From NCBI GenBank assembly GCA_019119495.1, contig DWWX01000035.1, positions 1 through 47,549 of the forward strand: a stretch of 47,549 bases of DNA, written 5' to 3'. The notes below the pieces were generated by a model. It ran no database searches. It saw only the letters and a list, made by a program, of their open reading frames with translations, and had not been told where the DNA came from. The translations under genes were made by a program, and so were the position numbers. Shown here piece after piece: positions 1-47,549 of this stretch. How positions within the stretch are numbered: position 1 is the stretch's first letter; every line of letters begins with the position of its first letter. This stretch comes from Candidatus Gemmiger stercorigallinarum (lineage in GTDB: Bacteria > Bacillota > Clostridia > Oscillospirales > Ruminococcaceae).

Positions 1-96
1 CATCGCAAGGGCCTGCCTTGCCGCGGCCAGCGCACCAAGACCAATGCGCGTACCTGCAAAGGTCCCAAGCGCACTGTCGCGAACAAGAAGAAGTAA
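1..96 (+). CDS. rpsM: 30S ribosomal protein S13, C-terminal fragment
   Basis: This is the last 31 codons of ribosomal protein S13, cut by the left edge of the window. The visible protein contains [15 protein letters not shown] followed by a Lys/Arg-rich tail ending in NKKK, the conserved rRNA/tRNA-contacting C-terminus of S13 in the head of the 30S subunit. It stops with TAA 12 bases before the rpsK start, and the rpsK ribosome binding site (AAGGAGG) overlaps its stop codon. The order S13-S11-S4-alpha-L17 is the standard bacterial alpha operon and confirms the identification. Confidence 0.93.
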
Positions 97-108
97 GGAG
101 GAACTGAA

Positions 109-510
109 ATGGCTGCTACGAAATCCAGTGCGAAAACCCGCACCAAGAAGAAGGAACGCAAAAATATCAGTGCCGGCGCTGCTCATATCCAGAGCACGTT
201 CAACAACACCATCGTCACCATCACTGACACGCAGGGCAACACCATCTCCTGGGCCAGCACTGGTGCGCTGAACTTCCGCGGCTCCCGCAAGAGCACGCCG
301 TTCGCTGCCCAGAGCGCCGCCGAGGTCGCCGCCAAGGCCGCGATGGAGCACGGCATGAAGACCGTTGAGGTCTACGTCAAGGGCCCCGGTTCCGGACGTG
401 AAAGCGCCATCCGCGCCCTGCAGGCCACCGGCCTGGAGGTCACGATGATCCGCGACGTCACCCCGATCCCCCACAACGGCTGCCGCCCCCCCAAGCGCCG
501 CCGCATTTAA
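109..510 (+). CDS. rpsK: 30S ribosomal protein S11
   Basis: S11 is 133 residues here, a normal length. It sits on the platform of the 30S subunit next to the mRNA exit channel. The sequence shows the family core: [14 protein letters not shown] near residue 28, [19 protein letters not shown] around 43-61, and the C-terminal [17 protein letters not shown]. An AAGGAGG site lies just before the ATG. The N-terminus is Lys/Arg-rich, as expected for rRNA contact. It lies between rpsM and rpsD and is surely cotranscribed with them. Confidence 0.97.
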
Positions 511-530
511 CCGAAAGGAGAAACTGACTT

Positions 531-1133
531 ATGGCTAAGAATACACAGCCGATCGCCAAGCGCGCCCGCGCCCTGGGCATTTCTCCTGCTGTTATGGGTT
601 ACGCCAAAAAGCATACCAACCGTAACCCCGGCGGCCAGATGAGAAAGAAGAAGAGTGAGTATGCCCAGCAGCTGGCCGAAAAGCAGAAGGTCAAGTTCGT
701 TTACGGCATCATGGAGCGTCAGTTCCACACCTACTACGAGAAGGCCACCCGTATGCCCGGCCGTCCCGGCGACAACCTGCTGATCCTGGTGGAGCGCCGC
801 CTGGACAACGTGGTTTACCGCCTGGGCTTTGCCAACACCCGCCGCGAGGCTCGCCAGCTGGTCAGCCACGCGCACTTCACCGTCAACGGCAAGAAGGTCA
901 ACATCCCCTCTTACCTGGTCAAGGCCGGCGATGTCGTCGAGGTCTGCGAGAGCAGCCGCTCTTCGGTCAAGTTCTCCAAGCTGACCGGCGAGGATGCCCC
1001 CGTTGTGCTGCTGCCCCAGTGGCTGGAGCGTGACAAGGGCTCCCTGAAGGGCACCGTCACCAAGCTGCCTGTCCGCGAGGACATCGATGTGCCGATCGAG
1101 GAGCACCTGATCGTCGAGTTGTACTCCAAGTAA
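531..1133 (+). CDS. rpsD: 30S ribosomal protein S4
   Basis: S4 is a 200-residue primary 16S rRNA-binding protein that nucleates 30S assembly. The S4 RNA-binding domain is visible in the middle ([20 protein letters not shown], then [19 protein letters not shown]). The gene has AAAGGAG upstream of its ATG. In many bacteria S4 is the translational autoregulator of the alpha operon; the leader that would show this lies outside the window. It is followed by a 144-bp gap before rpoA that holds a small hairpin. Confidence 0.97.
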
Positions 1134-1240
1134 TCCTCTTCCGCCTGACCGAGTTTTAACCATACGGCTGTCTGTGCAAACGGCGCCTCATTCGGCGCGC
1201 GGCTGTGGTATTTGGGCCGCATGCACGGGCAGGCCGACGA

Positions 1241-1260
1241 AACCGGCATTTTTGCCGGTT
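1241..1260 (+). promoter_or_regulatory. Hairpin in the rpsD-rpoA spacer
   Basis: A perfect 8-bp stem (AACCGGCA / TGCCGGTT) with a TTTT loop sits four bases before the AAGGAGG site of rpoA. It lacks a downstream U-run, so it is not a normal terminator. It could be an RNA processing or stability element that tunes rpoA relative to the ribosomal proteins; that role is inference. Confidence 0.4.
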
Positions 1261-1277
1261 GATCAAGGAGGGTTTTT

Positions 1278-2237
1278 ATGATGGAGATCGAACGCCCCAA
1301 GATCGAGATGGTCAACCTTTCCCCGGACGGACGCTACGGCAAGTTCACCGTCGAGCCGCTGGAGCGCGGGTTCGGCACCACGCTGGGCAACAGCCTGCGC
1401 CGTGTGCTGCTCTCGTCGCTGCCCGGCGTCGCTGTCACCAGCGTCAAGATCGACGGCGTTGTCCATGAGTTCTCGACCATCGAGGGCGTCAAGGAGGATG
1501 TTACCGAGATCGTCCTGAACCTGAAGGGCATTGCCGCCAAAATCTACGGCGAAGGCCCCCGCACCGTCCGCATCGAGGCGGCCGGCCCCTGCGAGGTGAC
1601 TGCCGGCAGCATCAAGGCGGGCGATGACCTGGAGATCCTGAACCCGGACTGGCACATTGCCACGCTGGGCGAGGGCGCCAAGCTCGTGATGGAGCTTACG
1701 TTCGACAAGGGCCGCGGTTACGTCCCGGCCGAGCGCAACAAGCAGGCGATCGTCGAAAAGAACGATATCACCACCCTGCCGGTCGACAGCATCTACACCC
1801 CGGTGCTCAAGGCAAACTACACGGTGGAAAACACCCGTGTGGGCCAGATCACCGACTACGATAAACTGACCATCGAGGTCTGGACCGATGCCACCATCTC
1901 GGCGCAGGAGGCGCTGAGCCTGGCGGCCCGCGTGCTGACCGAGCACCTGAACCTGTTCGTCAACCTCTGTGACGAGGCCGCCGAGACCGAGATCATGGTG
2001 GAAAACGACGAAAAGGGCAAGGAAAAGGCGCTGGAGATGACCATTGAGGAGCTGGATCTGTCGGTCCGTTCCTTCAACTGCCTCAAGCGTGCCGGGATCA
2101 ACACCGTCGGCGATCTTGTCAGCAAGAGCGAGGACGAGATGATGAAGGTCCGCAACCTGGGCCGCAAGAGCCTGGAAGAAGTCATGGCTAAGCTGGACAG
2201 CCTCGGCTTTACGCTTACCAATGACGAAAGCGAGTGA
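1278..2237 (+). CDS. rpoA: DNA-directed RNA polymerase subunit alpha
   Basis: The 319-residue alpha subunit dimerises to scaffold RNA polymerase and contacts activators and UP elements. The N-terminal domain shows the dimer-interface signature [20 protein letters not shown] (about residues 33-52). A flexible acidic linker ([10 protein letters not shown], about 249-258) precedes the C-terminal domain with [14 protein letters not shown] and [11 protein letters not shown], the helix-hairpin-helix region that binds DNA and regulators. AAGGAGG precedes two adjacent ATG codons (1278 and 1281), so the start is uncertain by one residue. Confidence 0.97.
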
Positions 2238-2352
2238 TCCCCGGCCCCTAAGGCCGAACGCGGAGCGCCCAGAAAGGCGCCGCAAAGCCCCGGCTCTTGC
2301 GCCGGAAGCCCGCCCGCAGCGGCAGGCTATCAATACAAAGGAGTGAAACGGA

Positions 2353-2694
2353 ATGCCCGGTACTAGAAAACTTGGCCGCGCCACCGACAGCCGCAAAGCG
2401 ATGCTGCGCGCGATGGTGACCTATCTGTTTGAGAACGGCAAGATCGAGACCACCGTCGCCCGTGCCAAGGAAGTTCGTTCCATGGCCGAAAAGATGGTCA
2501 CCCTTGGCAAGCGGGAGGACCTGCATGCCAAGCGCCAGATCTTCTCCTTCATCACCAAGGAGGATGTGGCCAAGAAGGTCATTGACGAGATCGGCCCCAA
2601 GTACGCCGACCGCAGCGGCGGCTACACCCGCATCATCAAGACGGGTATGCGCCGCGGCGATGCTGCCGAAATGGCCATCATCGAGCTGGTCTGA
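2353..2694 (+). CDS. rplQ: 50S ribosomal protein L17
   Basis: L17 is 113 residues and binds 23S rRNA near the tunnel exit. The start [20 protein letters not shown] and the motif [19 protein letters not shown] are diagnostic. It is the last gene of the alpha operon, 115 bp after rpoA, with AAAGGAG before the ATG. A strong intrinsic terminator follows about 65 bp downstream. Confidence 0.97.
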
Positions 2695-2758
2695 GCTGTT
2701 GGCTGCTGACCGCATGCACCAATCATTGGCATGACGCTGCCTGAACAGGCAGCCGTCC

Positions 2759-2789
2759 GCGCCGCCCCGAAAAAGGGGCGGCGCTTTTT
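2759..2789 (+). terminator. Intrinsic terminator of the alpha operon
   Basis: A 10-bp perfect stem (GCGCCGCCCC / GGGGCGGCGC) with a short A-rich loop is followed directly by TTTTT. It lies downstream of rplQ and closes the ribosomal operon. Confidence 0.9.
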
Positions 2790-3127
2790 GCTGTGCGGGG
2801 CGCGGGAGCACAGCGCCCAAAAATCCCTTTTATGCCCCTGCCTTTGCGGCGATGAAACGGAAAATTGAACATTTTGTAAAAAGCCACAGAAAAAACAAGC
2901 CGTGCCCGAAAAGCCGATGTGCAAGGTGCCAAAATGTCGAAAATCGGCAGAAAATGTGCGGTCAACTGCTGATTTTACGCCCGACCTGTGCTACAATAAA
3001 GATGAACTGCGGGGAGACGGCGCCATGCCGCCGCCCCGAAAATTGGTATCGGCCAAATGGAGAGCTGCACCGCCGCCCGGTAAGGGAAAGGGTGGGGACC
3101 GGTGCGACAACAGAGAAGGAGTAAACA
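2790..3127 (+). promoter_or_regulatory. prs upstream region with extended -10 promoter candidate
   Basis: This 338-bp stretch has no convincing gene. Its middle is AT-rich relative to the surroundings. An extended -10 element TGCTACAAT (2989-2997) sits about 130 bp before the prs start with no good -35, so the 5' leader would be about 125 nt. The leader is GC-rich and ends with AGAAGGAG before prs. I recognise no riboswitch in it. Confidence 0.4.
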
Positions 3128-4297
3128 ATGGCAGAACAGAATCTGGGCCCGCGTGACTTTTTCGCCAAGGAGGATGCGATCGCCGACCTTGGCCTGATCG
3201 CCTGCCCCGGCGCCGAGGAGCTGGCCAAGCTGGTGGACGGACATCTGGTGCGTTGGGCCAGGGAGGTCGGCATGGATGTGGATACCTTTATCATCCCGTC
3301 GGACTGCCCCCGCTTCCAGTCCGGTGACGCCAAGGGCCTGGTCAAGGCTTCCACCCGCGGCGACGACCTGTTTATCTTTGTGGATCCGGGCAATTACAGC
3401 GTCACCTACAAGCTGTTCGGGCACGAGAACCACCTTTCGCCCGATGACCACTTCCAGAACCTGATCCGCCTGATCCAGGCGTCCTCCGGCCGGGCGCACC
3501 GCATCAGCGTCATCATGCCCAGCCTGTACGGCGGCCGTCAGCACCGCCGCGTCAGCCGCGAGAGCCTGGACTGCGCCTACGCCCTGCAGCAGCTACGCGC
3601 CATGGGCGTCAAAAACATCATCACCTTTGACGCCCACGATCCCCGCGTGCAGAACGCCGTGCCCCTGATGAGCTTTGACAATGTCATGCCCACCTACCAG
3701 GTGCTCAAGTGCCTGCTGCACCATGTGCCCGACGTCAACTTTACCAAAGAGCATTTCATGATCGTTTCCCCCGACGAGGGCGCCATGAACCGCAACATGT
3801 ACTATTCCAGCGTGCTGGGCTGCAACCTGGGCATGTTCTACAAGCGCCGCGACTACAGCCGCGTGGTCAACGGCCGCAACCCCATCGTCGCCCACGAGTA
3901 CCTGGGCGAGAGCGTGGAGGGCAAGGACGTGTTCATTGCCGACGACATCATCGCCTCCGGCGAGAGCATGCTGGACATCGCCTACGAGCTGAAGATGCGC
4001 GGTGCCCGCAAGATCTTTACCTGCGCCACCTTCCCGCTGTTCACCTCCGGCCTGGAAAAGTTCGACAAGGCCTATGCCGACGGCATCATCGCCGCGGTGC
4101 TGGGCACCAACCTGACCTACCGCACCCCGGAGCTGCTCAAGCGCGACTGGTACTTCGACGTGGACGTGTCCAAGTACACCGCTTACTTTATCGCGGCCAT
4201 CAACCACGACAAGAGCGTCAGCAGCATCATCGATCCCATCGTCAAGATCCGCGCCCTGCTGGAAAAGCACGGCATCCCCATGGGCGGCCAGGAGTAA
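3128..4297 (+). CDS. prs: Ribose-phosphate pyrophosphokinase (PRPP synthetase), long divergent form
   Basis: The 389-residue protein should make PRPP from ribose 5-phosphate and ATP, feeding purine, pyrimidine, His, Trp and NAD synthesis. The tandem type I phosphoribosyltransferase folds are recognisable: SLYGGRQHRRVSRESLDCAY with ITFDAHDPRVQNAV in the first half, and the PRPP loop DVFIADDIIASGESM near residue 275. The loop differs from the usual DDxxxTGGT by SGES, and the protein is about 70 residues longer than classical Prs. The same divergent type is, from memory, common in Clostridia. It stands alone with its own upstream region; AGAAGGAG precedes the ATG. Confidence 0.88.
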   Translation: MAEQNLGPRDFFAKEDAIADLGLIACPGAEELAKLVDGHLVRWAREVGMDVDTFIIPSDCPRFQSGDAKGLVKASTRGDDLFIFVDPGNYSVTYKLFGHENHLSPDDHFQNLIRLIQASSGRAHRISVIMPSLYGGRQHRRVSRESLDCAYALQQLRAMGVKNIITFDAHDPRVQNAVPLMSFDNVMPTYQVLKCLLHHVPDVNFTKEHFMIVSPDEGAMNRNMYYSSVLGCNLGMFYKRRDYSRVVNGRNPIVAHEYLGESVEGKDVFIADDIIASGESMLDIAYELKMRGARKIFTCATFPLFTSGLEKFDKAYADGIIAAVLGTNLTYRTPELLKRDWYFDVDVSKYTAYFIAAINHDKSVSSIIDPIVKIRALLEKHGIPMGGQE

Positions 4298-4643
4298 GCC
4301 TGCCCGCTGCAACCCCTTTTGCAAAACGAGCGGCCTGTGCCATCTACAGGCCGCTTCAGATTGTCGAAAAAGTTGAAATCCGTCGCCGTCGGCGGACATG
4401 CGCCGACGACGGCGACACCGACAGGGAAATTTTGCGGCAAATTGTGTGCGAGGAGCAAAGCGACGAGTGCGCGATTTGCCGTAAAATTTTGTCGAAGGGG
4501 ATTCCAAAGGGGGAAACGCGCCGAGCTGGCGTCAGCCAGTCGAAGCGTTGCCCCCTTTGCTGCGTGTCGAGTTTCTCGACACGCAGGAGCGGCCTGTGCC
4601 ATCCACAGGCCGCTTTTCTGCGCCGCATGGCGGGCGGAAATTG
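4298..4643. repeat. Complex nested-hairpin intergenic element between prs and murD
   Basis: The stretch is almost entirely made of inverted repeats. It is bracketed by two near-identical hairpins, 4330-4354 and 4589-4613 (GCGGCCTGT ... ACAGGCCGC); the second is followed by TTTT and looks like a terminator. Inside lie the arm pairs 4429-4442/4474-4487 (one mismatch), 4505-4519/4545-4559 (one mismatch) and a perfect 12-bp pair 4560-4571/4575-4586, plus an imperfect GTCGCCGTCGGCG pair near 4382-4415. No ORF here looks coded. It resembles a non-autonomous repeat or structured RNA of unknown function; the 4589-4613 hairpin may also terminate prs. Confidence 0.6.
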
Positions 4644-4672
4644 TTTACTTTGCGCGGGGATGCGTATATAAT
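4644..4672 (+). promoter_or_regulatory. Probable sigma-A promoter of murD operon
   Basis: TTTACT (4644-4649), a 17-bp spacer and TATAAT (4667-4672). It lies about 125 bp upstream of murD in an otherwise GC-rich stretch, just after the hairpin element. Confidence 0.7.
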
Positions 4673-4797
4673 CTATGGGGGAGAGCGCGGCGGACCGCCG
4701 CCTTTCCGCCCGCTGCAAGCCCGCCCCAGGGCAGGCCGTCCGGGCCGGGCAGGGGACGCCCCTGCCGCCGGTCCCACACGCCAAAGGAGGAATCATC

Positions 4798-6204
4798 ATG
4801 CAGCCCATTGAACAGTTGCAACAGCTTATCCGGGGCAAAAAAGTTGCCTTTATCGGCGCCGGCGTCAGCCACAAGCAGTGCATCCGGCAGTTTGTGGAGC
4901 TGGGCGCTCAGGTCACCCTCTGCGACCAGAAGGAAAAGCTGGAGGATTTCGGCGACTATGCCGACACCCTCCGCAGCCTGAACGTCCGCCTGAGCCTGGG
5001 CAAACAGTACACCGACGGCTTTGCCGGGCAGGACATCATCATGCGCACCCCCGGTTACGAGTATTTCAAGGCGCCGCTGCAGGCCGCCAAGCAGGCCGGC
5101 GCGCTGGTCACCAGCGAGGTGGAGCTTTTCTTTGAGTTCTGCCCCTGCGAGATCGTGGCGGTGACCGGCTCCGACGGCAAGACCACCACCACCACCCTGA
5201 TCGCCAAAATGTTCGAGGCCGCCGGCCGGCGCGTATTCTTAGGCGGCAACATCGGCGCGGCGCTGCTGCCCCAGCTGGCCGACGTGACGCCGGACGCGGT
5301 GGCGGTGGTGGAACTGTCCAGCTTCCAGCTCATCAGCATGCACCGCTCGCCCAGGGTGGCGGTGGTGACCAACGTCACCCCCAACCACCTGGACCACCAC
5401 AAGGACATGCAGGAGTACATCGACGCCAAGCGCAACATCCTGCTGTGGCAGCAGCCGCCCTGCCGCGCAGTGCTGGGGTACGAGAACGACGTCTCCCGCG
5501 GTATGGCCGCCGACTGCAGGGGCGAGCAGGTCTGGTTCACCCGCCTGCACGAGACCGACAACGGCGCGTTCCTGCGCGCGTCGGACGACACCCTCTGCTA
5601 TGCCGAAAACGGCGCCGTGACGCCGGTATTGCCCCGCAGCGAAGTCAAACTGCGCGGCTTGCACAATGTGGAAAACCTGCTGGCCGCCATCGCCGCCGTC
5701 TGGGGCCGCGTGCCGGTGGAGGCCATGCGCCGGGTGGGCAGCACCTTTACCGGCGTGGAGCACCGCATCGAGCCGGTGCGCCTGCTGGACGGCGTGCAGT
5801 ATTACAACGATTCCATCGCCTCCAGCCCCACCCGGACCATCGCCGGCCTGCGCAGCTTTGACCGCAGGATCATTTTGATTGCCGGCGGCTACGACAAGCA
5901 CATCCCCTACGAGCCGCTGGCCCCGGAGATCCTGGCCCATGTCAAGGTGCTGATTTTGATGGGCGCCACCGGCCCCCGCATCGAGCAGGCCGTCCGGGAC
6001 TGCCCCGGCTTTGCCGAAAGCGGCCTGGTCATCCGCCACGCCGAGAGCATGCAGGACGCGGTGGAACAGGCCCGCGCCAGCGCCGTGCCGGGGGATATCG
6101 TCAGCCTGTCGCCGGCGTCGGCCTCCTTTGACCTGTATCCCAACTTCGAGGTGCGCGGCCGGGACTACAAGCGCATCGTCAACGCGTTGCCGGAGCGGGA
6201 ATGA
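4798..6204 (+). CDS. murD: UDP-N-acetylmuramoyl-L-alanine--D-glutamate ligase
   Basis: MurD adds D-glutamate to UDP-MurNAc-L-Ala in the cytoplasmic phase of peptidoglycan synthesis. The 468-residue protein has an N-terminal Rossmann-like domain (KKVAFIGAGVSHKQC), the ATP-binding loop VTGSDGKTTTTTL at about residues 121-133, the central-domain motif TNVTPNHLDHH, the EHRIEPV/YNDSIASSPTR linker region and a C-terminal ligase domain ending with LSPASASFDLYPNFEVRG. I chose ATG 4798 because AAAGGAGG precedes it at the right distance; an in-frame ATG at 4675 has no such site and its extra residues are unlike MurD. GNAT and PLP genes follow on the same strand. Confidence 0.95.
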   Translation: MQPIEQLQQLIRGKKVAFIGAGVSHKQCIRQFVELGAQVTLCDQKEKLEDFGDYADTLRSLNVRLSLGKQYTDGFAGQDIIMRTPGYEYFKAPLQAAKQAGALVTSEVELFFEFCPCEIVAVTGSDGKTTTTTLIAKMFEAAGRRVFLGGNIGAALLPQLADVTPDAVAVVELSSFQLISMHRSPRVAVVTNVTPNHLDHHKDMQEYIDAKRNILLWQQPPCRAVLGYENDVSRGMAADCRGEQVWFTRLHETDNGAFLRASDDTLCYAENGAVTPVLPRSEVKLRGLHNVENLLAAIAAVWGRVPVEAMRRVGSTFTGVEHRIEPVRLLDGVQYYNDSIASSPTRTIAGLRSFDRRIILIAGGYDKHIPYEPLAPEILAHVKVLILMGATGPRIEQAVRDCPGFAESGLVIRHAESMQDAVEQARASAVPGDIVSLSPASASFDLYPNFEVRGRDYKRIVNALPERE

Positions 6205-6231
6205 TCCGGCAAGAAGGGAGCCTCTGACAAA

Positions 6232-7026
6232 ATGATCCAGGCGGTATCCAACGATATGCAGAAGCAGTGCTTTCTGGACGCAGCCCGGCGGGAGCCGATG
6301 CTGCACGCCCTGCTGGGGCGCGACCTGACCCTGTGGGCCGACAACCCCGGCGCGCCGGTCAAGCTGTTTGTGGCAGGGCAGGCGGCGCTGTCCCTGACCG
6401 ACGATTACGCCTGGCTGGCGGGCCGGCCGGACGACCTGGAGGAGCTGGTCAGCTTCCTGCGGTTTGCGGGGGTGCATACCCTGCAGACCCCCAGCGAGCT
6501 GGGCGGCCAGCCGGGGCTGCGGGCGGTAGGGCAGGATGCCTTTTTGGTGCTGGAGCCCGGCGGCAGCCTGCCCCAGCCGCTGCTGCCCCAGGGCTTTGTG
6601 CCGGACACCGACGTGCCGATGGGGGAGGCGGCCGACCTGCTGTTCCCCACGGCGTCCGCTTACCGGGACGGGTTCTACTCCCGCACGGCCACGGCGGTCA
6701 ACCATGGCCTGGCCCGGCTGTGGGGCCTGCGGGATGCCGGCGGCCGGCTGGCTGCCAGCATGGGTGCAGACGCCCTGTTTGAGCGGCAGGCCTATCTGTC
6801 GCTGCTGCACACCGACCCGGCCTTCCGCCGCCGCGGCCTGGGCGGCTGGCTGGTAACGGCGATGGCCAACGCCCTGGCCGCCGAAGGCTGGCGCTGCGCC
6901 TTTTTCAGCGAGCCGCACAACCTGCCGTTTTACCGGCAGCTGGGCTTTGCGCCCGCCGGCACCATGGATTGCTGGCACGTGGAAGAACAAAACGTATCAC
7001 CGGTAAGGAAAATAGAAAAAGGATAG
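6232..7026 (+). CDS. GNAT family N-acetyltransferase
   Basis: A 264-residue protein whose C-terminal part is a GNAT fold: YLSLLHTDPAFRRRGLGGWL, the acetyl-CoA pyrophosphate-binding R/Q-x-x-G-x-G/A loop with RRRGLG, then a strand and FFSEPHNLPFYRQLGFAPAG, the usual family ending. The N-terminal half has no clear motif and may be a second, degenerate GNAT domain. The substrate cannot be read from the sequence. It begins 27 bp after murD with AAGGGAG upstream and ends 3 bp before the PLP enzyme, so the three are likely cotranscribed. Confidence 0.8.
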   Translation: MIQAVSNDMQKQCFLDAARREPMLHALLGRDLTLWADNPGAPVKLFVAGQAALSLTDDYAWLAGRPDDLEELVSFLRFAGVHTLQTPSELGGQPGLRAVGQDAFLVLEPGGSLPQPLLPQGFVPDTDVPMGEAADLLFPTASAYRDGFYSRTATAVNHGLARLWGLRDAGGRLAASMGADALFERQAYLSLLHTDPAFRRRGLGGWLVTAMANALAAEGWRCAFFSEPHNLPFYRQLGFAPAGTMDCWHVEEQNVSPVRKIEKG

Positions 7027-7029
7027 TAA

Positions 7030-8304
7030 ATGCCCATGATCGAACAGTTTTATGACATCAAACCGGAGGTGCTGGCCCTGGACGAGAAGGCCATGCGCCT
7101 GTGCGCCGACCAGTTTGCCGCCACCGAGCGCATCCGGGATTACAACCAGCTGAAAATGCTGCGCGCCTTTACCGACTGCGGCGTGGAGGCGCGGCACTTT
7201 TGGGGGTCCTCCGGCTACGGCGTCTGGGACGACAGCCGCAACAAGCTGGAGGAGGTGTTCAGCCGGGCCATGGGGGCCGAGGACGCCCTGGTCCGCCCCC
7301 AGTTTATGAGCGGCACCCACACCATTGCGGTGGCGCTGTTCGGCCTGCTGCGCCCCGGCGACACGCTGCTGGCCGCCACCGGCCGCCCCTACGACACGCT
7401 GGAGGGCGTCATCGGCCTGGGCGACGCGGGCAAAGGCTGCGGCACCCTGCGGGAGTTCGGCGTGCTGTACGACGAGGTCCCCCTGACCGACGCCATGCTG
7501 CCCGACTATGACGGCATTGCTGCCAAGGCACCCGGTGCAAAGGTGCTGCACATCCAGCGCAGCCGCGGCTACACCCAGCGCAACGCCTTCTCGCTGGAGA
7601 CCATCGAACAGGTCGTCCGCACCGCCCGCGCCGCCAACCCGGACATCATCGTCTTTGTGGATAACTGCTACGGCGAGTTCACCCAGACCCGCGAGCCGCT
7701 GGCCGTGGGCGCGGACATCATGGCGGGCAGCTTTATCAAGAACCCCGGCGGCGGCATCACCCCCACTGGCGGCTACATCGCCGGCCGGGCCGACCTGGTG
7801 GAAAAGATCAGCCACCGCTTCACCGCCCCCGGCATCGGCAAAGATCTGGGCTGCACCCAGGACTCGCTGCGGGATACCTTCCTGGGCTTTTACTACGCCC
7901 CCGGCGTCGTCTGCGAGGCGGTCAAGACCGCCATCTACGCCCAGTGCCTGCTGGAGCTGTGCGGCGTGCACCCGGTGCCCCGCTACACCGACGAGCACAA
8001 CGACATCGTCACCTGCTTTGACTCCGGCGGCGCGGCGGCCCTGCAGGGCTTCTGCACCGGCATCCAGAAGGGCAGTCCCATCGACAGCTTTGTCACCCCC
8101 GAACCCGCCGACGAACCCGGTTACACCGACAAGGTCATCATGGCCTCCGGCAGCTTTACCGAGGGCAGCACCATCGAGATCAGCTGCGACGGCCCGCTGC
8201 GCCCGCCCTACACCTGCTACCTGCAGGGCGGCGTCAACTTTACCGCCGGCCGCGCCGCGGTGCTGTGCGCCGCACAGAACGCCTTTTTTGCCGGCAGTCG
8301 GTAA
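7030..8304 (+). CDS. Methionine gamma-lyase / aluminium-resistance family PLP enzyme
   Basis: A 424-residue fold-type I PLP enzyme of the group annotated as methionine gamma-lyase family or aluminium resistance protein (YnbB-like). Visible signatures are HFWGSSGYGVWDD near residue 56, RPQFMSGTHTIAVALFG near 92, the Asp-containing VFVDNCYGEFT near 212 and the probable Schiff-base lysine in AGSFIKNPGGG near 240. It should act on sulfur amino acids in the cytoplasm, but in vivo substrate is unproven for the family. An ATG two codons downstream is an alternative start. It is the last gene of the murD group. Confidence 0.85.
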   Translation: MPMIEQFYDIKPEVLALDEKAMRLCADQFAATERIRDYNQLKMLRAFTDCGVEARHFWGSSGYGVWDDSRNKLEEVFSRAMGAEDALVRPQFMSGTHTIAVALFGLLRPGDTLLAATGRPYDTLEGVIGLGDAGKGCGTLREFGVLYDEVPLTDAMLPDYDGIAAKAPGAKVLHIQRSRGYTQRNAFSLETIEQVVRTARAANPDIIVFVDNCYGEFTQTREPLAVGADIMAGSFIKNPGGGITPTGGYIAGRADLVEKISHRFTAPGIGKDLGCTQDSLRDTFLGFYYAPGVVCEAVKTAIYAQCLLELCGVHPVPRYTDEHNDIVTCFDSGGAAALQGFCTGIQKGSPIDSFVTPEPADEPGYTDKVIMASGSFTEGSTIEISCDGPLRPPYTCYLQGGVNFTAGRAAVLCAAQNAFFAGSR

Positions 8305-8369
8305 AAGCCGTCCGCTTGCAGCGGCCCTGCCGTCCAACAGGGGTTGCCCAAACGGCTGATAAAATCAGG

Positions 8370-8412
8370 ACCGCCCCGCACAGGCCGGAATCTCCGGCCT
8401 GTGCGGGGCGGT
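8370..8412. terminator. Long hairpin between convergent genes
   Basis: A perfect 20-bp stem (8370-8389 with 8393-8412) with a three-base loop lies between the plus-strand PLP gene and the minus-strand small gene ending at 8471. On the minus strand it is followed by CCTGATTTTATCAG, which has a short T-run; on the plus strand the T-run is weak. It probably serves as a shared terminator. Confidence 0.7.
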
Positions 8413-8470
8413 CTGCGGTTTGTCCTGCCGGGGGGGCAGGGGAGTGTCCCCGGCCTTGCCGCGGGGGAAA

Positions 8471-8644
8471 TCACCGCTTTATGGTGCGGTCCTCCTGCTG
8501 GCCCAGCGCCTTGCGGTACAGCGCTTTGACTTCCTCGTGGTGGCGGTTGACCATGGCAAAGGCGTCCTCGCCATGGCGGACCGGCTGAACGGCGGGCAGG
8601 GCGGAGGGCAGGGGGATATCGATGCGGGATTTGGCGTTGGACAT
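8471..8644 (-). CDS. Small hypothetical protein, 57 residues
   Basis: I do not recognise the family. The start MSNAKSRIDIPLPSALPAVQ is preceded by a perfect AGGAGGT at good spacing, which is the main evidence that the gene is real. The N-terminal half is Pro-rich and probably flexible; the C-terminal half (FAMVNRHHEEVKALYRKALG) looks helical and charged. There is no signal peptide or membrane segment. It ends near the convergent 8370-8412 hairpin. Similar short proteins with a Pro-rich start could be protein-protein adaptors, but no function is supported. Confidence 0.6.
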   Translation of the reverse strand: MSNAKSRIDIPLPSALPAVQPVRHGEDAFAMVNRHHEEVKALYRKALGQQEDRTIKR

Positions 8645-8847
8645 GATGGGGGACCTCCTGGCAGATGATGGAAAGCCTTTGCCGCGGCGCTGCGCCGGCC
8701 GGACCCCGGCGTTTTGGCGGCATGCTTCTATTTTATGCAAGCTGTTATGACTATATTCGCACGGAATTGTATCGAAGATGTTTCAGACTGGTCAAGACAG
8801 GAAAAATTTACATCTGCCTGCCGGAGGCGTCCCGGCCGGTCAAAAAG

Positions 8848-8886
8848 AAAACCCCCGTGCTGCCGCCGTGACAGCACAGGGGTTTT
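8848..8886 (-). terminator. Intrinsic terminator of ireB
   Basis: On the minus strand the arms AAAACCCC-TGTGCTG and CAGCACG-GGGGTTTT form a stem followed by TTTTCTTTTT. It lies about 35 bp downstream of the IreB stop codon. Confidence 0.8.
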
Positions 8887-8921
8887 GTTGCGACAAAACG
8901 GGCAAGGGGACGCGGACGGCA

Positions 8922-9173
8922 TTACTGCCGCACGTAATCCCGCACCAGCGCCTGCAGCAGATCGTCGCGGTCCACACGGCGGATCAGCGCGCGGGCGTTT
9001 TTGTAGGTGGTGATATAGGTCGGGTCCTCCGACAGGATATAGCCGACCAGCTGGTTGATGGGGTTATAGCCCTTCTCCTCCAGTGCGCTGTACACCTGAA
9101 GAACGACCTTTTTGATCTCCTCGTCCTTTTCGTCCCGGATCGAAAAAATTGCGGTAGGCTCAGAAATGGCCAT
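8922..9173 (-). CDS. ireB: IreB family regulatory phosphoprotein (UPF0297)
   Basis: IreB is a small Firmicute protein phosphorylated by the PASTA kinase IreK in enterococci, where it influences cephalosporin resistance; the family was formerly UPF0297/YrzL. The 83-residue protein contains FSIRDEKDEEIKKVVLQVYS, ALEEKGYNPINQLVGYILSE and DPTYITTYKNARALIRRVDR, which are the family core. Start MAISEP was chosen because GGGAGGGG precedes it; upstream in-frame residues are unlike the family. In many genomes it precedes yrrK (ruvX); here it stands alone with its own promoter and terminator. Confidence 0.93.
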   Translation of the reverse strand: MAISEPTAIFSIRDEKDEEIKKVVLQVYSALEEKGYNPINQLVGYILSEDPTYITTYKNARALIRRVDRDDLLQALVRDYVRQ

Positions 9174-9238
9174 GGCAATACCCCTCCCTTGGCATAAGCG
9201 GCCCTTGCGGACACGCAAAATCGTATTCTATGCAGACT

Positions 9239-9267
9239 ATTATATACGAAACTGCCGTGTTTCGCAA
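9239..9267 (-). promoter_or_regulatory. Probable promoter of ireB
   Basis: Read on the minus strand: TTGCGA, 17-bp spacer, TATAAT (complement of ATTATA at 9239-9244). It lies about 65 bp upstream of the ireB start in a locally AT-rich stretch. Confidence 0.7.
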
Positions 9268-9332
9268 GTGGAATCCGACCTTTTTTGGGCCGATTGTCAA
9301 ATCTTTCGCGCCTGCCGTGTCTGGCAGGGCTG

Positions 9333-10463
9333 TCAGCCGGCGATGACCCGGCCTTTTTGGATGACCTTTTGGATGTTCAGCTCCCGGTCAGCCAGAATCA
9401 CATTGCCATACCGTCCCGGGGTCAGGGAGCCGTAATCGCCGTCCACGCCGATGCTCCGGGCGGGATTCTCGCTGGCGGCGCGCACGGCATCCACCAGCGG
9501 CACGTCCATATCCAGCACGGCACGGCGCATGCAGTCGTACAGGCAGGTGGCGCTGCCCGCGATCACGCCGGGATGCTCGGTCAGGGTGGCGCGGGGGCCT
9601 TTCACCGTCACGGCCTGGCCGCCCAGGCTGTACTGGCCGTCAGGCAGGCCGCAGGCCATCATGCTGTCGGCGATCAGCACCACGCGGTCGGCGCCGAAGG
9701 TGTTGAAGGTGAAGCGCACCATGGCCGGGTGGATGTGCACGCCGTCGGTGATCAGCTCCACCTCAGCGTGGTCCTCCAGCGCGGCGATGATGGGCCCCGG
9801 CTCCCGGTGGGTGATGCCCGGCATGGCGTTGTACAGGTGGGTCATGTGGGACGCGCCGGCGGCGAACGCCTTTTTGGCGGTCTCGTAACTGGTGCAGGTG
9901 TGGGCGATGGAGATGCGCACCTCGCCGCGGCAGCGGGCGATAAAGTCCAGCGCGCCGTCCTCCTCCGGGGCCATGTCCACCAGCTTGATCAGCCCGCCGG
10001 CCCGCTCCTGCAGGCGGCGGAACATGTCCACGTCGGCCTTGTGCAGATACTTGGGGTTCTGCGCGCCGATTTTGTCCGGGCTGATGAAGGGGCCTTCCAT
10101 GTTGATGCCTACCAGGTCGGCGCCGCGGCCGTTTTTGTGGGCCGCCGCCGCGTCCATGATGCCGCCCAGGATCTCCTCGCTGTAGGTCATGGTGGCGGGG
10201 CAGATGGCAAGCACGCCTTTGCTGGCTTCAAAGTCCGCCAGCGCCTGAATGGCCTCCTCGCTGGCGTCGCAGAAATCGTGGCCCACCGCGCCGTGGAAAT
10301 GCAGGTCCAGCAGGCCCGGCAGGGCATACAGGCCCTCCGCGTCGATGATCTCCTCATCCAGCTGCGGCGCTGCGCCGAACACGATCCGGCCGCCGCGGAT
10401 GACGATGTCCCCCTTGGCAAACACGTGCTGCGGGGTGTAAACCATTGCGTTTTTGATAATCAT
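9333..10463 (-). CDS. nagA: N-acetylglucosamine-6-phosphate deacetylase
   Basis: NagA removes acetate from GlcNAc-6-P to give GlcN-6-P. The 376-residue amidohydrolase shows GLYALPGLLDLHFHGAVGHD (the metal-binding H-x-H of the TIM barrel), NMEGPFISPDKIGAQN with the metal-binding Glu, AHTCTSYE, HLYNAMPG, and LIADSMMACGLPDGQY with the catalytic Asp. The C-terminal small beta domain ends with NIQKVIQKGRVI. It lies 31 bp downstream of nagB on the same strand, so nagB-nagA form one transcript that completes conversion of imported GlcNAc-6-P to fructose 6-phosphate. Confidence 0.95.
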   Translation of the reverse strand: MIIKNAMVYTPQHVFAKGDIVIRGGRIVFGAAPQLDEEIIDAEGLYALPGLLDLHFHGAVGHDFCDASEEAIQALADFEASKGVLAICPATMTYSEEILGGIMDAAAAHKNGRGADLVGINMEGPFISPDKIGAQNPKYLHKADVDMFRRLQERAGGLIKLVDMAPEEDGALDFIARCRGEVRISIAHTCTSYETAKKAFAAGASHMTHLYNAMPGITHREPGPIIAALEDHAEVELITDGVHIHPAMVRFTFNTFGADRVVLIADSMMACGLPDGQYSLGGQAVTVKGPRATLTEHPGVIAGSATCLYDCMRRAVLDMDVPLVDAVRAASENPARSIGVDGDYGSLTPGRYGNVILADRELNIQKVIQKGRVIAG

Positions 10464-10494
10464 GGCAAATCGCCTCGTTTCCTGGATGATGAGG

Positions 10495-11223
10495 TCAGAT
10501 CAGGCTCAGGGCCTCGGCGTCGCCCACCAGCGTGAAGTCGGGGTGCATCTGCAGGATGGAAGCGGGCACCTCCGGCGTGACCGGGCCAAAGAACGCCTTT
10601 TTGATGATCTCGGCCTTGCCGGCGCCGTTGGCCACCAGCAGCACCTTGCGGGCCTGCATAATGGTCTTGATGCCCATGGTGTAGGCCTGCTTGGGCACCA
10701 GGTCCACATTGCCGTCAAAGAAACGCTTGTTGGCCTCGATGGTCTCCTGGGTCAGGTCGACGCAGTGGGTGCCCAGCTCAAAGGCGGCGCCCGGCTCGTT
10801 GAAGCCGATGTGGCCGTCGTGGCCGATGCCCAGCAGCTGCAGGTCGATGCCGCCCACATTGTGGATGACCTCGTCGTAACGCTTGCACTCGGCCGCGGCG
10901 TCCAGGTTGGTGCCGTCAGGCAGGTTGATGCGGGCGGGGTCGATGTTGACGTGGTCAAAGAAATTGTCGTGCATGAAGCTCCAGTAGCTCTGGGGATTCT
11001 CACGCGGCAGACCGCGGTATTCGTCCAGGTTGACGGTGGTCACTTCCGAAAAGTCCACGTCGCCCTTGTTGTACCAGTCGATCAGCTGCTGATAGGTGCC
11101 CACGGGGGTGCCGCCGGTGGCCAGGCCCAGCACGCAGTTGGGCTTCATGATGACCTGGGCCGAGATAATGTTGGCCGCTTTGCGGGACATATCCTTGTAG
11201 TCTTTTGCGCGGATGATCTTCAT
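10495..11223 (-). CDS. nagB: Glucosamine-6-phosphate deaminase
   Basis: NagB isomerises and deaminates glucosamine 6-phosphate to fructose 6-phosphate and ammonia. The 242-residue length is that of Firmicute NagB, which lacks the allosteric tail of the E. coli enzyme. Motifs: CVLGLATGGTPVGTYQQLI near residue 30 (phosphate loop), VNLDEYRGLP with catalytic Asp, and LLGIGHDGHIGFNEPGAAF containing the active-site His and Glu. AGGAG-like sequence precedes the ATG. It heads the nagBA operon next to the PTS permease gene on the same strand. Confidence 0.96.
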   Translation of the reverse strand: MKIIRAKDYKDMSRKAANIISAQVIMKPNCVLGLATGGTPVGTYQQLIDWYNKGDVDFSEVTTVNLDEYRGLPRENPQSYWSFMHDNFFDHVNIDPARINLPDGTNLDAAAECKRYDEVIHNVGGIDLQLLGIGHDGHIGFNEPGAAFELGTHCVDLTQETIEANKRFFDGNVDLVPKQAYTMGIKTIMQARKVLLVANGAGKAEIIKKAFFGPVTPEVPASILQMHPDFTLVGDAEALSLI

Positions 11224-11280
11224 AGAAAATGCAACTCCTTTTCCATTGCCGGCTTTGCCAGAGAGCCGGTTTCTTTTTCC

Positions 11281-11309
11281 AGTATAGCATTGTCTGCGGA
11301 TGGTGTACA
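11281..11309 (-). promoter_or_regulatory. Probable promoter of nagBA
   Basis: Read on the minus strand: TGTACA, 17-bp spacer ending in TGC, then TATACT, giving an extended -10 (TGCTATACT). It lies about 58 bp upstream of nagB. No NagR/YvoA-type operator is obvious to me. Confidence 0.7.
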
Positions 11310-11353
11310 GCCATGGATAAAAAAATCCACAGCGCGGCAGGGAAAATAAAGAT

Positions 11354-11383
11354 GCCGCGGACGGGCGTCAGCCCGCCCGCGGC
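11354..11383 (-). terminator. Terminator after the PTS gene
   Basis: GCCGCGG-CGGGC / GCCCG-CCGCGGC form a 12-bp stem with one mismatch. On the minus strand it is followed by ATCTTTATTTT. It separates the PTS transcript from the nagBA promoter. Confidence 0.7.
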
Positions 11384-11440
11384 GGAAGTCCAGAGGGAGG
11401 AACCAGAACTCCCAACAGGAATGTGCCGATCAGAGGCGCA

Positions 11441-12916
11441 TTACAGCATCTTCTTCAGCTCGTCGTAAACAAACTGGACATTCATGCCAATGACGACCTG
11501 CACGGCGTTTTTGCTCGGCTTGATGACACCGGCAGCACCGGCAGCCTTGACTGCTTTGTCGTCCACGACGGTGGAATCCTTCACGTCAAAGCGCAGGCGG
11601 GTGGCGCAGTAGTCCACGTTGGAGATGTTCTCCTTGCCGCCCACAGCAGCCAGCACGCCGGAAGCAATGGCGGTAAAGTCGTTGTTGGCCAGCTGGGCGG
11701 GGGCGGCGGCATCGCTGTCGTCATCCTCGCGGCCGGGGGTCTTCAGGTCAAAGATCTTGATGGCGAAGTAGAACACCACAAAGAAGACAAGCGCAGCCGC
11801 AATGCCCAGAGGAATGATCATCCAGGTATTGTTGGCGGCGGGCAGGCTGGCCGAGAAGAACAGGTCGGTGAAGCCGGCCGAGAAGCTGAAGCCGGCGCGG
11901 AAGCCGGAGTAGTAGGTGATAACGGTGAAGATGCCGTACAGCAGGGCGTAGACCACATACAGCGGGAACGCCAGGAACATGAAGCCGAACTCGAAGGGCT
12001 CGGTAACGCCGCAGACGAAAGCGCAGATGGCGGCGGAGCCGACCAGGCCGAAGGCGACCTTGCGCTTTTCAGGCTTGGCAGTGGCGATCATGGCGGCAGC
12101 GGCGCCGGGAACACCGAACATCATGCAGGGGAAGAAGCCGGACATATACATACCCAGGCTCCAGGTGATCTCGTTGCCATTGGTGCCGATGTCGCCGGTG
12201 ACCAGGCCGGCCCAGAAGTTTTTCAGGTCGCCGATGCCGACGGTATCGAACCAGAAAATGTTGTTGACCGCATGGTGCAGACCGAACGGGATGAGCAGGC
12301 GGTTGAGGAAGGCGTACAGGCCGGCGCCGATGGCACCCATGTTCAGGATGCCGTTGCCGATGGCCATCAGGCCGCCGTAAACAACAGGCCAGATGAACAG
12401 CAGGATGGCTGCAACGATGATCGAGAACACGGCGGTGACGATGGCGACGCAGCGTTTGCCGCTGAAGAAAGCCAGCCAGTCAGGCAGCTTGGTGCTCTTG
12501 AACTTGTTGTAGCAGACAGCGCCGATAATGCCGGCGATGATGCCGATGAACTGGTTCTGGATGTTGTTGAACGCAATGTTCGCCTCGGCGCCGGTGATGG
12601 TGGCGACGACGGTGGGGTCCAGCAGCTTGGTGATCATCAGCCAGGAAACCAGGCCGGACAGACCAGCGGTGCCGTCCTTATCGTCGGCCAGGCCAACGGC
12701 AACGCCGACGGCAAACAGCCAGGACATGTTGTCGATCAGGGCGCCGCCGGCCTTCACCAGGAAGAAACCGATGATCTGAACGATGCCGGTAACGTCGCCG
12801 CCCTGCATGGTAGCCGGGCACATCAGGTAACCGATGCCCATCAGGATACCACAGATAGGAAGCGCGGCAACCGGCAGCATCAGGGCTTTGCCCAGCTTCT
12901 GCAATTGCTTCATCAT
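11441..12916 (-). CDS. nagE: PTS transporter EIICB, N-acetylglucosamine/glucose family
   Basis: A 491-residue membrane permease of the phosphotransferase system. The N-terminal EIIC domain (start MMKQLQKLGKALMLPVAALP, about 10 membrane segments, with PFGLHHAVNNIFWFDT in the substrate region) is followed by a C-terminal EIIB domain whose phosphorylated Cys lies in NVDYCATRLRFDVKD. No EIIA domain is fused, so a separate EIIA is needed. GlcNAc specificity is inferred from nagB and nagA just downstream. TAGGAGG lies 10 bases before the ATG pair at 12914-12916, which decides the start over an upstream Met with no room for a site. Confidence 0.88.
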   Translation of the reverse strand: MMKQLQKLGKALMLPVAALPICGILMGIGYLMCPATMQGGDVTGIVQIIGFFLVKAGGALIDNMSWLFAVGVAVGLADDKDGTAGLSGLVSWLMITKLLDPTVVATITGAEANIAFNNIQNQFIGIIAGIIGAVCYNKFKSTKLPDWLAFFSGKRCVAIVTAVFSIIVAAILLFIWPVVYGGLMAIGNGILNMGAIGAGLYAFLNRLLIPFGLHHAVNNIFWFDTVGIGDLKNFWAGLVTGDIGTNGNEITWSLGMYMSGFFPCMMFGVPGAAAAMIATAKPEKRKVAFGLVGSAAICAFVCGVTEPFEFGFMFLAFPLYVVYALLYGIFTVITYYSGFRAGFSFSAGFTDLFFSASLPAANNTWMIIPLGIAAALVFFVVFYFAIKIFDLKTPGREDDDSDAAAPAQLANNDFTAIASGVLAAVGGKENISNVDYCATRLRFDVKDSTVVDDKAVKAAGAAGVIKPSKNAVQVVIGMNVQFVYDELKKML

Positions 12917-13280
12917 AAGAAACATTCCTCCTAAAATCTCTCGCAATCTACGAACGCAATGTCAGGCAGTCTGGTTCCACTGGCCTGGACACTTTGTTAA
13001 ACAAATATTAACATATTCGTAACAAAAAAGAAAGAGAATTTTTGCAAGATTGGGTGAAATCACAAAAAACAGCCCTGAATCTTGTGGAGTATTTTGTAAA
13101 AACTGTAAAAATGTCTCTATTGATATGCAGGAAACGCTCATTGGCAGGGCAGCAGGCCTGGCAAGACGGAAACTGCAGCCGCCCGAACGAGGAGAAAACC
13201 CAATGTCCTTATATGGATATGCAGGATCTGCGCGCAAGTATGCTGTTCGCCCCGGCAGGCCGCGGGGCAGGGCGGGCAAG
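12917..13280 (-). promoter_or_regulatory. Upstream region of the PTS gene with inverted repeat
   Basis: This 364-bp stretch between the PTS gene and cutC carries no convincing gene. It includes an AT-rich segment (about 12990-13115). An inverted repeat GTTAA-N7-TTAAC at 12996-13012 lies about 80 bp upstream of the PTS start where a promoter would be expected, and is a candidate repressor operator. The part next to cutC is GC-rich without features I can name. Confidence 0.4.
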
Positions 13281-14051
13281 TCAGACGGCGGCGTCCAGCG
13301 CGGCGCGGGCGGCGCGCACTGCGGCCTCGCTGGTCTGCTGGATGTGCCATTCATCCAGGCCGGGCAGCCCCATGGGGACGCCCTCGCGCCGGAAACGCAT
13401 GCGGCTTTCCAATTCGATCTTGCCGCTCATGTGGAAAGCCGCCGCCCCCGGCAGGCCGGCACGCAGCCTGCGGATGGCCTCGGCGTTCACCCCTGCGCCG
13501 ATCAGCACCTGCGGGCCGCCGATCTCGTCCCGCAGGGCAAGCAGCTGTTCCAGCATTTTTTCGCCGGCCAGGCAGTTGGCTGCAGCGCCGCTGGTCAGCA
13601 CCGTGTCGATGCCCAGGGCGGCGGCGTCCCGGTAGGTCTGCAGCGGGTCGCGGCTGACGTCGATGGCGCGGTGCAGGGTCAGGCCGGCACCCTCCGCTGC
13701 CCGGCACAGCCGGCCGGTGGCGTCCATATCCAGGCCGCCGCCGGCAGTCAGTGCCCCGATGACAAAACCGTCCGCACCGGCACTGTGCAGGGCCGTGATT
13801 TGGCGGCACAGCAGTTGGATCTCATCCTCGGTGTACAAAAAATCACCCGGCCGGGGGCGCATCAGGCAGCGGATGGGGATGGCGCTTTCAGCACGGATCT
13901 GGCGCAGCAGCTCGGCCCAGGGGGTCAGCCCGCCGACAGCCAGGGCGCTGCACAGCTCCAGGCGGTCGGCGCCGCCGCGTACTGCGGCCATGGCGGATGC
14001 AAAACTGTCAACACAAACTTCCAGCAGCGGGCGCGGGGATGGAACAGACAC
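13281..14051 (-). CDS. cutC: CutC family copper homeostasis protein
   Basis: CutC is a cytoplasmic TIM-barrel protein tied to copper tolerance in some bacteria; its chemistry is not settled. The 256-residue protein has LEVCVDSFASAMAAVRGGAD, RLELCSALAVGGLTP, IPIRCLMRPRPGDFLYTEDE, ADGFVIGALTAGGGLDM and LTLHRAIDVSRDP, all family signatures, then VLTSGAAAN and ILIGAGVN-like strands. The start is GTG with AGAGGTG upstream. It stands alone, transcribed away from the small membrane protein. Confidence 0.92.
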   Translation of the reverse strand: MSVPSPRPLLEVCVDSFASAMAAVRGGADRLELCSALAVGGLTPWAELLRQIRAESAIPIRCLMRPRPGDFLYTEDEIQLLCRQITALHSAGADGFVIGALTAGGGLDMDATGRLCRAAEGAGLTLHRAIDVSRDPLQTYRDAAALGIDTVLTSGAAANCLAGEKMLEQLLALRDEIGGPQVLIGAGVNAEAIRRLRAGLPGAAAFHMSGKIELESRMRFRREGVPMGLPGLDEWHIQQTSEAAVRAARAALDAAV

Positions 14052-14266
14052 AGGGCACCTCTTTCCGGCCGGCAGGCGGCAAAAGCCTAGCCGGCCTGTG
14101 ATCTTATAGTGACAGTATCACAATAGCATATTCGCCCGGCCATGGCAAACACAAAACCCTGCCAGCCTGTTACCCGGCCGGAATGGGAGAAAACGGCAGG
14201 GCAGGGCAGCAGGGCCTTGTGCAGTTATATGAAATGCCCAAAGGGGGGCAGCAAGGAGGGGAAGGT

Positions 14267-14533
14267 TCAGGCGGCGTGCCGTCTGCCCGGCACCACGCGC
14301 AGCGGCACCTTGGGATGGGCAGCAGACCGGCGGCGGGCAGCTGCCCTGGCCGGCTGCGCTGTCAGCAAAGCAGCCAGCAGATTTACGCCGACAAAGGAAC
14401 CGCCAGCATACCCCAAAGCGGCCAACAGCCCTATGCTGCCCTGGATGGCGGCGCTGAGCAGGAAAAACAGCAGAGCAGCTTCCAGCAGGAACAGAAAATT
14501 GCATACGACGGTTTTGAATCCGGAATGTTTCAT
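14267..14533 (-). CDS. Small two-helix membrane protein
   Basis: An 88-residue protein with two hydrophobic stretches, about residues 10-32 (VCNFLFLLEAALLFFLLSAA) and 35-57 (GLLAALGYAGGSFVGVNLLA), then an Arg/Ala-rich basic tail (residues 60-88), suggesting an inner-membrane hairpin with a cytoplasmic tail. I do not recognise a family. The start follows GGGAGGCC at good spacing. It is divergent from the XRE-S24 repressor, and a consensus-like promoter with a CAAC-N5-GTTG palindrome in its spacer lies just upstream, so it is likely the repressor's regulatory target. Function is unknown. Confidence 0.55.
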   Translation of the reverse strand: MKHSGFKTVVCNFLFLLEAALLFFLLSAAIQGSIGLLAALGYAGGSFVGVNLLAALLTAQPARAAARRRSAAHPKVPLRVVPGRRHAA

Positions 14534-14610
14534 GGTAGAGGCCTCCCACAGCTCGATAAGGTAAGAAGATCTGCGCACCGTTTGGGTGCACCGCAAATGC
14601 AGAAAGAATA

Positions 14611-14735
14611 CAACGTATGGTTGTTTGATGGCTCCATTTTATAACAACAAATAGTTGTTGTCAAGACTCGGATCACAACTTTTTATTGTAAAATTTCGAA
14701 AAGGTCTTTACAAAAACGACGAATGGTTGTATACT
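14611..14735. promoter_or_regulatory. Divergent promoter region with four CAAC-N5-GTTG operators
   Basis: Two promoters face outward. Minus strand: TTGACA (14659-14664), 17 bp, TAAAAT (14636-14641), serving the small membrane protein. Plus strand: TTTACA (14707-14712), 17 bp, TATACT (14730-14735), serving the repressor. A palindrome CAAC-N5-GTTG occurs at 14611-14623 (exact), 14645-14657 (exact, inside the minus spacer), 14676-14688 (CAAC-N5-ATTG) and 14717-14729 (CGAC-N5-GTTG, inside the plus spacer). The placement is that of an autoregulated repressor operator set. Confidence 0.75.
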
Positions 14736-14789
14736 GGCGATAATACAAACTGTACAGCGGCAGCCCGATGGGCAGGAAGGTTGGTTTTT

Positions 14790-15410
14790 ATGTTTTCAGA
14801 TCGCTTGAAACAGGCCCGCAAGCGCAAAAAGCTCAGCCAGGCAGAGCTTTCGCGCCAGCTTGGTGTGACCCAGCAGGCGGTCGGCAAATGGGAGACCGGG
14901 CGTTCCACGCCTGACCCGGTTACGGTGGCCCGCCTGGCGGAACTGCTGGATACCACCACCGACGTCCTGCTGGGGCTTCAGCAGCCGGATTTTGCCCCGC
15001 CGGTGGGCCAGCGCACCCCGTACAACGAGAGCCCCATCCCCGTGGTGGGCACCGTGCGGGCCGGGTACGGCGCCCTTGCCTTTGAGGAGGATTACGGTAC
15101 CGAGTATGCCTGCGTAAAGGACCCGGACAACTACTTCTACCTTGTGGTCAAGGGGGACAGCATGGAGCCGCGCATCTCGGACGGCGACCTGGCCCTGGTG
15201 CACCGCCAGCCTACCCTGGAAAACGGCGAGCTGGGCGTTATGGTCTACGGCACCGACGGCGAGGGAACCTTAAAGAAGTACCTTCGCCGCGGCAATGCCG
15301 TGGTGCTGCATCCCTTTAACCCTGCCTACGAGGATCTGGTCATCAAGGGGGAAGAGCTGGATCACCTGTACATTGCCGGCAAAGTGGTCGAGACAAAGAC
15401 CAAGTGGTGA
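14790..15410 (+). CDS. XRE-S24 (LexA/CI-like) autoproteolytic repressor
   Basis: The 206-residue protein has an N-terminal XRE helix-turn-helix (RLKQARKRKKLSQAELSRQL, GVTQQAVGKWETGRSTP) and a C-terminal S24 peptidase domain. The self-cleavage Ala-Gly bond is in TVRAGYGA, the nucleophile Ser in KGDSMEPRI and the general-base Lys in EGTLKKYLRR. This is the architecture of SOS-type or phage-type repressors inactivated by RecA-stimulated cleavage. It is more like an XRE-S24 repressor than a canonical LexA, whose DNA-binding domain is a winged helix. AGGAAGG precedes ATG 14790. It probably represses itself and the divergent membrane protein. Confidence 0.85.
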   Translation: MFSDRLKQARKRKKLSQAELSRQLGVTQQAVGKWETGRSTPDPVTVARLAELLDTTTDVLLGLQQPDFAPPVGQRTPYNESPIPVVGTVRAGYGALAFEEDYGTEYACVKDPDNYFYLVVKGDSMEPRISDGDLALVHRQPTLENGELGVMVYGTDGEGTLKKYLRRGNAVVLHPFNPAYEDLVIKGEELDHLYIAGKVVETKTKW

Positions 15411-15780
15411 TGGACAGCGGAAAGAACTTCCGCTCTGGTATTTATGATACCAGGTGTTGTGTCCCATAACAGGGACAAACAAGGGAAAGAACCGATATGA
15501 TCGGGCGATAAAACGGACTGCGATCGGCCTGCGGCGGTTCGTTCGCCGGATATAATAGGGCCTCTGCACACCGTATGGCACAGGTGCGCAGGGGCAGCGG
15601 GAAAATAAAATAGATCATGCGGTTTTCTGCCCATGGAAGCGATGGAAGCTTCCGCACCGGGGCAGGGGGCTTGGTTTTTTGTACCTGTTTTGATGTGCCG
15701 GCCGGGGCTGTCCAATCATCGGAGCCGGGCAGGGCGGGCAGACCGGCAGGCAAAGCGGCAGTTTGCGGGAGGAACGAGGG
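15411..15780 (+). other. Intergenic region between repressor and radical-SAM gene
   Basis: This 370-bp stretch has no convincing gene. Two small hairpins (CTGGTAT/ATACCAG, 15434-15452, and TGTCCC/GGGACA near 15460-15477) follow the repressor without a T-run. A good -10 TATAAT at 15551-15556 lacks a -35 match at 17 bp; it could start the radical-SAM transcript with a leader of about 220 nt. Confidence 0.4.
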
Positions 15781-17148
15781 ATGCTCACACTGGAGCAAAA
15801 GCTGGAAATTCTGGCCGACAGCGCCAAGTATGATGTGGCCTGTACCTCCAGTGGCGTGGAGCGGGCCGGGCGGCATGGCAGCCTGGGCAGCTGCAGCGCG
15901 GCCGGTATCTGCCATTCCTTCACCCCGGACGGGCGCTGTGTCTCGCTGCTGAAGGTGCTGTACTCCAATGCATGCAGTTACGATTGCAGCTACTGCGTCA
16001 ACCGCCGCACCAACGATGTGCCCCGCGCCACCTTTGCCCCGCGGGAACTGGCCGAGCTGACCATCGGTTTTTACCGGCGCAATTACATCGAGGGGCTGTT
16101 CCTTTCCAGCGCGGTGCTGGGCAGCCCGGATGCCACGATGGAGCGCATGATCGAGGCGCTGCGCATCCTGCGGGAGGAATACCGTTTCCGCGGTTATATC
16201 CATGCCAAAGCTATTCCGGGTGCCGATCCGCTGCTGGTGCGGCGGCTGGGCTTTTTGGCGGACCGGCTTTCGGTCAATATTGAGCTGCCCAGCGCCGGCA
16301 GCCTGCAGCGCCTGGCGCCGGACAAAACGCGCGGGGCGGTGCTTGCCCCCATGCGCCAGATCGCCGCAGAGCGGGAGCAGAACAGCCGGGACCTGCAGCT
16401 GTACCGCTCCGCGCCGGAATTTGCGCCGGCCGGGCAGAGCACCCAGATGATCATCGGGGCCTCGCCGGAAAGCGACCGGCAAATATTGCATCTGACGCAG
16501 GCGCTGTATCGCAAATATTCGCTCAAACGGGTATTTTATTCGGCCTATCTGCCGGTGGTGCAGGACCCGCGGCTGCCTGCCGTGACCACCCGGCCGCCTC
16601 TGCTGCGGGAACACCGGCTTTACCAGGCCGACTGGCTGCTGCGCTTTTATCATTTTACCGCTGAGGAACTGCTGACCGAGGCAGAGCCAAACTTTAACCC
16701 ATATCTGGACCCCAAATGCAACTGGGCACTGCAGCACCCGGAGGCTTTCCCGGTGGAGGTGAACAGCGCCCCCAAAGAATTGCTGCTGCGGGTGCCGGGC
16801 ATTGGCCCCAAAAGCGCGCTGCGCATCTTAAAGGCCCGCAGAATGCAGCGCCTGGGCATGGACGAACTGAAGCGCATCGGTGTGGTGCTCAAGCGGGCGC
16901 AGTATTTTATCACCTGCAGAGGGTATCTGGGAGCGCACGGCACACGGGCCGAGATCGCCGGGGCGCTGGTGGACCCCAAGGCGTTTGGCGTAGGGGTGCA
17001 GCAGCTGAGCCTGGACGACTGCATGCCCCGCGCGCTGCCCGACGCCGCGCCGGAGCTGCACCGTCTGACCGGGCAGGGAATGGACGCCTGGCAGGCGGCC
17101 AGGGCGCTGAAACAGGAGGCGGTCACGTGCATTACCAGGCGGATGTGA
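15781..17148 (+). CDS. Putative DNA modification/repair radical SAM protein
   Basis: The 455-residue protein carries the radical-SAM 4Fe-4S motif CSYDCSYC (CX3CX2C) near residue 65, in the context LYSNACSYDCSYCVNRRTND, the hallmark of the family annotated as DNA modification/repair radical SAM. A helix-hairpin-helix near residue 340 (LLLRVPGIGPKSALRILKAR) supports contact with DNA. The reaction is not known. ATG 15781 is preceded by GGGAGGAACGAGGG. The gene overlaps its downstream partner by 22 bp and the pair is widely conserved together in Firmicutes, suggesting a two-protein repair or modification activity. Confidence 0.88.
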   Translation: MLTLEQKLEILADSAKYDVACTSSGVERAGRHGSLGSCSAAGICHSFTPDGRCVSLLKVLYSNACSYDCSYCVNRRTNDVPRATFAPRELAELTIGFYRRNYIEGLFLSSAVLGSPDATMERMIEALRILREEYRFRGYIHAKAIPGADPLLVRRLGFLADRLSVNIELPSAGSLQRLAPDKTRGAVLAPMRQIAAEREQNSRDLQLYRSAPEFAPAGQSTQMIIGASPESDRQILHLTQALYRKYSLKRVFYSAYLPVVQDPRLPAVTTRPPLLREHRLYQADWLLRFYHFTAEELLTEAEPNFNPYLDPKCNWALQHPEAFPVEVNSAPKELLLRVPGIGPKSALRILKARRMQRLGMDELKRIGVVLKRAQYFITCRGYLGAHGTRAEIAGALVDPKAFGVGVQQLSLDDCMPRALPDAAPELHRLTGQGMDAWQAARALKQEAVTCITRRM

Positions 17149-17972
17149 GCGATACCGTTTACCGGTACGACGGCAGTTTTCAAGGGTTCCTCTGCTGCGT
17201 ATTTGAGAGCTTTGCCCGCCGGGAGATCCCTGCGGCCGTCTGTACCCCGCAGACGGAGCAGCTGACGCTGTTTGCCCTGCGGAACATCCCCACCGACGAG
17301 CAGCGGGCACGGCGGGTGTTTGCCGGCGTGGGGCGGCTGGGCGGCCAGCTGCGTTACCGCCTGACGACCGCTTTCTTGAGCGCGGAACCGGACAAGGATC
17401 TGACCCTGCTGCGGTTTGTGCGCCGCGCCTTTGAGGCGGGCCCCGGCGCGGCGCAGATGCTGGGCGACCCGGAGATCGCGGCCGCCTGGGCGCTGGAACG
17501 GGCCGTTAACAACGAGGCGCATCTGCTGCTGGAATTTTTGCGCTTTGAGGAGCGCGGGGGGATGCTTGGCGCGGTGATCCACCCCAAAAACCGGGTCCTG
17601 CCGCTGCTGCGCGCCCATTTCTGCAGCCGCCTGCCGGACGAATCTTTTATGATCTATGACGCGACCCACGGCGTGGCCATGCTGCGCCGCGGCGACGAGG
17701 TGCGTTACCTGGAAATGCAGGACTACGCGCCGGAACCGAACGAGGCCGAGGAAAACTGGCAGCAGCTGTGGCAGGGCTTTTTCCGCGCGCTGACCATCGA
17801 GGAGCGGCGCAACCCCCGCTGCCAGCGCACCCACTGCCCCAAACGCTTCTGGCCGGATATGTGCGAGATGCGGCAGCCCCCAGGCCGGGCAAACCGTCTG
17901 CAGGCCGATGGCGGGAGACCCGCGCTGGCAGGGGTACCGGACAAGGAAAAAGGGAAGGCGGCCTTCCCCTGA
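17127..17972 (+). CDS. TIGR03915/DUF4130-type DNA metabolism protein
   Basis: A 281-residue partner of the radical-SAM protein. It begins with GTG (HYQADVSDTVYRYDGSFQGF), the characteristic start of this family, eight bases after a perfect AGGAGG that lies inside the upstream gene. Family segments include YDGSFQGFLCCVFESF, DEAHLL-like NNEAHLLLEFLRFEE, RFxxxxGxxxAxIxPKxxVLPL (GGMLGAVIHPKNRVLPLLRA) and the ending RTHCPKRFWPDMCE with paired Cys/His that may bind metal. The last 30 residues after this motif are Pro/Gly/Lys-rich and may be non-conserved. Translational coupling indicates a joint role. Confidence 0.85.
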   Translation: MHYQADVSDTVYRYDGSFQGFLCCVFESFARREIPAAVCTPQTEQLTLFALRNIPTDEQRARRVFAGVGRLGGQLRYRLTTAFLSAEPDKDLTLLRFVRRAFEAGPGAAQMLGDPEIAAAWALERAVNNEAHLLLEFLRFEERGGMLGAVIHPKNRVLPLLRAHFCSRLPDESFMIYDATHGVAMLRRGDEVRYLEMQDYAPEPNEAEENWQQLWQGFFRALTIEERRNPRCQRTHCPKRFWPDMCEMRQPPGRANRLQADGGRPALAGVPDKEKGKAAFP

Positions 17973-18242
17973 CGCGGGGACCCGGTGCGGCGGGGAAAAC
18001 AGCAGAATTGCGAGATGCCGCTTTTGGGGCGAACGGTGCCGGCCGCCGGCGCAAAGCGGCGGCCGGGGCGTGATCCGCAAGCAAAAAGCCCCGCCTCCGC
18101 CGGCCTGGGACGGAAACGGGGACTTGGACGGAAAATGCGGGCCGGGACCGGCGGAGCGGGCCGGCAGGGGAGGAAGGTCCTGCCGATCTATCCGCCGCGT
18201 CGGGGGCAAAATGGGTGGCCGGCCGGCAATGCGGGGCGCCTG

Positions 18243-18665
18243 TCAGGCCAAAGCCTGGCCCAGCGCCCGGCACTCGGCCTCGGCGCTGTCATCGGGGGCG
18301 CCGTTGCAGATCACGCCCTCGCTGACCAGAGCGGCGCCGGCGCCCTGGCAGCTTTCGGCCCAGTTGCGCATCCACTCGCCGTCGCCCCAGCCGTAGCTGC
18401 CGAACAGGCCGACCTTTTTGCCGGCCAGCTTGGCCAGGCAGGGGGTGAACATCGGCTCGAACTCGCTCTCCTCCAGCTGTTCGGACCCCATTGAGGGGCA
18501 GCCGAAAGCGATGGCGTCAAACTGATCCACCATGTCGGCCGAAAATTCGGCGGCGGTGCAGCTGGTGACCTCGGCACCGGCATCCTTTGCGCCCGCCGCT
18601 ACCATGCCGGCCATCTGCTCGGTGTTGCCGGTGCCGCTCCAATAAACCACTGCGATCTTGCTCAT
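18243..18665 (-). CDS. Flavodoxin
   Basis: A 140-residue short-chain flavodoxin that carries electrons on FMN, replacing ferredoxin when iron is short. The FMN phosphate loop is visible at residues 9-16 (WSGTGNTEQMA). The isoalloxazine loops are in FGCPSMGSEQLEESEF (54-69) and LFGSYGWGDGEWMRNW (87-102). AAGGAAGG precedes the ATG chosen. Two copies of a TTAGC-N4-GCTAA palindrome lie 36 and 238 bp upstream and suggest iron-dependent control. It is monocistronic. Confidence 0.93.
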   Translation of the reverse strand: MSKIAVVYWSGTGNTEQMAGMVAAGAKDAGAEVTSCTAAEFSADMVDQFDAIAFGCPSMGSEQLEESEFEPMFTPCLAKLAGKKVGLFGSYGWGDGEWMRNWAESCQGAGAALVSEGVICNGAPDDSAEAECRALGQALA

Positions 18666-18700
18666 AGCGTTGCCTTCCTTTCGTGAAGCAAAAGTTGACA

Positions 18701-18714
18701 TTAGCATAAGCTAA
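18701..18714 (-). promoter_or_regulatory. Iron-box-like palindrome, proximal copy
   Basis: TTAGC-ATAA-GCTAA, a palindrome of DtxR/Fur-operator character, 36 bp upstream of the flavodoxin start. It is embedded in a longer direct repeat shared with 18903-18916 that continues into CCG(T/A)TGGGGAAA. Confidence 0.6.
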
Positions 18715-18902
18715 CCGTTGGGGAAAAATCATCCCCCTCGCTGCCGCGTCCATGCGATGCGCCGAAAAGCCTGCGCCCGCACAGGGCGCCCCGTGCAGTG
18801 CAGGAAATGGCAGGCGTTATGCGCAAGCCTGCGCGCCGGGCAATACCGGCGGGCGGGCAGCGGCATACGCGCGGAAAACGGGCGGGGAGATTTTTTCTGA
18901 AA

Positions 18903-18916
18903 TTAGCATACGCTAA
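18903..18916 (-). promoter_or_regulatory. Iron-box-like palindrome, distal copy
   Basis: TTAGC-ATAC-GCTAA, followed like the proximal copy by CCGATGGGGAAA. The two copies lie about 200 bp apart in the same orientation. The DNA between them is GC-rich and has no convincing gene, so the arrangement is either tandem regulation of flavodoxin or a duplication. Confidence 0.5.
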
Positions 18917-19106
18917 CCGATGGGGAAAGCATACCACATCAAAGGCGGATTGTCAAGCAGAAGCCGACTGTTCCGGCGGGCAAAGCGGGCTTTGGCGGGA
19001 GCTTGGCCAAACGGGAGCACCGCTGCCGTGCGGGGAATGCAGGGGGGACCCGGCAGCGGCCGGCGAGGTGCAGCCCCTGCCGGCCGGGAAACTTCCGGTT
19101 CCGAGA
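18917..19106. other. Intergenic, no gene seen
   Basis: Together with 18715-18902 this makes a non-coding stretch between divergent transcripts (flavodoxin on minus, small peptide on plus). Apart from the two palindromes and the promoter at 19107-19135 I see only GC-rich sequence with short, unconvincing open frames. Confidence 0.4.
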
Positions 19107-19135
19107 TTGTACTTTGCCCGCTGTTGTGATATACT
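19107..19135 (+). promoter_or_regulatory. Probable promoter of the 45-residue peptide
   Basis: TTGTAC (19107-19112), 17-bp spacer, TATACT (19130-19135), in an AT-rich patch 52 bp before the ATG. Confidence 0.7.
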
Positions 19136-19186
19136 AAAAACAAACTTGTTAGCAGGCCCGCCGCTGCGGGCAGGGAGGTATTGCAC

Positions 19187-19324
19187 ATGAAATCGCTGTT
19201 GAAGCTGTTGGTCGTCATCACGGCGCTGGCCGGCATCTGCTATCTTGTCCTGTCCTGGCTGGACGACAGCAAGGGCACGGATTACATTTCGATCTATGGC
19301 GGTCCGGAGGATGAAGCCGACTGA
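19187..19324 (+). CDS. Small membrane peptide, 45 residues
   Basis: The peptide starts MKSLLKLLVVITALAGICYL and continues VLSWLDDSKG before an acidic tail ending PEDEAD. Residues 5-24 form one membrane helix with a Lys-flanked N-terminus, so an N-in anchor or uncleaved signal peptide is likely. A GGGAGG site, an upstream promoter and a downstream terminator make this an intact minimal transcription unit, which argues that it is real. I recognise no family. It could be a small membrane regulator. Confidence 0.6.
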   Translation: MKSLLKLLVVITALAGICYLVLSWLDDSKGTDYISIYGGPEDEAD

Positions 19325-19354
19325 CCGGCTGCGTCAGATTGAACCAAACGATCA

Positions 19355-19390
19355 GCGCGCCCGCGGGGGATGACCCTGCGGGCGCGCTTT
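19355..19390 (+). terminator. Terminator after the 45-residue peptide
   Basis: A perfect 10-bp stem GCGCGCCCGC (19355-19364) / GCGGGCGCGC (19378-19387) followed by TTTG and further TTTTG, 30 bp after the peptide's stop codon. From here to 19630 no gene is seen. Confidence 0.75.
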
Positions 19391-19630
19391 GTACGTTTTG
19401 TTGGGGCAGAGAATTTGGGGGCAGGCAGCTTCCGGGCCGGACGGCCTTCTTATTCAAAAAAGGCGGGAAAGTGAAAAACGGCAAGCCGCCGAAGGCCAAG
19501 CCCCTTTTATTCAGGCGAGCCTGGCAGGGCGGCATCTGCCTCTGCGCATCCGCCCTGCGGCCCGGCCGGTCGTCAGCCCGGAGGAAAACAAACTTGCAAG
19601 GTCTTGCGCTCCGGCAACACGCATTGCCTT

Positions 19631-21028
19631 TTAGAAATCCAGCTCCTGCAGCCGCAGCAGGGCCAGGATGTAGATCTTCAGCGCCTCGATCATCTTGTCA
19701 AAGTTGGCGCCCTCGTTGGCGCCATGCATCGGGCCGGCAAAATCGGGCAGAGGCAGGTCGGTGTGCTCCGGGCCGAAGCTGACCGCAAACGGGAAATGGC
19801 GGGCGTAGGTGCCGCCGCCCATGGTGAAGGGCTGCTTGTTTTCGCCGGTGACCTCGTTGTAGGTGCGGATCAGCGTCTGGATGGCCGGGCTGTCGGCCGG
19901 GATGTAGAAGGGCACCCGGCTGCTGACGTCCTCCAGATGGGCCGCGCCGCCGCAGACAGCGGTCATGGCGGCGGTCAGCCGGCCGGCGTCGGTGTTGGTG
20001 GGGAATCGGCAGTCAAAGCTTTGGCGCAGCGCGCCGTCCCGCAGTTCGATGGTGCCGCCCACGATGGTCAGCGGGTCAAACAGGCCGTCGTCCGCCGCAA
20101 TGCCCAGGGCGCTGCCGTCGGTGGAGGCATGCAGCTTCTGCAGCACCTGCAGGTAGGCGGCCTCGGCGGCGGTGCAGACGCCGCTTTCCAGCAGGCAGTT
20201 TACCAGCAGGCCGATGGCGTTGACGGTGCCCTGGGGCATGGCCGCATGGCCGCTCTTGCCCCAGCCGCGCAGCGTCACGGTGCCGTCGCCGTTGTCCTCC
20301 ACGGTCACGCCCTCGCCGGGGCGGAAGGCGTCCGCCGCCGCGCGCACCACGCAGCAGGCGCGGTCGGGCACGGCGTTGTGGGCCACGCCGCCGGCGAAGT
20401 CCAGGATCGCGCCGCCCTCAAGCACCGGGCTGACGATCTCGCCGTTGAAGCCGCCCTTTTCGCCGTTGCAGACAGGGAACTCGGCGTCGGGGGTAAAGCA
20501 GAAGGCCGGCATCTCAAAATGCGCGGCGTAGTAGTCCACGTCCAGCATGCCGGTCTCCTCGTTGGCGCCCAGCAGCGCGCGGACGGGGTAGCGCAGGGCG
20601 GCGCCGCTGTCCTTCAAATATTTCAGCGCGTACAGGCACAGGATGCTGGGGCCTTTGTCGTCGGCAACGCCGCGGCCCAGCAGCCAGCCGTCCCGCAGGC
20701 GGACGGTGTAGGGGTCGGCGTCCCAGCCGTTGCCCTCCGGCACCACGTCGGTGTGGGTGATGGTGGCCAAAAACTTCTGCCCCTGGGCGATGGGGCCGGT
20801 CTCGGCCCAGCCGATGTAGCTGCCGGCGTTGCGGGTGTCCAGGCCCAGCTCGGCGGCGATCTCCAGCGCCTTGGCCAGGGCGTCGCGGGGGCCGGGGCCG
20901 AAGGGCGCACCCGGTTCCGGCTTGCCCTCCACGCTGGGCACGGCGCACAGGCGGGAAATATCCCGCAGGATATTGTCGCGGTTTTGTTCGGCAAAGGCGT
21001 TGATGGACGCCCAGCGGGGATCGTTCAT
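19631..21028 (-). CDS. Sapep/PepV family metallodipeptidase (M20)
   Basis: The 465-residue M20 peptidase should cleave dipeptides with two active-site metal ions. The metal ligands are visible: ATITHTDVVPEGNGWDADPY (His and catalytic Asp) near residue 81, GRGVADDKGPSILCLYALKY (bridging Asp) near 112, ALLGANEETGMLDVDYY (catalytic Glu and metal Glu) near 144, and the C-terminal MGGGTYARHFPFAVSFGPE with metal His near 405. The length and the GGTYAR motif fit the Sapep/PepV branch. Start MNDPRW has GGAGGT upstream. It and the GtrA gene upstream share a strand. Confidence 0.9.
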   Translation of the reverse strand: MNDPRWASINAFAEQNRDNILRDISRLCAVPSVEGKPEPGAPFGPGPRDALAKALEIAAELGLDTRNAGSYIGWAETGPIAQGQKFLATITHTDVVPEGNGWDADPYTVRLRDGWLLGRGVADDKGPSILCLYALKYLKDSGAALRYPVRALLGANEETGMLDVDYYAAHFEMPAFCFTPDAEFPVCNGEKGGFNGEIVSPVLEGGAILDFAGGVAHNAVPDRACCVVRAAADAFRPGEGVTVEDNGDGTVTLRGWGKSGHAAMPQGTVNAIGLLVNCLLESGVCTAAEAAYLQVLQKLHASTDGSALGIAADDGLFDPLTIVGGTIELRDGALRQSFDCRFPTNTDAGRLTAAMTAVCGGAAHLEDVSSRVPFYIPADSPAIQTLIRTYNEVTGENKQPFTMGGGTYARHFPFAVSFGPEHTDLPLPDFAGPMHGANEGANFDKMIEALKIYILALLRLQELDF

Positions 21029-21088
21029 GGCAGTTACCTCCAAAGGAATGTGGTTGCAAAGGACGGCCCCGGCCTGCGGCCAGGACAG

Positions 21089-21505
21089 TCAGTAGACAAA
21101 CTTTTTTTGCAGTAGATAGTTGAAAAAGAACAGCAGCACGTCCACCGGGACCTTGACGGCCAGCTCCGGCACCGCCGCGGGCAGCCAGCCCGCGATGACC
21201 GACACCAGCACGCCGCTGAGCAGGGTCTTCAGCACGGTGATGGTGGTGTATAGCGTTGCCGAGCGGGTGTGCTGGGCGCGGCTGTGGAACACGAGAAAGT
21301 AGTTGAGCAGGTAATTGACCAGCGACGACAGCACCCGCGCCGCGATAGTGGCGGCCATGATGTAGACGGCGTTGCCCAGCCAGGCCTGGAAGGGGATGCA
21401 CAGCAGTTGGAATGCCGCCAGGTCCACCACGCTGGAGGACACCGACGACAGCGCAAACCGCCAAAACGGCTGTTTGGGGGCGGCAGATTGGGCGGAATGA
21501 TTCAT
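21089..21505 (-). CDS. GtrA family membrane protein
   Basis: A 138-residue protein with four predicted membrane helices and the GtrA pattern: RFALSSVSSSVVDLAAFQLL at the first helix, SSLVNYLLNYFLVFH in the centre and a last helix ending DVLLFFFNYLLQKKFVY. GtrA-like proteins are proposed to move lipid-linked sugars or assist cell-surface glycan modification; the substrate is not evident. The start has GGAAG upstream. It lies 60 bp upstream of the dipeptidase on the same strand, so they may be cotranscribed. Confidence 0.85.
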   Translation of the reverse strand: MNHSAQSAAPKQPFWRFALSSVSSSVVDLAAFQLLCIPFQAWLGNAVYIMAATIAARVLSSLVNYLLNYFLVFHSRAQHTRSATLYTTITVLKTLLSGVLVSVIAGWLPAAVPELAVKVPVDVLLFFFNYLLQKKFVY

Positions 21506-21831
21506 AGGGCTTCCTTTATTTTGTGCAGGATCGTTTTTACACATGCCAGCTTCAAACGATGAAAATGGAATGCGGCCGTGCGGCGCAAACGCCGGCGGAT
21601 GATATCTACTTTACCACGGGCGGCGGTGAAATTCAAGGGCGGCATGGGTCACAGCCGCTGAACGGACCGACATTCGGCGCCCGGACCGACATTCGGCGCC
21701 CGGTCACTTTACACCCGCCCCCGAACCTTATATAATAGACTTCATACGGCGCGGCGCCTGCCGGCGGCAGGCTGCCCCGCGCCGACGCCGCATGGCGGCC
21801 CCATTTGTAACGACCCAGGAGGTACACCCTT
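21506..21831 (+). promoter_or_regulatory. yfmF upstream region: 19-bp tandem repeat and promoter
   Basis: A 19-bp unit CGGACCGACATTCGGCGCC occurs twice without a gap (21663-21681 and 21682-21700). Directly after it lies a strong promoter: TTTACA (21708-21713), 17 bp, TATAAT (21731-21736). The leader to yfmF is about 90 nt and contains a GC-rich hairpin near 21750-21785. The tandem unit ends 7 bp before the -35, a place where an activator or repressor could bind. The rest is without a gene. Confidence 0.7.
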
Positions 21832-23103
21832 TTGCAACGCACACAGATCGCGCCCGGCGTATTTTTGAACGTGCTGGACGCCGAAAAATTCAACCGCTGC
21901 CGCATCGCCATCCACCTGCGCTACCCGGCCCGGCGGCAAAGCGCCACCGACGCCGCCGTGCTGGCGCTGGTGCTGGAGCGCGGCTATGCCGGCTGCCCCG
22001 ATATGACCGCCCTGTCCCGCAAGCTGGCGGCGCTGTACGGCGCCGACCTGGGCGTGGACCTGGCCGGCGCCGGCGGCGACCGGCTGCTGTCGGCCGACGT
22101 CTGCGGCATCAAGCAGCAGTTTGCCCTGGCCGGCGAGCGCCTGGCCGACGAGTACGCCGACATTGTGTTTGGCACCATCTTTGACCCCTACCTGGTGGAC
22201 GGCGTCTTTGACCCGGAGGCCGTCGCCATCGAGAAGGAGACGCTGCGCCGCCGCCTGCAGGCCGAGTTCAACGACAAGCGCCTGTACTGCGTGCGGCAGG
22301 CCCGCCGCCGCTTTTACGGCGACAGCCCGGCGGGCATCGAGCTGAACGGCTACCTGGACGAGGTGGACGCCGTCACCCCGCAGAGCGTCAAGGCCGAGTA
22401 CGACCGTATCCTGGCGTCGGCCGCCATCGACGTGATGGTGCAGGGCGCCGACGCGGACCGGGTGGCAGACCGCCTGCTGCAAAAGCTGGCGGGGGTGCGC
22501 CGCGCCCCGGCGGCGGTGTCGCCCGCGCTGGCCATCCCGGTGCAGCCGGTGCAGCATTACACCGAGGCCATCCCCGGCGTGACGCAGGCCAAGCTGTGCA
22601 TGCTGTTCACCCGCGGCACCACCGAGGCCCTGCCCTCCATCCACCTGCTGCGGGTGGCCATGGGCCTGCTGGGCGGCAGCGCCACCAGCCGGCTGTTCCG
22701 CAACGTGCGGGAAAAACAGAGCCTGTGCTATTACTGCGGCTCCAGCGCGGTGCGCGCCACCGGCGTGATGATGGTGGATTCCGGCGTGGAGCCGGGCGGC
22801 GAGGCAAAGGCCGAGGCCGCCATCCTGAAAGAACTGGACGACCTGCAAAAGGCCCCCGCCACCGCCGAGGAGCTGGAGCAGTGCCGCCTGGCGCTGCTGG
22901 GCAGCATCGACGCGGTGGGCGACAGCCTGGCCGGGCTGGAAAGCTGGTACTACGGCGCGCTGCTGCGGGGCGAGGAACCCGTCACGCCGGAGCAGGGTAA
23001 GGCTTTGACCGCCGCCGTCACCGCCGGGCAGGTGCGGCAGCTGCTGCAAAGCTACCACTATTCGGTCTGCTACGCCGTCACCGCCGGAAAGGAGGATGCC
23101 TGA
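21832..23103 (+). CDS. yfmF: M16-like protein YfmF (EF-P modification associated)
   Basis: A 423-residue inverzincin-fold protein of the M16 family. The zinc motif HxxEH is absent (the equivalent region reads AVLALVLERGYAG), so this is the inactive partner; the second domain has the R/Y motif region FRNVREKQSLCYYCGSSAV. In Bacillus YfmF and YfmH act in 5-aminopentanol modification of elongation factor P. The start is TTG at 21832, nine bases after AGGAGG. The stop overlaps the yfmH start (TGATG), showing translational coupling of the two subunits. Confidence 0.88.
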   Translation: MQRTQIAPGVFLNVLDAEKFNRCRIAIHLRYPARRQSATDAAVLALVLERGYAGCPDMTALSRKLAALYGADLGVDLAGAGGDRLLSADVCGIKQQFALAGERLADEYADIVFGTIFDPYLVDGVFDPEAVAIEKETLRRRLQAEFNDKRLYCVRQARRRFYGDSPAGIELNGYLDEVDAVTPQSVKAEYDRILASAAIDVMVQGADADRVADRLLQKLAGVRRAPAAVSPALAIPVQPVQHYTEAIPGVTQAKLCMLFTRGTTEALPSIHLLRVAMGLLGGSATSRLFRNVREKQSLCYYCGSSAVRATGVMMVDSGVEPGGEAKAEAAILKELDDLQKAPATAEELEQCRLALLGSIDAVGDSLAGLESWYYGALLRGEEPVTPEQGKALTAAVTAGQVRQLLQSYHYSVCYAVTAGKEDA

Positions 23104-24410
23104 TGCCGGAACTGACCATCCGAGAAAAGGCAGCCGCCGCCGTGCGCTGCCAGAGCGCCGTGCTGGAAAGCGGCCTGACGGTGCTGTGCCGCACCATGCC
23201 GGGTTACAGCACCGTCCACGCCATGTATGCCACACCCTTCGGTTCCACCGTCCGGGACTTTGTGCTGGACGGCAGACCGGTGCATCTGCCCGCCGGCACC
23301 GCCCATTTTCTGGAACACAAGATGTTCGAGTCGGAGCAGGGCGACGCGTTCAGCCTGTACGCCAAAACCGGCGCGTCGGCCAACGCCTTTACCAGCTGGG
23401 ACCACACCTGCTACCTGTTTTCGGCCACCAGCCGCATCGACGAGAACCTGGACATCCTGCTGAACATGGTGGGCAGGCCCTGGTTCACCAAAGAGACCAT
23501 CGCCAAGGAGCAGGGCATCATCGGGCAGGAGATCAAAATGTACGACGACAGCCCCGACTGGCGGCTGCTCACGGCGGCGTTCCGCTGCCTGTACCGGGAC
23601 GACCCCATCCGGGACGACATCGCCGGCACGGTGGAAAGCATCGCCGAGCTGACGCCGGAGCTGCTGTACGCCTGCACCGACGCGTTCTATGCCCCCGGCA
23701 ACATGGTGCTGGCGGTGGCCGGCAACATCACGCTGGAGCAGGCGGTGGCGGCCTGCCGCCGCGCCGGGCTGGACAGGCCCGCCGCCCCCCACGCCGTGGC
23801 GCTGCCGCCGGCGGCGGAGCCTGGCCCCGTCGCACAGCGGGAACTGCGCTTTGCCATGCCGGTCAACCGCCCCTGCTTTGCGCTGGCCTACCGCGAGCCG
23901 CCCATCGCCCGCGGCGACATGAAGCGGGAAATTTTGTGCGACATGGTCACCGACCTGGTCTGCGGTGGTCTGACCGACCTGTACCGCAGGCTGTACGACG
24001 AGGGGCTGGTCAACCCGGAATTCAGCGGCGACTACGCCTCCACCCGCACCGCCTGCGCCATCCTGTTCACCGGCGAGAGCACCCGGCCCCGGCAGGTGGC
24101 CGAACTGGTCCGGCAGGAGATCGCCCGCCTGCGCCGCGACGGCGTGGACCCGGAGCTGTTCACGCTGGTGAAAAACGAGATGTACGGCGAGCTGCTGGCC
24201 ATCCTGGAAGGGGTGGAGAACGCCGCCGCCCAGATGACCACCGCCTTTTTGAAGGGCAGCACGCTGGAGGAGCAGATCGCCACGCTGGCCGCGCTGACCC
24301 CTGCCGACGCCGACGAGGCGCTGCGCACCATGATGCTGCCCGAAAACGAAGCCTACGTCCAGATCGACCCGTCCGGGGAGGCGCCCGGCGGGGAGGACGC
24401 GGCGGAATAA
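23103..24410 (+). CDS. yfmH: M16 metallopeptidase YfmH (EF-P modification associated)
   Basis: The 435-residue active partner of YfmF. The inverted zinc motif HFLEHKMFE (HxxEH) lies at about residues 62-70, with the third ligand Glu further downstream in the IIGQEIKMYDD segment near 138. The C-terminal domain has the LxRRLYDEGLVNPEFS segment. Together the pair should form a clamshell heterodimer. AAGGAGG lies inside the end of yfmF. The next gene, lgt, follows after 57 bp on the same strand. Confidence 0.9.
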   Translation: MPELTIREKAAAAVRCQSAVLESGLTVLCRTMPGYSTVHAMYATPFGSTVRDFVLDGRPVHLPAGTAHFLEHKMFESEQGDAFSLYAKTGASANAFTSWDHTCYLFSATSRIDENLDILLNMVGRPWFTKETIAKEQGIIGQEIKMYDDSPDWRLLTAAFRCLYRDDPIRDDIAGTVESIAELTPELLYACTDAFYAPGNMVLAVAGNITLEQAVAACRRAGLDRPAAPHAVALPPAAEPGPVAQRELRFAMPVNRPCFALAYREPPIARGDMKREILCDMVTDLVCGGLTDLYRRLYDEGLVNPEFSGDYASTRTACAILFTGESTRPRQVAELVRQEIARLRRDGVDPELFTLVKNEMYGELLAILEGVENAAAQMTTAFLKGSTLEEQIATLAALTPADADEALRTMMLPENEAYVQIDPSGEAPGGEDAAE

Positions 24411-24467
24411 ATTTGCCATACGCCCGGCGGGCCGCGCGCCCGGCCGGGCAAGAGAGGAAAACAGACC

Positions 24468-25703
24468 ATGACTTACAACGTACAGTTCCCCGGCCTGGGG
24501 CTGGAGTTTGCGCTGAACCGCGTGGCTTTCAGCATCGGCGGGTTTGACATTTACTGGTACGGCATCATCATTGCGGCGGGCATGCTGCTGGCAATGGCGT
24601 TTGCCTTCCGCAAGGCGGTGGATTTCGGCATCGACGGCGACCGGCTGGTGGACGTGGTGTTCATCGGCGTGGTGGCCGGTGTCATCTGCGCCCGCGCCTA
24701 CTATGTGGCCTTTGCGCCTTTTGAGTACGAGAGCATCTGGCAGATGCTGGACATCCGCCAGGGTGGCCTTGCCATCTACGGCGGCGTCATCGGTGCGTTC
24801 GTGTTCGGCGGGCTGGCGGCAAAGTGGCGCAAGGTGCCCATCCTGCCGCTGTTCGACCTGGTGGGGATCTGCTTTTTGATCGGCCAGGGCATCGGCCGCT
24901 GGGCCAACTTTGTCAATCAGGAAGCCTTTGGCACCAACACCGACCTGCCCTGGGGCATGATCAGCGAGGGCACCGTCAACTACCTGGTTGGCGTCCAGTC
25001 CACCCTGGCCGCCGAGGGCGTGACGGTGGACCCGCTGCAGCCGGTGCATCCCACCTTTTTGTACGAGAGCCTCTGGTGCCTGGCGGGCTTTGTTGTGCTG
25101 GCGCTGCTGATCAAGCGGCGCAAATTCAACGGCCAGCTGTTTTTGGGGTATATCATCTGGTACGGCATCGGACGTTTCTGGATCGAGGGCCTGCGCACCG
25201 ACGCGCTGATGGTCAACGATACGCTGCGCACCAGCCAGCTGGTGGCGCTGGTGTCGGTGCTGGCGGCGTTTATCCTGATGGTGCTGGGCCTGCTGCGCGC
25301 CCGCGGCAAAACGCTGATGGTCCCGCTGGCGGTGGCCGACCTGAAAAAGCTGAAGGAAACCGGCGGGGCCTTCCCGGTGGAGGACCTGCCCGCAAGCGCC
25401 CCCCACAAGGAGTTCGCCCGCGCCACCGCCGAGATGAACCGCCGCCTGGCCGACTGGAAGCCGGAGGACGCCGCCGGCAGCGAGGAGGACGCCGGCGCGG
25501 ACGCAACGGCGGAGGAGGCTGCCCCGGCCGAAGCGGATCTGCCGGCCGCGCAGCAGCCGGAAGCAGCGGAGGAAACCCCGGACGCCGCCCCGCAGGCGGA
25601 GCCGGAAACCCCGGACGAGGAAACCACGTCCGCCCCGGCCGAACCGGACGGCGGAGAACAAGAGAAAAAGGAGGATGCAGAGGATGCAGGCAAAGCTGAT
25701 TGA
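24468..25703 (+). CDS. lgt: Prolipoprotein diacylglyceryl transferase with acidic C-terminal extension
   Basis: Lgt attaches diacylglycerol from phosphatidylglycerol to the lipobox Cys of prolipoproteins in the cytoplasmic membrane. The core (about residues 1-275) has seven membrane helices and the motifs [35 protein letters not shown] (the Lgt signature) and [15 protein letters not shown], and ends with [14 protein letters not shown]. Beyond it lies a tail of about 130 residues rich in Ala, Glu, Pro and Asp, probably disordered and cytoplasmic, which typical Lgt lacks. The tail reading frame overlaps the folD start by 20 bp. GAGAGGAAA precedes the ATG. Confidence 0.92.
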
Positions 25704-26541
25704 CGGCAAGGCGCTGGCCGCCCAAGTCAAGGCGGAGGCCGCCGCCGAGGCCGCGGCGCTGAAGGCAAAGGGCGTTACCCCCTGCCTGGCGGTGGTGCTG
25801 GTGGGCGAGGACCCGGCCAGCCAGGTGTATGTGCGCGGCAAGGCCAAAGACTGCGGCGAGTGCGGCATCGACAGCCGGGTGATCCGCCTGCCGGAAGCCA
25901 CCACCCAGGCCGAGCTGCTGGCCCTGGTGGCCGAGCTGGCTGCCGACAGGGCGGTCAACGGCATCCTGGTGCAGCTGCCGCTGCCCGCCCACATCGACGA
26001 GAAGGCGGTCATTGACGCCATCCCGCCGGAGAAGGACGTGGACGGCTTTTCGCCGGTGAACGTGGGCCGGATGCAGATCGGCGAGCCCTGCTATCTGCCC
26101 TGCACCCCCGCCGGCTGCGTGCGGATGATCGAATCCACCGGCACCAGCATCGACGGCAAGCATGCGGTGGTCATCGGCCGGTCCAACATCGTGGGCAAGC
26201 CGGCGGCCATGCTGCTGCTGGCCAAAAACGCCACCGTCACCATCTGCCACTCCCACACCGCCAACCTGCAGGAGCTGTGCCGCAGCGCCGACATCCTGGT
26301 GGCGGCGGTGGGCAGGGCCGGCTTTGTCACCGGCGATATGGTCAAGCCCGGCGCGGTGGTCATCGATGTGGGCATCAACCGCGGCGCGGACGGCAAGCTG
26401 CACGGCGACGTGGACTTTGCCGCGGCCGCCGAGAAGGCCGCCTACATCACCCCGGTGCCCGGCGGCGTCGGCCCCATGACCCGCGCCATGCTGATGAAAA
26501 ACACCACCCAGGCCGCCGCCCGCCAGAACGGCCTGGCATAA
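25684..26541 (+). CDS. folD: Bifunctional methylene-THF dehydrogenase/cyclohydrolase
   Basis: FolD interconverts 5,10-methylene-THF, methenyl-THF and 10-formyl-THF with NADP. The 285-residue protein has [20 protein letters not shown] with the catalytic Lys region near 38-57, [12 protein letters not shown] near 94, [15 protein letters not shown] near 118, and the NADP-binding [18 protein letters not shown] near 158, ending with [20 protein letters not shown] chose ATG 25684 because AAGGAGG ends nine bases before it; ATG 25675 directly abuts that site. It overlaps the lgt tail and is followed by a strong terminator. Confidence 0.96.
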
Positions 26542-26574
26542 CGCCGCGCAAAAGCGGTATTGCAGGCACAAAAG

Positions 26575-26634
26575 CACCCCGGCATCCGCCGCAGCTATTG
26601 CTGCAAAGGCGGATGCCGGGGTGTTTCTTTTCCT
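26575..26634. terminator. Strong bidirectional terminator between folD and ANTAR gene
   Basis: A 16-bp perfect stem (26575-26590 with 26608-26623), extended in the loop by a GCAG/CTGC pair, is followed on the plus strand by TTTCTTTTCC and on the minus strand by CTTTTGTG. It separates convergent transcripts. Confidence 0.88.
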
Positions 26635-26675
26635 GTTTTGCAAAGGCGGTTCCCGAAAGGGGGGAGCCGGGCGGC

Positions 26676-27251
26676 CTATTCTTCTTCCTCCATCTCCTCG
26701 ATCAGCGCCGTGGCCACCTCGCCGCGGGTGGCGCGGGTGTCCATGGCCTGCTTTTCGATCAGGCGGTGGGCGTCGGCCTCGGTCATGCCGCGGCGCTCGA
26801 TCAGCAGGCACTTGGCCCGGTCCACCAGCCGCAGCTGGGCCAGTTTGTCGGCCAGGCGGGCGTTTTCTTCCAGCAGCAGGGCCAGCCGGCGGGAACAGCT
26901 GGCGGCCATCTGCACGGCCTGGCGGAACTGCGCGCCGGAAAACGGTTTGCTCAGCACCAGCACGCCGTGCTCCTGCAGTTTGGGGGCGATCTGCTCGGCG
27001 GTGCCGGCCTTGGCCAGCAGCAGCACGCCGGCGTGGCTTTTTTCCACCGCGCAGACGCCCAGCTCGTGGCCGAACTCGTCCGGCAGCGGCGTGTTGATGA
27101 CCACCACGGCAAAGTCCTTCTCGCCCAGGCGGCGGCGCGCCTCGCCGCCGCTGGCCACGATCACCGGCCGGGGGTAGCCCAGCTCGGCCACGTGCCGGGC
27201 CAGGTACTCGTTGGCCGTGGTGCCGGCCGATGCGATCAACGCTAACGGCAT
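26676..27251 (-). CDS. ANTAR-domain response regulator/antiterminator
   Basis: The 191-residue protein has an N-terminal receiver-like domain (LALIASAGTTANEYLARHV...VLVLSKPFS with a Lys-Pro like that of CheY folds, but a weak acidic pocket), a coiled-coil linker (LLLEENARLADKLAQLRLVD) and a C-terminal ANTAR domain (RAKCLLIERRGMTEADAHRL, IEKQAMDTRATRGEVA). ANTAR proteins bind dual-hexaloop RNA and prevent termination. Its place directly after glnA (53 bp) on the same strand matches the glutamine-synthetase-linked ANTAR regulators of clostridia, so it probably controls nitrogen genes. The last residues are an acidic tail, EEMEEEE. Confidence 0.88.
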   Translation of the reverse strand: MPLALIASAGTTANEYLARHVAELGYPRPVIVASGGEARRRLGEKDFAVVVINTPLPDEFGHELGVCAVEKSHAGVLLLAKAGTAEQIAPKLQEHGVLVLSKPFSGAQFRQAVQMAASCSRRLALLLEENARLADKLAQLRLVDRAKCLLIERRGMTEADAHRLIEKQAMDTRATRGEVATALIEEMEEEE

Positions 27252-27303
27252 GCGGGCGTCCTCCTTTCAGCGGGATGCGGCGGCAGGGCAGGGGGCGGCG
27301 GGG

Positions 27304-28614
27304 TCAGATGACCGGGAAGCAGTGCTCCCGCTCCCAGGCCTGCTTGTCGGCGGCCTGCTCGTAGTCCAGGCAGAGCTGGGTCTGGTACTCAAAATACTTG
27401 TTCAAAAGCGCCAGCGGCAGCTCCTGCAGGATAAAATCGCTGGACGCCGCCACCGTGATGGCCTCCCGCAGGGTGGTGGGCAGGCTTTCCAGCCCTTCGG
27501 CGGCCGAGTGCAGGAACAGGTTGCGGTTGACCGGCTCCGGCAGGGGCAGTCTGCGCCGGATGCCGTCCAGCCCGGCGGCCAGGATCAGCCCGATGGCCAG
27601 GTAGGGGTTGCAGGCGGGGTCGGGGCTGCGCATCTCCATGCGGCACAGCTCGCCGTGGGCGCTGGGCAGCCGTACCAGCTGGCTGCGGTTCTGGCGGCTC
27701 CAGCTGATGTACTGGGGCGCCTCGCAGCTGCCAAAGCGGGCGTAGCTGTTGGGCACCGGGTTGCAGAAAGCCGTCAGCTCCCTGGCGTGGGTCAGGATGC
27801 CCGCCATAAAGTGGGCAGGCTCGCTGTCGGGGGCGATGTCGCCCTCGAACAGGTTGACGCCGTCCCGCTTGAGCGAAAGGTTGACATGCAGCCCGCTGCC
27901 GGCCTGGTCGGGCAGCGGCTTGGGCATAAAGCTGGCAAACAGGCCGTTGCGGCCCGCAATGGCCTTGACGGTGCTTTTGAAGGTGTTCAGGTTGTCCGCT
28001 GAGCGCAGCGCCGGCGCATAGAGGAAATCCACCTCGTTCTGGCCAAAGCCGCTCTCGTGGTGGCTGTGCTGGGGCCTCAGGCCCAGGTCCTCCATGGCAA
28101 AGCAGATCTCGCGGCGGATGTCCTCGCCCTTGTCCAGCGGGGCGATGTCAAAGTAGCCGCCCCGGTCCAGCGGGATCTTGGTGGGGTTGCCCCGGTCGTC
28201 GGTCTCGAACAGGTAAAACTCGCACTCGCAGCCCACGTTGCAGGTCAGGCCCATGGCCTTGGCCCGCCGCACCACCGACTGCAGGTAGCCGCGGCAGTTG
28301 CCCTCAAAGGGTTTGCCGTCGGGCAGGGTGATGTCGCAGTACATGCGCATGACGCGGCCCTCGGCGGGGCGCCAGGGCAGGATGCAGACGGTGTCCGGGT
28401 CGGGCCACAGCACCAGGTCGCTCTCCTCGGTGTTCATAAAACCGGCGATGGAGCTGCCGTCAAAGCAGACGCCGTGTTCAAAGGCGCCGGCCAGCTCGCT
28501 GGCAAACAGCGAGATATTTTTCTGGTTGCCGAAAATGTCGCTGAAGGTCAGCCGGACGAACTTGACGTCGTTGTCCTCGGCAAAGTTCAGCACATCCTGT
28601 GCGGTACGCTTCAT
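27304..28614 (-). CDS. glnA: Glutamine synthetase type I
   Basis: GlnA condenses glutamate and ammonia with ATP to glutamine. The 436-residue protein has the GS-I landmarks: DGSSIAGFMNTEESDLVLWPD near residue 54, CECEFYLFE (metal Glu) near 131, HHESGFGQNEVDFLYAPA, KPLPDQAGSGLHVNLSL (His near the ATP site), NPVPNSYARFG and EMRSPDPACNPYLAIGLILA. Start MKRTAQD was chosen for GGGAGGT upstream. Upstream, across 171 bp holding a 19-bp perfect hairpin, lies a type III glutamine synthetase; downstream is the ANTAR gene. Confidence 0.95.
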   Translation of the reverse strand: MKRTAQDVLNFAEDNDVKFVRLTFSDIFGNQKNISLFASELAGAFEHGVCFDGSSIAGFMNTEESDLVLWPDPDTVCILPWRPAEGRVMRMYCDITLPDGKPFEGNCRGYLQSVVRRAKAMGLTCNVGCECEFYLFETDDRGNPTKIPLDRGGYFDIAPLDKGEDIRREICFAMEDLGLRPQHSHHESGFGQNEVDFLYAPALRSADNLNTFKSTVKAIAGRNGLFASFMPKPLPDQAGSGLHVNLSLKRDGVNLFEGDIAPDSEPAHFMAGILTHARELTAFCNPVPNSYARFGSCEAPQYISWSRQNRSQLVRLPSAHGELCRMEMRSPDPACNPYLAIGLILAAGLDGIRRRLPLPEPVNRNLFLHSAAEGLESLPTTLREAITVAASSDFILQELPLALLNKYFEYQTQLCLDYEQAADKQAWEREHCFPVI

Positions 28615-28658
28615 AGGGTGGGACCTCCCTCTGTGGGGCTGCGGGTGGAAGGGGCGTG

Positions 28659-28701
28659 GCAACCTCAAACGGCCCGCAGATCGCGGGCCGTTTGAGGTTG
28701 C
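28659..28701. promoter_or_regulatory. 19-bp perfect hairpin between two glutamine synthetase genes
   Basis: Arms at 28659-28677 and 28683-28701 are perfectly complementary with a five-base loop. Neither side has a U-run, so it may be a Rho-type or processing hairpin, or part of a conditional terminator upstream of glnA. A further short hairpin with a six-base loop (CCGCG-TGCCAG-CGCGG on the minus strand, near 28731-28746) lies 5' of it in the glnA leader. Confidence 0.55.
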
Positions 28702-28785
28702 GTAAGAAACCGGAAAAAGAGAGTGCATTTCCCGCGCTGGCACGCGGCAAATACAGGGGATGGCAAACAGGGGCTGCCGGCCGCT

Positions 28786-30876
<2,091 letters not shown>

Positions 30877-30980
30877 ACTTCATACTCCTTTACAAACTCC
30901 GGACAGGCACGGCAAAAAGCCGCAGCGCCGCCCTTTTCCGCCGGGAAGGCATGCTTTGCCCCGCGGCTGGTTATACCACA

Positions 30981-31012
30981 AAGGGCGCTGCGAAACTATT
31001 CGCAGCGCCCTT
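30981..31012. terminator. Hairpin upstream of the type III glutamine synthetase
   Basis: AAGGGCGCTGCGAA / TTCGCAGCGCCCTT form a perfect 14-bp stem with a four-base loop, about 105 bp upstream of the glnN start. On the minus strand it is followed by TGTGGTATAACC rather than a U-run. It may be an attenuator in the glnN leader or a symmetric terminator between divergent transcripts. Confidence 0.5.
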
Positions 31013-31211
31013 GCTGTTATGTGTCCATTATAGCCGCCGCAAAGGCAAAACGCAATAGGCGCATTGCCAAAATCGTCCGGCGGCATCCCGACGGATTTTT
31101 GGTTGGTTTGGACAGTTTTTGGGCCTCCGCCCGGCTTTGCAGGCCGCTTTGCAGGGGGCGGCAGGGGGAGCAAAGCCGGGCCGGCAGCCCCCAAACCGGT
31201 GCCGTCTGTGC

Positions 31212-31217
31212 TATAAT
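31212..31217 (+). promoter_or_regulatory. -10 element for the CYTH gene
   Basis: A consensus TATAAT in a stretch CTATAATGAAAAACGG, 57 bp before the CYTH start. No good -35 is seen at 17 bp. Confidence 0.45.
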
Positions 31218-31273
31218 GAAAAACGGAAACGACAACACGCAACGGCAAAAACCAGGAAAGGCAGGAACTTGTT

Positions 31274-31768
31274 ATGGAGATCGAACGCAAATGGATGGTG
31301 GCCGGCTGGCCCCAGGGGCTGGACTGCACCGAGGAATACCGGATGGACCAGGGCTATTTCAGCGTGCGGCCCACGGTGCGCATCCGGCGGGAGGCGCTGC
31401 AGGGCGGCGATACCCGGTATGTGCTGTGCTTTAAGGGAGCGGGCACGCTGGCGCGGGAGGAGATCGAGACCGACATTGCCCCCGACCTGTTTGACCGGCT
31501 GAAAACCCTGCTGGGCAAACCGCTGATCGCCAAGGTGCGCCGGGGGTACGCGCTGCCCGGCGGCCTGACGCTGGAGGTGAACCGGGTGGACGCCGGCCAG
31601 CCCGGCGAGTTCTTTTATGCCGAGATCGAGTACCCCACCACCGACGCGGCGCTGGCCTGGCAGCCGGGCACGCCGGCGCTGCGCGCCTACCTGGCGGACG
31701 AGGTCACCGGCCGGCCCGGCGCCAGCATGGGCGAATACTGGCTGCGCACCCGCGGCGAAGCCGAGTGA
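31274..31768 (+). CDS. CYTH domain protein (triphosphate tunnel metalloenzyme)
   Basis: A 164-residue protein that starts with the CYTH signature ExExK (MEIERKWMV) and continues with repeated basic/acidic strands (TVRIRREALQG, YVLCFKGAG, EEIETDIAPD, KVRRGYALPGGLTLEVNRVD, FFYAEIEYPTTDAAL), giving the eight-stranded tunnel that binds triphosphate and metal. Members hydrolyse inorganic triphosphate or related compounds. The adjacent PPK2 gene suggests a link to polyphosphate metabolism. AGGCAGGAAC precedes the ATG. Confidence 0.88.
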   Translation: MEIERKWMVAGWPQGLDCTEEYRMDQGYFSVRPTVRIRREALQGGDTRYVLCFKGAGTLAREEIETDIAPDLFDRLKTLLGKPLIAKVRRGYALPGGLTLEVNRVDAGQPGEFFYAEIEYPTTDAALAWQPGTPALRAYLADEVTGRPGASMGEYWLRTRGEAE

Positions 31769-31824
31769 CCCCGCCTGCAGGGCGCGGCCAACGGCCCGGC
31801 GGGAAAAATCTGCCGTTTCGCCCG

Positions 31825-31853
31825 TTGCATAACCTGCGCCAAGCGGGTATACT
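31825..31853 (+). promoter_or_regulatory. Probable promoter of ppk2
   Basis: TTGCAT (31825-31830), 17-bp spacer, TATACT (31848-31853), 38 bp before the PPK2 start and downstream of the CYTH gene, so PPK2 has its own promoter. Confidence 0.7.
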
Positions 31854-31891
31854 GATTATGGGGTGCTTTACCCCCCAGGAGGCAAACCGCG

Positions 31892-32761
31892 ATGAAAGCT
31901 GACGCATTCCGTTTTGACGGCCGGACGCCCTGCGACCTTTCCAAGCTGCCCACCGATGCGGGCGGCGAAAAGGGCAAAAAGGACGAGTACGCCGCAAAGA
32001 CCGCCGCCAACCTGCGGCGGATGGAGGCTTTGCAGGAAGCCCTGTACGCCGATGGGCGGGAGGGCCTGGTCATTTTGCTGCAGGCGCTGGACGCCGCCGG
32101 CAAGGACGGCACCATCAAGCACGTGATGGGCGGGCTGAACCCCCAGGGCGTGACGGTGTACAACTTCAAGCAGCCCACCAGGGCCGAGCTGCAGCACGAC
32201 TATCTGTGGCGGGTGGGGCAGTGCCTGCCGCCCCGCGGGGGCATCGCCATCTTCAACCGCAGCTATTACGAGGACGTGCTGGTGGTGCGGATGCACGGCC
32301 TGCAAAAGACCTACCGCATGGCCGACCGGGTGCTGGAGGACGACGAGACGTTTTTCCGCAAACGCTACCGCCAGATCCGCCACTTTGAGGAATATCTGTA
32401 CGAGAACAGCTTCCGGGTGGTCAAGATCTTTCTGCACGTGTCCAAAGCCGAGCAGAAAGAGCGGTTTTTGGAGCGCATCGACACGCCGGAAAAGAACTGG
32501 AAGTTCTCGGCGGCGGACATTGCCGAGCGCGCTCGCTTTGACGAGTACAACGACCTGTACAGCCAGGTCATCACCGAAACGGCCAGCAAACACGCCCCCT
32601 GGTACGCCCTGCCCGCCGACCAGAAATGGTATACCCGGTATCTGGTGTCGGAGGTGGTGGCGGACGCGCTGGAACAGTGCGCGCCGGCCTACCCCAGGGT
32701 GGACGCCGCCGCCCGCGCCGAGATGCAGAAAGCCCGGCGGCAGTTGCTGGCCGAGGATTGA
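31892..32761 (+). CDS. ppk2: Polyphosphate kinase 2 family protein
   Basis: A 289-residue PPK2 that transfers phosphate between polyphosphate and nucleotides. Visible motifs are the Walker A LQALDAAGKDGTIKHVMGG near residue 65, NPQGVTVYNFKQPT, and the Walker B/lid region FNRSYYEDVLVVRMHG near 126, with a C-terminal WYALPADQKWYTRYLVSEV. The length and single domain fit the class I/III group that phosphorylates AMP/ADP or GMP/GDP; the exact class cannot be told by eye. AGGAGG precedes the ATG. It lies directly upstream of the glycosyltransferase cluster. Confidence 0.92.
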   Translation: MKADAFRFDGRTPCDLSKLPTDAGGEKGKKDEYAAKTAANLRRMEALQEALYADGREGLVILLQALDAAGKDGTIKHVMGGLNPQGVTVYNFKQPTRAELQHDYLWRVGQCLPPRGGIAIFNRSYYEDVLVVRMHGLQKTYRMADRVLEDDETFFRKRYRQIRHFEEYLYENSFRVVKIFLHVSKAEQKERFLERIDTPEKNWKFSAADIAERARFDEYNDLYSQVITETASKHAPWYALPADQKWYTRYLVSEVVADALEQCAPAYPRVDAAARAEMQKARRQLLAED

Positions 32762-32826
32762 AGCGAACGCGATGCCGTTTGCGAAACTGACAAAACACCC
32801 CGACACAGGAAAGCGAGGAACGCCGC

Positions 32827-33933
32827 ATGGCACCCATCCGGGTCTTGCAGGTGATGCCGGCCATGGACGCCGGCGGCATGGAGACGTTTGTGATGAACGT
32901 CTACCGCACCATCGACCGCACCCAGGTACAGTTTGACTTTTTGTACCATTATAACAAGCCCTGCTTTTACGACGACGAGATCGCCGCGCTGGGCGGGCGG
33001 ATCACCAAGCTGACCGTCCGGCAGGACAACAATATCCCGCGCTACCTGCGCCAGCTGGACAGATTTTTCGCCGCCAACCCCTACCGCATCATCCACGGGC
33101 ATTACAGCGGCTTTGGCATGTTCTACAACCGGGCGGCCAAGCGCCGCGGCGTGCCGGTGCGGGTGGGCCACAGCCACAACACTGCCTACGAGCCCAACCT
33201 GGTGGGCACGCTGGACCGGCTGATGAGCAGCCGGTTCGACCGCCTGCTGACCGACCGGTTTGCCTGCAGCCAAAAGGCAGGGGAGATGCTGTTTGGCAAA
33301 AGCCCCTTTACTGTGCTGCCCAACGGCATCCGGGTGGACGACTTTGCCAAGCCCGAGCCCGGCGCCCGCGAACGTATCCGCGCCCAGTGGCAGGTGCCCG
33401 ACGGCGCGCCGCTGCTGGGGCACGTGGGGCGGTTTTCCAAACAGAAAAACCATCTGGGGCTGTTGGACATTTTCGCCGCGGTGCACCGCCGGGACCCCGA
33501 CGCGCGGCTGGCGCTGCTGGGCGCCGGCCCGCTGGAGGGGGAGGTGCGCGCCAGGGCCGATGCGCTGGGGCTGGCGGACCGGGTGATCTTTGCCGGCGTG
33601 CGCAGCGACACCGCCGCCTGCTACGCCGCCATGGACGCCTTTTTGCTGCCCAGCCTGTTCGAGGGGCTGCCGGTGGTGCTGGTGGAGGCCCAGGCCGCCG
33701 GCCTGCCCTGCTTTGTGTCCGACACCGTGGACCCCGGCGCGGCCTTTGCCGACGGCGTGCACTTTTTGCCGCTGGACGCGCCGGAAGCCTGGGCGCAGGC
33801 CCTCTGCGGCGGTGCGCTGGCCCGCAACCCCAACGCCCGGCAGCAGGCGGTGGACGCGGGGTACGACATCCGCACCTCTGCCCGGGTCCTGCAGCAATTT
33901 TACATAGGGCGCGCCGCCGGGGTGACGCCATGA
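32827..33933 (+). CDS. Glycosyltransferase family 1/GT4 (EpsF-like)
   Basis: A 368-residue GT-B enzyme. The N-terminal domain starts VLQVMPAMDAGGMETFVMNV, with the Gly-rich acceptor loop, and has VGHSHNTAYEP near residue 115; the C-terminal nucleotide-sugar domain shows LGHVGRFSKQKNHLGLL near 197 and FEGLPVVLVEAQAAGLP (the EX7E motif) near 278. It presumably adds a sugar to a lipid-linked exopolysaccharide intermediate at the membrane. It opens the eight-gene glycosyltransferase run and overlaps the next gene by four bases (ATGA). Confidence 0.9.
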   Translation: MAPIRVLQVMPAMDAGGMETFVMNVYRTIDRTQVQFDFLYHYNKPCFYDDEIAALGGRITKLTVRQDNNIPRYLRQLDRFFAANPYRIIHGHYSGFGMFYNRAAKRRGVPVRVGHSHNTAYEPNLVGTLDRLMSSRFDRLLTDRFACSQKAGEMLFGKSPFTVLPNGIRVDDFAKPEPGARERIRAQWQVPDGAPLLGHVGRFSKQKNHLGLLDIFAAVHRRDPDARLALLGAGPLEGEVRARADALGLADRVIFAGVRSDTAACYAAMDAFLLPSLFEGLPVVLVEAQAAGLPCFVSDTVDPGAAFADGVHFLPLDAPEAWAQALCGGALARNPNARQQAVDAGYDIRTSARVLQQFYIGRAAGVTP

Positions 33934-34910
33934 GCGCCGCGCGCATCGCCGTGGTGGTGCCGGTGTACAACGCGGGCGAATACCTGCCGCTGTGCCTGGC
34001 GTCGCTGGCGGCGCAGAGCTTTGCCGACTTTGCAGCCATCCTGGTGGATGACGGCTCCACCGACGGCTCGGCCGCGGTGTGCGACCGGTGGGCCGCGCGG
34101 GATGCCCGCTTCCGGGTGCTGCACCTGCCCAACGGCGGGCCCGCCGCCGCCCGCGCCGCCGGGGTGCGCGCCGCACAGTGCGAGTATCTTGCCTTCTGCG
34201 ACGCCGACGATCTGCTGCACCCGGCTTTTTTGCAGACGCTGCTGCATGCGGCCGAGATCAGCCTGCTGCCCATCGCCTGCTGCCGGTTCGACACCTTTTC
34301 GGACGCCCCGGCGCTGAACGCCGACCCGCCCAAAACCTACCGGGAACTGCTGGACCCGCAGCACCTGGACGCGCTGCTGCATGACCATGCGGTGGATTAC
34401 AGCCTGTGCAACAAACTGTACGACGCCGCCCTGCTGACGCCGGACCTTTTGGACAACGGCCTGACCCACAACGAGGACCTTTTGGCCAACTGGCGGGCGT
34501 TTTTGCAGGCGCCGGGCATCGCCTTCTGCGATTTTGCGGGTTACCATTACCGCCAGCACGGGGGGTCCTCCAGCCACCGGGCGTTGACCGCCGCCGAGAT
34601 CGGCGACCACCTGACCGCCGCCCGCGCCGTCCGGGACAGCGCGCCGCCCTCCATGCAGGGCAGCGCCGGGGCTTTCTATTACGAAAAACTGGCCTACCTG
34701 GCCAGCCGCATCCTGCGCCGCCCCCGCGACGCCGCGCTGGACGCCCCGCTGGAGTCCCTGCGGACCGAGCTGCGCGCCGGGCTGCGGGACCCGCTGCTGG
34801 GCGCCAACCCCCGCCTGCCCAAAGCGGTGCGCCTGGCCGCGCTGGCCAGCGTCTGTGCGCCGGGGGCCGCCCGGCTGCTGTTTGGCCTGATGCTGCGGGA
34901 CCGGCAGTAA
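33930..34910 (+). CDS. Glycosyltransferase family 2
   Basis: A 326-residue GT-A enzyme. It begins IAVVVPVYNAGEYLPLCLAS, with the nucleotide-binding VDDGSTDGSAAVCDRWAARD and the metal-binding DxD in YLAFCDADDLLHP near residue 90. The ED-type catalytic region is THNEDLLANWRAFLQ near 178. The ATG overlaps the previous stop codon, so the two are coupled. The sugar and acceptor are not evident. Confidence 0.9.
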   Translation: MSAARIAVVVPVYNAGEYLPLCLASLAAQSFADFAAILVDDGSTDGSAAVCDRWAARDARFRVLHLPNGGPAAARAAGVRAAQCEYLAFCDADDLLHPAFLQTLLHAAEISLLPIACCRFDTFSDAPALNADPPKTYRELLDPQHLDALLHDHAVDYSLCNKLYDAALLTPDLLDNGLTHNEDLLANWRAFLQAPGIAFCDFAGYHYRQHGGSSSHRALTAAEIGDHLTAARAVRDSAPPSMQGSAGAFYYEKLAYLASRILRRPRDAALDAPLESLRTELRAGLRDPLLGANPRLPKAVRLAALASVCAPGAARLLFGLMLRDRQ

Positions 34911-35136
34911 GCCGGCAGACCTTTGTGAAAACCGTGGCCCGGCTGCTAAATCCGGGCTGCCTGCCGCGTTGCACTATATTGAAGGATAGGGGCCAAACAG
35001 GATCCCCGCATTTTTGGCTTGCCGGAAGCACCCGGATGGGCAGATCCTGCCCGGCCGGCCGAAATACCATTTCCCCGATGCGTTTCCGCACCCGGCCGCC
35101 GGCCGCGGTGTTTGACATAGAGTTAGGAGCTGCTGT

Positions 35137-36387
35137 ATGCGCTTTTTGTTTGTTGTTGACAGCGTCGAATCCCCCCAGGCCGTCAACCCGGAGCTGGGGC
35201 GGCGGCTGGCGGCCTGCCTGGCGGAGCAGGGCCACCAGGTCCATCTGCTGGAACTGTGGGACGGCCAGACCCCGCCCCCCGCGCCCGCCGGCGCCGGCAC
35301 CCCCGACGGCGTGGTGCTGCATGACCTGCCCTTTGCCGACGAACGCCTGATGAACCAGGCGCTGGAAAACGGCGCAAAGCAGGGCAGCCCGCTGCCGCTG
35401 CGGCTGGCCCGGCTGGCGGTGCACCCCACCGCGGTGGGGGCGGCTTTCCGCCAGCTGGTTTTGCACAAGCCCCGCCGCCAGGAGGACACCCGCCTGGAGA
35501 TCGAGCGGCTGGACGCCATCTATCACTTTGACTTTGTCACGGCGGTGGCCGCGCCCTACCGCGCCGCTTTTGCGCTGGAGCAGGCAGCCGTCACCGGCAA
35601 AAAGGTGCTGTGGCTGCTGGACCCCTACGCCGCCAACCGCAGCTACCAGGCGCCGGGCGGCTGGGCGCGGGAATTGCAGCTGATGCGCGCGGTGGACACC
35701 GCCTTTGTCACCCGCCAGGCGCTGCCCGACTACCAGTCCGGCCCGCTGGCCCCCTGCCGGGACAAGGTGTTTGAGCTGGCTTTCCCCGCGCTGGTGCCGC
35801 CCACCGCCGAGGTGGTGGACCCCCGCCGGGGCCGCGGGGCCATCCGCTGCGTGTTCTGCGGCACGCTGTACCCCAGGCTGCGCACGCCGGACTTTGCGCT
35901 GGAGCTGTTTGCCAAGCTGGACGACCCCGACGTCCGCCTGACGATGGTGGGCCGCGGCTGGGAGCATTTTGCCCCCCAGGCCGAGGCCGCCCGCCGTGCG
36001 CTGGGCAGCCGGGCGGAACTGTCCGGCCCGGTGGCGCCCGCCCACGCCAAGACGCTGGCCGGTCAGGCGGAAGTGCTGCTCAGCCTGGGCAACGCGGTGG
36101 ACAACCAGATCCCCAGCAAACTGTTTGAGTATTTCGGCGCAGGAAAGCCGATCCTGCACCTGTCGGTCAGCGACGGCGACGCCGCGCTGCCCTACCTGAA
36201 ACGCTACCCGCTGGCGCTGGTGCTGCGCGCCGCCGACGGCGCGACGCCGGAAGTGGTGGCGGGCCTGCGCGCCTGGCTGCACCGCAGCGCCGGCAAAAGC
36301 CTGAGCTATGCCCAGGCGGCGGCCATCTTCCCGGAATTCACCCCCGAAGCGGTGGCGCGGCGGTTCGTGCAGGTCGCGTCGCGTTGA
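35137..36387 (+). CDS. Glycosyltransferase, GT4-like
   Basis: A 416-residue protein with a GT-B arrangement: FLFVVDSVESPQAVNPELG at the N-terminus, a C-terminal Rossmann domain beginning VFCGTLYPRLRTPDFALEL, then LTMVGRGWEHF and the donor-binding loop IPSKLFEYFGAGKPILHLSV. The sequence is more divergent than the other GT4 members here. TAGGAG precedes the ATG. A 226-bp gap separates it from the previous gene and contains a weak TATATT, so a second promoter is possible. Confidence 0.8.
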   Translation: MRFLFVVDSVESPQAVNPELGRRLAACLAEQGHQVHLLELWDGQTPPPAPAGAGTPDGVVLHDLPFADERLMNQALENGAKQGSPLPLRLARLAVHPTAVGAAFRQLVLHKPRRQEDTRLEIERLDAIYHFDFVTAVAAPYRAAFALEQAAVTGKKVLWLLDPYAANRSYQAPGGWARELQLMRAVDTAFVTRQALPDYQSGPLAPCRDKVFELAFPALVPPTAEVVDPRRGRGAIRCVFCGTLYPRLRTPDFALELFAKLDDPDVRLTMVGRGWEHFAPQAEAARRALGSRAELSGPVAPAHAKTLAGQAEVLLSLGNAVDNQIPSKLFEYFGAGKPILHLSVSDGDAALPYLKRYPLALVLRAADGATPEVVAGLRAWLHRSAGKSLSYAQAAAIFPEFTPEAVARRFVQVASR

Positions 36388-36440
36388 GCGGGGGAGAGGA
36401 AGCCGCCGGGCGCGCCCCGGCAAAAAGCAAGGAGGTCCCC

Positions 36441-37724
36441 ATGCCCAAGATCCTGTGGCTTGTCAGCATCACGCTGCCCCAGGCGGCAGCCGCCGTCGGC
36501 CTGGCGTCCGACCAGGTGGGCGGCGGCTGGCTGGCCGGTATGCTGGACGCGCTGGCGCCGCAGCTGCGGCTGACCGTCGCCAGCGTGGACGCCCGCGCCA
36601 AAACGCCGCTTTCCGGCGAAAAGGACGGCGTGCGCTTTGCGGTGCTGCCCGCCGCCGACGGCTTTGACGGGCTTCTGGCCGGGGAGGCCCCGGACCTGGT
36701 GCACATCTGGGGCACCGAGTACGCCGCCGCGGCCGCCATGCAGCAGGCGGCCGCCCGGCGGGGGCTGCCGGTGCTGGTGGGCATGCAGGGCGTCATGTCG
36801 GACTGCGCCGCCCACCTGTGCGACGGCGTACCGCAGCCGTATCTGCATTCCGGTCCCCTCCAGCGGGCCATCGACCGGGTGGTGCCGGGGGCGCTGCTGG
36901 ACAAGATGCAGCGGCAGTTCGACGCCCTGGCCCAAAGCGAAGCCGCACTGCTGGCAAACGCCCGCCACGTGACCGGCCGCACCGGCTTTGACCGCCGCGC
37001 CGTGGCCGCCCTGGCCCCCCATGCCCGCTACTACCCCTGCAACGAGACGCTGCGCCCGGCTTTCTGGCAGGCGGCGGGCAGCTGGCGCGCACGGGAGTTC
37101 GGCCGTGCCCCGGTCATCCTGATGAGCCAGGGCAATTATCCGCTCAAAAACCTGCACACCGCGCTGCTGGCCCTGCCGGCGTTGCTGCGCCAGTGGCCGG
37201 GGGCGGTGCTGCGGGTGGCGGGCTGGCCGCCGCTGGACAAAGGCCCGCTGCTGCGCCCGGTCATCCGTATGATGTTCCCCTACCAGACCTGGTGCGCCCG
37301 GCTGATCGCCCAAAACGGGCTGGCCGGTCATGTGCAGTACACCGGCCCGCTGCAGGCGGCCGAGATGCGCCAGGCCTACCTGGACGCGGACCTGTTCCTG
37401 CTGCCCTCTTACAGCGAGAACAGCCCCAACAGCTTGGGCGAAGCCATGCTGCTGGGTCTGCCCTGCGTGGCCAGCCGGGTGGGCGGCGTCCCCGACGTGA
37501 CGGGCGGCGGCGCGGGCGCAGTGCTGTACGGCCCCGCCGGCGACGCCGACGCGCTGGCTGCTGCGGCCGCGTCGGTGCTGGAGCTGCCCGACCACGGCGC
37601 CGCGCTGGGCAAAAAGGCAAGCGCGCTGGCCCGCGCCCAGCACGACCCGGCGGCCAACGCCGCCCGGATGCTGCACATCTACGGCCAGGTATTGCAGGCG
37701 GAACAGGAGGCCGGCCATGACTGA
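36441..37724 (+). CDS. Glycosyltransferase family 1/GT4
   Basis: A 427-residue GT-B enzyme. The start MPKILWLVSITLPQAAAAVG has AGGAGG directly upstream, which decides it over an in-frame ATG at 36384. The donor domain shows ILMSQGNYPLKNLHTALLA, AVLRVAGWPPLD and SYSENSPNSLGEAMLLGLP with the EX7E motif, then VASRVGGVPDVTGGGAG. It overlaps the next gene by eight bases. Presumed role is exopolysaccharide assembly. Confidence 0.88.
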   Translation: MPKILWLVSITLPQAAAAVGLASDQVGGGWLAGMLDALAPQLRLTVASVDARAKTPLSGEKDGVRFAVLPAADGFDGLLAGEAPDLVHIWGTEYAAAAAMQQAAARRGLPVLVGMQGVMSDCAAHLCDGVPQPYLHSGPLQRAIDRVVPGALLDKMQRQFDALAQSEAALLANARHVTGRTGFDRRAVAALAPHARYYPCNETLRPAFWQAAGSWRAREFGRAPVILMSQGNYPLKNLHTALLALPALLRQWPGAVLRVAGWPPLDKGPLLRPVIRMMFPYQTWCARLIAQNGLAGHVQYTGPLQAAEMRQAYLDADLFLLPSYSENSPNSLGEAMLLGLPCVASRVGGVPDVTGGGAGAVLYGPAGDADALAAAAASVLELPDHGAALGKKASALARAQHDPAANAARMLHIYGQVLQAEQEAGHD

Positions 37725-38778
37725 GCAAACATCCGCCGTCCGCCCCGCCGCGGCAGGACCGGCGGCCAGCGCGGCGGCAAAGCTGCCGCCCGTCACCGCC
37801 ATCGTGCCCTGCTACAACGCCGCCGCCACGCTGGAGCGGGCGGCCGCCAGCATTCTGGACGGCGCGCCGGATAATTTGCAGCTGATTTTGGTGGACGACG
37901 GTTCCGCCGACGCGACCCCCGCCCTCTGCGACAAACTGGCGGCGGGGGACCGGCGCGTCCGGGCCATCCACCAGAAAAACGGCGGGGCTTCCGCCGCCCG
38001 CAATGCCGGGCTGGACGCCGCGGCGGGGGAGTGGGTGCTGTTTGTGGACGCCGACGACGCGCTGCTGCCCGGCCTGTGGGATGCGCTGCCCGCAGCGTTT
38101 GCCGCTGACCCGCAGCTGATCCTGTTTGGCATGGCGCGGCAGAGCGGCCCTGCGCCCTGCCCGCTGGCCCCCGGTTTTTACCCCACCCCCGCCGACCTGG
38201 GGGACGCGCTGCGCCCGCTGCTGTTCGAGAGCGGCTACCTGGCCGCGCCCTATCCCAAGCTGTTCCGGCTGCCGGCGCTGCGCGCCGCCGGCCTGCGCTT
38301 TGACGAAGGGCTGCAAATCAACGAGGATGTCCTGTTCAACACAGTTTTTTTACAAAATTCCATTTCCATTTTTTGCTTGTCTGGTGTATACTATTACCAA
38401 TATGATGGGCAGACCGGGTCCCTGTCCCGCCGCCTGCGGGGCGACCTGCTGGACGCCGAGGCGTACACCGCCCCCGCGCTGGAAGCCATGCTGCGCCGCT
38501 GGGGCTATGATCCCGCGCCCTACCTGGCCGAAAGCCGCCTGCGCGCGGCGCTGAACCAGTACGGCCTGCTGACCGGCTGCAGAGGGGACATGCCCTTTGG
38601 GCAGCGCCGGGCGCTGTTTGCCCGCATCCTGGCGGACCCGGCGGCCCGCGATGCGCTGCGCAGCCGGCTGCGGCAGGACGCCCGCCCGCTTTTGGCGGTG
38701 CCCTACCGCATCGGCGTGGCGCTGAACGCACCGGGCTGGCTGGCGGCTTATACGCTGTTCAAGCAGCGGTTTTTGTAA
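37717..38778 (+). CDS. Glycosyltransferase family 2 with internal AT-rich patch
   Basis: A 353-residue GT-A enzyme with an Ala-rich leader of about 25 residues, then VTAIVPCYNAAATLERAAAS, LILVDDGSADATPALCDKLA, GGASAARNAGLDAAAGEWVL and DxD in FVDADDALLPG near residue 113. The catalytic region is NEDVLFNTVFLQNSISI. Bases 38341-38407, coding the strand after this motif, are strikingly AT-rich in a GC-rich gene and contain a promoter-like TATACT. The frame stays open. The gene overlaps its upstream neighbour. Confidence 0.88.
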   Translation: MTEQTSAVRPAAAGPAASAAAKLPPVTAIVPCYNAAATLERAAASILDGAPDNLQLILVDDGSADATPALCDKLAAGDRRVRAIHQKNGGASAARNAGLDAAAGEWVLFVDADDALLPGLWDALPAAFAADPQLILFGMARQSGPAPCPLAPGFYPTPADLGDALRPLLFESGYLAAPYPKLFRLPALRAAGLRFDEGLQINEDVLFNTVFLQNSISIFCLSGVYYYQYDGQTGSLSRRLRGDLLDAEAYTAPALEAMLRRWGYDPAPYLAESRLRAALNQYGLLTGCRGDMPFGQRRALFARILADPAARDALRSRLRQDARPLLAVPYRIGVALNAPGWLAAYTLFKQRFL

Positions 38779-38888
38779 ACAAACGGGCGGGCTGCCTGCG
38801 GCCCGGAATTTCCGGCGCAGCCCGTACCCGGACGGAAAGAAGAAATTACCCGGAGGAGGTCGTGCAGATTTTGGAAGGGGTCAAATTT

Positions 38889-39869
38889 ATGGAACGTACC
38901 TGTGTCAGCGTGATCGTGCCGATCTACAACACCAAGCCCTGGCTGGAAGAATGCATCCGGAGCATCCTGGATCAGAAATTCGACCAGCCCTTTGAGGTGA
39001 TCCTGGTGGACGACGGCGCCACCGACGGCTGCGGCGAGCTGTGCGACCAGATGGCCGCCCGGGATAAGCGCATCCGGGTGATCCACCAGGAGAACCAGGG
39101 CCTGTCCGCCGCGCGCAACACCGGCATCGACGCCGCCCAGGGGCGGTACTACGCCTTTGTGGACTCGGACGACATCCTGCGCCCGACCTACCTGCAAACG
39201 CTGTACGACGCCTGCGAAAAGCACGACGCCTATATGTCCATCTGCGCGGTGGAGGACGTGCGGGAGGACGGCTCCAGCGCCGAGCCCCCCGCCTACACCA
39301 TGCCCAGCGAGACCGGCGTCTTTTCCGGCAAGGAGCTGCTCAACCGCTTTTACGCGCCCAACGGCACCTATTACACCGTGGCCTGGAACAAACTCTACCG
39401 CGCCGAGGTGTGGAAACTGCTGCACTACCCGGAAGGCCGCCTGCACGAGGATGACTTTGTGGCCCACCGGCTGTTCTGGCGGTGCGACAAGGTGGTCTGC
39501 CTGGACGCCCAGCTCTACTGCTACCGCCTGCGCGGCGGCAGCATCTGCCGCACCAGCATCAAGCCGGAAGCCTTTGACGCGGTGGACGGCCTGGCCGACC
39601 GCTACCGCTTTTACGTCGAGAACGGCGCCGACCGCACCGTCATCGACAACGCCTATGCGGCCTGCTGGCGGCGGTATCTGTTTTTGTGCGCCAAGGTGCG
39701 CCAGAACCCGGAGCCCAAGCTGGTCAAGGCCATCTCCAAGGAGCAGTTTTTGATGCAGGGGCTGATCAGCTACCTGCCCAACTGCAAGCAGCTGAAAATG
39801 ACCGAGAAGCTCTCGGCGGCCCGTTGGTCGATGATGCCGGCCGAAAGCCTCTGCCCATCCAAAAAGTAA
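38889..39869 (+). CDS. Glycosyltransferase family 2
   Basis: A 326-residue GT-A enzyme: CVSVIVPIYNTKPWLEECIR, ILVDDGATDGCGELCDQMAA, NQGLSAARNTGIDAAQGR and the DxD in YAFVDSDDILRP near residue 92, with HEDDFVAHRLFWRCDKVVC near 188. I chose ATG 38889, eight bases after GGAAGGGG; a GTG at 38862 lies too close to an upstream GGAGGAGG but cannot be excluded. Best match by eye is to capsule/exopolysaccharide GT2 enzymes. Confidence 0.9.
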   Translation: MERTCVSVIVPIYNTKPWLEECIRSILDQKFDQPFEVILVDDGATDGCGELCDQMAARDKRIRVIHQENQGLSAARNTGIDAAQGRYYAFVDSDDILRPTYLQTLYDACEKHDAYMSICAVEDVREDGSSAEPPAYTMPSETGVFSGKELLNRFYAPNGTYYTVAWNKLYRAEVWKLLHYPEGRLHEDDFVAHRLFWRCDKVVCLDAQLYCYRLRGGSICRTSIKPEAFDAVDGLADRYRFYVENGADRTVIDNAYAACWRRYLFLCAKVRQNPEPKLVKAISKEQFLMQGLISYLPNCKQLKMTEKLSAARWSMMPAESLCPSKK

Positions 39870-39895
39870 AGGCTGCCCCAAGCCCGCCACAAACT

Positions 39896-39930
39896 GCCGC
39901 CCGCCTTTGCGCTCAAAAGCGGGCGGCATT
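39896..39930 (+). terminator. Hairpin between glycosyltransferase genes
   Basis: GCCGCCCGC (39896-39904) / GCGGGCGGC (39919-39927) form a perfect 9-bp stem followed by ATTGC. The T-run is poor, so it is at most a partial terminator or attenuator inside the cluster. Confidence 0.4.
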
Positions 39931-39957
39931 GCTGAACCCCGCAAAGGAGGCCCGGCT

Positions 39958-41178
39958 GTGCCGCTTGCAAAACCAGACAAAAAGCAGGAAAAACGCCCCC
40001 GCGTGCTGCTGCTGCCGCCGTCCGCGCTGCCCATCCCGGCGGTGCGGGGCGGCGCGGTGGAAACGCTGATCACCCACCTGATCCGCGAAAACGAGCGCCA
40101 GGGCAAACTGGACATCCTGTGCGCCAGCGTGCAGGACCCGGACGCCAAGGCCGCCGCGGCCGACCTGCAGCACACCAAAATGATGTATATCACCCGCCCG
40201 CGGGGCCACCGCCGCTACTGGCCGATGGCGTTTGTCGAGCGGTGTTTTGGCGTGGCCGCGCCCTATGACCCCTGGTACCAGAAGGTGCAGCTGTCGCTGG
40301 CGCTGGAGCTGCCCCCGCCCGACTGGATCATTGCCGAGGGCGGCAACCTGACCCAGTGCGCGGCCATCAGCCGGATGTTCGGCCGCCGGCGCTGCCTGGC
40401 CCACCTGCACGGCCTGACCCAGTGCAGCCGCCAGATGGACGAGATCTACGGCGGCGTGCTGGCCCTGAGCGAGTTTATCCGGGACGAGTACCTGAAAACC
40501 AGCACCCTCGACCGCAAAAACGCCTATATCCTGCACAACTGCATCGACACCGGGCGGTTCACCCCCGGCGAGCCGGACATGGCGCTGCGGGCCTCGCTGG
40601 GGTTTGCGCCGGAGGATTTTGTCGTGCTGTTCTGCGGCCGGCTGGAACCGGACAAGGGCATCCACAAGCTGCTGGAGGCCATCGCCTCGCTGGAGGACCC
40701 CCGCGTCAAGCTGCTGATCGTGGGCAGCCCGTTTTTCGGCCGCACCCAGACCAGCCCCTTTTTGAAAAAGCTGGAGGCCGCGGCCCGCGGCCTGGGCGAC
40801 CGGGTGCGGTTCACCGGCTTTCTGCAAAACGAGTCCCTGCCGGACTACTACCGGCTGGCCGACCTGGTCTGCATGCCCACGCTGGTGCAGGAGGCCGCCG
40901 GCCTGGTGGCCATCGAGGCCATGGCCTGCGGCCGCCCGGTGCTGGCCACCCGCAGCGGTGGCCTGCCCGAATACCTGGCCGGCAGCCAGGCGGTGCTGGT
41001 GGACCTGAACCGGGACGTGCCCGGCCAGCTGGCCTTTGCCATTGAAATGCTGCGCGACCACCCGGAGCTGCGCGCCGAGATGGGCCGCGCCGGCGCCCAG
41101 GCGGCAAAGCGGTTCTCGGTGGAGGCGTTCTACAACGATTTTGTGCGCATCCTGGCGGACAGGGGGGAGCGGGCATGA
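39958..41178 (+). CDS. Glycosyltransferase family 1/GT4
   Basis: A 406-residue GT-B enzyme. The GTG start at 39958 follows AAAGGAGG with good spacing. Motifs: VLLLPPSALPIPAVRGGAVE (acceptor loop), CLAHLHGLTQCSRQMDEIY, LALSEFIRDEYLKT, ILHNCIDTGRFTPGE, VVLFCGRLEPDKGIHKLLEA, and the EX7E loop QEAAGLVAIEAMACGRPVLA, ending in a C-terminal helix. It overlaps the next gene by four bases (ATGA). Sugar specificity is unknown. Confidence 0.92.
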   Translation: MPLAKPDKKQEKRPRVLLLPPSALPIPAVRGGAVETLITHLIRENERQGKLDILCASVQDPDAKAAAADLQHTKMMYITRPRGHRRYWPMAFVERCFGVAAPYDPWYQKVQLSLALELPPPDWIIAEGGNLTQCAAISRMFGRRRCLAHLHGLTQCSRQMDEIYGGVLALSEFIRDEYLKTSTLDRKNAYILHNCIDTGRFTPGEPDMALRASLGFAPEDFVVLFCGRLEPDKGIHKLLEAIASLEDPRVKLLIVGSPFFGRTQTSPFLKKLEAAARGLGDRVRFTGFLQNESLPDYYRLADLVCMPTLVQEAAGLVAIEAMACGRPVLATRSGGLPEYLAGSQAVLVDLNRDVPGQLAFAIEMLRDHPELRAEMGRAGAQAAKRFSVEAFYNDFVRILADRGERA

Positions 41179-42233
41179 GGCCGGCCGTCTGCGTGGTGGT
41201 GCCGGTTTATAAAGCCGAGCGCACCATCGACCGCTGTGTGGCCAGTATCCTGAACCAGAAGGTCCCCGGCGGCGTGGCCTGCGTGCTGGTGGATGACGGC
41301 AGCCCGGATAGGTCGGGCGCGCTGTGCGATGCCTGGGCGGCGCGGGACCCGCGGGTGCAGGTGGTGCACAAGGCGGACGGCGGGGTCTCCAGCGCCCGCA
41401 ACGCCGGGCTGGACAGGGCCGACGCCGACTATATCGTTTTTCTGGATTCGGACGACGCGCTGCGCCCCGGCGCGCTGGCCGCCGCGCTGGCGGCCCGACG
41501 GGAACACCCCGGCAGCTTTGTGCTCTGGCATTACACCACCGACCCGCAGGATGCCGCCCCCGCTGCCCCGGCTGCGGCGGTGTACCCGCCCTCGGCGCTG
41601 GCAAGGCTGCATCTGGACTGCCTGATCGCCATGCCCTGGAATAAGCTCTACGACGCGGCGCTGGCCAAAACGCTGCGCTTTGACCGGCAGTATACCCTGG
41701 GCGAGGATCTGCAGTTTGTGCTGGATTACATTGACCTGCTGCAAAAAAGCACGCCCGGCTGGCAGTTTGCGGTGGTGGACGCGCCGCTGACCTGGTACAA
41801 CTGCGACACCGGCGGCACCAGCCTTTCCACCCGCTACCACGGGGACTACTGCGACATCTGGCCCCGCCATTTTGCCAAGCTCAACGCTGCCTGCGCGGCG
41901 CTGGGCGTTCCGGCTGGGGACCTGCTGCCGCTGCACCGCGCCCAGCTGACCGTGCTGGCCGAGGGCATTGCCGATATCCTGCGCCGGGACCCTGCCCCCA
42001 TGGGCCAGCGGCGGGACAAGGCTGCCGCCGCGCTGCGCGGCCCCTGGCTGCGGGAGCTGCTGCGCACCATGCGGGCAGAGAAAAACTACTCGCCCTATTA
42101 CCTGCCGGTGTGGTGGAAAAATCTGCACTGGCTGTATGCTGCCGCCGAGGCAAAGCGCACCGGCAGCCCGCTGTACGGCCGGCTGGACTGGCTGGGCTAT
42201 TACCTGTTTTTGGGCCGCCGCCGGCGGGAGTGA
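41175..42233 (+). CDS. Glycosyltransferase family 2
   Basis: A 352-residue GT-A enzyme, the last of the cluster. It starts RPAVCVVVPVYKAERTIDRC and has VLVDDGSPDRSGALCDAWAA, GGVSSARNAGLDRADADYIV and DxD in FLDSDDALRPGAL near residue 93. The catalytic-type motif is TLGEDLQFVLDYIDLL near 177. GGGGGAG precedes the ATG, which overlaps the upstream stop. No flippase or polymerase gene follows before the tRNA. Confidence 0.9.
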   Translation: MRPAVCVVVPVYKAERTIDRCVASILNQKVPGGVACVLVDDGSPDRSGALCDAWAARDPRVQVVHKADGGVSSARNAGLDRADADYIVFLDSDDALRPGALAAALAARREHPGSFVLWHYTTDPQDAAPAAPAAAVYPPSALARLHLDCLIAMPWNKLYDAALAKTLRFDRQYTLGEDLQFVLDYIDLLQKSTPGWQFAVVDAPLTWYNCDTGGTSLSTRYHGDYCDIWPRHFAKLNAACAALGVPAGDLLPLHRAQLTVLAEGIADILRRDPAPMGQRRDKAAAALRGPWLRELLRTMRAEKNYSPYYLPVWWKNLHWLYAAAEAKRTGSPLYGRLDWLGYYLFLGRRRRE

Positions 42234-42419
42234 CGCCGGCGGCGGCAGCAGAAACAAAAGGTGGCAGAACGCCGCGCAGGCGGGCCCTGCCCTGCAAAAA
42301 GGGACGGCCGGCGAGGGGAGCGGCGCGCCACGCCGGAGGGCGGGCGCGCGCATCCGCGCGGCCGGCCCGTGCCGGCGGCAAGTAATTTTTGGAAAAGGCA
42401 AAAATATTTGAAAAAAACC

Positions 42420-42448
42420 TTGACTTTTTGCTCCGGATGCAGTATAGT
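42420..42448 (+). promoter_or_regulatory. Promoter of tRNA-fMet
   Basis: TTGACT (42420-42425), 17-bp spacer, TATAGT (42443-42448) in an AT-rich stretch 45 bp before the tRNA. It is among the best promoters in the window. Confidence 0.85.
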
Positions 42449-42493
42449 ATATAGGCACCAAACAAGAGAGCTCTTGTGCGGGGAGCTGAATAT

Positions 42494-42570
<77 letters not shown>

Positions 42571-42574
42571 TATG

Positions 42575-42634
42575 AAATGGAGTCAAATCTTCAACAGTCT
42601 AGTGAGACTGAACGAGATTTGACTCCATTTTTTA
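42575..42634 (+). terminator. Terminator of tRNA-fMet
   Basis: A 16-bp outer stem (AAATGGAGTCAAATCT / AGATTTGACTCCATTT) and an inner hairpin CAGTCT-AGTG-AGACTG are followed by TTTTTTA. It starts five bases after the tRNA CCA. Confidence 0.88.
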
Positions 42635-42750
42635 TTGCCGTATCAAGGTTTCTCCGTATTTGGCCCATGCGACACAAATTTTCAAATCTTCTCATTTTTG
42701 AGCACGAACGGCGCCTAGTCCCCTTATTTGAACCACCTGTTGCAACAGGT

Positions 42751-43887
42751 TCAGCCAGCACTCTTTTCGTTAAAGGCGTTCTCCGCTTCATCCGGTGTTT
42801 TGTACTGGTTGGCGCGATGAGGGCGCCTTTTGTTGTAGAACTCCATATATTCGGCAACCCTTTTCTTAAATTCGTTTTCAGACCGGTAGGAGCTTCGGTA
42901 CAGTTCTTCTTGCTTCAGGGAGGAGAAGAAAGACTCCATCACGCCGTTGTCATAAGGTGTGCCCCCTTTGGAGAAGGATTGAGTCACATGGTGATCGCGC
43001 AGAAGAGTTCGGAAGGCCTGGGAGGTATACTGGCATCCCCGGTCAGAGTGGAAGATCAGATCTTCGCCGGGCTTCCTTTCCTCAAAGGCCTGCTTGAAGG
43101 TAGCAGTCACCAACTGGGTGCTTGCTCGAGGAGAGATTTTGTAGGCGATCACTTTTCTGGCATACAGATCCAGGATGGCGCAGATGTGGTATTTCTTGCC
43201 GCACACTGCAAACTGGGTGCAGTCTCCTACCCATGCCGTGTTGGGCGCACTGACGTCGAACTGGCGATTCAAAACATTGGGGGTTCCCTGGAGCTTCACC
43301 CATTTTTTGTAATCTGCCTTGGCAGTGGTACGGAAGCTGTAAAGTCCCAGATCATGCATGATGTTGAGGACGGTCTTTTTGCTGGTTTTGTATCCCCGGC
43401 TTTGCAGTACGGCAAGAATTTTATCGGATCCGAACAACCCGTGGTTTTCCTCAAAAACCTCTTTGACAGCTGCAGAAAGGTCTTTCCTCCGCTGAGTACG
43501 AAAGGAAGGCTCCTGTTTGCTTTTCATGTGATTGTAGAAAGTCCCTCGGTTGACTTCCAGAGCATCGCAGAGAACCCGGATAGGATACTGATCCGCAAGT
43601 CTTTCCATCTCAGAGAGTTTTACCGGAACTGGATCGAAAGCCGTGCAATTTACCGCCTTCAAAATCTGACAGATCTGCTCCGTCCGCTGCTGTTTTTTCC
43701 GCAGATCACTAAGGGCTCTTTGGGTGGGGATTAGATTCGGTGACAGGTTTTTGTATTGTTTCAGCCATCGGTAAATAGTGCAGCGGGCCACTTGATTTTC
43801 TTTGCTGATTTCTGTTACAGGCTTGCCATCATAGTATTCGGCGCAGCACTTCTGCACCAGTTCAATGGGATATTCATTCGTTTTCAT
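42751..43887 (-). CDS. IS3-family transposase, single ORF
   Basis: The 378-residue protein joins an N-terminal helix-turn-helix (KPVTEISKENQVARCTIYRW) and a coiled-coil region (LSDLRKKQQRTEQICQIL) with the HTH_21 and rve integrase core. DDE residues are visible: AWVGDCTQFAV (first D), FHSDRGCQYTS (second D) and NGVMESFFSSLKQEE (E). OrfA and OrfB are normally joined by a frameshift in IS3 elements; here they are one frame. AAGGAGGG precedes ATG 43887; an in-frame ATG at 43974 with AAAGGAG would add 29 residues. The frame is intact, so the element may be active. Confidence 0.9.
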   Translation of the reverse strand: MKTNEYPIELVQKCCAEYYDGKPVTEISKENQVARCTIYRWLKQYKNLSPNLIPTQRALSDLRKKQQRTEQICQILKAVNCTAFDPVPVKLSEMERLADQYPIRVLCDALEVNRGTFYNHMKSKQEPSFRTQRRKDLSAAVKEVFEENHGLFGSDKILAVLQSRGYKTSKKTVLNIMHDLGLYSFRTTAKADYKKWVKLQGTPNVLNRQFDVSAPNTAWVGDCTQFAVCGKKYHICAILDLYARKVIAYKISPRASTQLVTATFKQAFEERKPGEDLIFHSDRGCQYTSQAFRTLLRDHHVTQSFSKGGTPYDNGVMESFFSSLKQEELYRSSYRSENEFKKRVAEYMEFYNKRRPHRANQYKTPDEAENAFNEKSAG

Positions 43888-44001
43888 AAGGATTCCCTCC
43901 TTGCGCTGATCGATGGAAAGTGACGAGCGACTGGTGTTCTGCCTATCGACAGACGAATTCTTTGCTTTTTTCATACGAATGCTCCTTTCTGAAACATGAC
44001 A

Positions 44002-44034
44002 ACAAAAAACCGCCTTGAAAAAATCAAGACGGTT
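44002..44034 (-). terminator. Terminator shielding the transposase gene
   Basis: On the minus strand AACCGTCTTGA / TCAAGGCGGTT forms an 11-bp stem (one G-T pair) followed by TTTTTT. It lies upstream of the transposase start, inside the element, where it would block transcription entering from outside and so limit transposase expression. Confidence 0.75.
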
Positions 44035-44245
44035 CATACGATATAGTATATTGACTTTGGGTGGTGGCAAAGGGGAAGGCTGTATTGCTTTTAGCCTCAT
44101 TCTAGTCCCTCCTTGACTCAAGGAGTTTTATGCCTTCTTTCTAATTCTAGAGTAGCACGACCAAGGGAGAAAATCAACCTAACTTTTTGTGCTAACTTTG
44201 CAGAGTATTTGATTGAACACTTACAGTGAGACATACTGGATTGCC

Positions 44246-44274
44246 TTGTGAGATGAATCTTTTTATATTATACT
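44246..44274 (+). promoter_or_regulatory. Retron promoter
   Basis: TTGTGA (44246-44251), 17-bp spacer, TATACT (44269-44274). The expected start site, about seven bases after the -10, is at G44281, the first base of the predicted a1 arm. A 10-bp inverted repeat (44218-44227 with 44272-44281) brackets the promoter and could be an operator. Confidence 0.7.
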
Positions 44275-44280
44275 GTAAGT

Positions 44281-44414
44281 GAGCATATGGCAAGATTTTG
44301 TACTCGCGCATCGCGGGTGTTGACTAAAATGGCAGGAAGTTTAGCTCTCCTCCATCATTTCGGCGGTACAGTTGTAATCCTGGTCCTCCACGCATAATGA
44401 GTTGCCATGTGCTC
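44281..44414 (+). ncRNA. Retron msr-msd RNA
   Basis: The outer a1/a2 stem is 44281-44293 (GAGCATATGGCAA) with 44402-44414 (TTGCCATGTGCTC), 13 bp with a single G-U pair. The next base, G44294, is the likely branching guanosine, in the context GGCAAGATTTTG, which from memory resembles GGCAGATTTG of retron Ec67. An msr hairpin with a 7-bp stem and CAT loop is at 44302-44318. The msd should begin near GGCAGGA (44331), which can pair with 44378-44386; the inner msd fold is not clear to me. It lies directly before the reverse transcriptase, as in known retrons. Confidence 0.75.
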
Positions 44415-44436
44415 TTCTTTGTTAGGGGATTGTACT

Positions 44437-46122
44437 ATGGCAAAGTTTTGCGATATTACTTCAAGAAATGATTTGGCGGATTTTTTAGAAATTCCTCGAA
44501 AAGTCTTGACGTATGTTTTATATGTCAAAAAAACGGAAAACTTTTATGCTTCATTTGAGATACCGAAGAAAAATGGTGGAACTCGTACAATCATAGCCCC
44601 ATCAGGCGAACTCAAATCTATCCAAAAAAAGCTGGCAAGGGAGTTAGAGCGATATCAGCAAGACATTTGGGCGAGTAAGGGAATAAAACCTAATCTGTCA
44701 CACGGATTTCAAAAGAAGAAAAGCATTGTTACAAATGCCAGAATACATAGAAACAAAAAATACGTACTAAACATCGACTTGCAGGATTTTTTCGATAGTT
44801 TTCATTTTGGTCGAGTGAGAGGATTTTTTCATAAGAACAAAGACTTTGCTTTGCCCATAGAAGTTGCGACCGTACTTGCGCAATTAACATGTTTTGAAGG
44901 ACGCTTGCCACAGGGGGCACCTACATCTCCCGTTGTAACAAATTTGCTTTGCCAAATTTTGGATAATAGGTTGCTTGGAATTGCGAAGAAGTACAAGCTC
45001 GATTATACGAGATACGCCGACGATTTGACATTTTCGACAAACGACAAAATGTTTGTTGAGCATAAAGACGAGTTTCTTCGCACAATTCAAAAAGAAATTG
45101 AGCATGCAGGCTTTAAAGTTAACGAGAATAAAACGAGGCTGGCATACAAAGATTCGCAGCAAAAGGTAACCGGGCTTGTCGTGAATGAAAAAGTAAATGT
45201 TGCACAAGAGTATTACAGAAGAACAAAGTCGATGGCTCATTCCCTTTATAAAACCGGTGAATTTACCATCGATGGTGAGGTAGGCACGCTTCAGCAACTG
45301 GAAGGCCGTTTCTCTTTTATAAATCAACTTACTTGGCATAACAACAGGCAAGATGGGAAAGAGCATAGTTTTGGAACCTTATCCGGACGAGAACGGGAAT
45401 TCAAGAGATTCCTCTTTTATAAATTCTTTTATGGAAACGATATTCCAATCATTGTGACAGAAGGAAAAACAGATGTTCGCTATTTAAAAGCAGCGTTGAA
45501 AGCTTTGCATAAAGATTATCCTGATCTCATCGAAAAAAATAAAGATGGAAAATTTGAGTTCAAGATAGTGTTTTTTAAACGCACAGAAAGATTGCGGTAT
45601 TTCTTAGGGATTCAGTTGGATGGTGCAGATGCAATGCAAAGTGTTTATAAGTATTTCGTAGGAGGAAAAGGACGAGAAAGCAAAAACTATCCAAACTATT
45701 TTGCCTACTTTCAACGCATGGGAGCGCAACCCAAGAAATCAACGATTCTTCTGTTCGATAACGAAACAAAAAGTAAGCGCCCTTTGGGAAAACTGTTGAC
45801 TGAACAGAAATTTACAGAAGAACAGATTCGAAAACTAAAACAAGAGTTGCACTTAAAAGTGTTGGATAAAGGAAACCTGTATTTGCTGACGAATCCACTA
45901 GTTCCAGGTGAAGAGGAGTGTGAAATTGAATATCTATTTTCGGAAGAGACGCGTAGCACGCTCATCGATGGGAAAAGTTTGTGCCTAAAAGACAAGTATG
46001 ATACTGAAAAGTATTATGGAAAAGAAATCTTTTCTCAACACATAACAGATCATTTTGAGCAGATTGATTTTAGTGGTTTTCGACCTTTATTGGATGCTTT
46101 AACTTCTATTGTTCGTCAATGA
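44437..46122 (+). CDS. Retron reverse transcriptase fused to TOPRIM domain
   Basis: A 561-residue two-domain protein. Residues 1 to about 320 are a retron RT: NARIH (100-104, the retron NAxxH motif), NIDLQDFF (112-119), LPQGAPTSP (157-165), catalytic YADD (193-196) and VTG (244-246, the retron VTG motif). Residues 335-561 are a TOPRIM/OLD-like nuclease domain: VTEGKTD (340-346, catalytic Glu), LLFDNE (438-443, a D-x-E in place of the usual D-x-D) and EIEYLF near 496. RT-TOPRIM fusion is the layout of retron Ec67. ATG 44437 has AGGGGA seven bases upstream; ATG 44407 lies inside the a2 arm and is rejected. Codon use is AT-rich, unlike the host. Confidence 0.92.
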   Translation: MAKFCDITSRNDLADFLEIPRKVLTYVLYVKKTENFYASFEIPKKNGGTRTIIAPSGELKSIQKKLARELERYQQDIWASKGIKPNLSHGFQKKKSIVTNARIHRNKKYVLNIDLQDFFDSFHFGRVRGFFHKNKDFALPIEVATVLAQLTCFEGRLPQGAPTSPVVTNLLCQILDNRLLGIAKKYKLDYTRYADDLTFSTNDKMFVEHKDEFLRTIQKEIEHAGFKVNENKTRLAYKDSQQKVTGLVVNEKVNVAQEYYRRTKSMAHSLYKTGEFTIDGEVGTLQQLEGRFSFINQLTWHNNRQDGKEHSFGTLSGREREFKRFLFYKFFYGNDIPIIVTEGKTDVRYLKAALKALHKDYPDLIEKNKDGKFEFKIVFFKRTERLRYFLGIQLDGADAMQSVYKYFVGGKGRESKNYPNYFAYFQRMGAQPKKSTILLFDNETKSKRPLGKLLTEQKFTEEQIRKLKQELHLKVLDKGNLYLLTNPLVPGEEECEIEYLFSEETRSTLIDGKSLCLKDKYDTEKYYGKEIFSQHITDHFEQIDFSGFRPLLDALTSIVRQ

Positions 46123-46139
46123 GGGGCGAGGGGATGTAA

Positions 46140-46991
46140 ATGCAGATGGATAATTCAAACCTTTCCGATATTTCAATGTGGCAGTATAACCAGCATGAAA
46201 TAAAACAAAACAAGGATATTCACAAAGCAATCAAAGGCCTGAGAGAAATAGAATATTTCTTAAAAGAATTTGGTTGCCTTTCCTTTGGGAGAGACTTCAT
46301 TGTATGTGAGGAAAAGCCCTTCACATTGCAGGGGCTCATTACTTCGCTGGAATTTACAGCAGGAAGTATAATTAGCTGCTGCGAGTCTGGTTGTTTGGCA
46401 GATGCTAACACGTTACTGCGAAAATATAAGGATGATCTCTTTTTCTACCTCTACCTTGTTGCTTATGACAGTGATTGCAAAATAGCTGAACCCTCGAAAA
46501 GGACAAGGAAAATGGAGAAAAATATTCAACGATGGCTTAGAAACGAACTCGGTGATCTGGGGATTGGTCAAATTCTTAAAGAAATCGGAACATCACCTCA
46601 GGTAACCGAAGCCGTGATGAAATACCACTTGCAGAAATATTTGGAGAAAATCAGGGATCGTCTCAACAACTATGTTCATGGTAATGGAATTGCATATTAC
46701 AACAGAAGTGTAAATTCCTATAAAGAGAGCGTCTTGGAAAAACATATTTCAAATCTCTTGCTCGATATGAGATTTGTGACGGTCACTTTTTTGTTTTTGC
46801 TCACAATGTTCAATCCCGCATTTATCATGTCAACGGATTATGTAGACTGCTTGGACTGTTCGATGACGCCTCCTGAAGATTCGCAATACTGGGTGGCGCC
46901 GTTTATCACGGAGTTCTTTCAAAAAAATTTAGACCTAATTGATAAAAATGGTATTGCATATCTTTCAGAAAAAACAAATATGCAGTTTTAG
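46140..46991 (+). CDS. Retron-linked protein with HEPN-like motif, unknown family
   Basis: A 283-residue protein I do not recognise, 17 bp downstream of the RT-TOPRIM gene with GAGGGG upstream, so almost certainly cotranscribed. It is largely helical. Residues 174-180 read RLNNYVH followed by GNG, an R-x5-H pattern typical of HEPN ribonuclease domains. A hydrophobic segment at 211-230 (FVTVTFLFLLTMFNPAFIM) could be a membrane helix or buried core. Two Cys pairs (CC at 80-81, CLDC at 237-240) are notable. By position it would be an effector or accessory of the retron; function is inference. Confidence 0.75.
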   Translation: MQMDNSNLSDISMWQYNQHEIKQNKDIHKAIKGLREIEYFLKEFGCLSFGRDFIVCEEKPFTLQGLITSLEFTAGSIISCCESGCLADANTLLRKYKDDLFFYLYLVAYDSDCKIAEPSKRTRKMEKNIQRWLRNELGDLGIGQILKEIGTSPQVTEAVMKYHLQKYLEKIRDRLNNYVHGNGIAYYNRSVNSYKESVLEKHISNLLLDMRFVTVTFLFLLTMFNPAFIMSTDYVDCLDCSMTPPEDSQYWVAPFITEFFQKNLDLIDKNGIAYLSEKTNMQF

Positions 46992-47095
46992 TAGGCTCTA
47001 TTGGATTTTTGGAAGAATACCTACACATATCTTTTGCAATAGACGTTTTGGCATAACGAGGATTTTTCAATATGTCCCAAAATGATGGAGTGATT

Positions 47096-47248
47096 ATGAC
47101 GATGAACCCATATGAGCAGAAAATAATTTTGGAAAGAGTTCCATCAAAGCCGGAGGCAGCAGAAAAGCAAGCCGACCTCGGAAAAGTACTCCCTGCCGAG
47201 GAAGCTCTTGCTGTACCGATAGAAAAATACGGTGCTATGTCATACTAA
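47096..47248 (+). CDS. Small hypothetical protein, 50 residues
   Basis: A short ORF: MTMNPYEQKIILERVPSKPE then a Lys/Ala/Glu-rich helix-like part and the ending EKYGAMSY. GGAG stands five bases before ATG 47096; an in-frame ATG at 47072 would give 58 residues. It is hydrophilic with no membrane segment. It lies 104 bp after the HEPN-like gene and could belong to that transcript or be a remnant of mobile DNA. I know no family. Confidence 0.4.
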   Translation: MTMNPYEQKIILERVPSKPEAAEKQADLGKVLPAEEALAVPIEKYGAMSY

Positions 47249-47292
47249 AGTTTTATGAATATAATAATATGGGATTCGCAGGGGGATTTGGT

Positions 47293-47484
47293 ATGACTGT
47301 GTCTGTTGTAGTACTTATATTTCTCGTTGCATTTTTCTTGGCTCTTATGTTGATATGGGGCATTTTGCTGTTTGTGTATGTGCGAGAAAAGAGCATTACT
47401 CCAGCAAAAGAATTTTTCCTGGAAAGAGATTTGTCAAGGGTAAATTACACCTCATGTCCCATGGGTATCTTAATTTCGTCTTAA
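47293..47484 (+). CDS. Small single-span membrane protein
   Basis: A 63-residue ORF starting MTVSVVVLIFLVAFFLALML, one long hydrophobic helix (about residues 3-32) followed by a charged segment YVREKSITPAKEFFLERDLS. AGGGGG lies seven bases before ATG 47293; ATG 47269 in the same frame is possible. It could be a small membrane protein or the remnant of a larger gene. No family recognised. Confidence 0.4.
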   Translation: MTVSVVVLIFLVAFFLALMLIWGILLFVYVREKSITPAKEFFLERDLSRVNYTSCPMGILISS

Positions 47485-47524
47485 TGTCAGTCTTGCCATC
47501 TTTATGGCATAACAAGGTCTCTTA

Positions 47525-47533
47525 TGCTATAAT
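47525..47533 (+). promoter_or_regulatory. Extended -10 promoter leading out of the window
   Basis: TGCTATAAT at 47525-47533, an extended -10 of good quality with a weak -35. It is 17 bases before the window end, and a GAGG-containing sequence follows, so another gene probably begins just outside. Confidence 0.5.
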
Positions 47534-47549
47534 AAATTACCTAGAGGAC

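Follow-up and report, generated by a model that had tools for sequence, protein, structure and literature searches.

An Ec67-Type RT-Toprim Retron with a D-x-E Toprim Site

Organization of the Locus

The window (the whole stretch of DNA analyzed, 47549 bases) carries at 44437–46122 the RT-Toprim fusion of an Ec67-type (type I-C) retron, which confirms the original observation. The label "type I-C" was taken from PADLOC. The locus is an ordinary type I-C retron, of a kind already known. Its features and those of its flanks are listed below (window coordinates, strand, description, and basis).

42494..42570, +, tRNA-Met bordering the AT-rich stretch
42751..44121, −, transposase ORF of the IS3 family, between tRNA-Met and retron (NF033516, 313 bits; mechanical ORF limits)
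44241..44274, +, candidate promoter of two overlapping sigma-70-like sites (consensus scan, weak alone)
44280..44415, +, Ec67-type msr-msd ncRNA (R2 covariance model, from which the window was left out)
44281..44293, +, inverted repeat a1 (inverted-repeat pairing; helix 1, two-sided changes in 12 of 13 pairs over 18 loci)
44294, +, predicted branching guanosine, counterpart of Ec67 rG15 (G directly after a1 in 18 of 18 ncRNAs)
44300..44320, +, msr stem-loop (position; helix 2, changes on both sides in 7 of 8 pairs)
44331..44400, +, predicted msd template for an msDNA of about 70 nt (Ec67 alignment; ends inferred)
44402..44414, +, inverted repeat a2 (inverted-repeat pairing with a1)
44437..46122, +, RT-Toprim fusion of 561 aa (RT about 1–330 and Toprim about 335–561, by Ec67 alignment)
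46140..46991, +, 283-aa gene, probably separate cargo (absent from other Ec67-type loci)

The reading frame of the fusion is open from the ATG at 44437 to the stop codon at 46120–46122. The start is preceded by AGGGGA (44424–44429), and a further in-frame ATG at 44407 falls within the a2 repeat.

The Fusion Protein Belongs to the Ec67 Family

The NCBIfam model NF038237 (Ec67 retron) matched residues 1–560 with 647.5 bits (cut-off, 450), and the solved Ec67 protein aligned with residues 7–558 (E = 4.3e-122). The PADLOC model RT-Toprim_I-C scored 809.7 bits, compared with 331 bits for the best model of another kind (type XII). PADLOC types XI (RT-protease) and XII (RT-TIR) likewise join a retron RT to an effector, as judged by their model names, but they reach at most 331 bits with the window protein and cover its RT part only. 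The Pfam Toprim model alone gave a weak match (E = 0.098).

The retron RT motif NAxxH is present as NARIH (residues 100–104), followed by YADD (193–196) and VTG (244–246). The Toprim part contains TEGKTD (341–346) and DNET (441–444), and its metal-site and lysine residues are E342, D346, D441, E443, E496, E498, and K529. The motifs and positions given in the earlier note are correct in the translation.

The structure, predicted from an alignment of 43 rows with Ec67-like rows among them, had a mean pLDDT of 91.6 and a pTM of 0.84. Its five best fold matches were chains of Retron-Eco2 (TM 0.80–0.81, 595–597 columns, rmsd 4.2–4.5), including one from a structure titled activated Eco2; the matches ranking after them cover the RT part only. 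The predicted structure follows Ec67 through both the RT and the Toprim parts, which speaks for the presence of a Toprim fold in the window protein. In a tree of 58 RT domains, made by a quick method, the window RT lay inside the RT-Toprim clade (26 rows, SH-aLRT 100), as opposed to the 32 other retron-like RTs, and this grouping likewise favors its assignment to the retron RTs.

A Conserved msr-msd RNA Precedes the Gene

We collected 18 Ec67-type ncRNAs, including that of E. coli NCTC8623 (L034), whose protein has 586 aa, the same length as given for Eco2 in the accessible text of PMC12405507. Common to the aligned ncRNAs are a1, the trinucleotide AGA enclosing the branch G without variation, AUUU or a close variant after it, a stem-loop, an msd that varies, and GAGT, likewise invariant, where a2 begins. 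In the two helices, 19 of the 21 pairs had changes on both sides, 95.5% of 375 cells were paired, and 0 of 500 shuffles scored as high. As the ncRNAs had been chosen partly by a1/a2 pairing, the covariation in helix 1 is partly circular; helix 2 and the R2 search are free of that bias, and R2 without the window is therefore the cleaner test. This covariance model was built from 16 Ec67-type ncRNAs, with the window and the Anaeromassilibacillus sp. An200 locus (L002) left out. Its sole match up to E = 1 in the 47549 bases was 44280–44415 (98 bits, E = 5.4e-21). The family and ncRNA matches are well beyond chance, and the earlier note was right in describing a complete RT-TOPRIM retron with an msr-msd region, which is of the Ec67 kind.

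Over 88 sources, R2 matched 57 (the window, L002, L027, L029, L030, L033, and 51 of the 82 loci L037–L118), part of these matches being near copies of model sequences, such as L041, L042, and L083 (the Ec67 protein itself). Among the 52 full-length intact RT-Toprim loci in L037–L118, it missed three (L037, L072, and L079), where little or no upstream DNA is available. No match was found in the 25 viral loci of L091–L116 (L110 excluded) whose RT is without the Toprim motif, nor in L118, the partial L090, or the fragment L110. A search of positions 41000–47549 against Rfam, with matches up to E = 5, returned no retron family. Folded alone, the RNA of 44240–44436 showed modest stability (z = −2.0; 4 of 200 shuffles equal). 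A strong DNA hairpin in the msDNA was considered but is not supported, since the fold of the predicted msDNA does not surpass that of shuffled sequence (z = −0.35). The Ec67 RT gene of E. coli NCTC8623 is annotated as starting at 2597, within the ncRNA (2548–2679); its likely start is 2717.

The branch G and the template were placed by alignment with rG15 and template 52–118 of Ec67; the role of rG15 is described in section 6 of PMC12405507, in its accessible text. The window ncRNA follows the Ec67 order of a1, G, A-rich/U-rich linker, stem-loop, msd, and a2. It differs in a predicted msDNA of 70 nt, compared with 67 in Ec67, and in an extra base before a2 (AATGAG vs AAG-GAG in Ec67).

Two overlapping sigma-70-like sites, TTGCCT-17-TATATT (44241–44269) and TTGTGA-17-TATACT (44246–44274), each with 9 of 12 consensus matches, lie just before a1. 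Positions 43900–47549 contained 14 such sites (shuffle mean, 9.3). Twelve of the 18 loci had a −10-like box with five or six matches at most 24 nt from a1, compared with about 3.6 expected from the summed per-locus shuffle rates. For the intact promoter of the earlier note, then, this comparative signal near a1 is in favor, while the consensus matches themselves are weak. A perfect 10-nt inverted repeat, CACTTACAGT/ACTGTAAGTG (44218–44227 and 44272–44281), flanks the promoter; as an operator it was discarded, since it occurs only in the loci that are window DNA (3 of 138).

A decayed or silent retron, suggested by the nearby contig end and IS element and by broken relatives (L027, L029, L030, L033, and L002, the last near residues 30–41), is hardly to be expected at this locus, where the frame is open, the catalytic residues are all present, and the full ncRNA has compensated pairs. 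We read the locus as intact; direct support exists for the conserved ncRNA, for the gene with its homology and predicted fold, and for its catalytic residues.

The Downstream Gene Is Probably Separate Cargo

The 283-aa gene lies on the same strand as the fusion, 17 nt past its stop codon, and its product weakly matches PDC-S52 (E = 0.00045), DUF6988 (E = 0.0046), and DUF5677. This close spacing, together with the PDC-S52 and DUF6988 matches, might point to a two-gene system in which the product is a needed partner or a second effector. A tblastn search of 138 loci detected the gene outside the window copies only in G885 (L130 and L136) and, as a weak match, in G881 (L131). The other Ec67-type loci of this set gave no match, the 77% relative L002 included. 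A search of 245 genomes of the order, its own included, gave three matches: its own, one at 50%, and one weak. The 50% relative (G885, L136 4040–4849) directly precedes HamA/HamB of a Hachiman system.

A conserved retron partner was rejected on the absence from the other Ec67-type loci among the 138 and on the relative beside Hachiman. A two-gene system is very unlikely on these grounds, and the L012 and L025 loci also carry different genes close downstream. The 283-aa gene is probably a separate cargo gene, and possibly an unrecognised defence-island gene.

Two side observations concern the neighbors of related genes. The relative in L136 sits after a protein with a weak HEPN_Swt1 match. About 30 nt downstream of other Ec67-type retrons lie different putative defence genes, at L012 5711–6577 (PDC-S64/DUF3644-like) and L025 6559–7713 (DUF2971).

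Genomic Surroundings

The RT gene has a G+C content of 37.7%, compared with 65.2% for positions 1–42480 of the window, which bears out the AT-rich copy in a GC-rich genome reported earlier. With this low G+C and its position behind the tRNA-Met and the IS3-family gene, a recent acquisition is plausible; it is graded no higher because the contig ends at 47549, 1.4 kb past the RT gene. Neither IS ends nor tRNA att repeats turned up in a simple scan that used ungapped arms and exact 14-mers within the window, and no second copy of the IS3-family gene was found in its own genome (86.6% complete).

An AT-rich end joined in assembly or binning, with a locus foreign to the host, was also considered. 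The genome is a draft of 44 contigs, 86.6% complete, and in four genomes of the same genus (G1391, G1395, G1399, and G1408), among the matches listed, the tRNA and the preceding gene (41175–42233, glycosyltransferase-like by eye) lie on different contigs. Behind the tRNA, G1395 has DNA of 52–57% G+C with no match to the AT-rich part. Against a misjoin, G1391 (L133 3220–10001) has AT-rich DNA and a 122-bp piece of the same IS (90%) behind the same tRNA-Met, and the similarity to G1408 continues past the tRNA to the contig end. Moreover, the nearest RT relative found is from Anaeromassilibacillus (Acutalibacteraceae, Clostridia). The findings fit a variable island at the tRNA-Met site and are compatible with a misjoin as well, which we regard as improbable. 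The AT-rich DNA behind the tRNA-Met in G1391 may mark an island hotspot.

The Toprim Metal Sites and the Trimer Loop

The metal sites were compared across 70 aligned proteins (63 distinct). L013 (a near copy of L012), L027 (internal stop), L029 and L033 (both with frame breaks), L030 (gene split), and, of the 82 loci L037–L118, 30 that were not full length or not intact were left out, and L002 was included from residue 30 onward. The viral rows derive from the best 80 of 376 relatives, and hence represent the closest part of a larger set. Ec67 residues E374, D378, D460, E515, and K546 were invariant in all 70 rows; their window counterparts are E342, D346, D441, E498, and K529. Section 11 of PMC12405507, in its accessible text, gives the catalytic lysine of Eco2 as K562. 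In the L034 Ec67 protein, position 562 is Asp and the invariant Lys is K546.

Position 462 of Ec67 is Asp in 54 rows and Glu in 16. The window reads D441-x-E443, so a literal DxD motif is absent; as 16 of the 70 family rows have D-x-E, this form was not used to exclude membership in the Ec67 family. At the site of Ec67 S513, Glu occurs in 14 of the 16 D-x-E rows, including the window (E496), and in 0 of the 54 D-x-D rows. According to the accessible text of PMC12405507, D462 of Eco2 is a metal A residue and S513 a metal B residue, and therefore both sites are altered on the same side of the tree. The 16 D-x-E rows form one clade (SH-aLRT 100, branch 0.72), for which one change suffices, in a tree made by a quick method without bootstrap after removal of the motif columns and containing some long rows, such as Lactiplantibacillus. 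The D-x-E of the Toprim domain pointed out in the earlier note is thus real at D441/E443, but it is a lineage-wide form, not peculiar to the window copy.

Six of the 16 D-x-E rows carry an organism name, and all six are Bacillota (Anaeromassilibacillus, Listeria, two Enterococcus, Staphylococcus, and Lactiplantibacillus). The remainder comprise the window, the genomes G929, G915, G090, G046, and G1352 of the same phylum, and four viral or faecal contigs. The six D-x-D rows with an organism name (of 54) are all Pseudomonadota, and the other 48 are viral contigs. A description of the D-x-E form was not found in the literature searched, whose coverage excludes most subscription journals.

The trimer contact of Eco2 is the loop 328–342, in which R332A abolishes defence while trimer formation is only partly impaired (PMC12405507, accessible text). 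Around this loop, the window protein has 13 residues compared with 27 in Ec67, none of them aligned to R332. The R332 position is empty in 14 of the 16 D-x-E rows and in 20 of the 54 D-x-D rows. With so many empty rows of both kinds, the Eco2 loop is not general and does not define the family, and we discarded its loss as a trait of the D-x-E clade.

Could the same retron carry an effector that shifted in this branch to another metal, another nucleic acid, or another assembly? The single change to D-x-E in 16 of 70 rows, on a long and well-supported branch, the Glu at the S513 site, and the empty R332 position in most D-x-E rows are consistent with such a shift. However, the remaining catalytic residues are invariant in all 70 rows, Glu can bind the same metals, the predicted fold follows Eco2, and, with its position empty in D-x-D rows as well, the loop is not a requirement across the family. 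We consider the shift rather unlikely. A further reading, which we raise tentatively and hold to be rather unlikely, is that the RT-Toprim retrons of the D-x-E clade form a distinct subclass. Ec67 D462 and S513 would both have become Glu on a single branch, remodeling the two metal sites, and with the loop of the Eco2 trimer contact missing in most members, the nuclease chemistry, target, or silenced assembly would be unlike that of Ec67.

The two lineages offer a testable contrast between Ec67, which is solved and has D-x-D with the trimer loop, and the present lineage with D-x-E, a second Glu in most members, and no loop in most of them. Should both still be RNases in a silenced complex, the loop could be done without and the metal-site change would be neutral; otherwise, one retron type would comprise two effector modes. 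This lineage-wide double Glu change is the point most worth specialist attention.

Proposed Mechanism

The reading that we prefer is that the window very probably contains an intact Ec67-type (type I-C) retron with Retron-Eco2-like silencing, a phage trigger, and a Toprim RNase effector. Branching, the msDNA ends, silencing, the trigger, and the RNase activity are carried over by analogy from Ec67 (Retron-Eco2), for which the accessible text of PMC12405507 describes a silenced msDNA-RT-Toprim complex, its release on phage attack, and RNA degradation. The ncRNA (44280–44415) and the RT-Toprim gene would be produced as one joint transcript, in which a1/a2 pairing would present the guanosine at 44294. 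The RT would prime at G44294 through a 2',5' bond and copy about 70 nt, from 44400 back to 44331, into msDNA. The msDNA-RNA may then keep the fused Toprim nuclease in an inactive complex, until some phage activity damages or binds the msDNA and sets the nuclease free. The freed Toprim would act as a metal-dependent RNase, and with its RNA degraded, the infected cell would yield no phage. For Eco2, a DenB-like nuclease is implicated as the trigger by escaper mutants, whereas the direct assay failed because DenB is toxic (PMC12405507, accessible text).

Relation to Known Retrons and Distribution

Retron Ec67, also called Retron-Eco2 (E. coli; NF038237; PDB 9i2f, 9lm3, and 9s1f), is a full-length counterpart of the window RT-Toprim fusion in sequence and predicted fold, and shares its RT motifs and the Toprim residues E, D, D, E, and K. 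The window differs from it in having D-x-E instead of D-x-D, Glu instead of S513, and the shorter trimer-loop region. The Anaeromassilibacillus locus L002 is 77% identical in protein, and its ncRNA and gene are 76% alike in DNA, but it has the frame break near residues 30–41, other neighbors, and no 283-aa gene. The Ec67-family loci of Enterococcus, Listeria, Staphylococcus, and Lactiplantibacillus belong to the D-x-E clade and have the same ncRNA plan, with proteins 41–55% identical to that of the window; they come from the plasmid collection, and their neighbors differ. The Ec67 plan of ncRNA, branch G, and RT-Toprim is preserved across a deep split.

The stress that the earlier note lays on Proteobacteria, where it calls known RT-TOPRIM retrons best studied, is overstated, as TOPRIM retrons also occur outside that group: plasmid records of Enterococcus and Staphylococcus in the plasmid collection already carry the annotation "retron Ec67 family," and an Ec67/retron-TOPRIM in S. 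aureus is already in print, as seen in the accessible part of PMC8765062.

The Ec67-type retron is rare per genome yet spread. With the genome of the window included in each set, NF038237 exceeded its cut-off in 3 of 391 (class), 2 of 398 (phylum), and 3 of 394 (order) genomes. It also did so in 2 of 250 genomes from the class of G772, one of the two being G772 itself, which has internal stops. Neither P0002 nor P0001, used as single-protein queries, picked up a relative in scans of the viral_contigs collection. In the plasmid collection, 22 records contain a region that spans at least 80% of the query; several of these records are as large as a chromosome or megaplasmid. One Ec67-family allele (query L017:3600-5740) was covered to at least 80% in 512 of 5426 E. 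coli genomes, with 510 records of at least 99% identity.
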